NCBI GenBank assembly: GCA_028715885.1
Contig: JAQUQX010000006.1
Location: forward strand, 1 to 64,000
DNA from: Candidatus Methanoperedens sp.
GTDB lineage: Archaea; Halobacteriota; Methanosarcinia; Methanosarcinales; Methanoperedenaceae
Direction of reading: 5' to 3'
Length of the DNA stretch: 64,000 nt
Shown here: positions 1 through 64,000 of the stretch, piece by piece
Layout: the number at the start of each line of letters is the position of its first letter
Position numbering within the stretch: position 1 is the stretch's first letter
Translations under genes and position numbers: made by a program
The notes under the pieces: generated by a model
Seen by the model: the letters and a program-made list of their open reading frames with translations, nothing else
Told to the model about the DNA's origin: nothing
The model's database searches: none

Positions 1-76
1 CGGTCAGCCCGACTGCTTTTAATAAAGACCTGTGCGGGGCGCGTTCAAGTCCTTTTTTGATGTTATCGCTTCTCAT
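1..76 (-). CDS. ilvD: Dihydroxy-acid dehydratase, N-terminal 25 codons (partial)
   Basis: The reverse strand from 76 opens with ATG and reads [20 protein letters not shown], followed by AVGLT, up to the window edge. This is the characteristic amino terminus of dihydroxy-acid dehydratase (IlvD/Edd family), the Fe-S enzyme that makes the 2-keto acids for valine, isoleucine and leucine. Only about 5% of the usual roughly 550 residues is visible, so domains and cluster ligands cannot be checked. An archaeal TATA-like box lies about 30 nt upstream, suggesting an almost leaderless message. The transposon at 126-4574 begins 50 bp upstream of this start codon. Confidence 0.85.
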
Positions 77-101
77 GATACCCGTGTTTAGACGACCTCG
101 G

Positions 102-111
102 TTATTTTAAA
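102..111 (-). promoter_or_regulatory. Probable TATA box of ilvD
   Basis: Read on the minus strand this is TTTAAAATA. Its centre is about 31 nt from the ilvD ATG, which fits an archaeal promoter with a very short 5' leader. It lies six bases from the transposon target duplication. Confidence 0.5.
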
Positions 112-116
112 GATTA

Positions 117-125
117 CGTTTGTGC
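117..125 (+). repeat. Target-site duplication, left copy
   Basis: CGTTTGTGC here recurs as a direct repeat at 4575-4583, immediately outside the two ends of the transposon. The two bases after each copy (GG) also match, so the exact boundary could shift by up to two bases. Confidence 0.75.
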
Positions 126-176
126 GGTTCTGTCAAGTCTGCGTTTGCTGAGAAGTGCTGTCAAATTTCGTTTGCT
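126..176 (+). repeat. Left terminal inverted repeat with two iterons
   Basis: The outer 24 bp match the right end exactly. Within this end a CTGTCAA...CGTTTGCT unit occurs twice, at 130-149 and 158-176, which looks like two transposase-binding iterons. The transposase stop codon (133-135) lies inside the repeat, so about the last 15 residues of the transposase are encoded by it. Confidence 0.8.
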
Positions 177-1302
177 GGCTTGCATTCTGAATTAAGGTAA
201 TCCACTTATTGTCACCCTCTACCTTGATGCCACAGGCTTCCGCTGGTGTCTTACCCTTCAAAGCTTCATGCGGTCTCATGTAGTTATGGAATATCTGATA
301 GCCAGCGATGATGGGGGTATCGGTACTCTTTAGCCCACGCATGACCTTTTCCCTATCCCTGATTTCTCCGTTGATTCGCTCCATTTTATTGTTATTCATA
401 TCGCCATCCAGCTTTATGGCATTAATGTGCTTCGATTGCGGGTTTTTCAGCGTGAAAAATTCCTTATTGAACGCATCGTGGTAAGCGGGCAGTCCATCTG
501 TTATAAGGGTATTCGGTCTCTTACCTGCTATCTTTCTGCCATCATGGAACAGGTTTCTTGCATCGTGCTTAAACTTCGTATCTGCGACTTCCTGAGCTAT
601 CCAGTATCGGGTATCGTCATCCATGAGAGCGAATAGATACTTCATATTGCCGCTGAATTTAACGAATACCTCATCGGCTCGCCATGTATCGCCTACTTGC
701 GGTTTTAGCTTATTCACATACTGCTCCATGAGTTCAGTGTATTTGCCTATCCAGTTAAGAACTGTCTGATGTGATACATGAACGCCAAGAAGTTTAAGTG
801 ATTCCTTTGTATGCCTTAGTGATTCCCCGCTAAAATAAAGTTGCATAGCGGTTGTAACAGCCTGCGGGTTATGCTTCATCTTCTCGAAGCCGATATTAAT
901 GGAGAAATGTTGCTGGCAATCTTTGCAATAAAATTTCTGAATATCGTAATCCTTGTTATGCCTTATGCCGAATTTCTTAAGGTTTGTAGAATGGCAGAAT
1001 GGGCAATCTGAAACCGTTACAGGCTTAATTACAATACTCTTTTTGACCTGCTCTCTCAGGTTAAAGCTGAACTCAACGCCGAAAATGTGTTTGCATTGAA
1101 CGCCTCTACTTACGTGGTCAGGGCAGCTACACTTCCAACCTATCTCAGTCGAATTTACGTCATAAAGAAAGTCGCTTGATTGCGATTTGACCTTATATGA
1201 TTGGTCATTTATCCGTATTATCTGACCCTGCTTTTCAGCAATGGCTTTCCCTCTATCCTCCCTTGTCCCGATGGTTTGCATGTTGTTATTATCTGTGAGC
1301 AT
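133..1302 (-). CDS. DDE transposase with SWIM zinc finger
   Basis: 389 residues from an ATG at 1302 preceded by an AAGGAGG ribosome-binding site (about 1311-1317); a longer frame to 1413 lacks such a site and overlaps the promoter region. The N-terminal part has a SWIM-type finger (C58, C60, C69, H71), then a second CxxC...CxxC zinc ribbon near residues 100-130. A DDE catalytic domain follows: D209 in WRADEVFVKF, D268 in ITDGLPAY and E307 in NNKMERINGE. The C-terminus ends with the HNYMRPHEAL block typical of DDE transposases. It should excise and integrate the element whose ends lie at 126 and 4574. Its last residues are encoded within the terminal repeat. Confidence 0.9.
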   Translation of the reverse strand: MLTDNNNMQTIGTREDRGKAIAEKQGQIIRINDQSYKVKSQSSDFLYDVNSTEIGWKCSCPDHVSRGVQCKHIFGVEFSFNLREQVKKSIVIKPVTVSDCPFCHSTNLKKFGIRHNKDYDIQKFYCKDCQQHFSINIGFEKMKHNPQAVTTAMQLYFSGESLRHTKESLKLLGVHVSHQTVLNWIGKYTELMEQYVNKLKPQVGDTWRADEVFVKFSGNMKYLFALMDDDTRYWIAQEVADTKFKHDARNLFHDGRKIAGKRPNTLITDGLPAYHDAFNKEFFTLKNPQSKHINAIKLDGDMNNNKMERINGEIRDREKVMRGLKSTDTPIIAGYQIFHNYMRPHEALKGKTPAEACGIKVEGDNKWITLIQNASQQTKFDSTSQQTQT

Positions 1303-1326
1303 TGTGATTTCCTCCTTACTAATCTG

Positions 1327-1407
1327 TCGTACGATAGATTGACGCCATACCATATAAAGCTTTCTACAAATCGTACGATGGGTTATCTTTAAATACTCAT
1401 TCGTACA
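1327..1407. promoter_or_regulatory. Shared divergent promoter region with TCGTACGA operators
   Basis: Between the transposase and the cargo operon the palindrome TCGTACGA occurs at 1327-1334 and 1371-1378, with a near copy TCGTACA at 1401-1407 and another CGTACGA inside the next gene at 1436-1442. A minus-strand TATA-like CTTTATATGG (1350-1359) would place the transposase start near the first site. A plus-strand TTTAAATA (1388-1395) lies between the second and third sites and 25 nt before the cargo ATG, implying a leaderless cargo transcript. The arrangement suggests one regulator controlling both directions. Confidence 0.55.
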
Positions 1408-1415
1408 ATACAATC

Positions 1416-1727
1416 ATGTATATGACTAATAAAGCCGTACGAAAGAAGGGAAAGCAGCCAGAGCACCTTGATTATTCAAAATTACCGAATGAATTGGAGG
1501 ATGTAGTTACAGAGCCTCTATCCGATATTGCTGAAAAGGAGGCTAATATCAACCATGACGGTAAACAATGGTTAGTTCGATTTCCTAACGATATAGCCAA
1601 TGCTATCGGTATCAAGAAAGGGGATAAGGTCAGGTTCAGGGTTGTACTGCCATCTCCTAAAGCAAATCAGCAAGAGGAGATAGAGATTAAGTATGTAAGG
1701 GGTGAAACGAGTGAAAAGAGTGGATAA
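1416..1727 (+). CDS. AbrB/SpoVT-like DNA-binding protein, transposon cargo
   Basis: 103 residues; ATG at 1416 or two codons later. The second half, GKQWLVRFPNDIANAIGI followed by KKGDKVRFRVVL, matches the swapped-hairpin AbrB/MazE-type DNA-binding fold. The first half is charged and unassigned. In plasmid addiction and developmental systems this fold acts as an antitoxin or a transition-state regulator. Here it is the first gene of the cargo operon, directly behind the TCGTACGA palindromes and overlapping the next gene by 26 nt. It could be the control protein of the restriction-modification gene, an inference from position only. Confidence 0.65.
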   Translation: MYMTNKAVRKKGKQPEHLDYSKLPNELEDVVTEPLSDIAEKEANINHDGKQWLVRFPNDIANAIGIKKGDKVRFRVVLPSPKANQQEEIEIKYVRGETSEKSG

Positions 1728-1923
1728 CAAGTTTGCTCCTAATGAAAAGCGAATAATCAATCTTCTATACGTTGCTCGGAGACCTTTGACCACAAAACAG
1801 GTCTCGGAAAAATTGGGAATTGCATGGCAGACCGCAAAGGATAACCTTATGAGCTTACATCGGAAGGGTTATGTTGTCATGCAGAAAGGAGGCAACAGGA
1901 CTTACTGGTGGTTGAGGACATGA
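1702..1923 (+). CDS. Small winged-helix protein, transposon cargo
   Basis: 73 residues, starting at GTG 1702 (or GTG 1711). The chain reads as a compact winged helix-turn-helix: a helix (NEKRIINLLYVA), the HTH segment LTTKQVSEKLGI plus AWQTAKDNLMSLH, and a wing ending RTYWWLRT. It resembles MarR/ArsR-like or FaeA-like small DNA-binding proteins. It overlaps the AbrB-like gene upstream by 26 nt and the RM gene downstream by 16 nt, so the three genes are probably translationally coupled. A role in repressing the RM gene or the transposase is plausible but not shown. Confidence 0.65.
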   Translation: MKRVKRVDNKFAPNEKRIINLLYVARRPLTTKQVSEKLGIAWQTAKDNLMSLHRKGYVVMQKGGNRTYWWLRT

Positions 1924-4511
1924 AAAAAGAAGAAACAAACGACATTGTCCAATATTTAATTCCTCAATTAGAGACGTTGGGAATCAGCCGTGATAATTGT
2001 AAAGTAGATGTTACAACCGAGAAAAGCGGTCAAAGCAGGGGAGACGTATGGGTTTCATTAAAAAAGCAAAACGAAAGAAAATTTGAGGAAAACATAATTG
2101 CTCTCATCGAAGCAAAGCACAAAAAAGCGATAATAGGTGACATGGATTGGCGTGACGCAATGCGTCAGGGGAAAGAGAAGGCAACAAAACAGGGATTGCA
2201 TTACTATATTGTCACAAATTGCACGGATGAATTTCGATTTTATAATGCTCACAACGATGAAGAAATCTTACTCGATGGGAAGGCTCTTACAAAATTAGTT
2301 ACCATAGAGGTATTGCAGAAAATACAATCGCAGGTGTCTATACATAACTCCTATGTTCTACATAGAGCGAGTGAAGTCACCCGTCCTTTTTCAGAGGACA
2401 AATTCAGGGTCACGCTGAGGGTATTAGCCGATATATACCGCTCGGCAGGTCTTAAGAAAGGAGATGAAAGAATAGACCCTACGGTAAGCTTTGTGGTTTT
2501 AAAATATATATCTGAAAATGAAAAGGATAAGAGAACTTTAAACGAGGTAATAAAGCTCTGGGATGACTTGAGAAAAATTGCCAAAGATGAGGAAGTGGGA
2601 GACCTTAAAGCCGAATTTGATAAAACTGTTCAGCAAATATGGGGTAAAGATAGTGAATACAAAGACAATATTTACGAAGATTTTAAAGACCTTATATCCA
2701 TTTCTCAAAAGCTTAAAAACGAACATTGTAAAAAAATATATAACGAATTAAATGAATACCCGTTTCATGGTGTTAATTTTGATTTGTTCGGTGCTATTTA
2801 TGAAGAATTTGCCTCCCAGACAAAGAAAAAAGAGTTTGGAGAGTACTATACAAGAAGGCATATAACGAAAATGGTTGCGATGCTTTTGCTTAGAAATGAA
2901 ACAAATCCAAGAGTATTGAAAATTTGTGACCCAGCGTGTGGGACTGGCGGATTTTTAACAGAGGCATACAAAGCTTTGGAGACACTTTATTCGCAGAATG
3001 GAAAACTGAATAAGTCGGTTGCGACTGATTTAAGGGAAACTATTTTCTGGGGTTATGATAACGATGATAAGTCGGTGGCAAGAACCAAATTAAATATGTT
3101 CTTGGTAGGCGATGGGCATGTACATATCTATGAAAACGATTCTTTAATAGGCGAAAATAAAAAGAAAGGGTGGGTGGACAACGAATTTGATTATATTATG
3201 ACCAATCCCCCAATGGGGCAATATGATGGGGAAGCTAAAATAGAAGATTTTAAATTTACAAATGAACGAAGATACGAACTCCTTTTTATAGAAAAAGTGA
3301 TTGAAGCAACTAAATCTGGTGGAGAGATTGCAATAGTAATAAATGATGGTGCATTGGAAACCCCGTCCCGTGAGAATTTCAGAAAAAAACTGTTAGAAGC
3401 ATGTGATATTTACACCATCATATCTTTGACTAAATTTGCATTTGCACCCTATACAAAAGAGAAAACGTACATTTTGTTCATGCAGAAGAAACAAGAAGAT
3501 GAAATGGGAGAAATACAAAAAATACCTATCTGGCACTTTATTTTAGATTATGACGGCTATGCGAATAGTGATAAGCGGTATAAAACCAAATACCATGATG
3601 ATTTGCCAGATTTAGAAGAAAAATTCGATGGAGCTATCAGGTTGGCAAAGATTTACTTATCTGATAAAGCACGGTTTGAGCGAGAAAAATCCAATTTTGA
3701 AAGAAAAATAAACGATAGGGAACAAAAAGAGGGGTTATGGGGAATGAAATATGGATACGTAGAGATGGAAAAAGTAACTGATGAAAATTTTCATAATCTA
3801 CTAAGTGAGTTTCATTTAAGACCAATTATTAAAACTAAAATTACCAAAAAAGATTTTGACAAAAATATCTCAATGTCGCTAAAACAAATTTATGAATTAA
3901 AGGAAAGCAATTCATTACATTTTCCAAATATATTAGATAAACAAACCGAAGCGAGTGCAATATTGGGAGATATTTTATATTTTAAGGGCGGGAATAGTGG
4001 ACTTACAGAGGAGTTTATCTATAACAATCAACCGAATACGGAAGATGAAAAAATTCCGATTTTTTCAGGTGCGACAGTACAAAACAATTCAATGGGGCTT
4101 ATATCTGAAAAGGCGTGTCCTAATGGAAAGAAGCTAAAAATCTTTCATGAGCCAGCTATTTTAGTCGTAAGGAAAGGGAAAGCAGGGAATATGGTTTACT
4201 TAGAAAGGGGACGATATACTACAAACGATGATATTTATGTTTTAACACCTAAAAAGGAATGGAAGGATAAGATAAATCTCCGATGGTTCACATATCAGTA
4301 CCAAGAGCTATTTTATAATTTAGTAACATCTAAAAGCGACAACGCTACCTTTAACAAAGATTATGCAGAAAAGCAAAGAATAGTTCTTCCAGATAAGAAT
4401 ACCCAAGACAGAATTGCAGAAGTTTTATTAAAAATAGATGGCTTGTTGGAAACATTAGATACATCGAATATACAAATCAAGAAATTGATGGAGCAAGAAA
4501 TTATCTCATAG
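1908..4511 (+). CDS. One-chain restriction-modification enzyme (nuclease-methylase-specificity fusion)
   Basis: 867 residues from GTG 1908 (a GGAGG lies about 14 nt upstream); ATG 1920 is the alternative. The N-terminus carries a PD-(D/E)XK-like signature: D46 in RGDVWV and E68-A-K70. An HsdM-like N6-adenine methylase follows, with helical bundle, FGEYYTRRHI, motif I DPACGTGG at 341-348 and motif IV NPPMG at 433. The last 200 or so residues look like a type I specificity half-subunit (target recognition domain then a helix). This architecture matches type IIG/type I-like single-chain enzymes that both methylate and cut. It is AT-rich relative to the chromosomal genes. It ends 13 bp before the right terminal repeat, so it travels inside the transposon. 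Confidence 0.85.
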   Translation: MVEDMKKEETNDIVQYLIPQLETLGISRDNCKVDVTTEKSGQSRGDVWVSLKKQNERKFEENIIALIEAKHKKAIIGDMDWRDAMRQGKEKATKQGLHYYIVTNCTDEFRFYNAHNDEEILLDGKALTKLVTIEVLQKIQSQVSIHNSYVLHRASEVTRPFSEDKFRVTLRVLADIYRSAGLKKGDERIDPTVSFVVLKYISENEKDKRTLNEVIKLWDDLRKIAKDEEVGDLKAEFDKTVQQIWGKDSEYKDNIYEDFKDLISISQKLKNEHCKKIYNELNEYPFHGVNFDLFGAIYEEFASQTKKKEFGEYYTRRHITKMVAMLLLRNETNPRVLKICDPACGTGGFLTEAYKALETLYSQNGKLNKSVATDLRETIFWGYDNDDKSVARTKLNMFLVGDGHVHIYENDSLIGENKKKGWVDNEFDYIMTNPPMGQYDGEAKIEDFKFTNERRYELLFIEKVIEATKSGGEIAIVINDGALETPSRENFRKKLLEACDIYTIISLTKFAFAPYTKEKTYILFMQKKQEDEMGEIQKIPIWHFILDYDGYANSDKRYKTKYHDDLPDLEEKFDGAIRLAKIYLSDKARFEREKSNFERKINDREQKEGLWGMKYGYVEMEKVTDENFHNLLSEFHLRPIIKTKITKKDFDKNISMSLKQIYELKESNSLHFPNILDKQTEASAILGDILYFKGGNSGLTEEFIYNNQPNTEDEKIPIFSGATVQNNSMGLISEKACPNGKKLKIFHEPAILVVRKGKAGNMVYLERGRYTTNDDIYVLTPKKEWKDKINLRWFTYQYQELFYNLVTSKSDNATFNKDYAEKQRIVLPDKNTQDRIAEVLLKIDGLLETLDTSNIQIKKLMEQEIIS

Positions 4512-4523
4512 AGTGAGCAAGCG

Positions 4524-4574
4524 AGCAAACGATTTTTGACAGCCTATCAGAGCAAACGCAGACTTGACAGAACC
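4524..4574 (-). repeat. Right terminal inverted repeat with two iterons
   Basis: Mirror image of the left end: the outer 24 bp (4551-4574) are identical to it, and the iteron CTGTCAA...CGTTTGCT recurs on the minus strand at 4551-4570 and 4524-4542. Confidence 0.8.
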
Positions 4575-4583
4575 CGTTTGTGC
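4575..4583 (+). repeat. Target-site duplication, right copy
   Basis: CGTTTGTGC, identical to 117-125 on the other side of the transposon. Confidence 0.75.
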
Positions 4584-4589
4584 GGCTAT

Positions 4590-4633
4590 GGGGGGCGGGG
4601 TGCTTGAGTGGGAGTTGGGGGGTGGGAGGCGGG
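4590..4633 (+). other. G-rich tract with G-quadruplex potential
   Basis: Runs of G at 4590-4595, 4597-4600, 4610-4612, 4617-4622, 4624-4626 and 4631-4633. The last four runs have loops of 4, 1 and 4 nt, satisfying the usual G3+N1-7 quadruplex rule. The tract begins seven bases from the right target duplication of the transposon; before the insertion it would have lain about 60-90 bp upstream of the ilvD start. Confidence 0.6.
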
Positions 4634-4700
4634 ATGTTGAAACTCGGGGTGTGAATATGGTAAAAAACGATGTGTATGGGCTTTGTACCTTTGTACGGGG

Positions 4701-5948
4701 TTATGGTGAACTGTGGTTACGTTTACTATTCAGTGCAATATTAAATAATTTATCAGAGCGTTTTCTAAAAACTCCAAATGTAGAATTTATTGATAAATCA
4801 TTTGTAACTTCAGCATGTAGCATATAATTTCCAGAATCTAATCTTGAGGAGTTAATATTTAAATACCATACCCCCTTGTCACTCAAATTTCCAAACATTG
4901 ATTTGTTTTTCGATTCGGGTTCAATAGGTAATATAATATTATCAATATTAGTTAGGCTATTATTCTCAGCGTTAAATTTGTCCAAAGAAATATAATTTTT
5001 AGAATAAGTAAGACCCGTTTCTTTTACTATAAAGGTTAAAATATCAGCATTGTCAGTCGATTGTAAAGGTTCTTCTATCGAGAAAGAACCCATTAATAAG
5101 ACTGACGGGGCTATAAAAAACACCTCATTGTATAATTTTAAAAATGCAGGAATCATTATTGTTAGGCTAATAATTAGAAGAATTATTACTGTTAATGTTA
5201 TTCGGTTAATTTTTCTTATATGCATCATAAAACTATCTGATTTTTCTTTTATTTCTTCCTTAAACTCTTCTTTCCCCCATAGTTCTACAAATAAGAGACC
5301 ATCTGTAATGATGATTAAATAACCGCCAATGAATACATAAGAACTTAAATTAAAACCTTGAATAAAATAATATAATAAAGGTGTCAGAATCGAAATTCCG
5401 ATAATCATTAGAAATCCAAGAATTTCAATATTTTTGATAATATTTTTTGACATCCTATCTAATGCATTTTTCAATTCTTCGTTCCCCACTAAATTAACAT
5501 ATAATATACAGTCTATAATAAAGATTAAAAAAATGTATCCAATTGACATATAAAAATTAATATTAAAATCTGTAATAAAATAACTAAACAAAACTAACAA
5601 AATTGTCGTGACTAACCATAGAATAGGAAATATAAAAACAAGCTTAAATAATTCTACTGTAGATTTTTCTAAATTTTCTCTTCTGTTTCTTGTCGATACC
5701 GAAATCCCTTTTAATACCAAAAATAATAAAATTATCAAAACCTCTAATAATAAAGCACCTACCAAGAAATAAGCTTTCATCTGCGTGGAGTCACTCAATA
5801 AAATAATGTTCTCATTAAAGTAGTTGATTAATTTAAGCAAGAAAGCTAATAAACCACCTAATAGACCTATTGCAAGGGTAATCTTTTCAAAACCACAAGA
5901 ACCCTTCCCTTCAAACAGTTCATCTAACGGTTCAATTTTTCCTACCAA
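4701..5948 (-). CDS. Hypothetical multi-pass membrane protein
   Basis: 415 residues, not recognised. The first 270 residues contain about seven hydrophobic membrane segments (near 22-44, 60-82, 103-126, 132-152, 176-198, 203-222 and 250-270) separated by short charged loops. The last 140 residues form a soluble domain with beta-strand-like pieces such as GVWYLNINSSRLDSGNYMLH, probably outside the membrane. The base composition is distinctly AT-rich, like the RM gene and unlike the housekeeping genes. It stands alone between the G-rich tract and the repeat zone and may be horizontally acquired. A role in sensing or in defence is possible but nothing in the sequence shows it. Confidence 0.65.
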   Translation of the reverse strand: MVGKIEPLDELFEGKGSCGFEKITLAIGLLGGLLAFLLKLINYFNENIILLSDSTQMKAYFLVGALLLEVLIILLFLVLKGISVSTRNRRENLEKSTVELFKLVFIFPILWLVTTILLVLFSYFITDFNINFYMSIGYIFLIFIIDCILYVNLVGNEELKNALDRMSKNIIKNIEILGFLMIIGISILTPLLYYFIQGFNLSSYVFIGGYLIIITDGLLFVELWGKEEFKEEIKEKSDSFMMHIRKINRITLTVIILLIISLTIMIPAFLKLYNEVFFIAPSVLLMGSFSIEEPLQSTDNADILTFIVKETGLTYSKNYISLDKFNAENNSLTNIDNIILPIEPESKNKSMFGNLSDKGVWYLNINSSRLDSGNYMLHAEVTNDLSINSTFGVFRKRSDKLFNIALNSKRNHSSP

Positions 5949-6383
5949 GTAAGTTGCTCCTTCGATTATATTTAAAATACAGATTAGTATTTAATGATTC
6001 CTAAATATATATTATATAAATACCATGGAGATTTTTCAATAGAGATTTTAAAATATATCCAATCATCAAAAACCGTCTCCTGCTCTTGACGGTCAATTAT
6101 TGTAAATGAGCCGAAACCAAATTTGTATCAATTATTCTATACGCGCCAATCCGTGCGCCGCCCCGAGCACGCGCGAGGGTGCGGAACAAGCCCGCATCCG
6201 CCTGCAAGCGGACGGCGTCCGTGGTGCGGGAGGCTGGGCGGCAGTCCTGCGCTCCAGCGGGCGCCCGGGCAGGCGCGGAGAACAGGTAATACTCTGAAAG
6301 ACAAATTCCTTATATCCATAAAGACGGTAATATCTATGGTAACTGACCGCATCCATAGATAATAATAATGAACTCCAACAATC
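5949..6383. other. Intergenic stretch holding the first GC-rich repeat
   Basis: An AT-rich upstream region (5949-6140) is followed by a very GC-rich block at 6143-6281 and an AT-rich lead-in to the next small gene. Open frames across the GC block (for example 6106-6297) are products of base composition and not credible genes. Confidence 0.6.
6143..6281 (+). repeat. GC-rich structured repeat, copy 1 (full)
   Basis: Strongly similar to 6956-7087. Parts recur at 7801-7842 (right half) and 9369-9423 (left half). Internal complementarity includes GCCGCCC (6157-6163) with GGGCGGC (6236-6242) and the small hairpin TCCGC/GCGGA (6197-6201 with 6208-6212). The block ends in a GGGCGCCC palindrome. All copies have the same orientation. 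Confidence 0.8.
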
Positions 6384-6752
6384 ATGAAAAATAGAAATAG
6401 AAATCAAGAGGTCTGTCCAAAACATCAGAAGCAAGTTCATGAAAAGAAAAGACAGAATGGCCTCTGGAAACAAAGGAATATAGGCAATAAATATGACCTA
6501 CAGAAAAAAATAGCTTTCAAATATTATGCAACCAGAGAGATATCGGCTTATAATATAGAGATAGATAAAAAAGTGAGCTTAGGACTGCTCGACGTAGAGA
6601 TAGCAATTAAAATGAAAGAAGAATTCTCACGCAAGATTGATATTTTAATTCAAATGTGGTCTGAGGCTGGAGAGAAAAGGTTGAAAGAAAAGCTTGCAGA
6701 ATTATGCTCAAAAGATGCTGAACCTGAAGAACTGAAAGCCCAAGGAGTTTGA
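6384..6752 (+). CDS. Hypothetical small charged protein
   Basis: 122 residues, not recognised. It is rich in Lys, Glu and Arg with long amphipathic helical stretches (AFKYYATREISAYNIEID, then LGLLDVEIAIKMKEEF), and contains no hydrophobic segment. It lies between two full copies of the GC-rich repeat, like the content of a gene cassette. The start is uncertain: ATG 6384 has no clear ribosome-binding site. The regular helical pattern favours a real protein, but length and isolation leave doubt. Confidence 0.4.
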   Translation: MKNRNRNQEVCPKHQKQVHEKKRQNGLWKQRNIGNKYDLQKKIAFKYYATREISAYNIEIDKKVSLGLLDVEIAIKMKEEFSRKIDILIQMWSEAGEKRLKEKLAELCSKDAEPEELKAQGV

Positions 6753-6795
6753 ACCGATAAAGGAAAAGAAAAAGACCACTGATAGCTCCTTTTTC

Positions 6796-6822
6796 CATCC
6801 GTGTCATCCGTGAAATCCGTGT
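6796..6822 (+). repeat. Short 9-nt-period phrase repeat (ATCCGTG)
   Basis: Three consecutive 9-nt units (6796-6804, 6805-6813, 6814-6822) share the core ATCCGTG and differ only in the last or first base. It lies in the non-coding interval 6753-7256. Confidence 0.65.
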
Positions 6823-6921
6823 TCTATTGCAGTTTCGGCTTTTGCTGAAGCGCCGCAAATTAATTCAGTTTAATTTATAAATTTTAGCAAGATTTAAGAG
6901 ATTTGCAGGATTGATAATAAA

Positions 6922-6948
6922 TTATCCTGTTAATCCTGTTATCCTGTC
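6922..6948 (+). repeat. Short 9-nt-period phrase repeat (ATCCTGT)
   Basis: Three units with the core ATCCTGT, starting at 6924, 6933 and 6941 (spacings of 9 and 8 nt). It directly abuts the second GC-rich repeat at 6956. Confidence 0.65.
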
Positions 6949-6955
6949 AAATCGA

Positions 6956-7087
6956 TGCGCCGCCCCATGCACGCCGCCCGGAGGGTTCGGCATAGCCCGC
7001 ATCCGCCTGCAAGTGGACGGCGTCCTTAGTGGCGGGCGGCTGGGCGACAGTTCTGCGCTCCAGCGGGCGCCCGGGCAGTCGCGGGGG
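6956..7087 (+). repeat. GC-rich structured repeat, copy 2 (full)
   Basis: Aligns along its length with 6143-6281. The core GCCCGCATCCGCCTGCAAG and the tail CTCCAGCGGGCGCCCGGGCA are conserved exactly. The GCCGCCC arm (6959-6965) can pair with GGGCGGC at 7034-7040. In the small hairpin one G-C pair becomes G-U, which would keep an RNA stem. Confidence 0.8.
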
Positions 7088-7137
7088 ACATGAGGCTGCT
7101 CATCGGCGCATCAATCTTTTATTAAAATGCGCCTGTG

Positions 7138-7164
7138 CTTTGCGTTCTTTGCGCCCTCTGCGGT
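7138..7164 (+). repeat. Short 9-nt-period phrase repeat (CTxTGCG)
   Basis: Three consecutive 9-nt units (7138-7146, 7147-7155, 7156-7164) share the pattern CTTTGCG or CTCTGCG. A related two-unit piece, TCTGCG with spacing 10, lies at 7239-7254. Confidence 0.6.
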
Positions 7165-7256
7165 GAAAAGCGCCACAGATATATCACTTTTTTAATATTA
7201 AATTATTGGCGCCGATGCTTCAGATACGATGCAGCAAATCTGCGGTTATCTGCGCC

Positions 7257-7478
7257 TTACGCTGCTGCCTTTGCAACTGAAGGCATTTCCAATTTAAGAC
7301 CAGTCAAATCTTCCATCTTGAATTTTTCTTTTATGTTAAGTATTTCTATTCCTACAACCTTGCCACTGACATCGTAATCAACGATAAGCCCCTTCTTTAT
7401 TTCCTCGCTCTCTTCTATCGGGTCCTCGCTGATTCTGAAGTAGAGCGCATCACTTTCCAGATCGATTTTAATTCTCAT
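7257..7478 (-). CDS. DUF2283 family protein, probable antitoxin-like partner
   Basis: 73 residues. The chain MRIKIDLESDALYFRISEDP, then EESEEIKKGLIVDYD and VVGIEILN, is the compact DUF2283 pattern (YDxxxDxLYI...G.....D..G.vvGIEIL). It is downstream of and overlaps by 4 nt the DUF4258 gene at 7475-7720. DUF4258-DUF2283 neighbours are common in archaea and cyanobacteria and are usually interpreted as a toxin-antitoxin-like module. The Ala-rich C-terminus is coded next to a phrase repeat. Function is inferred from the pairing. Confidence 0.75.
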   Translation of the reverse strand: MRIKIDLESDALYFRISEDPIEESEEIKKGLIVDYDVSGKVVGIEILNIKEKFKMEDLTGLKLEMPSVAKAAA

Positions 7479-7720
7479 CTTTGATTCCTCAACCTTTTAT
7501 CATAAAACATTGTTATCACTGTATATGGTTCTTCTCTTCCTTTAATAACTATTCTCAAAACTTTTTTCCCAATCTTTTTAAATGCATGCCAGACATCAGC
7601 TTCAACCTCATCATCTACCTGCCAATCAGGATTCCTTATGACAGAGATAATTCCTTCTTTTGTAAATGTTCTCTCTACCAGCATATCTTCCGCATGTTTG
7701 GTGAAGCTAACTTTAACCAT
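7475..7720 (-). CDS. DUF4258 family protein, probable toxin-like partner
   Basis: 81 residues. The N-terminal pattern VSFTKHAEDMLVERTFTKEG matches the DUF4258 signature (oTxHAxxRmxeRgis...v..vl..P), followed by a beta-rich core (KVLRIVIKGREEPYTVITMF) ending YDKRL. The family is related to RelE/BrnT-like small RNases and pairs with DUF2283. The stop overlaps the start of the DUF2283 gene by 4 nt, so the two are co-translated. Flanking GC-rich repeats at 6956-7087 and 7801-7842 bracket this pair. Confidence 0.75.
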   Translation of the reverse strand: MVKVSFTKHAEDMLVERTFTKEGIISVIRNPDWQVDDEVEADVWHAFKKIGKKVLRIVIKGREEPYTVITMFYDKRLRNQR

Positions 7721-7800
7721 TAAGCGTTATTTTAGGGGGGATAATATATAAAAGCTCACAATCGTTAAAAGACAAAACACCAGATAGATGACATAAACCC

Positions 7801-7842
7801 TTAGTGCGGGAGGTTGGTCGGCAGTCCTGCGCTCCGGCAAGG
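7801..7842 (+). repeat. GC-rich structured repeat, copy 3 (right half only)
   Basis: Corresponds to the part of copy 1 from about 6222 to 6262: GTGCGGGAGG, then GGCAGTCCTGCGCTCC. The left half and the final GGGCGCCCGGG are absent. Confidence 0.65.
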
Positions 7843-7856
7843 ATAATCAACCCCGG

Positions 7857-7907
7857 AGGACACAGAGAGCTACTATTTCTCTCTGTGTCCTCTGTGCGCT
7901 CTGTGGT
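7857..7907 (+). repeat. Perfect 13-bp hairpin merging into a CTCTGTG phrase repeat
   Basis: AGGACACAGAGAG (7857-7869) and its exact complement at 7879-7891 form a hairpin with a 9-nt loop. The right arm is also the first unit of three 9-nt repeats (7881-7889, 7890-7898, 7899-7907) with the core CTCTGTG. It lies upstream of the ATPase gene. Confidence 0.7.
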
Positions 7908-7952
7908 TTTTGATGTGAGGCGGTTGCATCGGTTTCTATCGGCGCCGCAATA

Positions 7953-7999
7953 CATTCGATTGTAATAGAATAATTTAAATACTTCATTCGACTATAATA
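7953..7999 (+). promoter_or_regulatory. ATPase promoter flanked by a direct repeat
   Basis: CATTCGATTGTAATA (7953-7967) and CATTCGACTATAATA (7985-7999) match at 13 of 15 positions and are 32 nt apart, about three helical turns. Between them lies the TATA-like TTTAAATA (7974-7981), 25 nt before the ATG at 8006. This looks like a leaderless promoter with paired operator sites. Confidence 0.5.
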
Positions 8000-8005
8000 C
8001 AATAT

Positions 8006-9331
8006 ATGAATAAAGAGATTCTGGTTGAATGGAATCCCCACTGGAATGAGAAGGTAGGAGCAAAGCTGATAGAACGCGAACTGGTAAAAGACATCGAACA
8101 ATGGCTTGAAAGAAAAGAAATTTTAGGATTTATCGGGGTCAGGAGGTCAGGCAAGACTACCTTAATGAGTATCCTGATAAGCCGGTTAAGTTCGAAAATC
8201 CCGCAAAAAAACATTCTTTTTGTGAAATGCGATGACGACAGGGTTCAAAAAGAAAACTTGATCGATGATGCAATAAAAAGCTACAGGGAACTGATAAATC
8301 CCAAAGGCAAAATTTTTGTCCTGATTGACGAAGTGCAGGAGGTAGATAATTGGGAGAATACCCTGAAAAGGATATATGATCTGGAAAAAGACATGAAGCT
8401 GATTATTTCAGGTTCAAACTTCTCAATGTTAAAAGAGGATTTTAGCTACAGGCTTGCCGGCAGGATTGCCTACTTTGAAGTTTATCCCTTAAGTTTCAGG
8501 GAATTCCTTAAAACAAAGCTCACAATCAAAGATAAAATTTCTGCTTTTTCCAAAAAAGACGAAATAAAACATCACCTCTTTGAATATATGGAACTTGGAG
8601 GTTTCCCTGAGGTTGTCCTTGAAAAAAATCCAGGTATAAAAAAACAGCTGCTTCAGTTCTATTTTGATACGATAATTTACAGAGACATAATAAAAAAACG
8701 AGGCATCAGAAATGCAGCAAAGATGGAGAAAATGGTTAATTTACTGCTGCAAAACATATCCAACACCATGAATTTCAGTAAAGTTGGAAAAGATATTTCG
8801 CTCTCTGTGGATACAGTTGGAGAGTATGCAGCAAATCTAAAGGATGCATATCTCGTTTTTAATGTGCCGGTATTTAGCTATTCTGTCAAAGCACAGGAAA
8901 TAAATCCCAAAAAAATATATAGTATCGATAGTGGGATAAGGAATATAAAAGGATTCAGATTTTCCCTGGATTACGGGCGAATTGCAGAAAATATTGTCTT
9001 TATAGAGCTGAAAAGGAGATACTTTTCTGATCCTTTGTCCAAAATATTCTATTGGCACGATAAAAATCAAAGAGAAACGGATTTTCTTCGTATGAATGAA
9101 TTCAAGATAAGCGAAGCTATTCAGGTATGCTGGGATATCAGCCAGCCGGAAGTTAAAGAGCGAGAAGTTGAGGGATTGCTTTGCGCTTTGGATGAATTTA
9201 ATCTGGAGAGCGGTCTGATAATAACCGAGGACTATGAAGGAGAGGAAATCATAGGAGATAAGAGGATAACTTATATGCCTTTGTGGTTCTGGCTCATGTT
9301 TCCCGACAACGCAATAATTCAGCAAGCATAA
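8006..9331 (+). CDS. AAA ATPase with DUF4143 C-terminal domain
   Basis: 441 residues. The N-terminal half is an AAA_14-type P-loop domain: Walker A GVRRSGKTT near residues 43-51, Walker B FVLIDEVQEV near 105-114, sensor LIISGSNFSM. The C-terminal half fits DUF4143, including GGFPEVVLE, the YFDTIIYRDIIKK segment, and a nuclease-like core around IVFIELKRRY and RETDFLR. Such ATPases are widespread in archaea, often in mobile or expanded families, and their physiological role is not settled. The gene is alone, with its own promoter, and lies between half-copies of the GC-rich repeat. Confidence 0.85.
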   Translation: MNKEILVEWNPHWNEKVGAKLIERELVKDIEQWLERKEILGFIGVRRSGKTTLMSILISRLSSKIPQKNILFVKCDDDRVQKENLIDDAIKSYRELINPKGKIFVLIDEVQEVDNWENTLKRIYDLEKDMKLIISGSNFSMLKEDFSYRLAGRIAYFEVYPLSFREFLKTKLTIKDKISAFSKKDEIKHHLFEYMELGGFPEVVLEKNPGIKKQLLQFYFDTIIYRDIIKKRGIRNAAKMEKMVNLLLQNISNTMNFSKVGKDISLSVDTVGEYAANLKDAYLVFNVPVFSYSVKAQEINPKKIYSIDSGIRNIKGFRFSLDYGRIAENIVFIELKRRYFSDPLSKIFYWHDKNQRETDFLRMNEFKISEAIQVCWDISQPEVKEREVEGLLCALDEFNLESGLIITEDYEGEEIIGDKRITYMPLWFWLMFPDNAIIQQA

Positions 9332-9368
9332 CAGAGATGAAAAAGAACATTACAGGATATATCTATTT

Positions 9369-9423
9369 GTGCCAATCCGTGCGCCGCCCAGAGGGTGCGG
9401 AACAAGCCCGCATCCGCCTGCAG
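9369..9423 (+). repeat. GC-rich structured repeat, copy 4 (left half only)
   Basis: Matches the start of copy 1: GCCAATCCGTGCGCCGCCC, then a deletion of about 15 nt, then GAGGGTGCGG and AACAAGCCCGCATCCGCC. It breaks off at CTGCA. Together with copy 3 it would make roughly one whole unit, but in reversed order around the ATPase gene. Confidence 0.65.
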
Positions 9424-9482
9424 CAAGCTTTTTTCCTGGAGCATTTGGAGTATAAGATTCTGGCTTCTCTATCTGAATATTT

Positions 9483-10748
9483 TTAAAGCAATCCTTTTAT
9501 TGCATTAAATCCTGTTTCCAGTGCGGTCTTAAGAATATCAAGAGGATTGGTAATGCCAAGATAATGAACCATGATTGGAATCGCCACGAAAGTCCCCACC
9601 ATGCTGCCGAGATTGGCAAGCCCTGCGACAAGTATTATACGGAATAGCTTATTCTGCATTAATTCTTTCAGGGTTTCAGCTTTCATTATCATCCTGAAAT
9701 CCTCTGTGGTGGGAGGTCGCAAATGCGCTTCCACAAACCCTGCCAGCCAGCCGATGGCTAAAAAAGGGTGCAGGAACCCGAACCACGCAAGACCGAAAGC
9801 GGTCAGTGCAGAAAGAGGATGTCCTCCTGCAATAAGGACGCCAATGGCGGAAAGCACCCCCTGTGCCACAAAAAGGTATAGCATCGCTGTAAGAAGCTTC
9901 TCAAGGGGATATCCGCCTAAAACAAGAAGAGCCAGCATTCCCACTATCATTGCTATGAAGACTATGGCTGTAGCCTTAAACCAGCTAAAACCTTTTTTCG
10001 GGAGCGTTGCCAGTTCCCCGATTTGCGGGATGGATTCGGGGGCATCAAGATATCTCTGGATACCCTCCCTGTGACCTGCACCCACCACAGCCACAACATT
10101 TCCTTCTTTTGATAAATCAAGAAGGTTTTTTGCCATGAACGCATCCCTTTCGTCTATGAGAATCGATGCAGCACTCGGCGCCACTTTCCTTAATTCAGAG
10201 ACGAGCTGGGTCACGACATCCTCGTTAGTAACCGTGTCGATGTCGATTTCTTTTGTTCCGATACCGAACGTTGCGCCGATAAGGGAACCGAAAAGCTTCA
10301 ATTTCTCAAAAAAAGACATTTTACTCCAGAAACGTCCGAGCGTAATCTGGATATCCCTGTCAATGAGCGCAACGCGCGAGCCTGTTTTTTCAGCGGTTTC
10401 AATGGCGGCGAGCATTTCTGCCCCGGGCTTGACACCCATATCCGCGCCTATTTTTTTCTGGACATAAGCAAGCAGCAATTGCAGCATAAAGTAGTTGAAC
10501 TTTCCACTGCTAAGAAGTTCCTTGACATTTATTTCACGGACCTCTTCTTCCCCTTTTAATGCCTGATATCTTGCTTTGTCGAGTTCGACAGCCACGATGT
10601 CGGGTTTTTCTTTTTCGATTATTTCATTGACTTCGGAAATGCTCTTTTCAGAAACATGAGCTGTCCCGACAATAGTGACCCTGCCGGAAGATGCCGCAGG
10701 ATTCCTGTAATTGAAACTGCAACTGACCGAGTAGGTGCCGTTATTCAT
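9483..10748 (-). CDS. TraB/PrgY-family membrane protein
   Basis: 421 residues from ATG 10748, one base after the upstream stop; an in-frame ATG at 10796 would overlap the upstream protease gene. The N-terminal soluble domain has the TraB/PrgY/GumN signature: VTIVGTAHVSEKS (first GTAH motif), VAVELDKARY, and a second conserved histidine block VVGAGHREGI. The C-terminal 150 residues hold four to five membrane segments. Plasmid TraB/PrgY limits peptide pheromone activity and is thought to be a metal-dependent protease-like fold; the archaeal role is unknown. It is probably co-transcribed with the S2P-type protease at 10750-11847, which would suit a membrane-proteolysis function. Confidence 0.8.
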   Translation of the reverse strand: MNNGTYSVSCSFNYRNPAASSGRVTIVGTAHVSEKSISEVNEIIEKEKPDIVAVELDKARYQALKGEEEVREINVKELLSSGKFNYFMLQLLLAYVQKKIGADMGVKPGAEMLAAIETAEKTGSRVALIDRDIQITLGRFWSKMSFFEKLKLFGSLIGATFGIGTKEIDIDTVTNEDVVTQLVSELRKVAPSAASILIDERDAFMAKNLLDLSKEGNVVAVVGAGHREGIQRYLDAPESIPQIGELATLPKKGFSWFKATAIVFIAMIVGMLALLVLGGYPLEKLLTAMLYLFVAQGVLSAIGVLIAGGHPLSALTAFGLAWFGFLHPFLAIGWLAGFVEAHLRPPTTEDFRMIMKAETLKELMQNKLFRIILVAGLANLGSMVGTFVAIPIMVHYLGITNPLDILKTALETGFNAIKGLL

Positions 10749-10749
10749 G

Positions 10750-11847
10750 CTATTCCAATAATTGTACGGACCGCAAAAGGTCTGTTCTTGATACAATACC
10801 TATCATTTTATTGTCATTTGTAACAATGACTCGTCCTATATTATTCACGGTCATGATTTTTAAAACACTCACCGCGTCGTCTTCTTCAGTGAGGGCGATG
10901 ACATTTTTTGTCATTATCTGCGAAACTTTAACATTCTTTCTTTCTTCCTTGGGGACTTTCTGGACATCCGAAAAAGTTACTATTCCCTTGACCCCGGTAT
11001 CCTCCACAACAGGGTACCCCATGTGTTTGAACCTGAACATGAAATCAACCAGTTCTTCAACAGACATTTCCGGAGTTACGGTAGTAACATTTCTTGACAT
11101 TATATTTTTCACTTTAACGCCTTCGAGTACAACATTGACCTCAGTGGCTTTTTCCTCCTCCGAAGCGCCTATGTAAATAAAGAACGCGATGAGAATGAAC
11201 CATAAACCACCCGGGGTAAATATTCCGAAAATACCCATAAATATGGCAAACATCTTGCCAATACTGGCTGCCGCGCGAGTTGCCTTTATATAAGACATCC
11301 TGCCAGCAAGCCATGCCCGGAGCACCCTGCCGCCATCCATGGGAAATGCGGGAATTAGATTAAAGACAAAAAGTACGAAGTTGATGTACCCTACTAACCA
11401 GAGAAGGCGAAGGTAACCCGTATAAAGAGTGCTGGTCTTAAAAACCTCATAAAATATTATAAGTATGGAACCTATTATAAAACTGACGCCGGGACCCGCC
11501 AGAGCCATCTTGAACTCTACCTTGGGATTTCTTGGAATCTCTTCCATTGCTGAAACCCCGCCAAAGAGGAAAAGGGTAATACTCTGGATTTTAGTCCCGT
11601 ATTTTTTGGCTACATAGGAGTGTCCCAGTTCATGCAATAAAACGCAGGTGAAAAGCAAGAGCGCAGCAGATGTAGATAGGGCGTACCGAAGCGCTGCAAT
11701 GTCCACATCATTAAAGCCGAAGGGGGATGAATTCGCAGAAAAATAATATGCAAATACTGGCAGTATCAGGAGAAAGGTTATATGTAATCTAATGGGGATA
11801 CCCATTATTTTTCCTATCTGGATTGAAGCACTCATAATGTTCCTCAC
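10750..11847 (-). CDS. Site-2 protease-type (M50) metalloprotease with CBS pair
   Basis: 365 residues. About six membrane segments carry the zinc site HELGH (in [15 protein letters not shown]) and the third-ligand motif FPMDGGR, both as in the S2P/SpoIVFB subfamily of intramembrane zinc proteases. Residues from about 250 onward form two CBS domains ([40 protein letters not shown]), which usually bind adenine nucleotides and may gate proteolysis by energy state. An alternative start is ATG 11835 (MSASIQIG). It is the first gene of a two-gene operon with the TraB-like gene, diverging from lonB. Confidence 0.9.
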
Positions 11848-12014
11848 AATTTTGAGTAATAATGCTTAATATTAGTTAAACCGTATAGAGTTTGTGGAAG
11901 AGGCAGCGAAAAAGATATAAGAGGACATTTTTATTAGAAAGCATCTTAATCAGGATGTGCGATAATCTTAAGGTGAAGAACCTATTATTTATTAATAATA
12001 TCAGTTGGCAATTT

Positions 12015-13937
12015 ATGGAAACTACTGAAAATACCGAAAACGAATTAAAGAACCAGGAGCTTCTTGGCGGTCTGGAGATAACGTCCACAAAGGACATCGA
12101 GGTTCCAAAAAAATTAATTGAACAGGTTATAGGTCAGGAACATGCCGTGGAAGTAGTCCGAAAAGCGGCGAACCAGCGCAGGCACGTTATGATGCTGGGA
12201 ACGCCTGGGACTGGGAAGTCGATGCTGGCAAAAGCAATGGCGGAATTGCTTCCCAAAGAGGAATTACAGGATGTGCTGGTGTATAACAACCCGGACGATT
12301 CTAATAACCCCAAGATACGCATCGTTCCTGCTGGGAAAGGTAAGGAGATTACCGATGCCCACAAGCTTGAAGCGCAGAAGAGAACGCAGGCAAGGAACAT
12401 GTTCACCATGCTTCTTGTTCTGGGTATTGTGGGATATTCGTTTTTTATAAGGGAATATCTCCTTGGAATTATTGCAGCGGTATTGATTGCCATGATGATG
12501 CGCCAGTTCATGCCAAAGGAGACGGCGCTCATCCCGAAACTTCTTGTTTCAAATACGGGCAAGGAAATTGCGCCTTATGTTGACGCCACAGGCGCACATG
12601 CAGGCGCTCTTCTGGGCGATGTCCGCCATGACCCCTTCCAGTCAGGCGGGCTTGAAACGCCGGCGCATGACCGCGTGGAGAGCGGGGCGATACATAAAGC
12701 CCATAAAGGTGTGCTTTTCATAGACGAGATCAACACGCTGCGGATTGAATCCCAGCAGAACCTTCTCACAGCCCTGCAGGAAAAGGAATTTGCTATCACC
12801 GGACAGTCTGAACGTTCAAGCGGAGCAATGGTAAAAACCGACCCTGTCCCATGCGATTTTATCATGATAGCAGCGGGAAATCTCGATGCTATAAGAGGAA
12901 TGCATCCGGCTTTGCGCTCGCGTATCAAAGGATACGGCTATGAAGTGTATATGAGCGATACCATTCCCGATACTCCTGAAAACAGGCAGAAGCTTGTCCG
13001 CTTCGTTGCCCAGGAAGTGGTTAGGGACGGGAAGATACCGCATTTTGACCACGGCGCTGTTGAAGAAATCATCCGCGAAGCGAGGCGCCGTGCAGGGAGG
13101 AAAGGTCACCTGACCCTGAAACTTCGTGACCTCGGAGGTCTTGTGCGGGTAGCCGGCGACATAGCACACGGGGAAAAAGCGCCGCTTACAACTGCAGAGC
13201 ATGTATTGAAAGCCAAGAGCATTGCCCGCTCGGTTGAACAGCAGCTTGCCAACCAGTATCTTGAGCGCAGGAAGGATTACAAACTTTATGTGAAAGAAGG
13301 CGCGCAGATAGGCAGGGTAAACGGGCTTGCCGTTATGGGCGATGACTCCGGGATAGTGCTTCCTATAATAGCTGAGGTTGCGCCCACCCAATCCAAGTCA
13401 GAGGGTCATATCATAGCCACAGGGATGCTAAAGAATATTGCAAAAGAAGCCGTGCAGAACGTTTCCGCGCTGATTAAAAAGACCACAGGCAAGGACATTG
13501 CGGGCATGGACGTGCATATCCAGTTCGTGGGCACGTACGAAGGCGTGGAGGGCGATTCAGCCAGTATATCCATAGCTACCGCGGTTCTCTCAGCCATCCA
13601 GGGAATCCCTGTTGACCAGAGCGTTGCAATGACAGGCTCACTTTCTGTAAGGGGCGATGTGCTTCCGGTTGGCGGCGTCACGTATAAAATAGAAGCTGCT
13701 GCGAGGGCAGGGATAAAGACCGTAATAATTCCAAAATCAAACCTCGGTGACGTGCTAATTGAGGATGAATACAAGGATGTTATCACAATAATCCCGGTTA
13801 CGAATATTGAAGAGGTACTGGAACACAGCCTTGTGGGAAAAGAGAAGGAAGGTCTTATTGCCACTTTGAAAAAACTTGCCATGAGGACTAAATTCAGTAT
13901 TCCTATACCCGAACCAAAACCTGTTAGTGTTCTGTGA
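12015..13937 (+). CDS. lonB: Membrane-anchored archaeal Lon protease (LonB)
   Basis: 640 residues from ATG 12015. Longer frames to 11892 add a basic segment unlike Lon proteins, so the METTENTENE start is preferred. Walker A GTPGTGKS is at 62-69. Between Walker A and Walker B (VLFIDEINTL) sit two membrane spans (MFTMLLVLGIVGYSFF; LLGIIAAVLIAMMM), the LonB hallmark. The C-terminal protease domain has the Ser-Lys dyad at S515 (GDSASIS) and K558 (YKIEAA), spaced 43 residues as usual. It degrades damaged and regulatory proteins at the membrane. The next gene, tldD, begins 8 nt downstream. Confidence 0.95.
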   Translation: METTENTENELKNQELLGGLEITSTKDIEVPKKLIEQVIGQEHAVEVVRKAANQRRHVMMLGTPGTGKSMLAKAMAELLPKEELQDVLVYNNPDDSNNPKIRIVPAGKGKEITDAHKLEAQKRTQARNMFTMLLVLGIVGYSFFIREYLLGIIAAVLIAMMMRQFMPKETALIPKLLVSNTGKEIAPYVDATGAHAGALLGDVRHDPFQSGGLETPAHDRVESGAIHKAHKGVLFIDEINTLRIESQQNLLTALQEKEFAITGQSERSSGAMVKTDPVPCDFIMIAAGNLDAIRGMHPALRSRIKGYGYEVYMSDTIPDTPENRQKLVRFVAQEVVRDGKIPHFDHGAVEEIIREARRRAGRKGHLTLKLRDLGGLVRVAGDIAHGEKAPLTTAEHVLKAKSIARSVEQQLANQYLERRKDYKLYVKEGAQIGRVNGLAVMGDDSGIVLPIIAEVAPTQSKSEGHIIATGMLKNIAKEAVQNVSALIKKTTGKDIAGMDVHIQFVGTYEGVEGDSASISIATAVLSAIQGIPVDQSVAMTGSLSVRGDVLPVGGVTYKIEAAARAGIKTVIIPKSNLGDVLIEDEYKDVITIIPVTNIEEVLEHSLVGKEKEGLIATLKKLAMRTKFSIPIPEPKPVSVL

Positions 13938-13944
13938 GAAGCAC

Positions 13945-15270
13945 ATGGATTTTTACGATACGCGTGTTCTAAAAAGTGTAAGCACGGCTATTGTTCTTGA
14001 TAATGGTGAGATACGCGAGATTTCAAATAATTTCTCAAGCGGCGCGGCTGTGAGGGTTCTAAGCTCGGGCTCGTGGGGATTCGTATCGCAGGACAATCCT
14101 GAGAATCTGGATGAAGCGCTGCGCTCTGCCGGAAAGCTTGCCGAAGCAGCAAGATACAAGAGCCCCCGAAGTCCGGTTTTGCTTGCGCCTGTAGAAAAAC
14201 CGGGTTTACAGACTCTTCCTGAGGTAAGGGAGAATCCCCTGAATATTCCTATCGAGGAGAAGGTAAAATTACTTGCTGAGATTGAAAAAAGCGCCAGGAT
14301 TGAAGGAATAAAAAGCACAAATGCCATTTATTCGGAGTCGCTGGTCACTGTCAGTTATTCGAGTTCAGAAGGGCTGGATTGCGAATACACGCTGAACCGG
14401 ATTGGTTTTGCTGTAAGTGCCATTGCACAGTCCGAGGGCGTTTACCAGATCGGGAGGGAAAGCAGGTTCGGGGTAATGGGGTTTGAGATATTTAAAAAAC
14501 ATGATGCATTTGCGCTTGCAGAGAAAGCTGCCAGTACTGCGGTCGGACTGCTTACAGCAAAAACTCCAAAGGCAGGCACATACCCTGTGATACTTGACCA
14601 GGAGCTTGCCGGCGTTTTCATCCATGAAGCCGTGGGACATGCGGTGGAGGCTGACCATGTTTTAGAGGGAAATTCAATATTAGAGGGAAAGCTAGGCGAG
14701 CAGATTGCTTCTCCACTTATTACAGTGTATGACGACCCATCCTTGCACGAATATGGCTACTACCCGTTCGATGACGAAGGCGCGGAATCAAAGAGAACAA
14801 CGCTGATAGAAAACGGCATCCTGAAATCATTCATTCACTCAAGGGAGACTGCCGGAAAAATGGGCGGCGAGAGCAGGAACGCCCGCGCTCAGGGATATTC
14901 TCGCCCCGTTATCAGGATGAGCAACACGTTCATAGCCCCCGATGGGATGAAGTTCGAGGAAATGCTGGCAGAATTAAAAGACGGCATATATCTCAAAGGC
15001 TCGCGCGGCGGTCAGGTGAATCCGGGCGAAGGTGTGTTCCAGTTCAATGCAGAGCGCGGGTTTATTGTGGAGAGCGGAGAACTCATGACGCCGCTTAGGG
15101 ATGTCTCGCTGTCAGGACATACGCTTGAGATATTGAATAGCGTTGCAGGGGTTGGGAATGACCTCGAGCTGAATTCGGGACGATGCGGGAAGGCTGGACA
15201 GCTTGTGCCTGTGAGCGACGGGGCGCCGCATGTGCTGGTGAGGAAGGCGATGGTGGGAGGGAGCGGGTAA
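13945..15270 (+). CDS. tldD: TldD-family metalloprotease
   Basis: 441 residues from ATG 13945; the frame is open to 13927 but would overlap lonB. The zinc motif HEAVGH lies in VFIHEAVGHAVEADHVLEG and is followed by the conserved DDEGAESKRT block and the GYSRPVIRMSNT segment of TldD/PmbA proteins. In bacteria TldD works with TldE/PmbA to proteolyse peptides such as microcin B17 precursor and CcdA. No pmbA/tldE partner is next door. The short spacing to lonB suggests a protein-turnover operon. Confidence 0.9.
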   Translation: MDFYDTRVLKSVSTAIVLDNGEIREISNNFSSGAAVRVLSSGSWGFVSQDNPENLDEALRSAGKLAEAARYKSPRSPVLLAPVEKPGLQTLPEVRENPLNIPIEEKVKLLAEIEKSARIEGIKSTNAIYSESLVTVSYSSSEGLDCEYTLNRIGFAVSAIAQSEGVYQIGRESRFGVMGFEIFKKHDAFALAEKAASTAVGLLTAKTPKAGTYPVILDQELAGVFIHEAVGHAVEADHVLEGNSILEGKLGEQIASPLITVYDDPSLHEYGYYPFDDEGAESKRTTLIENGILKSFIHSRETAGKMGGESRNARAQGYSRPVIRMSNTFIAPDGMKFEEMLAELKDGIYLKGSRGGQVNPGEGVFQFNAERGFIVESGELMTPLRDVSLSGHTLEILNSVAGVGNDLELNSGRCGKAGQLVPVSDGAPHVLVRKAMVGGSG

Positions 15271-15307
15271 ACCCCATCTTAAGTTTTAAATAGATAACAA
15301 ACCTATA

Positions 15308-15511
15308 ATGATTGATCAAATGGCTAGTGCAGCAACAACTGGAAAACATCAAGCAGGCTGGATTACAATATCAACTGACGAATACGAATCAATGAAGGAC
15401 ACTATAGATGTTCTATCTGATGTTGATATAATGGAGCAGCTTGAAGAAGGCAAGAAAAAAGGTACTAAGGTTAGGGACTTTGAAGAGTTATCTAAAGAAC
15501 TTGGGATTTAG
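15308..15511 (+). CDS. Small antitoxin-like protein
   Basis: 67 residues from ATG 15308 (ATG 15320 is an alternative; a TATA-like TTTTAAATA at 15284-15292 fits either). The sequence WITISTDEYESMKDTIDVLS, then DVDIMEQLEEGKKKG, resembles the dimerising N-terminus and linker of Phd/RelB-type antitoxins (a DEYESMKETIEVLSD-like helix). No toxin frame follows: the next gene is a small helical protein. It may be an orphan antitoxin or a degraded module. Confidence 0.6.
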   Translation: MIDQMASAATTGKHQAGWITISTDEYESMKDTIDVLSDVDIMEQLEEGKKKGTKVRDFEELSKELGI

Positions 15512-15575
15512 AACTCATCTTTGTGTTTTATAGCTTCAATCGTGACCCGGGCAAAAGTAATAGGGAGGTAATGTT

Positions 15576-15797
15576 ATTAACTCAACCGCCGACCGCTACA
15601 AGTACATGTCCATAAGGCAGTTGCAGGACATCACAGCGGAACTGAAAGAAGAAGCAAAGCGCGACCCTGCGCGGGATGCCGAGTATCGTGTGGCTTACAA
15701 GGCTCTGCAGGACAAGATAAGAGAAAAGGACAGGAATAGACCAAAGTGTATCCCCCAGCGCTTCGAACATGACCTGGATGTCGCTGAAGAGTTTTAG
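15576..15797 (+). CDS. Small helical protein, start codon uncertain
   Basis: Not recognised. From ATG 15606 it gives 63 residues (MSIRQLQDITAELKEEAKRD...), almost all helix-forming and charged. The only good ribosome-binding site, GGGAGGT at 15563-15569, is 36 nt upstream of that ATG and is correctly spaced (6 nt) for an in-frame ATT at 15576, which would add ten residues (INSTADRYKY). The ATG at 15571 is out of frame and closes after 14 codons. Either a non-canonical ATT start or an internal start is used. The C-terminus overlaps the next frame, which has its likely start at 15820. Confidence 0.45.
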   Translation: MNSTADRYKYMSIRQLQDITAELKEEAKRDPARDAEYRVAYKALQDKIREKDRNRPKCIPQRFEHDLDVAEEF

Positions 15798-15819
15798 CGA
15801 AATTTACTTAACATTATTT

Positions 15820-16203
15820 ATGATGCCAAAAGCAAAAATTAAGAACCTGTTTTTAATCTTTCTTGTAATATTCGCAACAATTTTATTGTTTGCCTTTGTG
15901 GATTATTTGTTGCATTCCATGAGCGAAGAATATGCTGTGCCCCCGAGATATTTCCCGAACAAGATACTGTATGGAACAATTTATGGTTTTATTATCTTTT
16001 TACTTGTCAGGAAACAAAGCCTTTTCATGAAATCCCTGCTTTTCTCTATGGTAGTCGATGTCTCGTTACAAACGCGGTATTTCCTTGAAGGATACCCTTT
16101 TGGCTTTGTGTTCCTGTTCCTGATATTACATTTCCTGATTCTACTTCCTGTTTCATGGGCGTTTTTTAAATTAATAGAATCCCGGAACCTGGACTCATTT
16201 TAG
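15820..16203 (+). CDS. Hypothetical four-span membrane protein
   Basis: 127 residues from ATG 15820 (or 15823). Four hydrophobic stretches (LFLIFLVIFATILLFAFVDY; ILYGTIYGFIIFLLV; SLLFSMVVDVSLQ; FVFLFLILHFLILLPVSWAF) with short loops indicate an integral membrane protein. No motif is recognised. The longer frame to 15769 overlaps the upstream small gene. It converges on the DUF473 gene. Confidence 0.6.
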   Translation: MMPKAKIKNLFLIFLVIFATILLFAFVDYLLHSMSEEYAVPPRYFPNKILYGTIYGFIIFLLVRKQSLFMKSLLFSMVVDVSLQTRYFLEGYPFGFVFLFLILHFLILLPVSWAFFKLIESRNLDSF

Positions 16204-16210
16204 CCCGAAC

Positions 16211-16600
16211 TTACCGCCCTTCAAAAAACAGCACTTCGTCAGCCTCGACAACTGTCGCTTCCCCGAGCGCGCAGCACTCCGCGCGGCGCACTCTTGAATA
16301 ACCTTTCATTTCAAGCTGAAGGCGCGCAATCTGCACTTCAGCTTCCTCATAAAAATCCATATTCTTATGAACTATCCTGTGCATTGCAACCTGTTTTTCG
16401 CGTATTCGTGCGATAATGCCGGTTGTACCGGGTCTTACATCCCCGAAGCTTGTTGCAGTAAGGAAAACAATATCCCCTACATCGGTTTCAAGCGCCGAGA
16501 GAAAATTGTGGGGGCTTCTAATCTCTATGGTCTTAACCTTATTATGTTCGAGTTCTTTTAAGACCTGTTGCGAAATTCCGCTCAGCACGATATGGCGCAT
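16211..16600 (-). CDS. DUF473 family protein
   Basis: 129 residues. VLSGISQQVLKELEHNKVK, then TIEIRSPHNFLSAL, GDIVFLTATS and DVRPGTTGIIARI, correspond to the DUF473 family that is nearly confined to methanogens and relatives. The fold is probably a small beta barrel of the ASCH/PUA type (inference from strand pattern), which would suit RNA binding. It follows the PAC2 gene by 4 nt on the same strand. Confidence 0.75.
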   Translation of the reverse strand: MRHIVLSGISQQVLKELEHNKVKTIEIRSPHNFLSALETDVGDIVFLTATSFGDVRPGTTGIIARIREKQVAMHRIVHKNMDFYEEAEVQIARLQLEMKGYSRVRRAECCALGEATVVEADEVLFFEGR

Positions 16601-16604
16601 AATA

Positions 16605-17348
16605 TCACCCGTACATGGGGAACTCTTTCCTGGGAACCGCAGGAGCTTCAGTGGTTTTTACCTGCTCAGCAAGCTTGGAAAGTTCAAGTTCTATCTGTTC
16701 AGCCTGACCGAGTAATTTATTAGTGTCGAGGTCCATGCCAAAAACGCTATTGAGAACCTTGGTTACTTCAACTGCCGCCCTCGGGTCTGGATTGGGTCCC
16801 GGGGTTTCGCCCAGCAAACTCACAGCAGGCAAGCCGCGAAGGTAACACTCTGTCATTATGCTTCCTGAAATACCCGAAATAGTCCCTACCTGGAATATTT
16901 CTGTTTTATCTTTAATTTTTTCCAGCAATTCCGCGTTTGTTGCACCACCGAAAACCCGCCGTTCCCCTGTTGTTGTTGCAATCCCTGCAATTGAAACGAT
17001 ATTTTTGGCATTAATGGTAGGCAGCCAGTCTGCCAGCACCTTACTGATATCGTATGACGCCGTGGGATGTATCGGTATATCGGAAATTACTACAACAACC
17101 TCCTTCTCTCCGGACTCATAGATGCGCACAGGCATATAGACAAGACCATTAAAAAGGACAGCAAGAGGCGGGAAATATCTCGAATCGATTGAGCCCCTGT
17201 ATTTCATACCGAGTTCTTCGATAATGTGCTGGCAGGCTATGTTCCCTACAAGCCCGATGCCCGGAAATCCAAAAATAACCAGCGGGTTCTTCGATTTTAA
17301 AGGTTCATTTATGATTTTAACAAAAGACTCTAACGATTCTGAAGCCAT
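16605..17348 (-). CDS. PAC2-family proteasome assembly chaperone homologue
   Basis: 247 residues. LVIFGFPGIGLVGNIACQHI near the start, VYMPVRIYES, and the late block GGLPAVSLLGETPGPNPDPR (here RGLPAVSLLGETPG) identify the PAC2/PbaB-type family that chaperones 20S proteasome assembly in eukaryotes and has ATP-independent chaperone-like relatives in archaea. A helical C-terminal extension (QAEQIELELSKLAEQ) is usual. It is the upstream gene of a two-gene unit with DUF473. Confidence 0.88.
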   Translation of the reverse strand: MASESLESFVKIINEPLKSKNPLVIFGFPGIGLVGNIACQHIIEELGMKYRGSIDSRYFPPLAVLFNGLVYMPVRIYESGEKEVVVVISDIPIHPTASYDISKVLADWLPTINAKNIVSIAGIATTTGERRVFGGATNAELLEKIKDKTEIFQVGTISGISGSIMTECYLRGLPAVSLLGETPGPNPDPRAAVEVTKVLNSVFGMDLDTNKLLGQAEQIELELSKLAEQVKTTEAPAVPRKEFPMYG

Positions 17349-17489
17349 ATTTCCACCAGATTGTTAATTAGGGTCAAAAGTAAATAAAAGCATCGTTGCT
17401 TATCAGAGCAAGAGATTTGTTAAAAATTGATAACTAAAATAAATAAAAGTAAATTATATATACCATTTCGACATCAAACAGTATTAAGT

Positions 17490-17849
17490 ATGTATGAAAA
17501 TTTGACAATTTTTATATCTGCTATCACGGTAATCTTCGGTTTATTTGGAATATTCCTTTTTTTGAGATTACTGAAAGCGTGGAAAAATATAGATCCGAAC
17601 ATCATAAAAGCACGGGTATTCCTTGCAGAGAAATTTGTACTGAATAATCTCTTAGTAATTTTCATCGTAGGATTATTAATAGCATTCCATAATTTTATTG
17701 AATTTTTGTCGCTAGGGTACTCTGATTTTTTTTACGGATATCTTTCAGCCCGTTATCCTGCTCGTCTTATTTCAGTCACAGAATTACTTGTAGCTCTTCT
17801 AATGGTCGAGTGGCTGATGTATCAGTGGATTAAAATCACAAAAAAATAA
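17490..17849 (+). CDS. Hypothetical small membrane protein
   Basis: 119 residues from ATG 17490 (longer frame to 17427 unlikely). Three hydrophobic segments (LTIFISAITVIFGLFGIFLF; VLNNLLVIFIVGLLIAFHNF; LISVTELLVALLMVEWLMY), the second containing a histidine followed by a short NFIEF motif. Similar three-helix proteins are frequent in Methanosarcinales but no function is known to me. Separate promoter expected from the AT-rich upstream stretch. Confidence 0.6.
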   Translation: MYENLTIFISAITVIFGLFGIFLFLRLLKAWKNIDPNIIKARVFLAEKFVLNNLLVIFIVGLLIAFHNFIEFLSLGYSDFFYGYLSARYPARLISVTELLVALLMVEWLMYQWIKITKK

Positions 17850-17904
17850 TCCGTATAAGAACCAAGGATAAATCTTATCCAGATTAAAAGATATAAGCTC
17901 AAAC

Positions 17905-19374
17905 ATGGAGACTGGAGAGATTATCCAAATTTTTGCAGAATCAGGGTTCCAGATAGATCCACAGGCGCTTGAGGCAATAAAAACAGGCTCGCCTGAATTA
18001 ATACAGGATGTTTTGAAATCAATCGACAGTTCGGTACTGGTTGTGGGTATCGAGCACATAAAACCTCTTACACAGAGCATAACACCTGAAAGTGCGGCTA
18101 TTCCGGCACAAAAACAAAAAACCATGGAACTGCCCAAACTTGATTTTACCCTGAAGGATAAGCTCTTACAGCACCCTGTTACCATACTTAAAGACATAAC
18201 CAACCAGTCCACTTGCATAGGGGAATATACGGAGTTTGTGAATTATTTCAAGGACCGCTACAGCCTGCTGGCAGACATGCTCAGGAAAAGAATAAGCAGG
18301 AGACCTATAGAGAGCTTAAAGAAAAGAAACATGGATGCGAGGGAGGAACTCTCCATCATAGGAATGGTTCTTGATACAAAGACGACCACAAACGGGCATA
18401 AGCTGATAGAAGTGGAAGATGATACCGGGACGATACGGGTTTTAATCCATAAAGAAAAGGACAAAGAGCTGTTTGACTCGGCAAGAAGAGTTCTTCTGGA
18501 TGAGGTTATCGCGGTAACAGGCACGCTTTCATCTGACGGGAATCTTATATTTGCGAACAGGATAACATTGCCAGACATTCCCAATACCCAGAAAAGCATG
18601 CTGGCAGGGAAAAAAGCAGAAGGAAAGGCTGTATTCATTTCGGATATACACGTGGGAAGTAATACTTTTCTTGAGGATGCATGGCTTAAGTTTGTGGACT
18701 GGCTGGGAGACGACATTGATTATCTTGTGATTGCGGGCGATGTGGTTGACGGGATTGGGGTGTTCCCGAACCAGGATAAGGAACTTGCGATTTCTGATAT
18801 CTACGAGCAGTACGAAAAAGCGGCGGAGTACCTGAATGCAGTGCCGAAGCATATTAAAATAATTATATCCCCGGGGAACCACGATGCAGTAAGGCAGGCT
18901 GAGCCGCAGCCGCGCTTCCCTGAGAGGATTACACGGATGTTCAGGAGCGACATTATCTTTGTGGGAAACCCTGCTATGGTGGATATCGGTGTGAAGGTCT
19001 TGATTTATCACGGAAGGTCGATGGACGACATGATTGCAAGCATACCTGGATTTTCTTATGCAGAACCTTCAAAGCCCATGGTTGAAATGTTAAAACTGCG
19101 CCACCTTTCTCCTATATACGGGGGCAGGGTATCCATAGCGCCAGAACAAAAAGACCATTTCGTTATAGATGTTGTTCCGGATATTCTTCACTGCGGGCAT
19201 GTCCACACGGTAGGGGTTTCGCGGTACAGGGATGTCCTGACCATTAACAGCGGCACATGGCAGAGCCAGACCGAATTCCAGAAAAGGATGAACCTCCAGC
19301 CGAATCCTGCCCAGGCAACGGTTGTTGACCTTGCAAGCATGGAATACAGGATTTTGAACTTCTATGCTAAATAA
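17905..19374 (+). CDS. polB: DNA polymerase D small subunit (DP1)
   Basis: 489 residues. The N-terminal 100 residues form a small helical domain with a variable linker. An OB domain follows (IGMVLDTKTTTNGHKLIEVE, then DDTGTIRVLI), and then a calcineurin-type phosphodiesterase core with metal ligands in FISDIHVGSN, VIAGDVVDGIG, IIISPGNHDAVRQAEPQP, LIYHGRS and DILHCGHVHT. This is the 3'-5' exonuclease subunit of the euryarchaeal replicative polymerase PolD. The nuclease-like gene downstream overlaps it by 11 nt, suggesting coupling. Confidence 0.95.
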   Translation: METGEIIQIFAESGFQIDPQALEAIKTGSPELIQDVLKSIDSSVLVVGIEHIKPLTQSITPESAAIPAQKQKTMELPKLDFTLKDKLLQHPVTILKDITNQSTCIGEYTEFVNYFKDRYSLLADMLRKRISRRPIESLKKRNMDAREELSIIGMVLDTKTTTNGHKLIEVEDDTGTIRVLIHKEKDKELFDSARRVLLDEVIAVTGTLSSDGNLIFANRITLPDIPNTQKSMLAGKKAEGKAVFISDIHVGSNTFLEDAWLKFVDWLGDDIDYLVIAGDVVDGIGVFPNQDKELAISDIYEQYEKAAEYLNAVPKHIKIIISPGNHDAVRQAEPQPRFPERITRMFRSDIIFVGNPAMVDIGVKVLIYHGRSMDDMIASIPGFSYAEPSKPMVEMLKLRHLSPIYGGRVSIAPEQKDHFVIDVVPDILHCGHVHTVGVSRYRDVLTINSGTWQSQTEFQKRMNLQPNPAQATVVDLASMEYRILNFYAK

Positions 19375-20164
19375 TACCTATATCCACATACCGAATATTG
19401 GCGCTGCGACAGAGCAGATGATATGGGGATGCGGCATAAAAAGCTGGGAAGATTTCCTTGAAAGCCATAGTATGATAAAAACTGCGAAAACCAAAAAGCG
19501 CCTTTTGCTATCCGGCGTTCAGGAATCGATTGAGCAGTTATCGTGCAGCAATCACGTTTTTTTCGCAAGGCGCCTTTTGCCCTGCCACCAGTGGAGGGCG
19601 TTCCGGCATTTCAGGGAAAAAACCGCCTGCGTGGATATCGAAACTACAGGGCTTTCGCCGCAATACGACAGTATTACAATTATCGGCGTCTATAATGGGA
19701 AAGAAACGAAAACATACATACGAGGCATAAATCTCCATGAAGCGCCGGCTGAGCTTGCAAAGTATAAACAGCTCATCACTTTCAATGGCGCGCGGTTTGA
19801 CCTGCCTTTTATCGAACATGAATTCCCCGGGTTTTTCAGTCACCTGCATATCGACCTTTTGTATCCATTGAAAAAACTGGGCTATAGCGGAGGTCTAAAA
19901 AAAATCGAGCGCTCACTTGGACTGAAGAGGAGTGAAGAAACCGAAGGGATTAGCGGTCTTGATGCTGTGCGGTTATGGAACAGGTACGAGCGCGGGGATG
20001 ATGAGGCTCTTGAAGTCCTGGTTAAGTACAACAGGGAGGATGTGGAGAATCTTGAAAAGCTCATCGAGATGACGTATCCGAAGATGGTGGAGAAGGAGAT
20101 GTCGGGTGGACAGCCGGTTCAGTTGCCGATAGCTAATGTGGAGCTTTCCGGAAGCTCACATTAA
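19364..20164 (+). CDS. RNase H-like (YprB-type) 3'-5' exonuclease domain protein
   Basis: 266 residues. The N-terminal 60 residues contain a helix-hairpin-helix-like segment (IPNIGAATEQMIWGCGIKSW). The rest is the RNase_H_2 fold: D-E catalytic pair in CVDIETTGLSP, FNGARFDLPFIE, and the C-terminal YNREDVENLEKL with the last acidic residues. Related proteins are predicted DNA or RNA 3'-5' exonucleases. The start overlaps the DP1 gene by 11 nt, consistent with a replication or repair role, and the end overlaps the convergent TauE gene by 9 nt. Confidence 0.85.
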   Translation: MLNNTYIHIPNIGAATEQMIWGCGIKSWEDFLESHSMIKTAKTKKRLLLSGVQESIEQLSCSNHVFFARRLLPCHQWRAFRHFREKTACVDIETTGLSPQYDSITIIGVYNGKETKTYIRGINLHEAPAELAKYKQLITFNGARFDLPFIEHEFPGFFSHLHIDLLYPLKKLGYSGGLKKIERSLGLKRSEETEGISGLDAVRLWNRYERGDDEALEVLVKYNREDVENLEKLIEMTYPKMVEKEMSGGQPVQLPIANVELSGSSH

Positions 20165-20923
20165 TCCATATAAAAGCCTGGCTACCACAAACAGCAGGAC
20201 AATCGCAAACATGCGGTTAATCATCATGGAAGACGTGCGCCCGAAAATTACCCTTGAACCCACCTGCGCGCCCGCAAAAGCTGCTGTGCCCGCATATAAC
20301 AGCACTTTTAAATCCGGTATTCCTGTCCCGAAACTCATGTAGCCCAAAAACCCGGAGAAAGACATGAATGTGATGATGAACGCCGAGGTTGCAGCGGCAT
20401 TTTTTGTTTCAAATCCCAGAACCAAAAGAAGCGGGACTATAAACGTGCCGCCGCCTATGCCCACAAGCGCGGAAATAATGCCGATCAGGAATGCAGCGCA
20501 TGCCCCGATGAGCATTTTTTTCTTCTCGTTCATCCCTGTTGAGAAACAGATGCCGCTGAAGAACAACATCCTCATGCCTGCAATAAAAAGTACAGCCGAA
20601 AGCAATAAAATTATGAGTTTCGTGTCTATCCGGTGCGCAAGATACGAACCCGCAAGCGCGCCGATGATGGAAGAAAAAATTATAGGTAATGCAACTCTTT
20701 TGTCCACCAGTTGTAGTTTTAAATAGGTCACCGAAGCCGAGGCAGTGGTTATGGTATTTAACAAAAGCGCCATCGGGATTGCGGAAAGGAGCGGGATGCC
20801 GAGCCAGAAAAAAAGAGGGGTATAGATAATCGCGCCGCCAAGACCGAGCATCGAGAAAAGGACGGCGACAAAAAAAGCGATTAATATAATTAATATTAGC
20901 TGCATCGGTTCCATGTGCATCAA
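20156..20923 (-). CDS. TauE/SafE-family membrane transporter
   Basis: 255 residues with about eight hydrophobic segments. The repeated family signature appears as LGLGGAIIYTPLFFWLGIPL in the first half and GIISALVGIGGGTFIVPLLL in the second, as in TauE/SafE (DUF81) anion permeases, which move sulfite, sulfonates or other organic acids. Starts at ATG 20923; ATG 20914 (MEPMQLILI) is an alternative. Substrate cannot be told from sequence. Confidence 0.85.
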   Translation of the reverse strand: MMHMEPMQLILIILIAFFVAVLFSMLGLGGAIIYTPLFFWLGIPLLSAIPMALLLNTITTASASVTYLKLQLVDKRVALPIIFSSIIGALAGSYLAHRIDTKLIILLLSAVLFIAGMRMLFFSGICFSTGMNEKKKMLIGACAAFLIGIISALVGIGGGTFIVPLLLVLGFETKNAAATSAFIITFMSFSGFLGYMSFGTGIPDLKVLLYAGTAAFAGAQVGSRVIFGRTSSMMINRMFAIVLLFVVARLLYGLM

Positions 20924-21001
20924 TAATAAATAGTATTGTTAATAATGCTATGGAAGAAACATTTAAGGGTAAGTAACCAGATATAGTTCGTAAGGATACA
21001 A

Positions 21002-21415
21002 ATGAATAAGAAAACGCGATTGTTGATTGGAGTTTCTATAGTTGTAATTTTGTTGGCTTATCTGGCACTTACAACAGGATTGATTTCGAACCAGTATGAA
21101 GTCAGCGAAGCGGTAGCAGCCCGGGATAACCTCACCGGAAAGGTAATTATAGTTAATGGTAGCATGGTTCCGGGTACAGACAACTGGGACCCTCTTAACC
21201 GGACGCTCACTTTTAAATTGACCGACGGCAGGGCAACGATAGACGTTGTGTATATCGGAGATAAACCCAATCTCTCGCCCGAAGCCGTGAACATCCAGGC
21301 TGTGGTTACAGGACAATTCAACAACGATGTGTTTTCTGCCTTCAGGATGCTCACAAAATGCCCGTCCAAATACGAGGCTGAAAATTCGGCAGTGTATGTT
21401 ACCCCAAAAAAGTAA
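21002..21415 (+). CDS. ccmE: CcmE-type haem chaperone, CXXXY variant
   Basis: 137 residues. An N-terminal membrane anchor (LLIGVSIVVILLAYLALTTG) is followed by an OB-fold: GKVIIVNGSMVPG, LTFKLTDGRATIDVVYIGDKPN and VVTGQFNNDVFSAFRMLTKC. The haem-binding site is CPSKY, the CXXXY variant known from archaea and some sulfate reducers in place of HXXXY. CcmE carries haem to c-type apocytochromes outside the membrane, so the organism should make c-type cytochromes. No other ccm gene is in the window; neighbours are unrelated transporters. Confidence 0.85.
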   Translation: MNKKTRLLIGVSIVVILLAYLALTTGLISNQYEVSEAVAARDNLTGKVIIVNGSMVPGTDNWDPLNRTLTFKLTDGRATIDVVYIGDKPNLSPEAVNIQAVVTGQFNNDVFSAFRMLTKCPSKYEAENSAVYVTPKK

Positions 21416-21567
21416 TCCTTTTTGTATAAATCTGAGGAACCAAAAAAAGATTTGTGGATAGGATAGGATTCGGGTTCCTCTGATTCTATCTTAAATTTCA
21501 GTATTTAAATCTATTTTCCATGATTATACCCAAATCTTTACCAATTCGTAAATAATATAGATGCTAT

Positions 21568-22863
21568 ATGAGCCAGAAAGTAGCATTGAAACGTGAGCTT
21601 GGACTTCTTGAAGTAACCCTCTCAGGCGTCGGGATAATCCTGGGCGCAGGCATATACGCGCTCATAGGGAAAGCGGCGGCTCTTTCAGGAAACTCCGTCT
21701 GGCTTTCCTTTGGTCTGGCATCGCTCATAGCCGTATTTACGGGACTGGGTTATGCTGAACTCTCTTCCATGTTCCCGAAAGCAAGCGCTGAGTACGAATA
21801 TACCTCGAACGCCTTCGGAAAGAGGCTGGCATTCATAATCGGCTGGTTGATTATCTTAAGCGGTGCGATAGGCGCATCAACTGTAGCTCTGGGCTTTGGC
21901 GGCTACTTTAAAGGACTCTTCAACGTGCCTATTATCGTATCAGCCTTAATCCTGATAATTGCGCTCTCTTTCCTCCTTTTCCGGGGCATAAAAGAGTCGG
22001 CATGGTTTGCAATCATATCCACCCTGGTAGAAAGCGCAGGTCTGATTCTTATAATTCTTATAGGCATTCCTTATCTTGGGAAGGTGGACTATTTTGAAAT
22101 GCCGCAGGGCTTAACTGGAGTATTCCAGGCTTCAGCGCTTGTATTTTTCGCATATACAGGGTTTGAAAGTATTGTCAAGCTCTCGGAAGAGACAAAAAAT
22201 CCTGAAAAAACAATCCCCAGGGGTTTGATAATTGCAATAGCTATCAGTATTGTGCTTTATGTACTGGTGGCAATTTCTGCTGTAAGCGTAATGGGATGGG
22301 AAAAACTTTCAGCATCAGACGCCCCCTTTGCAGAACTGGCTTTTGACACTTTCGGAAGCGATGCGTTCATTCTATTATCCATGATAGCGCTTTTTGCTAC
22401 AGCGAATACTGTTCTTATGTTCATGCTCGGAGCGTCTCGGATTATGTACGGAATGGCAGATTCATACATTTTACCCGGCGTACTTGCAAGCGTGCATAGT
22501 TCGCGCAGGACGCCATGGATAGCGATTGGCGTTACGTCAGTGTTGTCTATACTGTTTGTCTTTGCAGGCGATATAGCATTCGTGGCTAATGTGGCTAACT
22601 TCACGCTTTTTGTGACCTTTATTGTGATTAACGCCGCTGTGATATTGTTAAGGTATAAGGAGCCGCAAATGAAAAGACCGTTCAGGATTCCCCTTACGAT
22701 AGGCAAGTTCCCTGTATTGGCGCTGTTCGGTATTTTATTCTGCATGTTTATGCTCCTGCAACTTGAGTGGAAAGTTCTTCTTGTAGGGATAGCGCTGGTG
22801 GCTCTTGGCGGGTTTTTGTCTTTTGTGGATATGAACAAAAAAAGAACCGCTGATGAACACTGA
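21568..22863 (+). CDS. APC-superfamily amino acid permease
   Basis: 431 residues, about 12 membrane segments. The first helix carries the APC substrate-binding signature GVGIILGAGIYALIGKAAAL, and helix 6 has ALVFFAYTGFESIVKLSEET, NPEKTIPRG, typical of cationic/neutral amino acid exchangers. There is no C-terminal soluble extension. TATA-like sequence TATTTAAAT occurs upstream (about 21501). Substrate unknown. Confidence 0.88.
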   Translation: MSQKVALKRELGLLEVTLSGVGIILGAGIYALIGKAAALSGNSVWLSFGLASLIAVFTGLGYAELSSMFPKASAEYEYTSNAFGKRLAFIIGWLIILSGAIGASTVALGFGGYFKGLFNVPIIVSALILIIALSFLLFRGIKESAWFAIISTLVESAGLILIILIGIPYLGKVDYFEMPQGLTGVFQASALVFFAYTGFESIVKLSEETKNPEKTIPRGLIIAIAISIVLYVLVAISAVSVMGWEKLSASDAPFAELAFDTFGSDAFILLSMIALFATANTVLMFMLGASRIMYGMADSYILPGVLASVHSSRRTPWIAIGVTSVLSILFVFAGDIAFVANVANFTLFVTFIVINAAVILLRYKEPQMKRPFRIPLTIGKFPVLALFGILFCMFMLLQLEWKVLLVGIALVALGGFLSFVDMNKKRTADEH

Positions 22864-22929
22864 TTAACGCATATACATGCAAAAACAAAAATAGGAATAA
22901 ACGAATATCTCATCCTGCGGAGAGAACTG

Positions 22930-25539
22930 ATGGATAAAATGACCCCTGCGATGCGGCAGTATTACGAGGCTAAAGAAAAGCACAAAGACGCATTAATATT
23001 TTTCAGGATGGGCGACTTCTACGAGTCATTCGGGGATGATGCCAAAATAATCGCAAAAGAGCTTGATATTACCCTCACTTCAAGGGGCAGGGACAAAGAG
23101 GGCGAGGACATGCCTCTTGCGGGAATTCCATACCATGCTGTTGATTCATACCTTCCCCGCCTCATCAAGAAAGGCTACAAAGTCGCAATCTGCGAGCAGC
23201 TTGAAGACCCAAAAACCGCGAAAGGTGTTGTGAAAAGGGGCGTTGTCAGGGTCATAACGCCCGGTACTGTTATTGATTCTTCCATGATATCAGAAGAGAC
23301 CAACAATTACCTCATGTCTGTTTCCGGCGAAGGACTTGTATTCGGTATATCGTTTTTAGATGTAAGCACAGGTGAGTTCATGACCACCCAGTTTACCGAC
23401 AACCAGAATTATGACAAAATAGTAAGCGAAGCTGTGCGGATGCATCCAGCCGAGTGTATTCTTTCCCCGGCGCTTTTTGAAAATAAAAAACTCATGCAGC
23501 GCCTGAAATACCCTGGCATTACGCTCAATAAATTCGATGAAGATGCTTTTGACCCCAAAAGCGCACGAGACCGCTTGCTTTCGCATTTCGCAGTTTTAAC
23601 GCTTGAAGGCACAGGATGCGAGAAACTCGAGTTTGCTATTGCTGCATCGGGCGCGGCTCTTCTTTATGCGAAAACTACGCAGATGCGGGATTTGAGTCAC
23701 ATTCAAACAATGAGGACATATTCCGAGAACGAGTTCATGGTGCTGGATTCAATCACGCTTCGGAATCTTGAGATTATCCAGGGTATTCGCGGCGAGGGGG
23801 CAGGTTCACTCTTATCAATAATTGACTGCACAAAGACGCCAATGGGAGGACGGCTGCTGCGGAAGTGGATTTTGCAGCCATTGATCTCGGTTAATAAAAT
23901 AACAGAAAGACTTGATTCAGTGGATGAACTTGTTAAAAAAACGTTGTTGAAGTATGATTTGCGCTCGCAGCTTTCCCGCATCCGCGACATCGAGCGCCTC
24001 ATCGGGCGCATCGTGTACGGCAACTCAAATGCGCGCGACTTGATAGCGCTTAAAGTATCTCTCATGGCAATACCAGAAATTACAAAATCCATTAAAGAAA
24101 GCGATATAAGCTCTACAATTTTAGCAGGGGTAATGGAGAAGCTTGGCGATTATACCGAAACCGTTTCACTTCTTGAGCGGGCGATTGTGGATGCGCCCCC
24201 TGTAAGCGTTCGTGAAGGCGGGATGATAAAGGACGGGTATAACGAAAAGCTGGATGAACTTAAGAAAATGTCGCTCCACGGCAAGGACTGGATAGCCGAG
24301 ATGCAGCAGAAAGAGCGCAACCGAACGGGCATAAAATCCCTGAAAATCGGGTACAATTCCGTGTTCGGATATTACATAGAGGTCACAAAAGCCAATCTTT
24401 CGCAGGTGCCTCCCGATTATATAAGAAAGCAGACCACTGCGAACGGTGAACGCTTCTATACGCCCGAACTTAAGGAAAAAGAGGTCTTGATTCTATCTGC
24501 GGATGAAAAAAAGATGGCGCTTGAGTTTGAGCTTTTTACTGAGCTCAACTCAAAAATTGCAGGGAGGTCAAAGGAATTGCAGGCTACCGCCATCGCGATA
24601 GCAGAACTCGATGTGATAGTGAACCTTGCAGAAACGGCTGTTAACAACAGATACGTGCGCCCGGAGGTGAATGATAGCTGCAATATCCTCATCCGCGACG
24701 GAAGGCATCCTGTTGTGGAGAGAACGCTTGCGGGTTTTGTCCCCAATGATACGCACATGGACTGCCAGGAAAACCAGTTCCTGCTCCTGACCGGTCCCAA
24801 CATGGCGGGAAAGTCCACATACATGAGGCAGACCGCGCTGATAGTGATAATGGCGCAGCTCGGCAGTTTCGTGCCCGCATCATACGCCTCAGTGGGAATA
24901 GTGGACAGGATATTCACGCGCGTGGGGGCATTTGACGATCTTGCAAGCGGGCAGAGTACGTTCATGATAGAGATGGTGGAACTGGCGAACATCCTGAACA
25001 ATGCGACCCCGAAGAGCCTCGTCCTTCTTGATGAAATCGGAAGGGGTACGAGCACTTACGACGGGTACAGCATCGCCAAAGCCGTTGTCGAGTTCATCCA
25101 CAACAAAGACCGCATTGGAGTGCGCTCTTTGTTTGCCACGCATTACCACCAGCTTACGGCAATCGAGGGGGTCTTAAAGCGCGTGAAGAACTATCACATT
25201 GCGGTAAAAGAAGAAGGCAGCGACCTTGTGTTCCTCCGCAAGATAATCCCGGGCGCAACCGATAAGAGCTACGGCATCCATGTGGCAAGGCTGGCGGGCG
25301 TGCCCCTGAAGGTGACGCAGAGAGCCAGGGAGATATTAAAAGATGTGGAGAACGGAAGCGCTATCGGGAGCAGGGGGAAGGACAGCGCGAAATATACGCA
25401 GCTTATGCTTTTTGGTTCGGAAGAGAAAAAGGAATCGCCTGTAGTTGAGGAACTAAAAAAGCTCAATGTGGATGCCATGACGCCCTTGGAGGCGCTGAAT
25501 GCGCTGGCGGAGTTGAAGAAGAAGGTGGGCGGGGGATAA
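22930..25539 (+). CDS. mutS: DNA mismatch repair protein MutS
   Basis: 869 residues, full length for bacterial MutS (about 850-880). Order of domains: mismatch-binding domain I with the FxE motif in GDFYESFGDD, connector, lever (NLEIIQGIRGEGAGSLLSII), clamp, and ATPase with Walker A GPNMAGKST, Walker B LVLLDEIGRGTSTYDG and the signature FDDLASGQSTF. The C-terminal tail (TPLEALNALAELKKKV) is the conserved helix-hairpin module. It starts post-replicative mismatch repair with MutL. No mutL lies next to it. Bacterial-type MutS is rare in archaea but known in methanosarcina-like lineages, where it was presumably acquired from bacteria. Confidence 0.96.
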   Translation: MDKMTPAMRQYYEAKEKHKDALIFFRMGDFYESFGDDAKIIAKELDITLTSRGRDKEGEDMPLAGIPYHAVDSYLPRLIKKGYKVAICEQLEDPKTAKGVVKRGVVRVITPGTVIDSSMISEETNNYLMSVSGEGLVFGISFLDVSTGEFMTTQFTDNQNYDKIVSEAVRMHPAECILSPALFENKKLMQRLKYPGITLNKFDEDAFDPKSARDRLLSHFAVLTLEGTGCEKLEFAIAASGAALLYAKTTQMRDLSHIQTMRTYSENEFMVLDSITLRNLEIIQGIRGEGAGSLLSIIDCTKTPMGGRLLRKWILQPLISVNKITERLDSVDELVKKTLLKYDLRSQLSRIRDIERLIGRIVYGNSNARDLIALKVSLMAIPEITKSIKESDISSTILAGVMEKLGDYTETVSLLERAIVDAPPVSVREGGMIKDGYNEKLDELKKMSLHGKDWIAEMQQKERNRTGIKSLKIGYNSVFGYYIEVTKANLSQVPPDYIRKQTTANGERFYTPELKEKEVLILSADEKKMALEFELFTELNSKIAGRSKELQATAIAIAELDVIVNLAETAVNNRYVRPEVNDSCNILIRDGRHPVVERTLAGFVPNDTHMDCQENQFLLLTGPNMAGKSTYMRQTALIVIMAQLGSFVPASYASVGIVDRIFTRVGAFDDLASGQSTFMIEMVELANILNNATPKSLVLLDEIGRGTSTYDGYSIAKAVVEFIHNKDRIGVRSLFATHYHQLTAIEGVLKRVKNYHIAVKEEGSDLVFLRKIIPGATDKSYGIHVARLAGVPLKVTQRAREILKDVENGSAIGSRGKDSAKYTQLMLFGSEEKKESPVVEELKKLNVDAMTPLEALNALAELKKKVGGG

Positions 25540-25681
25540 TACTCAGACAGATTAAATGACAGTGGCTCACCTGTCCTGCAGAAGGGAAAAGTAATATGGC
25601 TTCTACCGTTGGTGATGCTTGGCAACTGATAGGGACTATTGTCTCATTCGATGTTCTTTATTATTCCAATTGGTTTGTATT

Positions 25682-26056
25682 TCAAGGAGTCGGTGATTCG
25701 TATTCACTCAAAACATTTCCAGATGAGTCTTTTATAATCATAGCAGAGTATTTTCCATCTTGAGTGAAATATTGCGTATAATACATTTGTTGTCCCGCCC
25801 CTGTATATTTTCCTTCAGATTCACACACCTGTTTGCCTTTATAGGTTGTCAATCCTTTTACCACAAACGTCAACTGACCACCGGCTGATGCTGCGTCCAC
25901 GTTGGCTGTAGTGCCAGCTTTGCACCACGCAGGTCCTATGCCAGTTCCTTCTTGTACCGTTACTTTTCCAGCTTCAGTTTGGATCTCGGTCTTAGGTCCT
26001 GTGCAACCTGCAACTATTGCTGAAACCATTATCATCAGAATCATAATTTTTTTCAT
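25682..26056 (-). CDS. Hypothetical lipoprotein
   Basis: 124 residues from ATG 26056 (the frame is open to 26080). The lipoprotein signal peptide is MKKIMILMIMVSAIVAGC with the cysteine at 18. The mature chain has a beta-rich pattern with two or more cysteines (AWCKAGTTANV; KQVCESEGKY), and a Tyr-rich segment. Similar small extracytoplasmic proteins are common in Methanosarcinales. No function is recognised. It stands alone, convergent with mutS. Confidence 0.7.
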   Translation of the reverse strand: MKKIMILMIMVSAIVAGCTGPKTEIQTEAGKVTVQEGTGIGPAWCKAGTTANVDAASAGGQLTFVVKGLTTYKGKQVCESEGKYTGAGQQMYYTQYFTQDGKYSAMIIKDSSGNVLSEYESPTP

Positions 26057-26300
26057 ATAATTGCCATCCTCATGTTTCACTCTTGGGAACTGTTGAATAA
26101 TTGAGTGCTACAATACTATAAAAAGGTTGTGAATTATAAATGTTTAATTATGACAATTTGTTCTATTTTTCAGATATATTACTGGCTTTTATGAACCTCT
26201 TCGCGAAACTCATGCAACTTTATGTGTTTTTTCAGAGATGTCCATGATGACCAACGCCTACAAGACGTCTTTGCCTTTTTATTTTCCACAAAGAGATTAT

Positions 26301-26308
26301 TTTATATA
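26301..26308 (+). promoter_or_regulatory. TATA box of the 45-residue basic protein gene
   Basis: TTTATATA centred about 28 nt before the ATG at 26333, which predicts a transcript that begins at or next to the start codon. Confidence 0.5.
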
Positions 26309-26332
26309 CTTTTACAAATAAGAATATAGGCT

Positions 26333-26470
26333 ATGGCAATGTCTAAAAAGATTATGGAAAGAAGAGAACGGGAACGCAAGGAAAAAATAGCAGAACTTGA
26401 AAAACTGGCATCATCTGGCAGCGGCGACGCCAAAAAGAAACTCGCCAAAGAAAAAAGAAAGATGAAATAA
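26333..26470 (+). CDS. 45-residue Lys/Arg/Glu-rich protein
   Basis: Reads MAMSKKIMERREREREK-like: starts MAMSKKIMERRERERKEKIA, continues ELEKLASSGSGDAKKKLAKE and ends KRKMK. The two charged helices are joined by a flexible SSGSGD linker. There is a well-placed TATA box but no ribosome-binding site, consistent with a leaderless message. It ends 2 nt before the convergent dphB stop. The composition suggests a nucleic acid- or ribosome-binding microprotein, but nothing is recognised. Confidence 0.55.
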   Translation: MAMSKKIMERRERERKEKIAELEKLASSGSGDAKKKLAKEKRKMK

Positions 26471-26472
26471 TC

Positions 26473-27261
26473 CTATTTTAGAATTTCAGGCGGGGCGCCG
26501 CACAATTTCACCAGCGCCTCAGCCTCAATAAAATGCAGGTTTGCTGGGATTACCAGAATATGCAGCGGTTTCCCAAAATCATGCTCTTTTAATTTTTCAA
26601 GATAATCCGCATGGACAACCGGGAAATCCGACCCGGCTCTTGCAATACCGACTGCCAGCGTATTTAAAAGCACGCCTTCCCCCCGAAGTCCTTCCATTTC
26701 TAAAAGAAGCGATGCTGCTTTTCCTATATCCATAAACCCCTTTTCCCTGTCAATATCAAGAAAAACTAGGGTATGCAGGTCGTTTCTCTTATTCATTTTG
26801 ACGGTATCGTACGGAGCCTCGGATATGACAGTTTTATCGCCGCGCTTGAACGGGAATGGAATCGTAGCAGATTTTCCGAACCTGTAATTCTGCAATCCGC
26901 TCAATCCACAGACTGCGGATGAAATCGAAGGCGCATGGATGATTGCCGTATCTATGCCCATATCCTTTGCACGCAGGTGCAGGTCTATGTGCGTGGTCGC
27001 CACCATGGCGTCCCCGCCTGTTAAGAATACCACGTTCTTTTCTTTAGCCCGGGATAACCATGCGGGGTTATGTTCAACTTCTTCTCTCGTAAGGACGCTC
27101 ACTTTCCTGCCGTAAAAATTCTCAATCTTTTCGATTGTGGTACCCATGAGGCTTGAAGTGTAGAATTCGGCATAGACGATATCGGCTTTCTTTACAGCTT
27201 CCAGTCCTTTTACAGTTATGTCTTTTTCATCGTACAATCCAAGACCGATAAACGTGAGCAT
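26473..27261 (-). CDS. dphB: Diphthine synthase
   Basis: 262 residues. The tetrapyrrole methylase-like fold is clear: LTFIGLGLYDEKDITVKGLE, VYAEFYTSSLMG, FLTGGDAMVATTHIDLHLRA, and HAPSISSAVCGLSGLQNYRF with the following GKSATIPFPF. DphB methylates the modified histidine of elongation factor 2 using S-adenosylmethionine, a step in diphthamide synthesis. Length and motifs are normal for archaea. Single gene, convergent with the small basic gene. Confidence 0.95.
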   Translation of the reverse strand: MLTFIGLGLYDEKDITVKGLEAVKKADIVYAEFYTSSLMGTTIEKIENFYGRKVSVLTREEVEHNPAWLSRAKEKNVVFLTGGDAMVATTHIDLHLRAKDMGIDTAIIHAPSISSAVCGLSGLQNYRFGKSATIPFPFKRGDKTVISEAPYDTVKMNKRNDLHTLVFLDIDREKGFMDIGKAASLLLEMEGLRGEGVLLNTLAVGIARAGSDFPVVHADYLEKLKEHDFGKPLHILVIPANLHFIEAEALVKLCGAPPEILK

Positions 27262-27337
27262 AACCCATTATACGTGACCTTTGTTTGTAAGTCTTGCCAT
27301 GGAAAGCTATAAACTCCATGTATGCTTTAATCAACAG

Positions 27338-27463
27338 ATGGAAATAAACCAAAAATTAAAAGATGCGGGTACTACAGCAGGTATCATTCTTGGATATATT
27401 ATAATCCTGATTGGATTTACAATTACTCTTTTATTACTGGAAACAATTTATTCAGAAATTTAA
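27338..27463 (+). CDS. 41-residue single-span membrane protein
   Basis: From ATG 27338 the chain is MEINQKLKDAGTTAGIILGY, then IIILIGFTITLLLLETIYSEI: a short charged head and one membrane helix of about 26 residues. The open frame extends back to 27281 but the added segment lacks regularity. It lies 23 nt upstream of trm5. Unrecognised. Confidence 0.4.
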   Translation: MEINQKLKDAGTTAGIILGYIIILIGFTITLLLLETIYSEI

Positions 27464-27486
27464 TGAAATAATTTTAAACTACAGAC

Positions 27487-28458
27487 ATGGAATCCCTGTG
27501 CATCAGAGTCGCTAAAAAAGCAGGTGAAAAGACAAGGCAGAAACTCATCGGGCTTGGCGCCATAAATAATAACCTGAAGATAAAATCCGATGGTGAAGAA
27601 CTTTTAATTCCAGTCGTCGCCCGGATTGAAGGATTTGGAAAAATAAGGATTTCGGATTTTGAAGCATTGGAAAAAGAAGAATCCTTCGCCGATGTACTGG
27701 GATACGCCCCTGCATTTGAGATTGTGGGAGACATTGCCATCATAGACCAGTACGAGAGCGATGCACAAAAGATTGCGGACATCCTGATACGCCAGAATAA
27801 AATAAAAACAGTCTTACAGGCTGCAAGCGCCGTTACAGGGGAATACAGGACGCGTGAGCTAACATTCCTTGCAGGCGAAAAACGAACAGAAACGCTGTAC
27901 AGGGAGAACGGGTGCAGGTACCTGCTTGATGCTGCAAGAGTATATTTCACCCCGAGGCTGGCTACCGAGAGGATGAGGATTGCAGACCAGGTAAAAAACG
28001 GCGATAAGGTTGTGGATATGTTCGCGGGCGTTGGACCTTTCAGTGTCCTGATCGCGAAAAAATCCCCCGGCGCGCATGTGATAGCCATAGATAAGAACCC
28101 CGATGCCATAAAATACCTGCGTGAAAATGTGAGGCTTAATAAAGTAAAAAATGTTGAGATAAGAGAAGGCGATGCAAGAGACGAAATTAAGGGGATTTCG
28201 GATGCTTGCCACGTTATTATGAACCTGCCCCACAGCGGTTTGGAGTTTCTGGACGCTGCTTTTACTGTGGTAAAAAAAGGCGGGATGATTCATTTATATG
28301 CCATTACGCATGAGGATGATTTATTTGACGGGATATGGAAGAAAATTGAAGAGAGCGCACACCAGGCAAATATCCGGGTAATCCCTATTGGTAGAAGGAT
28401 TGTAAGACCTTATGCCCCGTACCAGCATAATATTTGTATCGACTTCCGTGCACTATGA
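27487..28458 (+). CDS. trm5: tRNA (guanine37-N1)-methyltransferase Trm5
   Basis: 323 residues. N-terminal part with the DVLGYAPAFEIVGDIAIID block, central TRELTFLAGEKRTETLYREN, and a class I methylase core: VDMFAGVGPFSVLIAKKSP, IAIDKNPDAIKYL, and the catalytic NLPHSG motif. It methylates N1 of G37 in tRNA to prevent frameshifting, and in archaea may belong to the wyosine pathway. Length suits the Trm5b class. The small membrane-protein gene lies just upstream. Confidence 0.93.
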   Translation: MESLCIRVAKKAGEKTRQKLIGLGAINNNLKIKSDGEELLIPVVARIEGFGKIRISDFEALEKEESFADVLGYAPAFEIVGDIAIIDQYESDAQKIADILIRQNKIKTVLQAASAVTGEYRTRELTFLAGEKRTETLYRENGCRYLLDAARVYFTPRLATERMRIADQVKNGDKVVDMFAGVGPFSVLIAKKSPGAHVIAIDKNPDAIKYLRENVRLNKVKNVEIREGDARDEIKGISDACHVIMNLPHSGLEFLDAAFTVVKKGGMIHLYAITHEDDLFDGIWKKIEESAHQANIRVIPIGRRIVRPYAPYQHNICIDFRAL

Positions 28459-28572
28459 ACGCAAAATTCGCAATCACAAGTTATTTATTATATAATCTCT
28501 TTTAAGGTTTGCCTTCGCTTTTATAAAATAAGAACAACAAATCAAAAAATAACAATTATTGGAGAAGATTAA

Positions 28573-29031
28573 ATGGCAAGAATGCACACACGCAGGAAAG
28601 GGCAGGCAGGTTCCAAGAAACCTATCCGGACCGAGCCGCCCAAATGGTCGAATACAAACAAAGAAGAAATCGAGAATACAATACAGCAGCTTGCATCACA
28701 GGGTAAGAACTCAAGCGAGACTGGCATGATTTTAAGAGACCGCTACGGCGTCCCGGATGTTACGCTCGTGACAGGCAAGAAGATTGGCGCTATCATGAAA
28801 GAAAAGGGTGTGGCTCCAAAGGTCCCCGAAGATATCTATAACCTGATAGTAAATGTACTTGAACTTAAAAAGCATCTTGACAAAAACCCGAAGGATGTCC
28901 ATAATAAACGCTCTCTCAACAATATGGTATCAAAGATAAGGCGGCTTGAAAAATACTATCGCCGTGAAGGGGTTCTCCCGAAAGACTGGAAATATTCTAT
29001 CGAGAGAGCAGAGATGCTGATTTCAAGATAA
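28573..29031 (+). CDS. rps15p: 30S ribosomal protein S15p/S13e
   Basis: 152 residues, normal for the archaeal form with its N-terminal extension (MARMHTRRKGQAGSKKPIRT) and conserved WSNTNKEEIE, DRYGVPDV, HNKRSLNNMVSKIRRLEKYY and RREGVLPKDWKY blocks. A GGAG site precedes the ATG. It heads an operon with the RecJ-like gene (7 nt downstream) and pcc1, an arrangement conserved in euryarchaea. Confidence 0.97.
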   Translation: MARMHTRRKGQAGSKKPIRTEPPKWSNTNKEEIENTIQQLASQGKNSSETGMILRDRYGVPDVTLVTGKKIGAIMKEKGVAPKVPEDIYNLIVNVLELKKHLDKNPKDVHNKRSLNNMVSKIRRLEKYYRREGVLPKDWKYSIERAEMLISR

Positions 29032-29038
29032 AGTCCCG

Positions 29039-30355
29039 ATGAATGATGGAAAAGAAAGCCTTGTTGAACTTGAGGCTTTGAGTAAGCATGTAGCAGATGC
29101 AATAATAGAACATGACATTGTCAGGCTGATTTCCCATAACGATGCCGACGGGATATCAGCCGCTGGCGTCATGTGCAATGCGCTGCATAGAAGGGGGATA
29201 CTTTTCCAGGCTACCATTGTAAGCCAGTTTGACAGCTCCACCATCGAATTAATAGAAAAAACATCTGATGCGCCGGTTATCCTGTGCGATATGGGCAGCA
29301 GCCAGGTGGAACTTGCTTCGAAGATAAAAAACGCCATAATAATAGACCACCATAAACCCACTGGCAAATTGGAACACGCTCATTTTAACCCGCATCTTGC
29401 CGGTATTGACGGCTCGTCTTTTGTATGCGCATCATGCGGCGCATATATGGTAGCGCGGCAGATGGGTGATAACACCGACCTTGCAGGGCTTGCGCTGGCG
29501 GGGGCGATCGGGGATAAACAGGCTTTTGGCGGCGCGAATAAATTCATCATGGATGAAGCCATTGAAAAAAATGCTGTGACTGTTAAAAAAGGGCTAAGGC
29601 TGGGAGATGACCCGGTTGAAGAGTTGCTGGAGTATGGTGTCGAGCCTTATCTGGATATAACGGGTGATAAGGATAAAATCAAAGCGTTCCTTGATAAACT
29701 GGGAATTAAAGGGCGATTGGCAGAACTTTCGGAGGAACAATTGATACAGTTTTCTTCGGCAATCGTGTTGAAACTCGCAAAGCAAAACCCGCATGCCATA
29801 GATTCATTAATCGGCGAGAGCTACATCCTGAACAACGAAGTCGTACCCAGTATCTATGATTTCGTGAATATCATGAACGCATGCGGAAAGGATGAAAAAT
29901 CCGGCATTGCCCTTGCGCTGTGCATGAGGGACGCTTCTTCTGTTGATGAAGCCCGGGCAATTACCCGGGAAAACCAGCGCACGTTAATAAGCACAATCAA
30001 GAAAGCGCAGGCACAGGTTAAGCCGGCGCGGAATTTCAGGTATGTACTTCTCGATGATTCAAGCGGCACAGGCATAATCGCGGGTACCATGACCCGTTAC
30101 CTGTATCCTGATAAACCCTTCATTACGCTGAATGAGGTTGAGGAACAGATACGGGTTTCAGCGCGCGGGACAAGGAAACTGGTATCGGCTGGGCTTGACC
30201 TTGCGGCGGCGATGCGCGAGGCTTCTGTTTCGGTCGGTGGCATGGGCGGAGGTCATGACGTTGCGGCAGGCGCTACCATACCCAAAGGCACTGCTATGAA
30301 ATTCATTGATGTTGTGGACTCTATTATCGAGAAGCAGTTGAAGGTAAAGGCATGA
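29039..30355 (+). CDS. DHH/DHHA1 phosphoesterase, archaeal RecJ-like nuclease
   Basis: 438 residues. DHH domain motifs: SHNDADGISAAGVM (motif I), PVILCDMGSSQVE, and IIDHHKPTG with the DHH triad; C-terminal DHHA1 domain with GTGIIAGTMTRY and the glycine-rich GGMGGGHDVAAGATIP. Archaeal relatives are RecJ-like single-strand nucleases, some of which bind GINS in the replisome. Its position between rps15p and pcc1 is the usual euryarchaeal one. The gene overlaps pcc1 by 4 nt. Confidence 0.9.
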   Translation: MNDGKESLVELEALSKHVADAIIEHDIVRLISHNDADGISAAGVMCNALHRRGILFQATIVSQFDSSTIELIEKTSDAPVILCDMGSSQVELASKIKNAIIIDHHKPTGKLEHAHFNPHLAGIDGSSFVCASCGAYMVARQMGDNTDLAGLALAGAIGDKQAFGGANKFIMDEAIEKNAVTVKKGLRLGDDPVEELLEYGVEPYLDITGDKDKIKAFLDKLGIKGRLAELSEEQLIQFSSAIVLKLAKQNPHAIDSLIGESYILNNEVVPSIYDFVNIMNACGKDEKSGIALALCMRDASSVDEARAITRENQRTLISTIKKAQAQVKPARNFRYVLLDDSSGTGIIAGTMTRYLYPDKPFITLNEVEEQIRVSARGTRKLVSAGLDLAAAMREASVSVGGMGGGHDVAAGATIPKGTAMKFIDVVDSIIEKQLKVKA

Positions 30356-30579
30356 AGATTAAAGGGAGATTGACTTTCAAAGGCGAGGATGCGGGTGAGC
30401 TTGCCGGGATTATTGCCCGGTCGCTGGCGCCGGATAATGTTTCAGGGATGGAAACCATTGTTGAGGATGATTCGGTTACGGTGATATTCAAGGGGGATAA
30501 GGTCGGGACGATACTTGCTTCTGTAGATGATTATCTCATGAATGCGAAGATAGCGGGCGATATGCTCGATATGAAGTGA
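30352..30579 (+). CDS. pcc1: KEOPS complex subunit Pcc1
   Basis: 75 residues: GRLTFKGEDAGELAGIIARS, LAPDNVSGMETIVEDDSVTV, and a helix SVDDYLMNAKIAGDMLD. Pcc1 is the dimerising platform of KEOPS, which makes t6A37 in tRNA. Overlap of 4 nt with the RecJ-like gene indicates translational coupling. Confidence 0.9.
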   Translation: MKIKGRLTFKGEDAGELAGIIARSLAPDNVSGMETIVEDDSVTVIFKGDKVGTILASVDDYLMNAKIAGDMLDMK

Positions 30580-30584
30580 ATATT

Positions 30585-30750
30585 ATGAAATTCAAGAGAT
30601 ATGAAGCAAAAGATGAGGATGAGCTTCTTAAACTTATTGATGATGAATCCTGACAAATCAAAAGGCTGGGAAGGTACTATTGATGCGCATTTGAGGTTTG
30701 TTCGCTATCCGAAGAAGTTTAAGGGTAAAGTTCGTGCAGTAAATAAGTGA
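30585..30750 (+). pseudogene. Possible frameshifted remnant of a small gene
   Basis: ATG 30585 starts a 22-codon frame (MKFKRYEAKDEDELLKLIDD) that stops at 30653. A second frame shifted by one base continues with DKSKGWEGTIDAHLRFVRYP and ends at 30750. Removing one base near 30651 would join them into a 54-residue charged protein. Alternatively ATG 30643 begins an independent 35-residue peptide. Nothing is recognised. It could equally be non-coding sequence. Confidence 0.3.
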
Positions 30751-30772
30751 TTTTCTTTTTTTGGCTCAGTCG

Positions 30773-31108
30773 TTACAGAGATTGAAGTATCTTCTCCAGC
30801 GCATCAATCAGCGGCTGCAGGTCATTACGAACTGTTTCCCAGACGATTGCCAGATCAATATCATCATATTCATGAATCATGATATTACGCATACTGACCA
30901 TGTCGCTCCATGGGAGGTCTGGATGAGCTGCTCGTGTTTCTTCTGAGATTCGCCGCGCTGCTTCTCCTATTATCTCAAGGCGCCGGATGATGGCATCCTG
31001 ACACTGGAGGTCTCCGAAAAATTCTCCTCTGGTTTTATCGCCAATATATTCAAGAGCCAGCTTTGCAGCTTCCAGAATGTCAAGCAGGTATTCCCTATCA
31101 CGTTGCAT
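30773..31108 (-). CDS. HepT-like RNase toxin (DUF86)
   Basis: 111 residues. The four-helix HEPN fold has the DUF86 pattern YLLDILEAAKLALEYIG, AIIRRLEIIGEAARRIS, PWSDMVSMRNIMIHEYDDID. RNIMIHEY supplies the catalytic R-X4-H-X-Y motif of HEPN RNases. It overlaps the nucleotidyltransferase gene by 11 nt; MntA-type partners neutralise HepT by adding AMP to the motif tyrosine. The module stands between the pcc1 operon and an AT-rich membrane protein gene. Confidence 0.88.
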   Translation of the reverse strand: MQRDREYLLDILEAAKLALEYIGDKTRGEFFGDLQCQDAIIRRLEIIGEAARRISEETRAAHPDLPWSDMVSMRNIMIHEYDDIDLAIVWETVRNDLQPLIDALEKILQSL

Positions 31109-31412
31109 AGACAGCCTCTGCTGAATTTATAATGGCATTTCGGCGGATATAATTCCGGCTGGATTCTATACCCCTGCGGCTGACTATGTCAACATCGCGC
31201 CCCAATATCTGTTTAAGTTCATTTTCCATATGGACTAAATCAAATAATGTATGTTTTGCGTCCTCGCTGAAGGTGACAAGCACGTCAATGTCGCTGTCAG
31301 GGCGAAAATCTTCACGAAGCACAGAGCCGAAAAGGGAGAACTCACGTATCTTCCACTTTTTGCAAAATTTGGCTATCTTTTCTTTGGGAAGTTCGATATG
31401 CGGTTTGACCAT
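31098..31412 (-). CDS. MntA-like minimal nucleotidyltransferase antitoxin
   Basis: 104 residues from ATG 31412 (the frame is open to 31421). The Pol-beta superfamily motif is FSLFGSVLREDFRPDSDIDV: GS followed by DxD. The DIVSRRGIESSRNYIRRNAI tail is typical of MNT domains. It should be the AMP-transferase antitoxin for the HepT toxin encoded next, which it overlaps by 11 nt. Confidence 0.88.
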   Translation of the reverse strand: MVKPHIELPKEKIAKFCKKWKIREFSLFGSVLREDFRPDSDIDVLVTFSEDAKHTLFDLVHMENELKQILGRDVDIVSRRGIESSRNYIRRNAIINSAEAVYAT

Positions 31413-31514
31413 CACTGCCACCTCACTGTATAGTTTATCTTTTACCTTTTCATGTTTACTACTTTTTTACAGTCCAACAATTTCTATTTTCTAAGTTATC
31501 ATTGCAACTGATTT

Positions 31515-32417
31515 CTATCGACCTCTTTCACGGGCGATGAACAAATCAATCTTACTAAAAGCTGCTGCGGTTAAGGCCCCACTGACCAACATAGCTGTAG
31601 TAAACGATTGTTGCCCTATCCCATAATACATCAAAATTTGAGACAAGATTATAAAAATAGTTCCAAAAACAATTCCTAAAAAAATTAAAATTTTTAAATT
31701 GTAATGTAGTTTGCTCCATTTTTCTTTGACGTATTCGGATAAGGATTTAGTAAAGGGTTTCTCTGATATGTCTTTTAGTTCTTCTGATATTTTATTGGCA
31801 ATATCAACATGAGACTGGGTTAAACTTGAACTCTCTTTGTGGATTATGTTGGCTAATGATATGAGATTTGATGATATAAACTCCCGTTCAGTAATGAATG
31901 GTTCTGAGGACATACCATTGAGTTTATTCATCAGCATTTCATCTATATCCTCTCTGCTGTATAGATGATTTAAACGTAGAATTATAATGTATAATTTATC
32001 TAAAAACGCTACAATATTATCGGTAAAGTATTTTGCACGCAAATCACCTTCTCCTGCTCCAAGAATATTTGATATTTGTTTACTGCAATTCTTGATATAT
32101 TTTTTATTTCTTTTAAGATAGTGGTCATCAAGCTCAAATTCTGGAAGTTCATTGCCAATTTGATATAGATAATAAGCTAAATAATCTGGGTGCTTTGGAG
32201 AATCTAAAGCGCCGATTAATGCAATAAAGACTAATAGAAGTGAAATGAAACCTATTATATTGTCACCAGTTATTCCCAGAATAAGCGATATGTTCTTTGA
32301 AAAATAAAAAACAAATATCGAAAGTAATAAGATAATTGTCCACACAATTTTTTTATAAAAGTAGTTTGTTAGGTCTTGCTCTATTCCCTTTACCCAATTA
32401 CTTTTTTCTTGTACCAT
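31515..32417 (-). CDS. Hypothetical membrane protein with helical cytoplasmic domain
   Basis: 300 residues, unrecognised. Two membrane helices near 25-45 and 52-72, a central helical soluble region of about 160 residues (GEGDLRAKYFTDNIVAFLDK and following), and two more helices near 240-290. The codon use is AT-rich compared with proA just beyond, like the other suspected imports in this window. It adjoins the HepT/MntA pair, so it may belong to the same acquired island; whether it acts with them is unknown. Confidence 0.6.
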   Translation of the reverse strand: MVQEKSNWVKGIEQDLTNYFYKKIVWTIILLLSIFVFYFSKNISLILGITGDNIIGFISLLLVFIALIGALDSPKHPDYLAYYLYQIGNELPEFELDDHYLKRNKKYIKNCSKQISNILGAGEGDLRAKYFTDNIVAFLDKLYIIILRLNHLYSREDIDEMLMNKLNGMSSEPFITEREFISSNLISLANIIHKESSSLTQSHVDIANKISEELKDISEKPFTKSLSEYVKEKWSKLHYNLKILIFLGIVFGTIFIILSQILMYYGIGQQSFTTAMLVSGALTAAAFSKIDLFIARERGR

Positions 32418-32600
32418 ATTATCCTTTTGCAGGAATAAAAAGCTTTAATGATTCATAAGGCTATCGTTAGCATATAAATTTCAACTAAATGAAGATTAAG
32501 ATAAAAAGTCAGAATACGACTAAAAAACCATATCTTTAATAAGTTAAATGAGGTAAAATGAGCTACTGTGCAAATTATATACCATAAACCATTCACAATT

Positions 32601-33956
32601 ATGTCCACCCCACTCCTCACCAAAGTAACCCTCGCAAAAAGCGCCTCCATCACCTTAGCCAGCGTGCCCGGCTCCGTAAAGGACAGAGTCCTCGCAGCGA
32701 TGGCGCAGGCTCTTGATTCAAACAGGAAAACAATAATATCAGCCAATAAAAAAGACATTGCAGCGGCAGAGAAACTTGTAGAAGCGGGCAAACTCTCAAA
32801 ATCGCTCGCCAAAAGGCTGAAAGTGGACGACACAAAAATAGACGAAATGATAGCAGGCATAAAAGACGTCATCAAATTCGAAGACCCGGTTGGAAAAACG
32901 CTCTCGGCGCTTGAATTAGACAGCGGTCTTGAACTCTTCCAGGTAAGCTGCCCCATAGGATTAATCGGCGTAATCTTCGAATCCCGCCCCGACGTTGTCC
33001 CGCAGATTATGGCGCTGTGCTTAAAGAGCGGCAATGCAACCATCTTCAAAGGCGGAAGCGAGGCTGCACACTCAAACCGGGCTATCTTTGACGTGCTTGT
33101 CAATGCCATCGAGAGCACAAAAGGCATGCCGCGGGACGCATTCGCGCTCATGGAAACGAGGGAAGAAGTCAACGAGATGCTGAAACTCGATGAGCACATA
33201 AACCTCATAATTCCCAGGGGCTCAAACGAGTTTGTGAAATACATACAGGATAACACGCGGATTCCCGTGCTGGGTCACTCCGCAGGCATCTGCCATGTGT
33301 ATGTGGATAGCAAAGCAGACCAGACAAAAGCGCTCGATGTATGCTACGATGCCAAGGTGCAGTATCCCGCGGTCTGCAATGCCATGGAAACCATGCTTGT
33401 GCATAAGGATATTGCAGGAGAATTCCTCCCGGATATTGGTAAAAAATACAACGAGGCAGGCGTAGAGCTTCGGTGCGATGAACGCTCATTTGAACTGCTG
33501 GCAAATATGGGATTCTTAAAAGCCGTGATTCATGCAACCGAAGACGATTGGAGAACAGAATATAACGACCTTATCCTCTCCATAAAAATAGTGGATTCAC
33601 TGGATGAGGGCATAGACCATATCAACAAATACGGCTCACATCATACAGATGCCATTGTGACTGAGGATAAAAGAAATGCCGCAAAGTTCATCGACCTTGT
33701 GGACTCATCCAGCGTGATGTGGAACGCATCCACGCGCTTTGCCGACGGGTTCAGGTACGGGAAAGGCGCGGAAGTCGGCATCAGCACAAATAAAATCCAT
33801 GCCCGCGGACCCGTGGGGATGGAAGGACTCCTGATTTACAAATATGTGCTTATGGGAAAAGGGCATAAAGTTGCGGATTATGTTGGAAAGAACGCAAGGA
33901 AATATACGCATAAAAAGCTAAATGCAAGCCTTGCAGATAAAATGGCTAGGAATTGA
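32601..33956 (+). CDS. proA: Glutamate-5-semialdehyde dehydrogenase (gamma-glutamyl phosphate reductase)
   Basis: 451 residues from ATG 32601 (frame open to 32568). Aldehyde dehydrogenase fold with PIGLIGVIFESRPDVVPQIM, the NATIFKGGSEAAHSN block, catalytic cysteine in YPAVCNAMETMLVH, and SSSVMWNASTRFADGFRYG. It reduces gamma-glutamyl phosphate in proline synthesis. proB starts 1 nt after its stop, so the two enzymes are coupled, in the order opposite to the usual bacterial proBA. No proC is seen nearby. Confidence 0.95.
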   Translation: MSTPLLTKVTLAKSASITLASVPGSVKDRVLAAMAQALDSNRKTIISANKKDIAAAEKLVEAGKLSKSLAKRLKVDDTKIDEMIAGIKDVIKFEDPVGKTLSALELDSGLELFQVSCPIGLIGVIFESRPDVVPQIMALCLKSGNATIFKGGSEAAHSNRAIFDVLVNAIESTKGMPRDAFALMETREEVNEMLKLDEHINLIIPRGSNEFVKYIQDNTRIPVLGHSAGICHVYVDSKADQTKALDVCYDAKVQYPAVCNAMETMLVHKDIAGEFLPDIGKKYNEAGVELRCDERSFELLANMGFLKAVIHATEDDWRTEYNDLILSIKIVDSLDEGIDHINKYGSHHTDAIVTEDKRNAAKFIDLVDSSSVMWNASTRFADGFRYGKGAEVGISTNKIHARGPVGMEGLLIYKYVLMGKGHKVADYVGKNARKYTHKKLNASLADKMARN

Positions 33957-33957
33957 G

Positions 33958-35094
33958 ATGACCTCACCCGCTATTGACAGGAAAGAGATTTTCAGGGACG
34001 TCAAGAGGATTGTACTGAAAATAGGAACTTCATCGCTCACAAATGAAGATGGAAGCTTTAACCGCAGGTTAACGGAAGATATAGCAGCGCAGGTCGCAAA
34101 ACTCCGAAAGCTTGGGAAAACAGTCATTATAGTAAGCTCCGGCGCCATAGGGATAGGGGTTGAGGAATTAAAAATGCCTTCGCGCCCGCGGGAAATTCCG
34201 CTCCGGCAGGCAGCAGCAGCCGTGGGTCAGAACATCCTGATGCAGGAATGGATGGCGGCGTTCAATAAGCATGACCTGAAGGTGGCGCAGATACTCCTGA
34301 CCTACGAAGCTTTCTCAAACAGGATGACCTATCTCAACCTGCGCAACAGCATCTGGGCGCTTTTGGATTTCGGGGTAATTCCTATCATCAATGAGAACGA
34401 CCCCATCTGCGTTCATGAAATAGAGGCGACCTTCGGCGACAATGACAAGCTCTCAGCTATGGTAGCCAGCAAGGTTGAGGCAGAGCTTCTGGTGCTTTTA
34501 TCAGACATCGACGGGCTATACGACAAAAACCCAAAGAAAAATGAAGATGCGCGGCTTATAAGTACAATCGAAAAAATCACGCCCGAAATAGAAAGCTACG
34601 GCGGAAGCCCCACCAGCATGAAAGGCGTGGGCGGGATGAGGACTAAAATAGAAGCAGCCAAAATTGCAAGTATCTCGGGCTGCCACATGGTGATTGCCAA
34701 CAGCGCCCTTGACGATGTGGTTATCAGGATAATGGACGGCGAGAACATCGGGACGCTGTTCCTTGCCCGCGATGGGAAATACAGGAACAGGACACGCTGG
34801 ATAATCCTTTCAAAAGCTTCGGGAAAACTAATCGTGGATAAAGGGGCGCAAGAGGCAATAAAGAAGAAGAAGGGGCTTTTACCTTCAGGTATTATAGAGG
34901 TCGCCGGCATGTTTGACCGGGGAGACATCATCGAGATAGAGAGCGAAGGTAATGTGTTCGCAAAGGGCATTACGGATTATACTTCTTCCGAGTTGAATAA
35001 GCTTAAGGGTAAACACTCCGGCATGATAGAGAAAATACTCGGATACAAGAATTATGATGAAGTCGTGAGGAAGATGAATATTGGGCTGCTGTAA
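33958..35094 (+). CDS. proB: Glutamate 5-kinase with PUA domain
   Basis: 378 residues from ATG 33958 immediately after the proA stop. Amino acid kinase domain: IVLKIGTSSLTNEDGSFN, VIIVSSGAIGIGVEEL, VIPIINENDPICVHEI, FGDNDKLSAMVASKV and VLLSDIDGLYDKNP. The C-terminal 110 residues (from about KYRNRTRWIIL) form the PUA domain found in bacterial ProB. It phosphorylates glutamate as the first committed step of proline synthesis, a point of proline feedback in bacteria. Confidence 0.95.
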   Translation: MTSPAIDRKEIFRDVKRIVLKIGTSSLTNEDGSFNRRLTEDIAAQVAKLRKLGKTVIIVSSGAIGIGVEELKMPSRPREIPLRQAAAAVGQNILMQEWMAAFNKHDLKVAQILLTYEAFSNRMTYLNLRNSIWALLDFGVIPIINENDPICVHEIEATFGDNDKLSAMVASKVEAELLVLLSDIDGLYDKNPKKNEDARLISTIEKITPEIESYGGSPTSMKGVGGMRTKIEAAKIASISGCHMVIANSALDDVVIRIMDGENIGTLFLARDGKYRNRTRWIILSKASGKLIVDKGAQEAIKKKKGLLPSGIIEVAGMFDRGDIIEIESEGNVFAKGITDYTSSELNKLKGKHSGMIEKILGYKNYDEVVRKMNIGLL

Positions 35095-35136
35095 TTCCCG
35101 CAACATTTATACTTCGCTAACCCAATCCCTGATTTA

Positions 35137-36336
35137 ATGACGGTATATTCACATTCCAGATTATCTACTTTTGAGAACTGCCCGCTGCAATACAGGTTGA
35201 AATACGTTGATAAAATAAAACTCGATGAAAGCGAGACCATTGAAGCGTTCATGGGTTCCAGGGTTCATGAAGCGCTTGAGAAGCTCTATAAGGACCTGCG
35301 GCTTTCCAAAACAAACACTGTGGATGAACTTCTCTCTTTCTATGATGATAACTGGAAAAAAAATTATTCAGGCGACATCAGGGTTGTGAAGGAAGGATAT
35401 TCGCCGCAGAATTACAGGGACACGGGCGCAAAATGCATCCGGGAATATTATGCGAGGTACCAGCCTTTCAATGACGGAAAGACGCTTGGCATCGAACAGA
35501 TAATACACATCGATATCGAAGGATACAAGCTCAGGGGTTTTATCGACAGGCTTTCATGCAGCGGCGGGATTTATGAGATACATGACTACAAGACTTCCCA
35601 GTACCTGCCTTTGCAGTCGCACTTTGACTCGGACAGGCAACTGGCGCTTTACCAGCTCGGTGTGCAGGATATGTTTGCTGATGTCAGGGAGGTTGATTTG
35701 GTATGGCATTATCTTGTGTTTGACAAGGAAATAAGGTCGCGCAGGGCGGCGCAGGAACTTTTGGAACTCAAAAACGAGATTTTAGTTCTGATTGGAACGA
35801 TAGAGCGCGCAGAAGAGGATAACGATTTCCAGGCAAAAGAGACTGGACTTTGCGATTGGTGCGAATACCAGTCGTTATGCACGAAGCGCATGCATATTGT
35901 CAAAACAGGGCAGATGTCCCTTAATAAATATCTTAACGACCCCGGAGTTAAACTGGTTAACCAATATGTTGAAAAAACAAACGAGAAGAAAAAACTGATG
36001 GAGGAGATTGATGCCGAGCTTGAATTACTGAAAGAAGCGATTATCGCGTATGCCAAAAAAGAAGGTGTGGAGGTCATCCGTGGGAACGACAAAAAACTGC
36101 GGGTGAGGATTGAGGAGAAAACTCATTTTCCCACCAAGGAAGAAAAAGGGAGGGGAGAACTCGATGCCATCATAAAAGAAGCGGGGAAGTGGGAGGCGGT
36201 CTCCGACCTGAATGTCCATGCGCTGGCAAAAGCCATGAACGGCTGGAGTCCGCAACTTATCGAGAAAATAAAAGAGTTCCGGAGAATGGAAGAGTCGTGC
36301 AGGATTTATGTGTCGGGTTTGAAGGAGAGGGAATGA
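35137..36336 (+). CDS. PD-(D/E)XK nuclease-like protein, RecB/Cas4 type
   Basis: 399 residues. The N-terminus SRLSTFENCPLQYRLKYVDK supplies one cysteine. The active-site region is GFIDRLSCSGGIYEIHDYKT (D...D-Y-K). A late CDWCEYQSLC supplies three more cysteines, the spacing expected for a Cas4/AddB-like Fe-S cluster. The last 130 residues are a charged helical region (EKTNEKKKLMEEIDAELELL) absent from minimal Cas4 proteins. It is likely a repair exonuclease. No cas genes are near, so a CRISPR role is not indicated. Upstream TATA-like ATTTATAC precedes the start. Confidence 0.85.
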   Translation: MTVYSHSRLSTFENCPLQYRLKYVDKIKLDESETIEAFMGSRVHEALEKLYKDLRLSKTNTVDELLSFYDDNWKKNYSGDIRVVKEGYSPQNYRDTGAKCIREYYARYQPFNDGKTLGIEQIIHIDIEGYKLRGFIDRLSCSGGIYEIHDYKTSQYLPLQSHFDSDRQLALYQLGVQDMFADVREVDLVWHYLVFDKEIRSRRAAQELLELKNEILVLIGTIERAEEDNDFQAKETGLCDWCEYQSLCTKRMHIVKTGQMSLNKYLNDPGVKLVNQYVEKTNEKKKLMEEIDAELELLKEAIIAYAKKEGVEVIRGNDKKLRVRIEEKTHFPTKEEKGRGELDAIIKEAGKWEAVSDLNVHALAKAMNGWSPQLIEKIKEFRRMEESCRIYVSGLKERE

Positions 36337-36401
36337 GGTGGTACTGTAAAGTATCAGATTGAGCAGAAAGCTTTTAAGATTCCCAGACGATACATGCACC
36401 T

Positions 36402-36884
36402 ATGAAACGCATGTATCACCAGTTTCCCAAAAATCCGGAATTCGAGAGAAAATACAATTTCCAGTCAGACCTTCCTTATATTGTTAAAACGATGGCGGGA
36501 ATGGACGGGCAATTCGGGACTTTTGTCACAGACGGCCCGGACAGAAAATCCACCCCCATAAAAGCCAAACGAAGCATAAATATTGAAATAACCGATAAAA
36601 GCATTGATTTTTTCCCACTGAATAAAAACAACCTTGGTTCCGTGCTCAAAGATGTGAGCGCGGAAGGCATAATTGATTTCAGGGTGAACCTCAAATACTC
36701 TTTCCTCGATGAAAAATTCGACCGCGTCGCTTTCAAAGGTGATTCATATCTTGTCAGGGCAGAACTTGAAAACGGCGTGCTTACCATGAAAGTGCACCAT
36801 ATCGACGGCATGGGCAGGACAGACTGCGAACGAATCGCAGATACCATTGCTGACGAGATAGCAAGAAACGCGCCCCATGTTTGA
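36402..36884 (+). CDS. Conserved hypothetical protein
   Basis: 160 residues from ATG 36402 (ATG 36411 possible). Not recognised. A regular alpha/beta chain with KAKRSINIEITDKSIDFFPL, FRVNLKYSFLDEKFDRVAF and a helix IADTIADEIARN. The absence of membrane segments indicates a cytosolic protein. It precedes the DUF2240 gene by 28 nt and may share its transcript. Confidence 0.65.
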   Translation: MKRMYHQFPKNPEFERKYNFQSDLPYIVKTMAGMDGQFGTFVTDGPDRKSTPIKAKRSINIEITDKSIDFFPLNKNNLGSVLKDVSAEGIIDFRVNLKYSFLDEKFDRVAFKGDSYLVRAELENGVLTMKVHHIDGMGRTDCERIADTIADEIARNAPHV

Positions 36885-36912
36885 TGAACCCTCTAAAAAG
36901 GAGTAATTAGCA

Positions 36913-37395
36913 ATGGGTTCATCAAAGTCTGACCTTACTTATACGGTTTCGATGCCCTTCTTGAGAAAAGGAAAAGAAACGCTGAAAGAGAGCGAGTTCG
37001 TGCTTGCACTCTCCATTGATTTGAACTGGTTCACACCTGACCAGGCAAAAATTGTATTGGCAGAAGCTGAAAAATCAGGACTTTTAAAAAGGAACGGGGA
37101 GATGGTGAGCGCCTCTTTTGATATATCCGGCGTGAATATACCTTCGGGATTCAAGCCGCAGCAGGGCATTTTTGAGAAAAAAACCTTATTTGAAAGGATT
37201 ATCGAGCGCATCACCTCAGGCACAGGAATGGACAAAAGAAAAGCAATAGCCTTGATAAATAAAAAACAGGAAGAGCTCGCAAAAATGGTAGTTATCGAGG
37301 TCAGCGCCATCCTCGTTGCAATAGAGCACGGAATACTGGTGGATGACCTCATCGAAGAGGAATACGCAGCCTTAGCTACTTTGTCTTCTTCGTGA
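36913..37395 (+). CDS. DUF2240 family protein
   Basis: 160 residues. VSMPFLRKGKETLKESEFVL, then ALSIDLNWFTPDQAKIVLAE and EKSGLLKRNGEMVSASFD, match the archaeal DUF2240 family, which looks like a winged-helix head (the FTPDQAKIVL helices and LLKRNGEMV wing) plus a helical tail (KKQEELAKMVVIEVSAILVA). A DNA- or RNA-binding role is inferred only. A GGAG lies upstream. The 3' end overlaps the convergent rpoL gene by 20 bp. Confidence 0.75.
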   Translation: MGSSKSDLTYTVSMPFLRKGKETLKESEFVLALSIDLNWFTPDQAKIVLAEAEKSGLLKRNGEMVSASFDISGVNIPSGFKPQQGIFEKKTLFERIIERITSGTGMDKRKAIALINKKQEELAKMVVIEVSAILVAIEHGILVDDLIEEEYAALATLSSS

Positions 37396-37651
37396 AGAGT
37401 TTACTAAACTCATCGCATTCCTTAACCATTTCCTTGGATGCTTTTTTAATAACATCTACAGGGTCAGCGCCATCAGTCCTTACGAAAAGCACGGGGTCGC
37501 TGATTGTAGGATGTTTTATATCGTAGGTTGCTATTTCAACATGTTTGTTATTAAGCAGCGCAGTCTTGAGCATAATAAGCAGTGTATGCGTTTCTCCCGC
37601 CACTTTGATATTTATTTCCTTGTCTGTTTTGTTGAGGATTGTAAGTTCCAT
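37376..37651 (-). CDS. rpoL: DNA-directed RNA polymerase subunit L
   Basis: 91 residues: MELTILNKTDKEINIKVAGE, HTLLIMLKTALLNNKHVEIA, YDIKHPTISDPVLFVRTDG. This is the archaeal/eukaryotic Rpb11/RpoL fold that pairs with RpoD in the polymerase assembly platform. It is the last gene of the methyltransferase-csl4-rpoL operon, as in many euryarchaea. Confidence 0.95.
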   Translation of the reverse strand: MELTILNKTDKEINIKVAGETHTLLIMLKTALLNNKHVEIATYDIKHPTISDPVLFVRTDGADPVDVIKKASKEMVKECDEFSKLFTKKTK

Positions 37652-37687
37652 AATATCACCTGAAAACCCTGTATTTTAATACAGGGA

Positions 37688-38467
37688 TTATATGACTCCG
37701 GTCCCGTAATCCGAGGACAATTTTCTTGTCTCCGTTCTTTCACATTTGGGACATTTAAGTTTGCCATTATCTATTTTCAGCACTGTCCTGCAATTGCCGC
37801 AGTAAGCCTTCATGACGCCGAGTTCCTTATTTACCGTAGTAAGGCGCATGTTCCGCATGTCTATCACCCGCGCCTTGACGATGTCGAATGGAGCAAACTC
37901 GTAATACAGCTCCTTTACATACGCATCCTTGACGTTTGAAACATGAATGGCTGCCTGGTCTGCATTGACAATCTCCCTTTCACCTTTGCCTTTTATACCT
38001 GCAATCTCAACAAGAGCCACCGAATCTTTCACATCGGTAACCTGCCCGATAACGATATCGCCCACCTGTAAATATGGCGGCGTGTTTGTAACCGGACTAA
38101 CCGAAATAGAAAGCTCTTTGGGATTTATCTTCACAATCCCGCTTACAGCAGCGTAGATGTTACCCTTATCCACATAAGTGCCGCTTCTTGGCGCAAATTC
38201 TTCGCATGTACCTATGAGTTCTCCAGGAAAAACAGTTTTGCCTTTTTCTCTGGGTTCTTCCTCAATAATCTCTTCAGGAGGCTGCTCAACTTCTTCCTCT
38301 GTTTGCTCAGTCTCATCCTCAACCTGAGTTACTTCTTCAACTTCCTCCTCAAACTCAAGTTCCTGTTCTTTTTCACCCTTTTTCTCTTTATCATCGCTTT
38401 TTCCAAGCTTTCTTCGTGTGATTTTCTTTCTCTTGATTCTAATAACTATCCCTCTATCTTTTCTCAA
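37688..38467 (-). CDS. csl4: Exosome RNA-binding subunit Csl4 with acidic N-terminal extension
   Basis: 259 residues. From about residue 85 it is a standard archaeal Csl4: [21 protein letters not shown]1 domain ([28 protein letters not shown]), and a zinc ribbon CGNCRTVL...[11 protein letters not shown]. Csl4 caps the archaeal RNA exosome. The first 85 residues are unusual: a basic start ([15 protein letters not shown]) then a Glu-rich stretch. Typical archaeal Csl4 is about 190 residues. The start used keeps a 14-nt overlap with the upstream methyltransferase gene; a shorter form starting near FPGELIG has no ATG. Confidence 0.9.
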
Positions 38468-39044
38468 TCCTGTATATTTCGACTTTTATGACCTGTATTT
38501 CCTTAGTATGAAATTTGAATATCCTTTTAATAGGAAAATCGATTAATTTATACTCTGTTATGACCGATGGGCTAATGAATTTTTTTATGAATTCCAGACT
38601 TCCGGCATTGTGTATGGAGTAAACCACGCCGCTTACTTCGAGGGCTTTCCTCAGAAAAGGGCGGTCGCTTCCTTTCACCTGGGCGCCGAACGGCGGATTC
38701 ATCACTACCGTATGCGCTTTTCCGCATACTTCTTCTATACGGCTGCATACGAACTCGACATCAGCGCCGAGTCCCTGTGCATTTGCCCGTGCAATCTCAA
38801 GAACTTCTCTATCATCATCAAAACCTATAACCTTTTCTGCTCCCAGGAGTTTTGCACCGATAGCAAGTATTCCGCTTCCGCAACCGAGGTCATAGACCGT
38901 GCCTGCAAGGTCGCCACGCATAAAGGCAAAATGCAATAGCTCTGATGCGACTGTTGCTGGTGTGGCGTATTGTTCTCTTTCCGGCTTTGGCGAGCTGAAG
39001 CCCGAGAGTTGTTCCAGCAATATTTCCAGATGTTTTTTTCTCAT
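38454..39044 (-). CDS. METTL5-like RNA N6-adenine methyltransferase
   Basis: 196 residues. [20 protein letters not shown] (motif I), [18 protein letters not shown], and [16 protein letters not shown] (motif IV with its substrate loop) match the archaeal METTL5/YmfD-like family. The human homologue methylates A1832 of 18S rRNA, so a 16S rRNA target is likely. Co-transcribed: its start overlaps the upstream methyltransferase gene by 4 nt and its end overlaps csl4. Confidence 0.85.
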
Positions 39045-39691
39045 AGTTTCTTAGCCGTGAAATGTAACGCTGGCAGCATCGCCTCCCCGTGGACTTTTAC
39101 CTGATTGAAATATTGCCTTGCAAGGGTCTTAATCCCTGTCCCGCCCGCTTCTTTTTCTTTTTTCACGAGGTTTCCGAGCATGACAAGATGCGCCTTTACA
39201 TATTCTCTGGGTACAGGTATATCCCTTTTTATGATTTCAACCGTTATCTCGCTGAAACCTGATTCGGATAGCTGCCTGCTAACCTTTTCAACTTCATGGT
39301 GGATGAGCGCGCCTGTGCTTTTCAGGAGGTCATTGAAAAGGAGGCTTGATTTCTGCGCATCGTTCTGCGCTGCCCACTGGAGCATCATAAAGGAAAGGTT
39401 TGAATCTTTAGCAAGTACCCTTGCAGTCTCATCGAACGCATATCCGAGGCTCTCGGATGAAATCAGGTCGAAGTAATGATACGAGACTACTGCATCAAAT
39501 GTAGAATTTTTAAACGGCAAAAGCGTAGGTTTTATAAGGATTGCATTTGTTTGCGGTTTCGGGGCTGTTATCCCGGAAACAGCGGAGGGAAGTTCAGCGG
39601 AAAGCATTCCCCCGAAATCAAGGACTCTCGAATCAGGGTTAAGGTTTGAGCGCTTGATGAATTCCTGTCTGTCTTTTGCTGCGTAGGGCAT
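39041..39691 (-). CDS. Class I SAM-dependent methyltransferase-like protein
   Basis: 216 residues. The chain resembles a methylase fold with a degenerate motif [21 protein letters not shown] in place of the glycine-rich loop, then a post-motif region [15 protein letters not shown] and [12 protein letters not shown]. Because the normal GxGxG is replaced by FGGML, cofactor binding is uncertain. It heads the operon with the METTL5-like gene, csl4 and rpoL. Target unknown. Confidence 0.65.
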
Positions 39692-39726
39692 ACTGCTCGG
39701 TATTAATAGCTTTTACCCACTATAAG

Positions 39727-41190
39727 CTATCCCTTCGCCACTCCCATCGGCATAAGCTTCACGACTTTGCGGGCAATTCCCAGCTGGTGCACCACGTCCA
39801 CCACTTCATCGCTCGGTTTATAAACACCCGGAGCTTCTTCCGCAATTATGGAAGGATGCGTGGCTCTCACGGAAATGCCTCTGGCTGCCAGTTCTTTCTG
39901 GATGGTTTCCCCGTAGAACTCCCGCTTTGCCGCCGCCCTGCTTGATACCCTGCCTGCGCCGTGGCATGCGCTTCCGAATGTGAGTTCCATGGCTTTCTGC
40001 GTCCCGTGCAGCACAAATGAGGGCGTTCCCATGCTGCCAGGAATAAGAACAGGCTGCCCTACGTTCCTGTAAACTGCCGGAACATCGGGATGCCCTGGCG
40101 GGAACGCCCGCGTTGCACCTTTGCGGTGCACATATACCGTCTTTTTCTCTCCGTCAATAACGTGTTCTTCAAGCTTCGCAACATTATGCGCCACGTCATA
40201 AATGAGGTTCATGCCCAGGTCGTCAGCATCGCGCCTGAAGAACCGCGTGAAAGCCTCCCTTACCCAGTGGGTGATGACCTGCCTGTTCGCCCATGCATAA
40301 TTCGCGCCGCATGCCATGGCTTTAAAATAGTTCTGCCCTTCAGTTGATTCCGCAGGCGCGCATGCAAGCTGCCTGTCGGGAAGAACGATGCCGTATTTGC
40401 GCGTGGCTTTATCAAGGATTTTCAGGTAATCGTCGCATATCTGGTGACCCGCGCCGCGCGAGCCGCAGTGTACCATGACCGTAACCTGCCCTTTGTGAAG
40501 ACCAAAGACCTTCGCAACCTCTTCGTCGTACACCTCATCCACGTACTGCACCTCAAGGAAATGGTTGCCGCTTCCCAGCGTCCCGAACTGGGGTTTGCCG
40601 CGGCTTCGCGCCTTCTCGCTAACTTTTGAGGGATCAGCCATCTTCATGTAACCGTTTTCTTCGCAGTGCTCGATATCTTCCTTAACGCCGTATCCGCTTT
40701 CTACAGCCCATTTAGCCCCGTGAAGAAAGGCATCTGTCAGCTCGCTGTCCGAGGCGCGAAGCTTGCTCTTTGAGCCCACTCCAGAGGGAATTTCATGGAA
40801 CAGAAGTTCGATGAGTTCTTTCATTCCCGGGCGTACCTCGTCAACTGTTAAATTTGTCTTGATTATCCTGACCCCGCAGTTGATATCATATCCCACGCCT
40901 CCGGGGCTGATTATTCCCGTGTTCCTGTCAAAGGCAGCCACGCCGCCGATAGGAAATCCGTAACCAGAGTGGGCATCGGGCATCGCCATGGCATATTTCT
41001 GGATGCCGGGGAGCGTTGCAACGTTGGCGGTCTGCTCAAGCGTATCATGTTCAAGGTTCTCAAGCAGTTTTCTTGATACGAAAATGCGACCGGGCACTCT
41101 CATACCTGGTTTATAGCTCATGGGTATGTCCCATGTGTAATCATTCACTTTTGTAACGATGCCTGCGGCATCTTTTATCTGTTCGGGCAT
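39727..41190 (-). CDS. rtcB: RNA-splicing ligase RtcB
   Basis: 487 residues from ATG 41190 with GGAGAG just upstream; a frame to 41283 overlaps the archease gene and is rejected. Conserved blocks: [32 protein letters not shown] (metal ligands), [27 protein letters not shown] and [11 protein letters not shown], plus the GMP-attachment histidine in CHGAGR. No intein is present at the usual sites. It joins tRNA halves after intron removal. Archease (41256-41702) is the upstream neighbour. Confidence 0.97.
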
Positions 41191-41255
41191 GGTACTCTCC
41201 GGTTGGTCTTCTTTAAACAATATACCTGCAAAGTTATTAAGTTTGGTGCTGTTTT

Positions 41256-41702
41256 TCAGGTATCCACAACCACCTGAACCCAAAAGCCTTCCTCGTTTTG
41301 CTGCACTTCAAGTTCATGAAACGTCACAGCCTTGACCTGCGTATCGAACCTGTGCCGGGAAAGGTCGATTGGCTCCCCTCTTGCCTTCCCTGTTAAAGAA
41401 AAACCCTCGCCTGTCTTTTCAATCCGGTCTATCTTGAATTCACAGAATACTATCCCATCCACTTCAAACAGGTACAACAACTCTGATAGCCAGTCAGCAA
41501 GCAGCATTTTAATATCAGAAGAGGGGAGCTCAATTTCCCTCACCTGCCGCGGCTTCAGATTTTTTGTGTCAATCATGACATTGAACATCGCAAGCGCTGC
41601 GTTCTCAAAGGCTTCTTCCATCGTAGAGCCGTATGCTCTGAACTTGGCGTCGGCTATGTGGTATAGAAATTCGTATTTTCCTTCATTTCCTTCCCCTGCC
41701 AT
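41256..41702 (-). CDS. Archease
   Basis: 148 residues. [52 protein letters not shown] and [20 protein letters not shown] define archease, the protein that accelerates RtcB guanylylation and turnover and broadens its cofactor use. It precedes rtcB and follows a small HTH gene by one base, forming a three-gene RNA-ligation operon. Confidence 0.95.
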
Positions 41703-41703
41703 A

Positions 41704-42000
41704 TTATCCGGAACCGATACGCTTTATCTCCCCTGTCATCTCCCCTATCTTTTCAAGCTCGGACTTTAACTGGGAGTATGCGTCCTGCGCCGACTTTGTA
41801 GCCACGGCGCCCTGCGTTGATGGGGCGATTAGCCCCTGCTGTTCAAGAACGCGGAGGGAATACCTTACGAGATGGTCGGGTATGCCAGTTTCCAGCGAGA
41901 GTTTCATTATTCCGATAGGTCCGCTCTCCATTACCTTTTTCAGTATGATGATGTGCCTCTTCAATAATTCCAGTTCATGCTGGACTCTTCGGGTTAGCAT
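41704..42000 (-). CDS. Small winged-helix regulator upstream of archease-rtcB
   Basis: 98 residues from ATG 42000 (ATG 42006 also in frame). LLKRHIIILKKVMESGPIGI, MKLSLETGIPDHLVRYSLRV, LEQQGLIAPSTQGAVAT is a winged HTH, followed by a coiled helix (YSQLKSELEKIGEMTGEI) likely for dimerisation. Such predicted regulators often precede archease-rtcB in methanogens, so it may control them; this is from context. Confidence 0.75.
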   Translation of the reverse strand: MLTRRVQHELELLKRHIIILKKVMESGPIGIMKLSLETGIPDHLVRYSLRVLEQQGLIAPSTQGAVATKSAQDAYSQLKSELEKIGEMTGEIKRIGSG

Positions 42001-42127
42001 AATCAACTGATTAGAGTTGTAACTATGAGGATATGTAATTTAGCATAAAAAACAGACACTTCAAAATCTTTGCTGCCTTTTACGTCTTAACTGAGAATAA
42101 TTCTAGAACCGCAAAGTGGAAAAAAAA

Positions 42128-42277
42128 TTATTTCTTAAACTCGGTATAGCCGCATTTACCGCATGAAAGGCGGTTCTTGTGTTCGCCGAGGAAAACACCG
42201 GGTCCGCATCTGGGACATGATGGTTTGATTTTTTTCGCTTTGTCCCCGCTTATTTCATAAAATTTGTTTATTGCCAT
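42128..42277 (-). CDS. rps27ae: 30S ribosomal protein S27ae
   Basis: 49 residues, below the usual ORF cut-off. The chain MAINKFYEISGDKAKKIKPS, CPRCGPGVFLGEHKNRLSCG, KCGYTEFKK contains the CPRCG...CGKCG zinc ribbon of S27ae. It is 6 nt downstream of rps24e, the normal pairing in archaea. Confidence 0.95.
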   Translation of the reverse strand: MAINKFYEISGDKAKKIKPSCPRCGPGVFLGEHKNRLSCGKCGYTEFKK

Positions 42278-42283
42278 TTAAAA

Positions 42284-42733
42284 TCACTTCTTTTCAGGTT
42301 CCTTTTTTCCTTCTGGTTTGGCTTCAGATTTAGGCTTTGCTTCGGCTTTTGCTTCAGGTTTAGGTTTGGCTTTATCTTCGGCTTTGGGCTTGGTTTCAGC
42401 TTCTTTTGTCGCTGGCGCTGCTGCCGGTGGGGCAGCCGGAGCCGCTTCGCCTTCCTTAACCTTTGGCGCATCCCTTGCAATAAGATGCTGATGAGCCAGT
42501 TGTTTCAGGCGCTCTTCTGTCTCATAAATGCAGCCAGTCCCAATCAATTCCTGTTTCCCATAGACCGTATCAAGACGTTCTATCACAATTAACTCGGGTT
42601 TTGAATTCAGCAATGCAGCAAGTTTTGCCTTTACCTCGATTCTCGGGGGAGTCACTTTTTCTTTTACTTTAAATGAAATCTCACGCCTTTTCAATATCGG
42701 ATTTTTCTTATCTTTGATAATCTGGACTTCCAT
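42284..42733 (-). CDS. rps24e: 30S ribosomal protein S24e with long Ala/Pro/Lys/Glu tail
   Basis: 149 residues. Residues 1-98 are a normal S24e: MEVQIIKDKKNPILKRREIS, VKAKLAALLNSKPELIVIER and YGKQELIGTGCIYETEERLK. Residues from about 99 are low-complexity repeats of A, P, K, E (EGEAAPAAPPAAAPATKEA and so on). Typical archaeal S24e is about 100 residues. The extension should be disordered and positively charged, on the solvent side of the small subunit. Sits between the DPCK gene and rps27ae. Confidence 0.93.
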   Translation of the reverse strand: MEVQIIKDKKNPILKRREISFKVKEKVTPPRIEVKAKLAALLNSKPELIVIERLDTVYGKQELIGTGCIYETEERLKQLAHQHLIARDAPKVKEGEAAPAAPPAAAPATKEAETKPKAEDKAKPKPEAKAEAKPKSEAKPEGKKEPEKK

Positions 42734-42738
42734 TATTC

Positions 42739-43269
42739 TTACTCCTTACATTTCATTCTATCAAGCAATGATTGTATTTCCTTTTTCTTGTCCTCTGTCA
42801 CTCGGACGAGTACCGCCCCTTTGTCAGGCAACCCATATATAATTACTGATGAAAGAGGCGCCATGGCGATTGCAGGAAGAGCCGCCAGGTCTTCCTCGCC
42901 TTTTATAAATATCTGTATCGGTGTATTTGAGCCCATGGCGCGGGATATCTCCTGCATAAGTTCATCTGTTATTATGCCGGGCGGGTTTTCAACTGTTATG
43001 GTTTTGAAACGGGCATGTCGTGTGCCCTGCATTATTTTAAGAGAAGCAGGACCGCGTTTTGTCCTGTCGTCCACAAAGGAAACATCCGGAATCAAACCTG
43101 CGCTGAGAAGATTAAACGTTACAATATCCCCCACAGTAATTATTTTAGTATAATCATTCAAATTTTTAATAATCAGCCTGGCAGTCTCAATTCCATCTCC
43201 TTGATAAAGCTCACCATGCAGTTTTCGAAGCTCTGCTCTTAAATCATCCGGCAGGCAGTACCTTTTCAA
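42739..43269 (-). CDS. GTP-dependent dephospho-CoA kinase
   Basis: 176 residues (DUF359). IITVGDIVTFNLLSAGLIPD, VDDRTKRGPASLKI, TVENPPGIITDELM, IFIKGEEDLAALPAIAMAPL and VIIYGLPDKGAVLVRV are the family motifs. This enzyme phosphorylates dephospho-CoA with GTP to complete CoA synthesis in archaea. Its presence between spt4 and rps24e is the standard euryarchaeal order. Confidence 0.93.
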   Translation of the reverse strand: MKRYCLPDDLRAELRKLHGELYQGDGIETARLIIKNLNDYTKIITVGDIVTFNLLSAGLIPDVSFVDDRTKRGPASLKIMQGTRHARFKTITVENPPGIITDELMQEISRAMGSNTPIQIFIKGEEDLAALPAIAMAPLSSVIIYGLPDKGAVLVRVTEDKKKEIQSLLDRMKCKE

Positions 43270-43270
43270 G

Positions 43271-43456
43271 TTATCTGACCTTCAATGCGTACTTTCCCGG
43301 TAAACTGACACCAAGTCTTTTTGCAATCTGCGATTTTGCCGGGTCGATTATCACCACATAACCGCTCCAATCCGAAGTGAGAGATGTTGAATTGCATATC
43401 GGGCAGACTTGTCCGCCGACTATCATATGACATTGCCTGCAAACATTTTCTGCCAT
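43271..43456 (-). CDS. spt4: Transcription elongation factor Spt4 (RpoE'')
   Basis: 61 residues with a zinc ribbon (CRQCHMIVGGQVCPICNS) followed by LTSDWSGYVVIIDPAKSQIA. Spt4 pairs with Spt5 to promote processivity of archaeal RNA polymerase. Overlaps the rpoE' stop by 1 nt. Confidence 0.95.
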   Translation of the reverse strand: MAENVCRQCHMIVGGQVCPICNSTSLTSDWSGYVVIIDPAKSQIAKRLGVSLPGKYALKVR

Positions 43457-44085
43457 TATGTCCCCTCGTGTTTAGACCCTTTTGGCATTTCTTCTTTCTT
43501 TTTCTTCTTGCCCTTTACTTTTTCTTCGCCGCCTTCCTTAGGCTTGGTTGCCTCTTCAATCCATTCCAGTTTGCCCAGCGCATGCTGGCGCATGGTAAGA
43601 CCGATTTTACTGTCCCTGGGTTCGCGCTCGTTAAGGCTTACGGCTATTATTCTTGCCCGAACCTTGTCTCCTTCAACTATTGAGCGCCCGGATTCTTTGG
43701 TAATGAGACGTGAATTTTTCTCATCATAGCTTACAAACTCATCTGTCAGCTGGCTAACATGCACAAGACCGTCAAGGGGTCCTATACCCACAAAAATCCC
43801 GAATTCGACAACCTCTACAACGCTGCCTTCGATAATTTCCTGCATTTCAGGCATGAAAGTCACTGCATCAAAAACCGCATCATAATATACTCCGCCATCC
43901 CCTGCCAGTATGTGTCCTTCTCCGACTTCTATGATGTCCTTTACCGCGACCATGGCGCCAATCTTCTTATCCACAAGCCCTTCAAGCTTATCCCGCAACG
44001 CGAGTTTAACTGCTTCCTTTACAGGCTCACCAAGCAATTCTGGTGCAATTCTCACCGTATCTGCTAATCTCATTTTCTTATACAT
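43456..44085 (-). CDS. rpoE1: DNA-directed RNA polymerase subunit E' (Rpb7-like)
   Basis: 209 residues. MYKKMRLADTVRIAPELLGE opens the tip domain, followed by the S1 domain (VVEVVEFGIFVGIGPLDGLV, then HVSQLTDEFV). It forms the stalk with RpoF and helps promoter opening. Residues from about 180 are a Lys/Glu-rich tail (KPKEGGEEKVKGKKKKKEEM) longer than in the usual 185-190-residue protein. It is co-transcribed with spt4. Confidence 0.95.
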   Translation of the reverse strand: MYKKMRLADTVRIAPELLGEPVKEAVKLALRDKLEGLVDKKIGAMVAVKDIIEVGEGHILAGDGGVYYDAVFDAVTFMPEMQEIIEGSVVEVVEFGIFVGIGPLDGLVHVSQLTDEFVSYDEKNSRLITKESGRSIVEGDKVRARIIAVSLNEREPRDSKIGLTMRQHALGKLEWIEEATKPKEGGEEKVKGKKKKKEEMPKGSKHEGT

Positions 44086-44108
44086 CTAAATCCTCTTAAT
44101 AAAAGTTA

Positions 44109-44477
44109 TTATATACTCAAACGAGTCTTTTCTCGAAGATACACAGTAGTGATTCCCTTACTACATAATCTTTTCTTTAATTCGATGTCGTTGGTCAGAA
44201 CTGCGGCATTCATATCAACTGCCATATCAGTAATCATATCATCTGCAAATCCGTTCTTTTCAATTATGGTGCACCGATCAAGAAGCGACACTGCAATTTT
44301 GGCGGCAGTCCTGTCCTTGCCACTGCCTTGCGCACATATTTTTTCTAATTCTCTGGCAGAAGCCCTCAGAACAATGTAACTGTCAAAACCCAATCGCTTT
44401 AACTCGGAAAAAATATCCAGACCAAACTGCCCGGGAATCATCAAGCCGTTGGTATCAATTATGACTTTCCGTGTCAT
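44109..44477 (-). CDS. PIN-domain (FCF1/VapC-like) nuclease
   Basis: 122 residues. Acidic sites: D8 in [12 protein letters not shown]43 in [11 protein letters not shown], and D...D in [20 protein letters not shown], as in PIN RNases. It overlaps the upstream aIF2-gamma gene by 4 nt. PIN proteins at this spot in euryarchaea are regarded as rRNA-processing (UTP24/FCF1-like) rather than VapC toxins; no antitoxin is adjacent. Confidence 0.85.
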
Positions 44478-45715
44478 TTAAATTCTTTCAGTATCCCTGA
44501 GCCTATAAGCCTCCAGCGCGCTCCGACCCTGCGGCTTATTGCGATATGTGCGCCTTTGTCCGCGCATACAGGTCTTTTAAGTTTGACCTCGGCATCTTGC
44601 GGTCTTGCGCTTGTGACCACGCCAATTGTTGTCGCCGTCCCCACATTCAGCATCAGGGGTTCATTTGAACGAATCGGTTCGACTGCGGATTCGTCGCTTA
44701 TTCCAACGACGCGCGGGAGTAATTTTGTTTCCATCACAAAACCTTCCAGTGTCGGAGGCAGTGATCCCGGAATCCCTGCAACCTGTCCAACAAGAGCATC
44801 GCTCTTCGTAATAGATGGGTCAAGTTTGGTGCCAACGCCGATAAGACCGCCAGGTGCCGCCTCTTCAACTTCTTCGTTCCCGGCATGTATTGTTGTGATC
44901 ACAGTTGTGAGAGGAATCCATTTAACCACGCCGCTAGCCTCGACTTTTCTGCCCGGGCGCATCTCTATCTCATCGCCGGGATGAAAAACGCCGCAGTTTA
45001 AAGAACCGCCTATCGCCCCACCTTTTAGTTTTTCCGGAAGCGTTCCCGGTTTATTTATATCAAATGAACGTGCCACAAACATTAGGGGTGATTTTTTCAG
45101 GTCGTGTTCAGGCGTTGGGATATATTTCTCAATGGCAGCAATAACAAGATCGATATTCGCATTCTGCTGGGCTGAAATCGGAATAATCGGTGCATTCTCT
45201 GCCACGGTTCCTTTAACGAAATTTTTAATCTGGTTGTAATTTTCAAGAACCTTCTCGCGTGAAACGATGTCTATCTTATTCTGGATAATCACGATGTTCT
45301 TTATACCAAGGATATTCAAAGCCATGAGATGTTCTTTTGTCTGCGGCTGCGGGCATTGTTCATTCGCAGCAATCACAAGGAGTGCGCCGTTCATCAGTGC
45401 AGCTCCGGACAACATGGTCGCCATCAGCGTCTCGTGCCCCGGGGAATCAACAAATGAGATTGGACGCAGGACTTCTGTTTTAGCCCCGCATTTTTCGCAA
45501 ATTTCTTTGGTTGTATAACAATCAGGTTCGGGGCAGTCAGGGCATTTTCGAAGCACTATATCCGCATAGCCCAGCCTGATGGATATTCCCCGTTTTATCT
45601 CTTCGCTGTGCCTGTCTGTCCAGACGCCTGAAAGCGCCTTGACGAGCGTGGTTTTGCCGTGGTCGACATGACCTACTATGCCTATATTTACAACAGATTG
45701 CAATGAAGCCTCCAA
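44474..45715 (-). CDS. eif2g: Translation initiation factor aIF2 subunit gamma
   Basis: 413 residues. GTPase G1 [15 protein letters not shown], the zinc knuckle [21 protein letters not shown]3 [13 protein letters not shown]4 IIQNKIDI, and two beta-barrel domains with [10 protein letters not shown] and the late IALSRRV-type block ([16 protein letters not shown]). It carries initiator tRNA to the ribosome with the alpha and beta subunits. It heads the minus-strand operon running to rps27ae. Confidence 0.97.
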
Positions 45716-45813
45716 TATGAAAACGATGCCTTACATTAGGCTCTTTGTATTTAACAGCTTTTGCATAAACCAGCCCGATATATTTAATATCCAAAAACCC
45801 CTTACTCGATAAA

Positions 45814-46035
45814 ATGATGACATTATCAGACCTCCTTAAAAATACAGGATACGCCATTGTATTCGGATTTATGGGAATTATCATAGGCATCTGGACGGCT
45901 GACGTCCTTTACATGATAATCCTGAAAAATCTGGAACGTTTGACCACGACTTACATATCTTTAATAATCATAATATTAATCATCGTCTCCGCATCTTTAT
46001 TGGGATTCGTAAAAGGCAAAAAATTGCTTGAATAA
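45814..46035 (+). CDS. Two-span membrane protein
   Basis: 73 residues. Two membrane helices (YAIVFGFMGIIIGIWTADVL; TYISLIIIILIIVSASLLGF) joined by the polar loop ILKNLERLTT, with a basic tail GKKLLE. Not recognised. It is divergent from the aIF2-gamma operon and precedes adk by 62 nt. Confidence 0.6.
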   Translation: MMTLSDLLKNTGYAIVFGFMGIIIGIWTADVLYMIILKNLERLTTTYISLIIIILIIVSASLLGFVKGKKLLE

Positions 46036-46097
46036 GCCCGCAACAACTTTTGAATAAGCTTTAATACAGACATCACTATATCGGGAATCGATTTGAA

Positions 46098-46745
46098 ATG
46101 AACATCATTTTACTCGGTCCCCCCGGCGCGGGAAAAGGCACGCAGGCTAAGAAAATATCAGAGCATTTTTCACTGCCCCACATTTCCACAGGCGATATAC
46201 TGCGTGAAAATATAAGTAATAATACGAGTCTGGGGCTGAAAGCAAAATCATACATGTCAAGAGGCGAGCTTGTTCCTGATGAACTCCTGATAACTATCGT
46301 GAAAGACAGGCTATCGAGAAAAGACTGTTCAGAAGGATTCATGCTGGACGGTTACCCGAGAACCATACCGCAGGCTGATGCGCTCCAGATGATCCTCACG
46401 GAATCAGGCAAGAAACTGGATGCAGTATTGAATATTTCGGTCGGGGATGAGGAACTGGTAAAACGCCTTTCCGGGCGGCGTATGTGTAAATGCGGAGCCA
46501 GTTATCATGTGAGCTTCAATCCTCCCAAAAAAGACGGCATCTGCGATGTATGTAAAGGAGAATTGTACCAGCGCGACGACGATAAAGCCGAAGCCGTGCG
46601 GAACAGGCTGGATGTGTATAAGAAACAAACACAACCCCTGATAGATTATTATGATAAGAAAGGCGTTCTTCGAACGATTGATGGGGAAAATGATATTCCC
46701 CGGATATTTGAAGACATAAAAGAAGTTCTGGAGCAATATGAATAA
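46098..46745 (+). CDS. adk: Adenylate kinase, zinc-lid type
   Basis: 215 residues. P-loop GPPGAGKGTQAKKIS, AMP-binding FSLPHISTGDILRENI, DGYPRTIPQADAL, and a long LID with CxC...CxxC (CKCGASYHVSFNP; CDVCKGEL) that binds zinc. This is the bacterial-type enzyme used by Methanosarcinales, unlike the AdkA of some other archaea. It heads the adk-DUF106-cmk-cbf5 operon and overlaps the next gene by 8 nt. Confidence 0.96.
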   Translation: MNIILLGPPGAGKGTQAKKISEHFSLPHISTGDILRENISNNTSLGLKAKSYMSRGELVPDELLITIVKDRLSRKDCSEGFMLDGYPRTIPQADALQMILTESGKKLDAVLNISVGDEELVKRLSGRRMCKCGASYHVSFNPPKKDGICDVCKGELYQRDDDKAEAVRNRLDVYKKQTQPLIDYYDKKGVLRTIDGENDIPRIFEDIKEVLEQYE

Positions 46746-47340
46746 CTATAAAAATACACTTAATAAAATAGCGTTATTCCTGGGGATATTCCTCATGCTG
46801 GGCGTCGTGATTATTCCCGGTTTCATGAATAAGGTAGGAAACATTATGGACGCACTGTTAAGTCCGCTTGTCTCCCTACTCCCGCTGCACATGATAATTT
46901 TCGTGCTGGCTGCTATCACGGGACTTTATGCCTCGCTTATCCAGAAATATACAATGGACTGGGAATTGATGAGGCGCGTCCAGGAAAAGATGAAGAACAT
47001 ACAGAAAGAGTTCAGGCAGGCGCAGTTATCCAATAACGCAGCCAAAATGAAAAAATTACAGGAACAACAGGGTCAAATGATGGGAGACCAGATGGAGATG
47101 ATGAAGCAGCAGTTCAAACCAATGCTGTATATTAGCATCGTTTCAATCCCGCTGTTTTTCTGGGTTTATCTCGTCATCAGCAGGAATCCCGATGCCACCA
47201 TGTTATTTCCTTTCTGGGGAGAACAAAAATTAACCGATACTCTCATCGGACCATTCCAGTACTGGTTATTCTGGTACTTCCTGTGTTCAATCCCTGTGAG
47301 CCAGATGACAAGGAAAGCACTGAATATAGGCGGTATGTAA
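46738..47340 (+). CDS. DUF106/EMC3-TMCO1-like insertase (YidC family)
   Basis: 200 residues. N-terminal membrane helix (ALFLGIFLMLGVVIIPGF), a second at MIIFVLAAITGLYASLI, the coiled coil EKMKNIQKEFRQAQLSNNAA typical of the cytosolic hairpin, and two further helices ending SQMTRKALNIGGM. Archaeal DUF106 proteins are YidC/Oxa1/EMC3 relatives that assist insertion of membrane proteins. The gene between adk and cmk is the conserved euryarchaeal order downstream of secY. Confidence 0.93.
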   Translation: MNNYKNTLNKIALFLGIFLMLGVVIIPGFMNKVGNIMDALLSPLVSLLPLHMIIFVLAAITGLYASLIQKYTMDWELMRRVQEKMKNIQKEFRQAQLSNNAAKMKKLQEQQGQMMGDQMEMMKQQFKPMLYISIVSIPLFFWVYLVISRNPDATMLFPFWGEQKLTDTLIGPFQYWLFWYFLCSIPVSQMTRKALNIGGM

Positions 47341-47862
47341 TTGATTATCACAATCAGCGGTCCCCCGGGAAGCGGCAAGAGCACATTATCGAAATTGCTG
47401 TCAGCGAAGCTTGGCATGGAACTGGTTTCCATGGGAGATGTTTTCAGGAAACTGGCGCAAGACCGCTGCATGTCGCTTGAGGAATTCGGGCTTCTGGCGC
47501 AGCGCGATGAAAAAATCGACAGGAAGCTCGATGAAGAGCAGAAAAAGATGGCAAAGGAAAAGGACAATGTCATTCTTGAAGGAAGGCTTTCCGGTTTTCT
47601 TGTGGATGCAGATCTAAAGGTCTGGCTCAAAGCCCCGCTGAAAATAAGGGCGGAGCGGATCGCCAAACGAGAGAACAAGCCCATATCAAATGCAATGGCT
47701 GAGGCATCGAAAAGAGAGGAATGCGAAAGGGAGCGGTATTTAAAGTATTATAACATTGACATCCATGACCTGTCAGTATATGACTTGGTGATTGATTCCA
47801 GTAAGTTGAAACCAGAAGAAATCAGTGAATTAGTCGTGAAAGCTGTTGAATATTTGATATGA
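47341..47862 (+). CDS. cmk: Cytidylate kinase, archaeal type
   Basis: 173 residues; starts with TTG at 47341, directly after the DUF106 stop. P-loop ITISGPPGSGKSTLSKLL, KLGMELVSMGDVFRKLA, the CMP-binding region LEGRLSGFL, and RAERIAKREN. It phosphorylates CMP and dCMP. The gene overlaps cbf5 by 4 nt, so translation is coupled. Confidence 0.93.
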   Translation: MIITISGPPGSGKSTLSKLLSAKLGMELVSMGDVFRKLAQDRCMSLEEFGLLAQRDEKIDRKLDEEQKKMAKEKDNVILEGRLSGFLVDADLKVWLKAPLKIRAERIAKRENKPISNAMAEASKREECERERYLKYYNIDIHDLSVYDLVIDSSKLKPEEISELVVKAVEYLI

Positions 47863-48854
47863 ACCACTTACCTTCCGAAATAAAAAGAGAAAACCTGGTA
47901 AAATCAGAAGACTCGACTGATGAGAAATCCGGCAAAAAGCCCATAGATAGACCCATACAGGAATATATTCAAAAAGGCGTTATAAATCTTGATAAACCTG
48001 CAGGTCCAACGAGCCATGAAGTGACATCGTGGGTGAAAAAAATCCTTGAAATTGAAAAAGCAGGGCACAGCGGCACTCTTGATCCGAATGTAACAGGTCT
48101 TCTCCCCATTATGCTGGGCGATGCGACAAAAGCTGTGGATGCGCTTCTTCTGGCCGGGAAAGAGTATGTATGCCTTATGAAGCTTCATTCTGCAATGCCT
48201 GAAAAAACGATTAAAGGTACTTTCAATGAATTTAAAGGTGAGATTTACCAGAAGCCTTCTATCAAATCCGCAGTAAAACGGGAAACGAGGATACGAACCA
48301 TATATTACCTGGAACTTCTCGAAGTGGAAGAAAATAATGTGCTTTTTAAAGTAGGGTGTGAAGCCGGGACGTATATACGGAAATTGTGCCATGATATGGG
48401 ACAGGCTCTGGGCACTGGCGCGCACATGCAGGAACTGCGGCGCACTAAGTCCGGTCCTTTTCGCGAGGATGAGACTTTAATCACGCTTCATGACCTGCGG
48501 GATGCGTATATCGAGTGGCGGGAGAACGGGAATGAAGGGTATCTTCGAAAAGTCATAAATCCTATGGAATTCGGGATTTCGCATCTTCCGAGAATAGTGA
48601 TACGCGATAATGCCGTGGATGCGCTCTGCCACGGCGCTGAACTTGCGGCGCCTGGTGTGCTGTCAGTCGAGACAGAAATAGGAAAAGGCGACCTCGTGGC
48701 GGTTTTTACACTAAAAGGCGAGGCTGTGTCTTTCGGCAGGGCGCGGATGAAATCCAATGAAATTTTAAAAGCCGCTACCGGCATTGTGGCAACTACCGAC
48801 CGCGTGCTTATGGAAGTCGGCACGTATCCAAAGGGGTGGAAGGCAAAAGCATAA
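47859..48854 (+). CDS. cbf5: tRNA/rRNA pseudouridine synthase Cbf5
   Basis: 331 residues. Catalytic aspartate block AGHSGTLDPNVTGLLPIMLG with DATKAV, KGVINLDKPAGPTSHEVTSW, and a C-terminal PUA domain (VDALCHGAELAAPGVLSVET...). Cbf5 is the catalytic subunit of H/ACA RNPs and in archaea also makes psi55 in tRNA. The N-terminal 35 residues are a charged lead. Last gene of the adk operon, followed at 30 nt by tRNA-Ser. Confidence 0.96.
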   Translation: MNHLPSEIKRENLVKSEDSTDEKSGKKPIDRPIQEYIQKGVINLDKPAGPTSHEVTSWVKKILEIEKAGHSGTLDPNVTGLLPIMLGDATKAVDALLLAGKEYVCLMKLHSAMPEKTIKGTFNEFKGEIYQKPSIKSAVKRETRIRTIYYLELLEVEENNVLFKVGCEAGTYIRKLCHDMGQALGTGAHMQELRRTKSGPFREDETLITLHDLRDAYIEWRENGNEGYLRKVINPMEFGISHLPRIVIRDNAVDALCHGAELAAPGVLSVETEIGKGDLVAVFTLKGEAVSFGRARMKSNEILKAATGIVATTDRVLMEVGTYPKGWKAKA

Positions 48855-48883
48855 GTGCCATATGGTATATTATGAAGGCGCGT

Positions 48884-48967
48884 GCCGAGGTAGTCTAGCG
48901 GCTAAGGCGCAAGCCTGGAAAGCTTGTGGGGCTTTGCCCCTCGGGAGTTCAATTCCCCCCCTCGGCG
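48884..48967 (+). tRNA. tRNA-Ser (anticodon GGA)
   Basis: Acceptor arms GCCGAGG (48884-48890) and CCTCGGC (48960-48966) pair over 7 bp, with discriminator G at 48967. D-arm TAGTCTAGCGGCTA, anticodon stem CAAGC/GCTTG enclosing CTGGAAA (anticodon GGA), a long variable arm as in class II serine tRNAs, and a T-arm with GTTCAATTC. CCA is not encoded. No intron. Confidence 0.93.
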
Positions 48968-49084
48968 TAAAAACCAATAACCTTGAACCAATAAAATTAT
49001 ATAGTTTTGAATGATTGTTTGATTAATCTGATGTGTTTTGGTATGGTGTAATATCTTTATAAAATCTACGAGGAGGTAGTTGAT

Positions 49085-52045
49085 ATGAATAAAAATAAAG
49101 TATCTTTAGGAATCGTTCTTGGGATTTTGGTTATGCTGTTTATTTCTTCCACTGCACTGGCTAACACGCCTGCCACGGCTGGAACACTGCCCTTAAATGG
49201 AGCTGTCGGCGGAATCATCAGTGATACAAGTACAGAAGACTGGTGGACAGTTACTGCTACCCAGGACGGAAACCTTACCGTGAGCCTAACTGTCACAGGA
49301 ACCGCATATGGTATCGTGTCAATATATGACATCTCAGGAACAACATGGATAGTTCAGGATGCTGTAGTAGATGGTACTACCTCAAAGAGCGTTTCTTCTA
49401 ATTTAAAAGCCGGTACATATTTCGTTAGGGTTTCAGGCGTTAGAGTTTCAGGCGTTTCTGGTGCATGGTCATGGTCATATACCCTATCCAACACATTTAT
49501 CCCGGCACCACTTGCCAATGACCCAGAACCAAATGACGGTTATACCTCAGCAAATGTACTAACCCTAAATGGACAGACAACCGGGCATCTCGGATACTTC
49601 AGTAATGGCATTACAGACATAGAAGACTGGTGGAAAGTTACTACTACCCAGGACGGAAACCTTGCCGTGGGCATAACTGGCACAGGAACCGCAGATGGTA
49701 TCGTGTCAATATATGACATCTCAGGAACAACATGGATAGTCCAGGATGCAGTAGCTGGTACTACCCCAAAGAGCGTTTCTTCTAATTTAAAAGCCGGTAC
49801 ATATTTCGTTAGGGTTTCACGCGTTTCTGGTGCATGGTCATATACCCTCTCCAACACATTTACCCCGGCACCACTTGCCAATGACCCGGAACCAAATGAC
49901 GGTTATACCTCAGCAAATGTACTAACCCTAAATGGACAGACAACCGGGCATCTCGGTTACTTCAGTAATGGCATTACAGACATGGAAGACTGGTGGAAAG
50001 TTACTACTACACAGGAAGGAAACCTTGCCGTGGGCATAACTGGCACAGGAACCGCAGATGGTTACGTGTCAATATATGACACCACAGGAACAACATGGAT
50101 AGTCCAGGATGCAGTAGCTGGCACTACCCCAAAGAGCGTTTCTTCTAATTTAAAAGCCGGTACATATTTCGTTAGGGTTTCACGCGTTTCTGGTGCATGG
50201 TCGTACACGTTATCCAACACATTCACCCCGAAAAGCGCTGTGGTAACTCCTACAGAAACACCCAAAACTCCTTGCATCGACGCAACTCCATATATTTGTC
50301 CTGACGGCTCAATTACATCTGTCACAATCGATCCTATTACGGGTTGTGGTTATAATACTTGCAAAACACCTGACAAAAAAACCACAGATGGTACCGAACT
50401 CATCACCAACGGTGCCTTTTCAAACGGTCTTAGCGGCTGGACGATTATGGAATGGTTTAAGCCGTCAGACGGTAAGGGTGAGGTGACTGCGGAGTCAGAC
50501 GGTATCCGATTCCTGAGCAAGAGTGGCAATAACAATATCGGAATAATGCAGACTCTCAACGCCGACGTTTCAGGATGCACAGCCCTTAATCTCAGGGCTA
50601 CCATAAAGGCTGATGAACAGACGCTCAGCGGCACAGGCTGGAACGGCAGGGAATCTCCGATAGCGGTTTTCGCGCGATACACAGACATAAACGGCGTGCT
50701 GCACGGCAACCTCGGCGAGAACCCCAAGGATCCGAATCGCATGTTATGGACCGGTTTGTATTTCATCGACCCCACCGGTTCAAGTATAACGGATTATGGA
50801 ATAAAGACGCAAAAGGGTGTGTGGTACACCTACGAGACGGATTTAATGAAACTTTCGCCGAAACCCAAGATTATTGACATTATAGGCGCTGAGGGCGCAG
50901 GATGGCCAATACGTGACGGCAAGGTTAAATCCATCAGCCTGACATGCGTGGCTGGGGGCGTTCCCCCAACGGTACCACCAACTACAGTACCACCATCAGG
51001 CAACGAGCTCATCACTAACGGTGCCTTCTCCAACAGTCTTAGCGGCTGGACGATTCAGGAATGGTACAAGCCCTCGGACGGCAAGGGTGAAGTAACCGTA
51101 GAATCCGGCGGCATCCGGTTCCGCAGTATTAGCGGCAACAACCACATAGGAATAATGCAGACTCTCAACGCCGACGTATCAGGATGTGCAGCCCTTAATT
51201 TCAGGGCAACCCTGAGGGCAGACGAGCAGACGCTAAGCGGCACTGGGTGGAACGGCAGGGAATCCCCGATATCGGTTTTCGCTCGATACACAGACGTAAA
51301 CGGCGTGCTGCACGGCAACCTCGGTGAAGACCCCAACGAACAAAATCGCATGTTCTGGACCGGTTTGTATTTCATTGACCCCACCGGGTCAAGCATAACG
51401 AATTATGGAATAAAGACGCAAAAGGGTGAATGGTACACCTACGAGACGGATTTAATGAAACTTTCGCCGAAACCCAAGATTATTGACATTATAGGCGCTG
51501 AGGGCGCAGGATGGCCAATACGTGACGGCAAGGTTAAGTCCATCAGCCTGACCTGCGTGGCTGCTGGAGCTACCCGGATTCCAATACCCTACACACCGGC
51601 AAAAGTGACATATACACCTGTAATATCAGCAACACAACCTAAAGTTACGACCTCCACGGCTACAGGAGATTTCACAATAGGTATTTCGCCTACAAGTATA
51701 ACCGTTAATCCCGGAGATACTTTGAAGTTGACATTGACCGTTATGCCTGTAGCAGGATTTAACGAGCCGGTTGACATCTATGTCAAAATAAAGGCGCTGG
51801 GTCAGGAGAAGGATTTGGGGCAAGTGACAACTATCTATCCCCCGTATAAGCCATTTATGTTTGAGAATATCGTTCCAAATGAAATACCCAAAGGAGCAAC
51901 AATATATGGTTATGTGACTGCCAGGGGCGGAGGACTTGAACGTAATGCTGACACGGTAGTAGTCAAAGTGCCCGGCTTTGAAATGGTAGCAGCGATTCTA
52001 ACGGTTGGAATGGCAATGTTAATAATAAGAAGAAGAAAAAATTAA
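49085..52045 (+). CDS. PGF-CTERM surface protein with repeated extracellular domains
   Basis: 986 residues; GAGGAGGTAG just upstream supports the ATG. A signal peptide of about 26 residues (GIVLGILVMLFISSTALA) is followed by three domains of about 120 residues resembling PPC/DVUA0089-type beta sandwiches (DWWKVTTTQDGNLAVGITGT; GTYFVRVSRVSGAWSYTLSN), a Cys-containing linker (CIDATPYICPDGS, then GCGYNTCK), two near-identical 203-residue jelly-roll-like modules (ELITNGAFSNGLSGWTI; ARYTDINGVLHGNL), and a C-terminal beta domain (ISPTSITVNPGDTLKLTL). It ends PGFEMVAAILTVGMAMLIIR plus RRKN, the PGF-CTERM signal cut and lipid-modified by archaeosortase. Carbohydrate binding or S-layer association is inferred. 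Confidence 0.88.
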   Translation: MNKNKVSLGIVLGILVMLFISSTALANTPATAGTLPLNGAVGGIISDTSTEDWWTVTATQDGNLTVSLTVTGTAYGIVSIYDISGTTWIVQDAVVDGTTSKSVSSNLKAGTYFVRVSGVRVSGVSGAWSWSYTLSNTFIPAPLANDPEPNDGYTSANVLTLNGQTTGHLGYFSNGITDIEDWWKVTTTQDGNLAVGITGTGTADGIVSIYDISGTTWIVQDAVAGTTPKSVSSNLKAGTYFVRVSRVSGAWSYTLSNTFTPAPLANDPEPNDGYTSANVLTLNGQTTGHLGYFSNGITDMEDWWKVTTTQEGNLAVGITGTGTADGYVSIYDTTGTTWIVQDAVAGTTPKSVSSNLKAGTYFVRVSRVSGAWSYTLSNTFTPKSAVVTPTETPKTPCIDATPYICPDGSITSVTIDPITGCGYNTCKTPDKKTTDGTELITNGAFSNGLSGWTIMEWFKPSDGKGEVTAESDGIRFLSKSGNNNIGIMQTLNADVSGCTALNLRATIKADEQTLSGTGWNGRESPIAVFARYTDINGVLHGNLGENPKDPNRMLWTGLYFIDPTGSSITDYGIKTQKGVWYTYETDLMKLSPKPKIIDIIGAEGAGWPIRDGKVKSISLTCVAGGVPPTVPPTTVPPSGNELITNGAFSNSLSGWTIQEWYKPSDGKGEVTVESGGIRFRSISGNNHIGIMQTLNADVSGCAALNFRATLRADEQTLSGTGWNGRESPISVFARYTDVNGVLHGNLGEDPNEQNRMFWTGLYFIDPTGSSITNYGIKTQKGEWYTYETDLMKLSPKPKIIDIIGAEGAGWPIRDGKVKSISLTCVAAGATRIPIPYTPAKVTYTPVISATQPKVTTSTATGDFTIGISPTSITVNPGDTLKLTLTVMPVAGFNEPVDIYVKIKALGQEKDLGQVTTIYPPYKPFMFENIVPNEIPKGATIYGYVTARGGGLERNADTVVVKVPGFEMVAAILTVGMAMLIIRRRKN
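49501..50226 (+). repeat. In-gene tandem repeat, 363-bp units
   Basis: Units 49501-49863 and 49864-50226 (121 codons each) are nearly identical at the DNA level; an earlier, more diverged unit precedes them (about 49166-49500). Conservation of silent sites points to recent duplication or gene conversion. Confidence 0.8.
50396..51570 (+). repeat. In-gene repeat, 609-bp units
   Basis: Segments beginning 50396 and 51005 (offset 609 bp, 203 codons) align without gaps. The stretch around 50825-50950 and its partner around 51434-51560 are almost base-identical. Confidence 0.8.
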
Positions 52046-52241
52046 AAGAAAACTTCAAATCTTCATGTTGTTTCGCAATCAGTGGCATTACAGCGATCAT
52101 TTTCGCTGTTCGTATGCTGGAGAGCAGTCTCCGTTACAGCAGGTGCTCAGACATTTGTGGTTAGCATATTGCCGTTACATTCTAAGCTGACTATAATAGT
52201 GCGTCGGCAGTATGAAGAAGACTACTTAAATTGCAAAGAAA

Positions 52242-53270
52242 TTAATCTTTCTTTATATGGACATCCATCTGGTTAAATGGTATCTCTATACCCTCTTTCT
52301 CAAAGCGTGTGAACATCTCCCTGAAAATCCGGTCAAGGACAGGATGCCTGTCATCATAATGCTTGACCCACACGAGAAGTTCGAAATTCTGCGAGGAGGC
52401 GGCATATTCCGTTAAACGGACAGAAGGTTTCGGTTCTTTCAGTACAAGCGGTGTTTTGTTTGCAATATCAAGCAGAATAGCGTCCACTTTCCCGGGGTCT
52501 GTCCCGTATGCGACACTGACGGGTATCTTGACCCTCACCGTTGTATCCGGGGCTGCATAATTGATTATGTTATCGTTAATCACCTTGGAATTCGGGATTG
52601 TAATAATAAAATTATCCAGTGTCCTTATCTTTGTATATCTGGGTTTAATCTCATAGACATCGCCATATACCCCGCCGAATTCCACCCTGTCTCCCACCTT
52701 GTAGAGCTGGTCAAGGGTGATGGCAACGCCCCCGAACACGTTTGAAAGCACGTTCTGGGCTGCCAGCGCAATTGCAAGACCTGCAATGCCCATGCCCGTG
52801 ATAAGGGGTGTTATCTCGATCCCAATAGCGCCCAGAGCAATAATAATGCCAAGCAGCCAGATTATATACGTTACCGACATATCCGCAAGAGCCACAAGCC
52901 TGTCGTCCATCTTTCCCTCAGTCCTTGCTGCCAGGTCGTAACCATATTCTCTTATTATTCTTTTCGCAAGTGTGGCTACTATCCACGTTCCGAAAATTGT
53001 AAGAATGAAGTGCCTGTACCTGTATCCTTCGTCGAATTTATTTATAAAATCCCCAAGATAAGGTGTCTGGTGAATCGCATAATATAAGCCGGCTACAATA
53101 ACCAGGATATAAACAGGTCGTCCGATTGCGTGCAGGATAATATCGTCAAGTTTTGTCTCGGTCGTTTCAGCCTTTTTTCTCAGTTTTTCGAATACGAAAT
53201 TAAGGATATTGGCGATGACAAAACTAAGAACCAGCGTGATTAGCGGCAGTAGAATATCCTTGATTTCCAT
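52242..53270 (-). CDS. mscS: MscS-family mechanosensitive ion channel
   Basis: 342 residues. Five membrane segments, ending in the pore-lining helix with the Gly/Ala pattern GMGIAGLAIALAAQNVLSNV and FGGVAITL, then the MscS beta domain (VGDRVEFGGVYGDVYEIKPR, TIPNSKVINDNIINYAAPD) and a C-terminal alpha/beta domain (VRLTEYAASSQNFELLVWVK). It opens on hypo-osmotic stress. Longer N-terminus than E. coli MscS by two helices, a common archaeal form. Confidence 0.95.
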   Translation of the reverse strand: MEIKDILLPLITLVLSFVIANILNFVFEKLRKKAETTETKLDDIILHAIGRPVYILVIVAGLYYAIHQTPYLGDFINKFDEGYRYRHFILTIFGTWIVATLAKRIIREYGYDLAARTEGKMDDRLVALADMSVTYIIWLLGIIIALGAIGIEITPLITGMGIAGLAIALAAQNVLSNVFGGVAITLDQLYKVGDRVEFGGVYGDVYEIKPRYTKIRTLDNFIITIPNSKVINDNIINYAAPDTTVRVKIPVSVAYGTDPGKVDAILLDIANKTPLVLKEPKPSVRLTEYAASSQNFELLVWVKHYDDRHPVLDRIFREMFTRFEKEGIEIPFNQMDVHIKKD

Positions 53271-53312
53271 ATATAGCCCCTGATAAGCGGATTATCTGAA
53301 ATATCTTTCGTA

Positions 53313-54074
53313 TTACTTATTTTTCAAAATATCCTCAAGATTCCAGAGAAGGCTCAGGTCAACGTCCGCATAGCTGTTTTTTCCGACTTCAAAGGGATTG
53401 TCCATATCTTTTATCAGCATTATCAGACCGATAAGCAGGGAAGACGTTGCGCCAATCAATGCCAGCCCTTCATAAAAGGGCTCTGTCTTTACAAACAGCA
53501 GCACCAGCAAAACAGCAACGACCGCCAGTTCCGCAATACCGTAGGCTGCGGGAATAAATGTCGTTTCAGCTATGGTTTTTATCCGGTTTGAAATCTTATC
53601 GATATTAATTAACTCGGTGCGCAGTTTTACAATGAATTGCGGAGGTGTACCCTTTTCCACAAGACGATTAATATCCCCGTCTATTGCATCCATGGCAGAA
53701 TTTAAATCCTCCAATTCCCATGAATTCTTCCTGAAATTTGAATTAATTACATGCAAAAGTCCTATGATATGTGAGCGCAAGTCAGCCGCGATTTTCTCGT
53801 CATTAACGTGTATAATACCGCTGTCCTTGTAAAGGGCTTTGAGGGATGCAGCCAGTTCTCCGGGTATCTTTTCGCTCTCCTTGTAATCGGTAAGCGTGCC
53901 AGTAAAAATAATGGCTATTGTAAAAATTACCCCTCCTACAAGGGCGGTAATCAGCGGGCTGGCGGTAGCCACGTCAAGGTTATAAAAGTTGATTATTCCT
54001 TTTATTATAAGCAGTATGGATACGATGACCAGCACTTTTAATGCCAGCCCCCATTTTTTCATGAACTTATTCAT
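53313..54074 (-). CDS. Hypothetical membrane protein, possibly bestrophin-like (DUF4239)
   Basis: 253 residues from ATG 54074 (frame open to 54092). Two N-terminal membrane helices (LKVLVIVSILLIIKGIINFY; SPLITALVGGVIFTIAIIFT), a helical soluble section of about 100 residues (RSHIIGLLHVINSNFRKNSW), and two C-terminal helices (AAYGIAELAVVAVLLVLLFV; GLALIGATSSLLIGLIMLIK) followed by DMDNPFEVG. The pairing and the DxDNPF end recall DUF4239/bestrophin-like anion channels, with low certainty. Divergent from the FKBP gene. Confidence 0.6.
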   Translation of the reverse strand: MNKFMKKWGLALKVLVIVSILLIIKGIINFYNLDVATASPLITALVGGVIFTIAIIFTGTLTDYKESEKIPGELAASLKALYKDSGIIHVNDEKIAADLRSHIIGLLHVINSNFRKNSWELEDLNSAMDAIDGDINRLVEKGTPPQFIVKLRTELINIDKISNRIKTIAETTFIPAAYGIAELAVVAVLLVLLFVKTEPFYEGLALIGATSSLLIGLIMLIKDMDNPFEVGKNSYADVDLSLLWNLEDILKNK

Positions 54075-54144
54075 AATCTTATCAACACACAACTTATCAC
54101 AAATTACTTATACGTTACCATCTCTCTTGAGCCCCAGTGATGCC

Positions 54145-54999
54145 ATGAGTAAATCCTTAATTCTTTTACTTGCAGTCGTGGTATTATTCAGCGGCTGCGT
54201 CGATCAAAAAAGTGTGAGTCAGAAAACGGTGAAAAACGGGGACAAGATTTCTGTTGATTATATTGGAAGCCTGCCCGATGGAAAGGTCTTTAGTACCTCC
54301 ATTGTGAAAGTTGCAGAAGAAAATAAAATCTTCAATCCGGGCAGTGGATATGAACCGCTCAACATTACTGTCGGGAAAGGCGAAGTTATTGCAGGGCTTG
54401 ATGAAGGCGTGGTAGGCATGAAAGTCGGTGAGACGAAAACTTTAACAATCCCGCCTGAAAAGGCATACGGGCAAAGCAATCCCGAGCGTATCCGTGCATA
54501 CCCGATAATACAGGTCATACCGAAAAAATTCCCCAGGGTTTTTGATATCCCTCTTGACGAGTTTGAGGCAACCTTCGGTAAGGGTCACAAGATAGAGGAT
54601 GTTGTTAATATCCCCAGGACATCTATAAACCTGACTGTCCGGAATATTACCACAAATGTATCGCTGTCTTATAATTTCAAAGTCGGTGAACAGGTTCCGT
54701 CTGGCGCTCCCTGGAATGAGACCGTAGTAAAAATTGACGAAAAGAACCTTACAGTAAATTACAGCGTTAAAAAGAATGAAGTTGTCCAGTTCAGGAATGT
54801 TCCATGGAATACCACGGTCATAGGCGTGAATAACGATAATATCACCCTGAAACACAATGCCATTCCCGATACGGTGATTTCATCCATGTTCGGTCAGACG
54901 AAGGTCAGTTTCAATGAAACGTCTATAATAATGGACCAGAACCACGAGCTTGCAGGCAAGACATTGATTTTCAAGGTGACGCTGAAATCAATCGAATAG
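54145..54999 (+). CDS. FKBP-type peptidyl-prolyl isomerase, lipoprotein form
   Basis: 284 residues from ATG 54145; the frame is open to 53989 but only this start gives a signal peptide (MSKSLILLLAVVVLFSGC, lipobox LFSGC with Cys18). An SlyD/FKBP domain follows: ISVDYIGSLPDGKVFSTSI, NITVGKGEVIAGLDEGVVGM, KVGETKTLTIPPEKAYG. The second half repeats a beta pattern (VVQFRNVPWNTTVIGVNNDN), likely an IF (insert-in-flap) or extra beta domain. It should assist folding of exported proteins. The membrane OB-fold gene begins 2 nt after its stop. Confidence 0.88.
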   Translation: MSKSLILLLAVVVLFSGCVDQKSVSQKTVKNGDKISVDYIGSLPDGKVFSTSIVKVAEENKIFNPGSGYEPLNITVGKGEVIAGLDEGVVGMKVGETKTLTIPPEKAYGQSNPERIRAYPIIQVIPKKFPRVFDIPLDEFEATFGKGHKIEDVVNIPRTSINLTVRNITTNVSLSYNFKVGEQVPSGAPWNETVVKIDEKNLTVNYSVKKNEVVQFRNVPWNTTVIGVNNDNITLKHNAIPDTVISSMFGQTKVSFNETSIIMDQNHELAGKTLIFKVTLKSIE

Positions 55000-55001
55000 C
55001 C

Positions 55002-55364
55002 ATGATGCAAAAAGAGGAAAAAGTTGTAGTAGTACTGCTCATCATGGCGGTACTCTCCCTGATTATCGGTTATTTCGGTTTTTCTTCGCAGACTCAAATT
55101 TACTCGCCGGATTCAAAGCTGGGCGAACGTGTGTATGCGGAGGGAACGATCCTCTCCAAACAGATGACCGGAAAGGGCGATAATCTAATACTGAAGCTCT
55201 CAAATCTCGATGTCAATGTGTTCATAAGAAAGGATAATGGCGCCAAGGAAGTGTATAATGCTGTGAAAACCGGGGACAGGGCAAGGATAACTGGCAAAGT
55301 TGATGTATTTAATGATAAAAGGGAAATTGTTGTCGAGAGCGCAAAGGATGTTGTCCGGCTATAA
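55002..55364 (+). CDS. Membrane-anchored OB-fold protein
   Basis: 120 residues. One N-terminal membrane helix (VVVVLLIMAVLSLIIGYFGF), then an OB-fold of the tRNA_anti type (GERVYAEGTILSKQMTGKGD, LILKLSNLDVNVFIRKDNGA, ARITGKVDVFNDKREIVVES). The shape resembles CcmE in anchor plus OB-fold but it lacks the haem-binding motif. It is coupled to the FKBP lipoprotein gene. Function unknown; extracytoplasmic location inferred. Confidence 0.7.
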   Translation: MMQKEEKVVVVLLIMAVLSLIIGYFGFSSQTQIYSPDSKLGERVYAEGTILSKQMTGKGDNLILKLSNLDVNVFIRKDNGAKEVYNAVKTGDRARITGKVDVFNDKREIVVESAKDVVRL

Positions 55365-55404
55365 CCCCACATATTTTTATCCTTCGAATTCATAATTGAT
55401 AGTC

Positions 55405-56358
55405 ATGGTAATCAAAACCGAAGGTCTCACCAAAAAATACGGAAAACTAACGGCAGTAGATGGTTTAAATCTTGAGGTAAATGAAGGCGAGATTTTCGGG
55501 CTTCTCGGTCCAAACGGCGCGGGCAAGACCACCCTTATTTCAATGCTCTGCACTATTTTAAAACCCACGTCGGGCAGGGCATGGGTGAATGGTTTTGATG
55601 TTTTGAAGGAACCCGGAATGGTCAGGAAATCCATCGGCATCGTATTCCAGCAGCCAAGCGTTGATGACCTTCTTACAGGGCGGGAAAACCTTGCCATGCA
55701 CAATCTTCTTTTCGGGGTGCCGCGGGAACTCAGGAAGCAGCGCATTGATGAAGTACTGTCTATTGTGAATCTGGAAAAGCGCGCGGACGACCTTGTCAAT
55801 ACCTATTCAGGCGGTATGCGCCGGCGCCTTGAACTGGCGCGCGGTATAATGCATCATCCCAAGATACTTTTCCTGGACGAACCCACACTCGGTCTTGACC
55901 CGCAGACCAGGGAACATATCTGGGAATATATCCAGGAGCTTGCAGAAAAGGAATGCATGACGGTCATGCTCACAACGCATTATATGGAAGAAGCTGAACA
56001 GTTATGCGACAGGGTTGCAATAATCGATTATGGGAAAATAGTGATTCTTGATTCGCCGCAAACTCTTAAAAACAATATAGTCGGTGATGTGGTTAAACTG
56101 AAACAGCAGAGTCCGGACATCGATTCATTAAGAAAGCTTGATTATGTTAAAAATGTGCAGGAAAAAGACGGTTTGCTATATCTTTCGATAAAAGATGCAA
56201 GTAAACATCTCCAGGACCTTCTCGCACACACCGGCACAATAGATTTTGTGGAAGTGAGAAGCGGGACGCTCAACGACGTTTTCATTCACTATACAGGGCG
56301 CGAGATTCGCGAGGCTGAAGCTGAAGGCGGTTTCTGGGAAAGGATGATGAAAAGATGA
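55405..56358 (+). CDS. ABC-2 transporter ATP-binding protein, DrrA-like
   Basis: 317 residues from ATG 55405 (ATG 55396 also in frame). Walker A GPNGAGKTTLISML, Q-loop IVFQQPSVDD, signature YSGGMRRRLELARG, Walker B ILFLDEPTLGLDPQTR and H-loop MLTTHYMEEAEQLCD. The C-terminal 90 residues match the daunorubicin-resistance (DrrA) family extension. It pairs with the permease that overlaps it by 4 nt. Likely a lipid or small-molecule exporter; substrate unknown. Confidence 0.92.
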   Translation: MVIKTEGLTKKYGKLTAVDGLNLEVNEGEIFGLLGPNGAGKTTLISMLCTILKPTSGRAWVNGFDVLKEPGMVRKSIGIVFQQPSVDDLLTGRENLAMHNLLFGVPRELRKQRIDEVLSIVNLEKRADDLVNTYSGGMRRRLELARGIMHHPKILFLDEPTLGLDPQTREHIWEYIQELAEKECMTVMLTTHYMEEAEQLCDRVAIIDYGKIVILDSPQTLKNNIVGDVVKLKQQSPDIDSLRKLDYVKNVQEKDGLLYLSIKDASKHLQDLLAHTGTIDFVEVRSGTLNDVFIHYTGREIREAEAEGGFWERMMKR

Positions 56359-57113
56359 ACGAGATTATGAATGAGATAGAAGGCATCTATGCAGTATGGC
56401 TTCGAGAGGCTAAAATATATGTGCGAGAGAAGGAACGCCTCATTTCGTCTGTAATCTCACCGCTTCTCTGGATATTCGGTTTTGGGGCAGGTGTCGGCTC
56501 GACTGTCAATGATATTAGCGGTTATTCTTACCAGGTTTTTATTTATCCGGGGATAACGGTAATGGCTGTCCTTTTCACATCCCTTTTCTACGGGATATAC
56601 ATTATCTGGGACAGGAAACTTGATTTCTTAAAAGAAGTCCTGGTTGCGCCTGTATCCAGAGCGAGCGTATTCGCAGGAAAAGTGCTCGGCGGCGTCACTG
56701 ATGCGATGATGCAGGTGATTTTTCTTCTTATTATAGGTCTTTTTATAAATGTTCCGCTGACGCTGCCCGTTGCCGTTGCGGCTTTTTTGATGCTTCTCTT
56801 AATCTCGATTGCGATGGTAAGTATCGGGCTTGTGATAGGCGCAAACCTGCAGAGCCCTGAAGGATTTAGCCTTGTGATTAATTTTGTCATGTGGCCTATG
56901 TTTTTCTTTAGCGGCGCGCTTTTTCCGGTCAGCAATCTCCCGGCATGGCTTGCCGGTATCACCGCTTTAAATCCGTTGACTTACGGTGTGGATGCGCTCC
57001 GCGGCATTATTCTTGGTATAAACCATTTCCCGATTTACCTCGATGCCGCGCTAATGCTTCTTTTCGCCCTGGTAGCGATGGGAGCAGGCATATTGAGTTT
57101 CAGGAGAATGTGA
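56355..57113 (+). CDS. ABC-2 transporter permease, DrrB-like
   Basis: 252 residues with six membrane segments. The family motif region (VNFVMWPMFFFSGALFPVSN, LPAWLAGITALNPLTYGVDA) is the ABC-2 signature. Its start overlaps the ATPase gene by 4 nt and cysS begins 1 nt after its stop, so the transporter and cysteinyl-tRNA synthetase form one transcript. Confidence 0.9.
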   Translation: MNEIMNEIEGIYAVWLREAKIYVREKERLISSVISPLLWIFGFGAGVGSTVNDISGYSYQVFIYPGITVMAVLFTSLFYGIYIIWDRKLDFLKEVLVAPVSRASVFAGKVLGGVTDAMMQVIFLLIIGLFINVPLTLPVAVAAFLMLLLISIAMVSIGLVIGANLQSPEGFSLVINFVMWPMFFFSGALFPVSNLPAWLAGITALNPLTYGVDALRGIILGINHFPIYLDAALMLLFALVAMGAGILSFRRM

Positions 57114-57114
57114 T

Positions 57115-58323
57115 ATGCTCAGGCTTTTTAATACACTCACACAGGAAAAGGAAATTTTTGAGCCTCTTGGCGATGTGGTGGGGATTTACACATGCGGCCC
57201 TTCAGTATACCAGTACGCCCATATCGGTAATTTCAGGACTTTCATTTTCGAGGATGTGCTTGTCAGGTACATGCGGTTCAAAGGCTATAAGGTAAAAAGG
57301 GTTATGAACATAACAGATATCGAGGATAAAGCCATAGAAACTGCAAAAACGGAAGGGAAGACGCTTCGGGATTTGACCGAATATTATTCAGGGGTATTTT
57401 TTGAGGATATGAAAACGTTGGCTCTCCTTGATGCTGATGTTTTCCCGAAAGCGACAGGGCATGTGCCTGAGATAGTCAAAATAATAAAAAAAATGATGGA
57501 AAGAGGTTTTGCGTATCGCGGTAAAGACGGCTCGATTTATTACGATGTATCGAAATTTGGGGATTACGGGAAGCTTTCGCATTTAAAACTGCATGCCGGG
57601 AAAAAGAAAATAAAACGCGATGAATGGGGAGAGGATACCTCCATAATCTCTGATTTTGCCCTCTGGAAATCGTATGAAAAAGAAGACGGCGAGGTGTTCT
57701 GGGAAACCGAGCTGGGAAAAGGTCGCCCCGGCTGGCATATAGAGTGCTCAGCCATGAGCTCAAAGCATCTCGGAAAAAGGTTTGATATCCACATTGGAGG
57801 AGTGGATAATATTTTCCCGCACCATGAGAACGTGATTGCCCAGAATTTCGGTGCATTTGGCGAGAACCCGTCAAGATACTGGCTTCACTGCAGGCATCTT
57901 ATGATTGACGGCAGGAAGATGTCAAAATCGGCGGGCAATTTCTATACCCTGCACGACCTTACCGGGAAAGGATACAAGCCCATGGCGATAAAGTACCTCT
58001 TACTTTCAATGAGTTACAGGAAACGACTTAATTTCACATTTGGTGAGCTTGAGGAATCGAGTAGAAAAATTGAGAAGCTCCGCCTCGTCATTGAACGTTT
58101 AAAGAAAACAAATGGTGAGGATGATGCCGAAAAAATTGTCATGAAAGCCATGAAAAAATTTGAGCTTGCGATGGATGATAACCTGAATACAGGAAAAGCG
58201 TTAAAAATAATGGAAGAGTTTGCGGATGAAGTTAGCCAGATTGAACCAAACAAAGTATCTGTTGAGAAAATTCTTGAAACTTTCAGGAGCTTTGATTCAA
58301 TACTCGGATTGGGATTATTCTGA
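57115..58323 (+). CDS. cysS: Cysteinyl-tRNA synthetase, short form
   Basis: 402 residues against the usual 460 or so. The Rossmann core is complete: zinc ligands CGPSVY and HIECSAM with HHENVIAQ, HIGH-equivalent YAHIGNF, GGVDNIFPHHENV, and KMSKS in DGRKMSKSAGNFYTLHD. The chain stops at FDSILGLGLF, the point where full-length enzymes add the last anticodon-binding subdomain. The mixed archaeal pattern suggests a naturally shortened enzyme. Co-transcribed with the ABC exporter. Confidence 0.94.
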   Translation: MLRLFNTLTQEKEIFEPLGDVVGIYTCGPSVYQYAHIGNFRTFIFEDVLVRYMRFKGYKVKRVMNITDIEDKAIETAKTEGKTLRDLTEYYSGVFFEDMKTLALLDADVFPKATGHVPEIVKIIKKMMERGFAYRGKDGSIYYDVSKFGDYGKLSHLKLHAGKKKIKRDEWGEDTSIISDFALWKSYEKEDGEVFWETELGKGRPGWHIECSAMSSKHLGKRFDIHIGGVDNIFPHHENVIAQNFGAFGENPSRYWLHCRHLMIDGRKMSKSAGNFYTLHDLTGKGYKPMAIKYLLLSMSYRKRLNFTFGELEESSRKIEKLRLVIERLKKTNGEDDAEKIVMKAMKKFELAMDDNLNTGKALKIMEEFADEVSQIEPNKVSVEKILETFRSFDSILGLGLF

Positions 58324-58582
58324 GTGAGAGAGATATTCTGAGCTACAGCGCAACTGACAAAGGAAGAAGGGAGAGAATAATGGAATACACTATCGCTATA
58401 TCTAAATAATCTTTATTTTTTTGCGGTTACAGATGGATTGGGATGTTATGTAGCAGAGATGGATTAAGGGAAAAGTTATTATATCCTCGAAATGTTTACA
58501 AGAATCTGGTATAAACTGCTAAACCTGTAAAGTAGAGATATAATATCATGGTTGTGGTGCGAAGAGAGATGGATGATGGAAT

Positions 58583-59470
58583 ATGATGGAAAGCTTCGGT
58601 ATTAATGCTGATGCATGGCTGGTTATTTTAACAGTAATACTCGTTATTTTAACAGCAATCATAGTGGTAAGGCAGGAAGAAAAGACTCTAAAAAATACGA
58701 TGCGTCTGCTGAATATATTTACAGTCAAAGTAGTGCATACAATGAAACAGACATGGACAATGGTACTGTTTTTGTTGGGTGCATTACTACTACTGGGATA
58801 CTTCGCGCTGGCGCCGAGTACGAATAATATACCTGAAACTGAAACAACAACATCCATGCCAGTACCAACATCTACTCCATCATTGACGCCCTTGCATCTG
58901 GCAATACCTGAAAAGAATACATCACAAAATATAACACATCGGCCCAGTATTGTGATAGATGGTAATCTATCGGATTGGGCTGGATTTGAGCCTATAATGA
59001 CCGATCCTGAAGGAGATAGCAGTGCTAATGTACAGGGCTCGGATCTGAAATCATTGTATGCCTTTAAGGACAACGACAGTCTCTATTTGATGTTGGAACT
59101 CTATAATAATCCCAAAGGTTCGAGAGAAATAGTTGGTTATGCTTTTGAAATAGCCAATAATGTTGATTCTCTGTTTATTAAATGGGATTACGAGATTGGA
59201 GCTAGTGCACAGGGAGATAACTGGCTATGGAACCTTACAACATATGATACGCGTATTAATCACAAAAATCAGACCCCCTATGGTTTAATTAGCCATGTAG
59301 CTGGTGTTGAAGCGGTGGGTAAAGGAGTGTTTGAAATGAAGGTACCGCTTTATGCAATAGGACAACCAAAAAATATGATTATACGCGCCCGAACACAACC
59401 TCTAGGTAAGGAATGGATATATGATGATATGGCTGTTGCAAAATTCGTACCAAAACAATATATTGACTGA
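58583..59470 (+). CDS. Hypothetical membrane-anchored protein with CBM9/DOMON-like domain
   Basis: 295 residues from ATG 58583. Two membrane helices (WLVILTVILVILTAIIVV; TMVLFLLGALLLLGYFALAP), a Thr/Pro-rich linker (TTSMPVPTSTPSLTPL), and a beta-rich C-terminal domain: IVIDGNLSDWAGFEPIMTDP, GSDLKSLYAFKDNDSLYLML, MKVPLYAIGQPKNMIIRART. The GNLSDW and DDSLYL pattern is that of CBM9/DOMON-like sandwiches. It stands alone in a region of low similarity to housekeeping genes. Function unknown. Confidence 0.7.
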   Translation: MMESFGINADAWLVILTVILVILTAIIVVRQEEKTLKNTMRLLNIFTVKVVHTMKQTWTMVLFLLGALLLLGYFALAPSTNNIPETETTTSMPVPTSTPSLTPLHLAIPEKNTSQNITHRPSIVIDGNLSDWAGFEPIMTDPEGDSSANVQGSDLKSLYAFKDNDSLYLMLELYNNPKGSREIVGYAFEIANNVDSLFIKWDYEIGASAQGDNWLWNLTTYDTRINHKNQTPYGLISHVAGVEAVGKGVFEMKVPLYAIGQPKNMIIRARTQPLGKEWIYDDMAVAKFVPKQYID

Positions 59471-59484
59471 AAATCTAAGCTTGT

Positions 59485-59823
59485 TCACATCCTCTTAATC
59501 TGCATCTCTCTCTTCTTGGGCTGCAACTGGAGAAGCAGCGCCTTGAGTCTGGCATCGTCTATCTTCGCCTGAATCCGCCCGCTCTGCGCAAGAGCAACAA
59601 GCTGCGCTTCCACGCTCGCTACAAGTTCGGGTTTAGCCATTTTAAGGGTGCTTAACCTCTCTCTTGCTTCAGGCGTAAGTACGTGCCGCAAGACCGACTG
59701 CTTCTTTGCTTCATACTCGGCGCGAGCCTGCTCCTGTTGCGCCGCCTGTGCCTGTCCAGCATACTGCTGTTGCTGCAATTGCTCAAGCTTGCGCCTTTTT
59801 ATCTCTTCAAGATCCTCGTCCAT
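59485..59823 (-). CDS. PDCD5/TFAR19-family DNA-binding protein
   Basis: 112 residues. An acidic start, a Gln/Ala-rich helix (KLEQLQQQQYAGQAQAAQQE), and the three-helix core LRHVLTPEARERLSTLKMAK with VEAQLVALAQSGRIQAKIDD. Archaeal members bind DNA in vitro. It is the last gene of the minus-strand operon and lies 11 nt downstream of rps19e. In many euryarchaea rpl39e, rpl31e and eif6 come next, but here they are absent. Confidence 0.93.
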   Translation of the reverse strand: MDEDLEEIKRRKLEQLQQQQYAGQAQAAQQEQARAEYEAKKQSVLRHVLTPEARERLSTLKMAKPELVASVEAQLVALAQSGRIQAKIDDARLKALLLQLQPKKREMQIKRM

Positions 59824-59834
59824 ATCTTAATAGT

Positions 59835-60284
59835 CTAGTATTTAGCAATAGCGGGATTGGATTTTGCCAGCTCAGATTTAACTTCGTTTGCGGCATTATC
59901 CAGAAACGATTGCCCTGCGGGTGAGACTGACCTGCCGGTTTTTTGGGCTTTAACAAAACCTGCTTTCTCGAGCTGTTGCAATGCTTCTCTCGCGACTGAA
60001 CCGCTTCCTTTCGAAAAGTGTACAGCCGTTACACCGTTCCTGTGCCGTCCGCCGTAGAAACTTCGCAGGCGTGAAACGCCAACCGGTCCGTCGATGTAAA
60101 TGCGTCTCAGTATGGAAGCGCATCTTACGAACCACCAGTCGGGATTATCCGGCGAAAGCTCTTTATTAGCGCCTGTTTTGGCAAAACGTGCCCACTCAGG
60201 GGGCATGACTTTCTGGTCATTTTTTAATTTCTGCGCCACGCTGTTTATGAGCATCTCCGCGGGCACATCATATACTGTTGTCAA
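59835..60284 (-). CDS. rps19e: 30S ribosomal protein S19e
   Basis: 149 residues: MTTVYDVPAEMLINSVAQKL, NPDWWFVRCASILRRIYIDG, PVGVSRLRSFYGGRHRNGVT, and EKAGFVKAQKTGRSVSPAGQ. It is a winged-helix-like protein of the small-subunit head. A large palindrome (60305-60330) precedes it in the leader. Confidence 0.97.
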   Translation of the reverse strand: MTTVYDVPAEMLINSVAQKLKNDQKVMPPEWARFAKTGANKELSPDNPDWWFVRCASILRRIYIDGPVGVSRLRSFYGGRHRNGVTAVHFSKGSGSVAREALQQLEKAGFVKAQKTGRSVSPAGQSFLDNAANEVKSELAKSNPAIAKY

Positions 60285-60304
60285 TGTTTGTCCTCCGTAA
60301 AATT

Positions 60305-60350
60305 AGACCCCTGAATTAATTCAGGGGTCTTTCATGAGTTTCAGGGGTCT
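60305..60350 (-). promoter_or_regulatory. Palindrome plus direct repeat in the yhbY-rps19e spacer
   Basis: AGACCCCTGAATT and its exact complement form a 26-bp perfect palindrome (60305-60330). A further copy of TCAGGGGTCT lies at 60341-60350 on the plus strand, so on the transcript AGACCCCTGA occurs twice, and either copy could pair with the single downstream TCAGGGGTCT. The start codon of rps19e is 21 nt beyond. Mutually exclusive stems of this kind suggest an attenuator or autoregulatory site; a terminator for yhbY is the alternative. Confidence 0.55.
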
Positions 60351-60371
60351 GTAGTATTTGTCGGATAGTAT

Positions 60372-60626
60372 TTACCCTTTTCGGCGAAATACACCGGTAT
60401 TTCCTCTGATTTCAATGAGATCGGAATCTGTCATGTTTGCCAGTTTTTCTGCCAGTTCTTTTTTTCCCACTTCAATAAAAGCGGTTTTAAGAAATTTCAC
60501 TTTTACCATCTTTTTGTTTTTTAATTGGGTTTTCAACTCTTCTACCACAGGCTCCATACCGGATTTACCCACATGTATGGTTGCATCCAGAAAAGTAGCT
60601 TCCGCCCTGTTTTTTTGTTTATTCAT
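60372..60626 (-). CDS. yhbY: YhbY/CRM-domain RNA-binding protein
   Basis: 84 residues. The CRM fold: ATIHVGKSGMEPVVEELKTQ, LKNKKMVKVKFLKTAF, and the terminal IEIRGNTGVFRRK with the GxxG loop in VGKSG. YhbY associates with pre-large-subunit ribosomes. Its ATG overlaps the roadblock gene stop by 4 nt, coupling a ribosome-assembly protein to the KaiC/GTPase/roadblock genes. Confidence 0.9.
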   Translation of the reverse strand: MNKQKNRAEATFLDATIHVGKSGMEPVVEELKTQLKNKKMVKVKFLKTAFIEVGKKELAEKLANMTDSDLIEIRGNTGVFRRKG

Positions 60627-60991
60627 GTTAAAATGTCTTTGAGCTTTTTTGCTGATTTTTCAAGTTCCAGCAGGATTAAACCCAGCCCGGCGTTCGGAGC
60701 TGCAAGGACAATCAGAAGCGCTTTAGAACCTGCGCCAACAACGACTAATTTTCCATGTTCCGATTCTACAATAACCCGGTTAGGTACGCCCTTTTCTGCT
60801 TGTGTAATAGCGGTCTCTGCAGCCCCCAGCATTGTAGCGGACATTGCCGACAGGGAATCCATAAGTTGCTCTTTTTCCATAGTGGCGCGGATAAGCAACC
60901 CATCACGACTTGCAGCTATACAAGCTTCTACCCCTCCGATATTCTTCAAATCTGCCAGCAGTTTATCCACCAATTCAATAGTATCAGACAT
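60623..60991 (-). CDS. Roadblock/LC7-domain protein
   Basis: 122 residues: LVDKLLADLKNIGGVEACIA, ASRDGLLIRATMEKEQLMDS, ETAITQAEKGVPNRVIVESE, KLVVVGAGSKALLIVLAAPN. This is the roadblock (MglB/Ragulator-type) fold, which binds small GTPases as scaffold, GAP or GEF. Its start codon overlaps the GTPase gene stop by 1 nt, so partnership with that GTPase is likely. Helical C-terminus (LILLELEKSAKKLKDIL) may dimerise. Confidence 0.9.
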   Translation of the reverse strand: MSDTIELVDKLLADLKNIGGVEACIAASRDGLLIRATMEKEQLMDSLSAMSATMLGAAETAITQAEKGVPNRVIVESEHGKLVVVGAGSKALLIVLAAPNAGLGLILLELEKSAKKLKDILT

Positions 60992-62160
60992 CAGGCCCCT
61001 CCAGTTATTTTGTCAATCAATATTTCAAATGCCTCAAACACGCCAATTTTGTCCTTTGCCACTACGGGGACAACCGGAACGTCCTGCGGCAGATTGAATT
61101 GATTTCTGATTTCTTCGGGCTTAAGAGCGCCTGAAGAATCCTGTTTATTTGCAACCACAACATAGGGAAGGCCGTAGGACTTTGTAATCTCAAGCATGTG
61201 TTTTGCCCGAACAAAATCTGCGGGATTTGTTGAATCTACCACAAGGAAAACCCCCATGGATTCGCCGCTCAATAGTTTTATTATCGGGTCAAACCGCTCC
61301 TGACCCGGCGTTCCAAAGATGTCGGCGCTAAAACCTTTATAATCTACATGACCGTGGTCCATGGCAATTGTCGTACCAAGCCTGTCAACAGATATAGCCC
61401 GTGTTGAAAGCGCATGCACAAATGTGGATTTTCCAGCGTCAAACGGTCCTGTTACAAGAATCTTTGGTATGAATAGTTTAACCCCACCCGGTCGTAATAC
61501 CCTGAAAAGCATGGATTTCTTTGTTATCTCAGCCCAGTCTGATTTAAGTACCCCGAAATACTGGCCGAAGATTACCCGTTCTGCTATCCCCCCGATGGAT
61601 ATAACGGCATTGAACAGGTCTCCTTGAATTAATTCTAAAGTTTCCCTGGAATATGGCCATGCCGTGAAATTATAGACCATAACGTGATCATGCACCATTG
61701 CCATTTTATTCCATGTTTTGACCGCTTCAATAGTTTCCTTCTCGCCGCATAAATCCATAATAGTTGAAAGGGAACCGAATACGATGGTACCCGGCGGTGT
61801 TTCTTTTATTATATCCAAGATTATTTTATTGAAATCATTGATGTTATCCGGCTTTTGGACAACATATTTTTCGTTTGATGGAGCCCCTATTAATGGATTA
61901 TAAGAATCAACAAAAAATAATTTATCTTTATACGGATCAATATCCCAGCCGTACTCTTTAAACTGACCTTTTACTATATCGGGAATCGTACTGGATACCA
62001 CGAAAATAGCTGTTCCACCGCTTTTCAGTGTGCTATGAATAGTTTGCATCCCGAAAATCTCGCCTTCGACGCCGGGCTGTATGTAATAGACAAGGCTTTT
62101 TCCTTTAGGTATGCCCCCATCAAGGAAATCGTCAAGTTTTGGAATTCCTGTCTCCACCAT
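60991..62160 (-). CDS. KaiC-like domain fused to a small GTPase
   Basis: 389 residues. Residues 1-225 resemble a KaiC/RadA-like core (GIPKLDDFLDGGIPKGKSLV) in which the P-loop is lost (IQPGVEGEIFG in place of GxxxxGKT). Residues 230-389 are a complete Ras/Arf/MglA-like GTPase: G1 GPFDAGKST (238-246), G2 threonines 263-264, G3 DIFGTPGQERF (280-290) with the catalytic glutamine retained, G4 NKQD (338-341), G5 near VAKDK (367-371). The fusion suggests a GTPase whose input is a pseudo-ATPase. Flanked by a second KaiC-like gene upstream (1 nt apart) and the roadblock gene downstream (1-nt overlap). Confidence 0.88.
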   Translation of the reverse strand: MVETGIPKLDDFLDGGIPKGKSLVYYIQPGVEGEIFGMQTIHSTLKSGGTAIFVVSSTIPDIVKGQFKEYGWDIDPYKDKLFFVDSYNPLIGAPSNEKYVVQKPDNINDFNKIILDIIKETPPGTIVFGSLSTIMDLCGEKETIEAVKTWNKMAMVHDHVMVYNFTAWPYSRETLELIQGDLFNAVISIGGIAERVIFGQYFGVLKSDWAEITKKSMLFRVLRPGGVKLFIPKILVTGPFDAGKSTFVHALSTRAISVDRLGTTIAMDHGHVDYKGFSADIFGTPGQERFDPIIKLLSGESMGVFLVVDSTNPADFVRAKHMLEITKSYGLPYVVVANKQDSSGALKPEEIRNQFNLPQDVPVVPVVAKDKIGVFEAFEILIDKITGGA

Positions 62161-62161
62161 G

Positions 62162-62866
62162 CTATTTTACCCCCAATATCTTTACATTGGCTCCTTGAAT
62201 CTCATATTCAAACCATGGTGTAGGTTTTGAAGAAAGACCAACCGCTCTCAGGAGGTTCTTATCATTTTCGGATTTAATTTCAATCATTCCGTCAAATAGT
62301 TGTTTTAAAGTCGCTATTGCCTGTTCGTCGTGCATACCGCTTTCAATAACATATATTCCCATAGCTCCAGCGGCTTTAATACGTCCTGTAAATACATGGA
62401 GAAACCTGAAAACCGTCTGGATGTTTGAGTACATCAATATCGTAGAGAGGGAATTGATATGAAGCTGAATTTTTCGAATATTCTTTTTCATAAAGAAATC
62501 CTCGAAAAACTGGCTGATTTTCACCCCTATGCCGGTTAGATCAACTGGACTGCTTGCGATTTTAATGTTATCATTCTCAACCGCCGTACCTCCAAGAGTT
62601 TTTGTAACGCAGTCCACTATCCCGATTTTAGACATGGGGAGAATTAATTTATTTTGTTGGAACCACTCTAAAACATTAGCTGCGGATTCGCGGGTGGTTA
62701 CCGTTATCACAGCATTTTCATTTTTTGCTGCCCCGTAGTATAATATGTGGTTAAGGATGGCTTCTTTTCCACTCATCGGAGGGCCGATTAACATAATATT
62801 CGAGCCTTTTTTTATGCCCCCGATGGCAGTATCCAGTTCAATAATACCAGTTGTATAATCACTCAT
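62162..62866 (-). CDS. KaiC/RAD55-like ATPase with atypical P-loop
   Basis: 234 residues: TGIIELDTAIGGIKKGSNIM, then the Walker A-like GPPMSGKEAILNHILYYGAA, a Walker B-like region around IQLHINSLST, and FEYEIQGANVKILGV. The final Ser/Thr of the P-loop is replaced by Glu (GPPMSGKE), which would change Mg2+ coordination. Such archaeal RecA-like proteins are common but rarely assigned. It heads the operon with the KaiC-GTPase fusion, roadblock protein, YhbY, S19e and PDCD5 homologues. Confidence 0.85.
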   Translation of the reverse strand: MSDYTTGIIELDTAIGGIKKGSNIMLIGPPMSGKEAILNHILYYGAAKNENAVITVTTRESAANVLEWFQQNKLILPMSKIGIVDCVTKTLGGTAVENDNIKIASSPVDLTGIGVKISQFFEDFFMKKNIRKIQLHINSLSTILMYSNIQTVFRFLHVFTGRIKAAGAMGIYVIESGMHDEQAIATLKQLFDGMIEIKSENDKNLLRAVGLSSKPTPWFEYEIQGANVKILGVK

Positions 62867-62903
62867 CGTATCCCTTAGTACAAATATTCCTATTTAGGGT
62901 TTG

Positions 62904-62915
62904 TTATATATAAAT
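62904..62915 (-). promoter_or_regulatory. TATA box of the KaiC-GTPase-roadblock operon
   Basis: On the minus strand this is ATTTATATATAA, a strong archaeal TATA box about 45 nt before the ATG at 62866, leaving a leader of some 15-20 nt that contains AAGGG ahead of the start codon. Confidence 0.55.
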
Positions 62916-62946
62916 AGATATGTGATAAAAGAGCTTTGTGTAGAAT

Positions 62947-62962
62947 CCGAAAATTATTTCGG
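62947..62962. other. Small perfect hairpin after the 63058 gene
   Basis: CCGAAAATTATTTCGG has 6-bp arms (CCGAAA/TTTCGG) and a 4-nt loop. Lies downstream of the minus-strand gene 63058-63552 and could help end its transcript, although no long U-run follows on that strand. Confidence 0.3.
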
Positions 62963-63057
62963 TGCTTACCAAAGCCCGTATTAAAACGTTGGTAATTTTT
63001 TTATCACACTTTAAGTCAAAGATTAAACCCATAATTTTGCGAAGGTTGTGTTTTCTT

Positions 63058-63552
63058 CTATTTATACGATTTCAGTATTTCAAGTCCCTTCGCCGGAAGC
63101 TCAAGAATACCCAATTTAAGCTTTTCATTATCATTCTTTATTTTTTTACCAACCAAAGCATTCATATGCTCTTTATAGACATCTTGCGGCGTCTTTTTAA
63201 AATCACAGTGATAATATGTGTTTATAATAATGTTACTTAAATCAATTTTTCCATCAAACGACGGTTCTTTTTCAAATAGTGCAGGGACTGTGATAAGCTT
63301 CTTCCCATCATCCAGTTCGGATAAGAAAACTAAAATTTTTCTCCCGATATAAACCCTTGCCACTGCTGCTTTTATACATCCGGTAAGACTCTTTCCATCA
63401 GCTCCGTTAATCAATAATCCGCAGTAGCCCACCCCGCAGCCATTCAGGAAATACCTGGCATTAAGGGATAATTCCACATCCATTACAGGTATCTTAATTT
63501 CAGAACGCTTTTTATCGACTGCAAGCTCCTCGAAACCGTCTAAGGTATCCAT
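63058..63552 (-). CDS. Hypothetical protein
   Basis: 164 residues, unrecognised. Alpha/beta pattern with RSEIKIPVMDVELSLNARYF, NGCGVGYCGLLINGADGKSL (two cysteines), KILVFLSELDDGKKLITVPA and a Lys-rich C-terminus. Follows the ferritin-like gene by 5 nt on the same strand, so likely the same operon; a link to iron or oxidative stress is only contextual. Confidence 0.6.
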   Translation of the reverse strand: MDTLDGFEELAVDKKRSEIKIPVMDVELSLNARYFLNGCGVGYCGLLINGADGKSLTGCIKAAVARVYIGRKILVFLSELDDGKKLITVPALFEKEPSFDGKIDLSNIIINTYYHCDFKKTPQDVYKEHMNALVGKKIKNDNEKLKLGILELPAKGLEILKSYK

Positions 63553-63557
63553 AAAAA

Positions 63558-64000
63558 TTACGGCTTAATCCTTTCAAGCCTCATCCTGAACTCTTTCCTG
63601 TGTCTTTTCTCTTCATCAAGTATGTGTTTCAACACGCCTGCAACTTCTGCATCGTCTATTATTTCAATGTGCTTTTTGTATCTTTCCACAGCCTCAGTCT
63701 CAAGCGCAATCTGTTTTTCTAATTGGCTTTTCAAGTCATCCCCGCCGAAGTCAAGCTTCCCGTGTTCCATGCTCGGTTTCCCGCCACGCTTCACAATCAG
63801 GTCTGCAAGCCAGTTCATATGCCTCATCTCGTCTATGGATATGGCTTCAGTGACCCTGCTCGGGTCGCATTTGGGTATAATAAAAGCGTTCCTCACATAT
63901 ATCATCGAGGCTTCAATTTCCTTAACAAAATCCTCGTTTAATAAACGGATTATTTCTTCAACTTCCAGATTCAGCCCTCCGTGTTTAGTAGATGATTGAG
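63558..64000 (-). CDS. Ferritin-like diiron protein, start not resolved (open to window edge)
   Basis: The frame is open from 63558 to the window edge. Visible parts are VEEIIRLLNEDFVKEIEASM (helix 1), ISIDEMRHMNWLADLIVKRG (ExxH of helix 2), QIALETEAVERYKKHIEIID (helix 3) and HILDEEKRHRKEFRMRL (ExxH of helix 4), the four-helix arrangement of bacterioferritin/rubrerythrin-like proteins. The ATG at 63905 would delete helix 1 and its Glu ligand, so the real start lies upstream: either beyond the window, or the CTG at 63968, which is 6 nt from a GGAGGG. Iron storage or peroxide defence is likely. Confidence 0.8.
   Translation of the reverse strand, partial: QSSTKHGGLNLEVEEIIRLLNEDFVKEIEASMIYVRNAFIIPKCDPSRVTEAISIDEMRHMNWLADLIVKRGGKPSMEHGKLDFGGDDLKSQLEKQIALETEAVERYKKHIEIIDDAEVAGVLKHILDEEKRHRKEFRMRLERIKP

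Follow-up and report, generated by a model that had tools for sequence, protein, structure and literature searches.

In the first 64,000 nucleotides of contig JAQUQX010000006.1 (positions 1–64,000; assembly GCA_028715885.1, Candidatus Methanoperedens sp.), hereafter the window, a mobile element of 4,449 bp occupies positions 126–4574. It carries a transposase gene on the minus strand and, running divergently from it, three genes whose products are AbrB-like, a winged-helix protein and a one-chain restriction–modification (RM) enzyme. The locus raises two questions: whether this segment is a genuine transposon that moves with its cargo, and whether the two regulators belong to the RM enzyme or to the transposase.

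A transposon with cargo near a contig edge

The element is bounded by 58-nt inverted repeats (126–183 on the plus strand, 4517–4574 on the minus strand), which are 86% complementary; the 24-bp perfect ends of the original prediction are borne out as the outermost part of these longer repeats. Each end carries a doubled CTGTCAA...CGTTTGCTG motif with copies 28 bp apart (130–150 and 158–178 at the left end), a layout common to most relatives of the element. The predicted 9-bp target duplication is an exact direct repeat of CGTTTGTGC, at 117–125 and 4575–4583. The description of one transposase and three cargo genes also agrees with the ORFs, at 133–1413 (minus strand), 1416–1727, 1702–1923 and 1908/1920–4511, and Pfam supports the earlier domain calls, with DDE_Tnp_IS240, a weak MazE/AbrB match, a winged helix, and N6_Mtase plus Methylase_S. 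The distance of the RM gene from the right end, given as 13 bp, has to be corrected: its stop codon at 4511 lies 63 bp from the end, and 5 bp from the 58-nt right repeat.

Empty sites, which the prediction had proposed as a check, exist in three related genomes, where the joined flanks match continuously across an uninterrupted junction (G060, 81%; G059, 80%; G055, 87%), and CGTTTGTGC is present once and intact at the G055 site. The left flank outside the element holds the 5' end of an ilvD-like gene (1–76, minus strand; product named by sequence inspection), and the element sits upstream of this gene, with 49 bp between the insertion and the start codon. These observations confirm that 126–4574 is a genuine transposon with cargo. 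Its ends, duplication and empty sites show the passenger genes to be enclosed by the two ends of one IS, as in a tIS, and the insertion is probably recent. Taking these features together with the separate insertions that bear other cargo, we infer that the element moves as a unit.

A contig edge coincides with the start of the window, 125 bp before the element, and this position could be read as a sign of an assembly chimera. Such an artefact is scarcely credible, given that the target duplication is perfect, that relatives have empty sites, and that independent related elements lie inside large contigs of other assemblies; we rejected it on the empty sites and the independent elements. As for the edge itself, the terminal bases of another contig of the same genome (C10) are identical to window bases 1–127, and each of five other contig starts tested by search overlaps another contig end by 127–128 bases, indicating that contigs of this genome join at branches of the de Bruijn graph. 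The branch at the window start coincides with the base of divergence between the element (GGT) and the empty site (GGC), and therefore suggests that filled and empty states are both present in the sampled DNA. This indication of a mixed population is short of proof, because the right junction is unbroken.

Placement in the IS6 superfamily and a family of related elements

The transposase gene (133–1302, minus strand) is intact, with a probable ATG start at 1302 in an ORF open to 1413. Its product combines a SWIM-like motif and a zinc ribbon with a DDE_Tnp_IS240 domain, an IS6/IS240-type match over its cut-off (PF13610, E 2e-17); SWIM is over the cut-off in the transposases of two relatives (L240, L241). 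Against the NCBIfam IS6 equivalog model, the window transposase scores 114.4 bits, under the 125-bit cut-off, and the element is therefore filed as IS6-superfamily and not as plain IS6. An order-wide search found copies 71–81% identical in the same genus, Ca. Methanoperedens, and the transposase relatives of plasmids and phages are only 20–26% identical.

Searching the ends and the transposase against archaeal genomes, a further check proposed beforehand, uncovered related elements as separate insertions with other cargo. End searches combined with duplication tests delimited 21 elements whose duplication, of 8 or 9 bp, is exact (9 bp in the window element), 13 of them with a recognisable transposase, whose frame is broken in L041, and 8 with no transposase or with remnants only. 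Of 29 end pairs that face inward and carry the Methanoperedens motif, 16 are flanked by an exact duplication of 8 or 9 bp; chance would give about 3e-5 per pair and so does not account for them. The family is concentrated in Ca. Methanoperedens and is also present in Thaumarchaeota and other Halobacteriota; the relatives outside the genus are in a Thaumarchaeota MAG (L175), Nitrosotalea (L178), a contig from a viral collection (L180) and two other Halobacteriota genomes (L240 and L241, phylum assigned from kinship).

The transposase-bearing elements are 2.6–8.8 kb long, and all 13 delimited ones carry further ORFs; insertions that never include cargo, which had been named as evidence against the prediction, were thus not what the family presented. 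Among the delimited copies none consists of just the transposase, although for several copies a single end was identified. RM or nuclease cargo is found in 6 of the 13. Besides the window element, these are L035 from strain BLZ2 (a IIG RM enzyme, S and the same regulators as in the window element), L241 (a IIG RM enzyme, S and regulators), L039 from Mnv1 (a methylase with an HSDR_N-like N-terminus, and S), L043 (GmrSD-HNH) and L240 (HNH and regulators). Defence-like cargo also occurs in L178 (an AAA ATPase, NsnB-like) and in L122 (Fic), which is one of the transposase-less cassettes with the same ends and resides in the same genome as the window element. Two further loci, L136 (RM and S) and L042 (NYN), have matching ends without a duplication, and the remaining cargo of the family consists mostly of unknown or membrane proteins. 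The cargo is swappable and often defence-related, with RM as one recurrent cargo. The view that a cargo-bearing IS of this kind is unusual therefore stands in part: an RM gene is indeed carried with two regulators, but the element is one member of a larger family and not a one-off.

IS6-type elements are known as bare insertion sequences, which mobilise resistance genes by flanking them. The window family has in common with the IS6 family and its tIS the DDE_Tnp_IS240 catalytic domain and GG-tipped ends with a CTGT motif. It also shares the zinc finger and N-terminal extension that the 2021 IS6 review describes for clade i transposases (PMC7986276). Its duplications are mostly of 8 bp, the length typical of IS6, with 9 bp in the window element. 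It differs from IS6 in the size of its transposase-bearing elements (IS6 being about 0.8 kb), in the cargo of every delimited transposase-bearing copy, in the doubled end motif, in having both 8- and 9-bp duplications, in the SWIM motif, and in the transposase score under the NCBIfam IS6 cut-off. In the same review, ISDsp3 is the single IS6 member named with a passenger gene (PMC7986276). The transposase-less relatives with the same ends, such as L122, correspond to mobile insertion cassettes (MIC) and MITEs, whereas the window element bears its own transposase. Swappable cargo, often of defence genes, is also a property of Tn7-like transposons, whose defence cargo is known (PMC8649781), but the window element is short and has a single transposase, with no accessory transposition or targeting proteins seen in it. 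Transposon-borne RM systems are likewise already known, as are RM units that have target duplications (PMC3874152). A literature search on Methanoperedens cargo transposons and SWIM-type IS6, with subscription papers largely outside its reach, returned no description of the family. This archaeal transposon family is apparently undescribed, and a branch of the IS6 superfamily in which cargo is routine and a regulator–operator core is shared appears to be new.

The RM enzyme, the regulators and the control region

The RM gene (1920–4511, plus strand; ORF from 1908 or 1920) encodes 863 aa, and its ATG overlaps the stop codon of the winged-helix gene. The intact ORF has the parts of a one-chain type IIG enzyme, namely a nuclease-like N-terminus, recognised by motif, an N6-adenine methylase (N6_Mtase) and one specificity domain (Methylase_S). 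The nuclease assignment draws only on a D...EAK motif N-terminal to the methylase and on an alignment in which the motif recurs in relatives; an AlphaFold model with a mean pLDDT of 40 was left unused. Type IIG enzymes (PADLOC REase_MTase_IIG; RM.BsaXI in the PDB) likewise combine a nuclease-like N-terminus with an N6-adenine methylase and a type I-like specificity domain, but in the window enzyme the specificity part is fused in-chain and comprises one domain only. The best PADLOC scores were for a type I methylase and MAD2-like. When the protein was compared with the genome's own contigs, no relative was confirmed, and the order-wide search gave one clear relative, in G060 (40%), outside any element.

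Ahead of the RM gene lie the AbrB/MazE-like DNA-binding protein (1416–1727, plus strand), a weak Pfam match with homologues at the same position in L035, L240, L241, L206 and L208, and the winged-helix protein (1702–1923, plus strand), recognised by Pfam and with homologues in relatives. Comparison with L035, the nearest relative, separates these genes from the cargo. DNA homology extends over window positions 180–1948 at 71%, in addition to the left end, and past the RM start it returns only in the last 51 bp; a different RM and S pair occupies the stretch where homology to the window is lost. At the protein level, identity is 76% for the transposase, 67% for AbrB and 73% for the winged helix, and the RM proteins share 25% over 214 aa. 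Because the core is 71% identical and the RM proteins are this distant, different enzymes stand behind the same core. As judged from these alignments, the two regulator genes follow the transposase more closely than they follow the RM enzyme. The original prediction that they travel together with the RM enzyme thus holds in that all three lie in the same element, although the regulators are part of the transposase core and not specific to this RM enzyme.

The region between the transposase and the AbrB gene contains two copies of the palindrome TCGTACGA, at 1327–1334 on the transposase side and at 1371–1378. They are 44 bp apart and are its two occurrences in the 64-kb window. The half-sites TCGTAC (1401–1406) and GTACGA (1437–1442) have counterparts in L035. 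The palindrome pair recurs in relatives: in the 1.12 Mb searched, TCGTACGA pairs within 100 bp number five, a small sample in which L206 and L207 are copies of one element, and 5 of 5 stand between a transposase and the AbrB–winged-helix pair. The spacing is 48 bp in L035, 52 bp in L240, and 29 bp in L206 and L207. In L241, which has diverged regulators, TCTTAAGA occurs twice at a similar spacing of about 47 bp. From this pattern we infer that the palindromes are operators for the regulator pair.

The pair and its palindromes also occur outside the IS6-type elements. In G112 the same gene pair and palindromes adjoin a DDE_Tnp_1 (IS4-type) transposase, unrelated to the IS6-type. L206 and L207, 2.1-kb copies that are 94% identical and without RM, have a transposase of this unrelated type. 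Conversely, most of the family, including L036, L037 and L043, is without the pair, so that family members can transpose in its absence.

It could be argued that the two proteins regulate the RM operon alone, in the manner of C proteins, and that they were captured with the RM gene and do not govern transposition. They are co-oriented with the RM gene and overlap it, and RM or HNH genes lie behind the pair in 4 of 4 IS6-type elements that have it. However, replacement of the RM gene leaves the pair and the transposase together, in G112 and G127 the pair adjoins an unrelated transposase and is not followed by an RM gene, and its putative operators lie in the shared divergent region. A C protein is specific to its RM operon, and this pair is kept with transposases, also in the absence of RM. 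Since the regulators follow transposases, we consider the C-protein reading unlikely. Similarly doubtful is a chance capture, in which family ends, of an IS or of miniature elements, came to flank a neighbouring RM gene and the cargo has no role for the element. Short end pairs are common, as are cassettes that lack a transposase and hold varied cargo, and the nearest relative of the RM enzyme is outside any element, as such a capture would have it. Random capture would not predict, however, that RM recurs behind the AbrB–winged-helix pair in a distant host (L241), and it accounts for the origin of the cargo but not for the conserved core.

Another possibility would be that the RM enzyme acts as a selfish addiction unit, so that cells which lose the element would have unmethylated sites open to the remaining enzyme. 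Stabilisation of mobile elements by RM systems is known (PMC3874152), and RM genes recur as cargo (the window element, L035, L039, L241). Against this, most family members have other cargo, and the empty sites show that absence is tolerated in relatives, though those lineages may never have had the element. In one chain with one recognition domain, moreover, restriction and methylation decay together on loss, and the simultaneous loss of both activities would weaken post-segregational killing relative to separate R and M proteins. We regard addiction by the window element as an improbable explanation.

Proposed mechanism and significance

We consider it likely that the window element is a complete cargo-carrying tIS of the IS6 superfamily, in which a fixed transposase–regulator core is combined with an exchangeable RM module and the regulators act on TCGTACGA. 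The core consists of the transposase, the genes of the AbrB-like and winged-helix proteins, and the divergent control region that holds the palindrome pair; the exchangeable part is the one-chain type IIG-like RM enzyme. The element's own transposase presumably works on the doubled motif at each end, producing the 8–9 bp duplication. One or both regulators may bind TCGTACGA and thereby set transposase and cargo expression jointly, for example by allowing both to rise when the element enters a new cell, with repression at a later stage. The RM enzyme, as its domains suggest, would restrict foreign DNA and methylate the host, and the cargo probably spreads by defending its host cell or population.

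The closest conceptual parallel is found in Tn3-family transposons, in which toxin–antitoxin pairs are located at the transposition control region (PMC7157771): there, too, the control region harbours a pair of accessory genes, with a DNA-binding protein among the products, and promoters are possibly shared with the pair. The window element differs in its transposase family, in having AbrB-like and winged-helix proteins in place of a toxin–antitoxin pair, and in the RM cargo behind them. More tentatively, and with somewhat less than even confidence, we propose that the regulator pair with its paired TCGTACGA-type operators is portable and that at least two unrelated families of archaeal transposases have taken it up, which would link transposition to the expression of exchangeable restriction or nuclease cargo. 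If this is true, transposon mobility and weaponry would be under one switch, and the coupling of transposition to restriction via one operator set is now directly testable. More broadly, our analysis describes an archaeal IS6-type branch in which the element's own ends regularly enclose cargo, with restriction and defence-like genes appearing repeatedly, and thus a route for the spread of defence genes in Methanoperedens, which are important methane oxidisers.

Regulators and possible cargo in related elements

The regulator pair is also found beside an unrelated type of transposase. Genome G112 holds two copies of an element with an IS4-type (DDE_Tnp_1) transposase (L206, 90-2218; L207, 7406-9534). 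In both copies, the AbrB-like and winged-helix genes are divergent from the DDE_Tnp_1 transposase, and the palindrome TCGTACGA is present as a pair. At locus L170, a gene matching PADLOC PDC-S33 (7772-8884; 4.6e-114) has a family transposase on one side and a family end on the other; no second end was found for this element. Separately, the elements at L240 and L241 each lie a short distance upstream of a CBS/ParB-like gene (10759-11652 and 12472-13287, respectively; named by inspection), and these genes are closely related across two different genomes.

Insertion site and end pairs

In the source genome, the site occupied by a Fic-carrying family element (L122, 5891-7550; contig G000:C35) is intergenic and lies upstream of a carB-like gene. 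We compared this site with its orthologs (L188, L189, L190, L191 and L192), which contain a transposase remnant with one family end in G060, a GNAT-like gene with one family end in G050, and AbiE-like and methylase/ATPase-like genes, named by inspection, in G057, while the site is uninterrupted in G052. The intergenic site is possibly an integration hot spot.

Inward-facing pairs of family ends, spaced by about 108-128 bp (L103, L104, L127, L141, L145 and L146), occur several times in each genome and are apparently miniature inverted-repeat elements. At L042 (1494-5708), the two ends share 45 bp of identity and the flanks lack a target duplication; this arrangement could be the outcome of an adjacent rearrangement.

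Borders of the window element

Downstream of the element, an apparent membrane-protein ORF (window 4701-5948, 415 aa) showed no clear family in a domain search. On the other side, the contigs (window 1-127 and the end of G000:C10) break exactly at the base where the element and the empty site part, which suggests an insertion polymorphism within the sequenced population.
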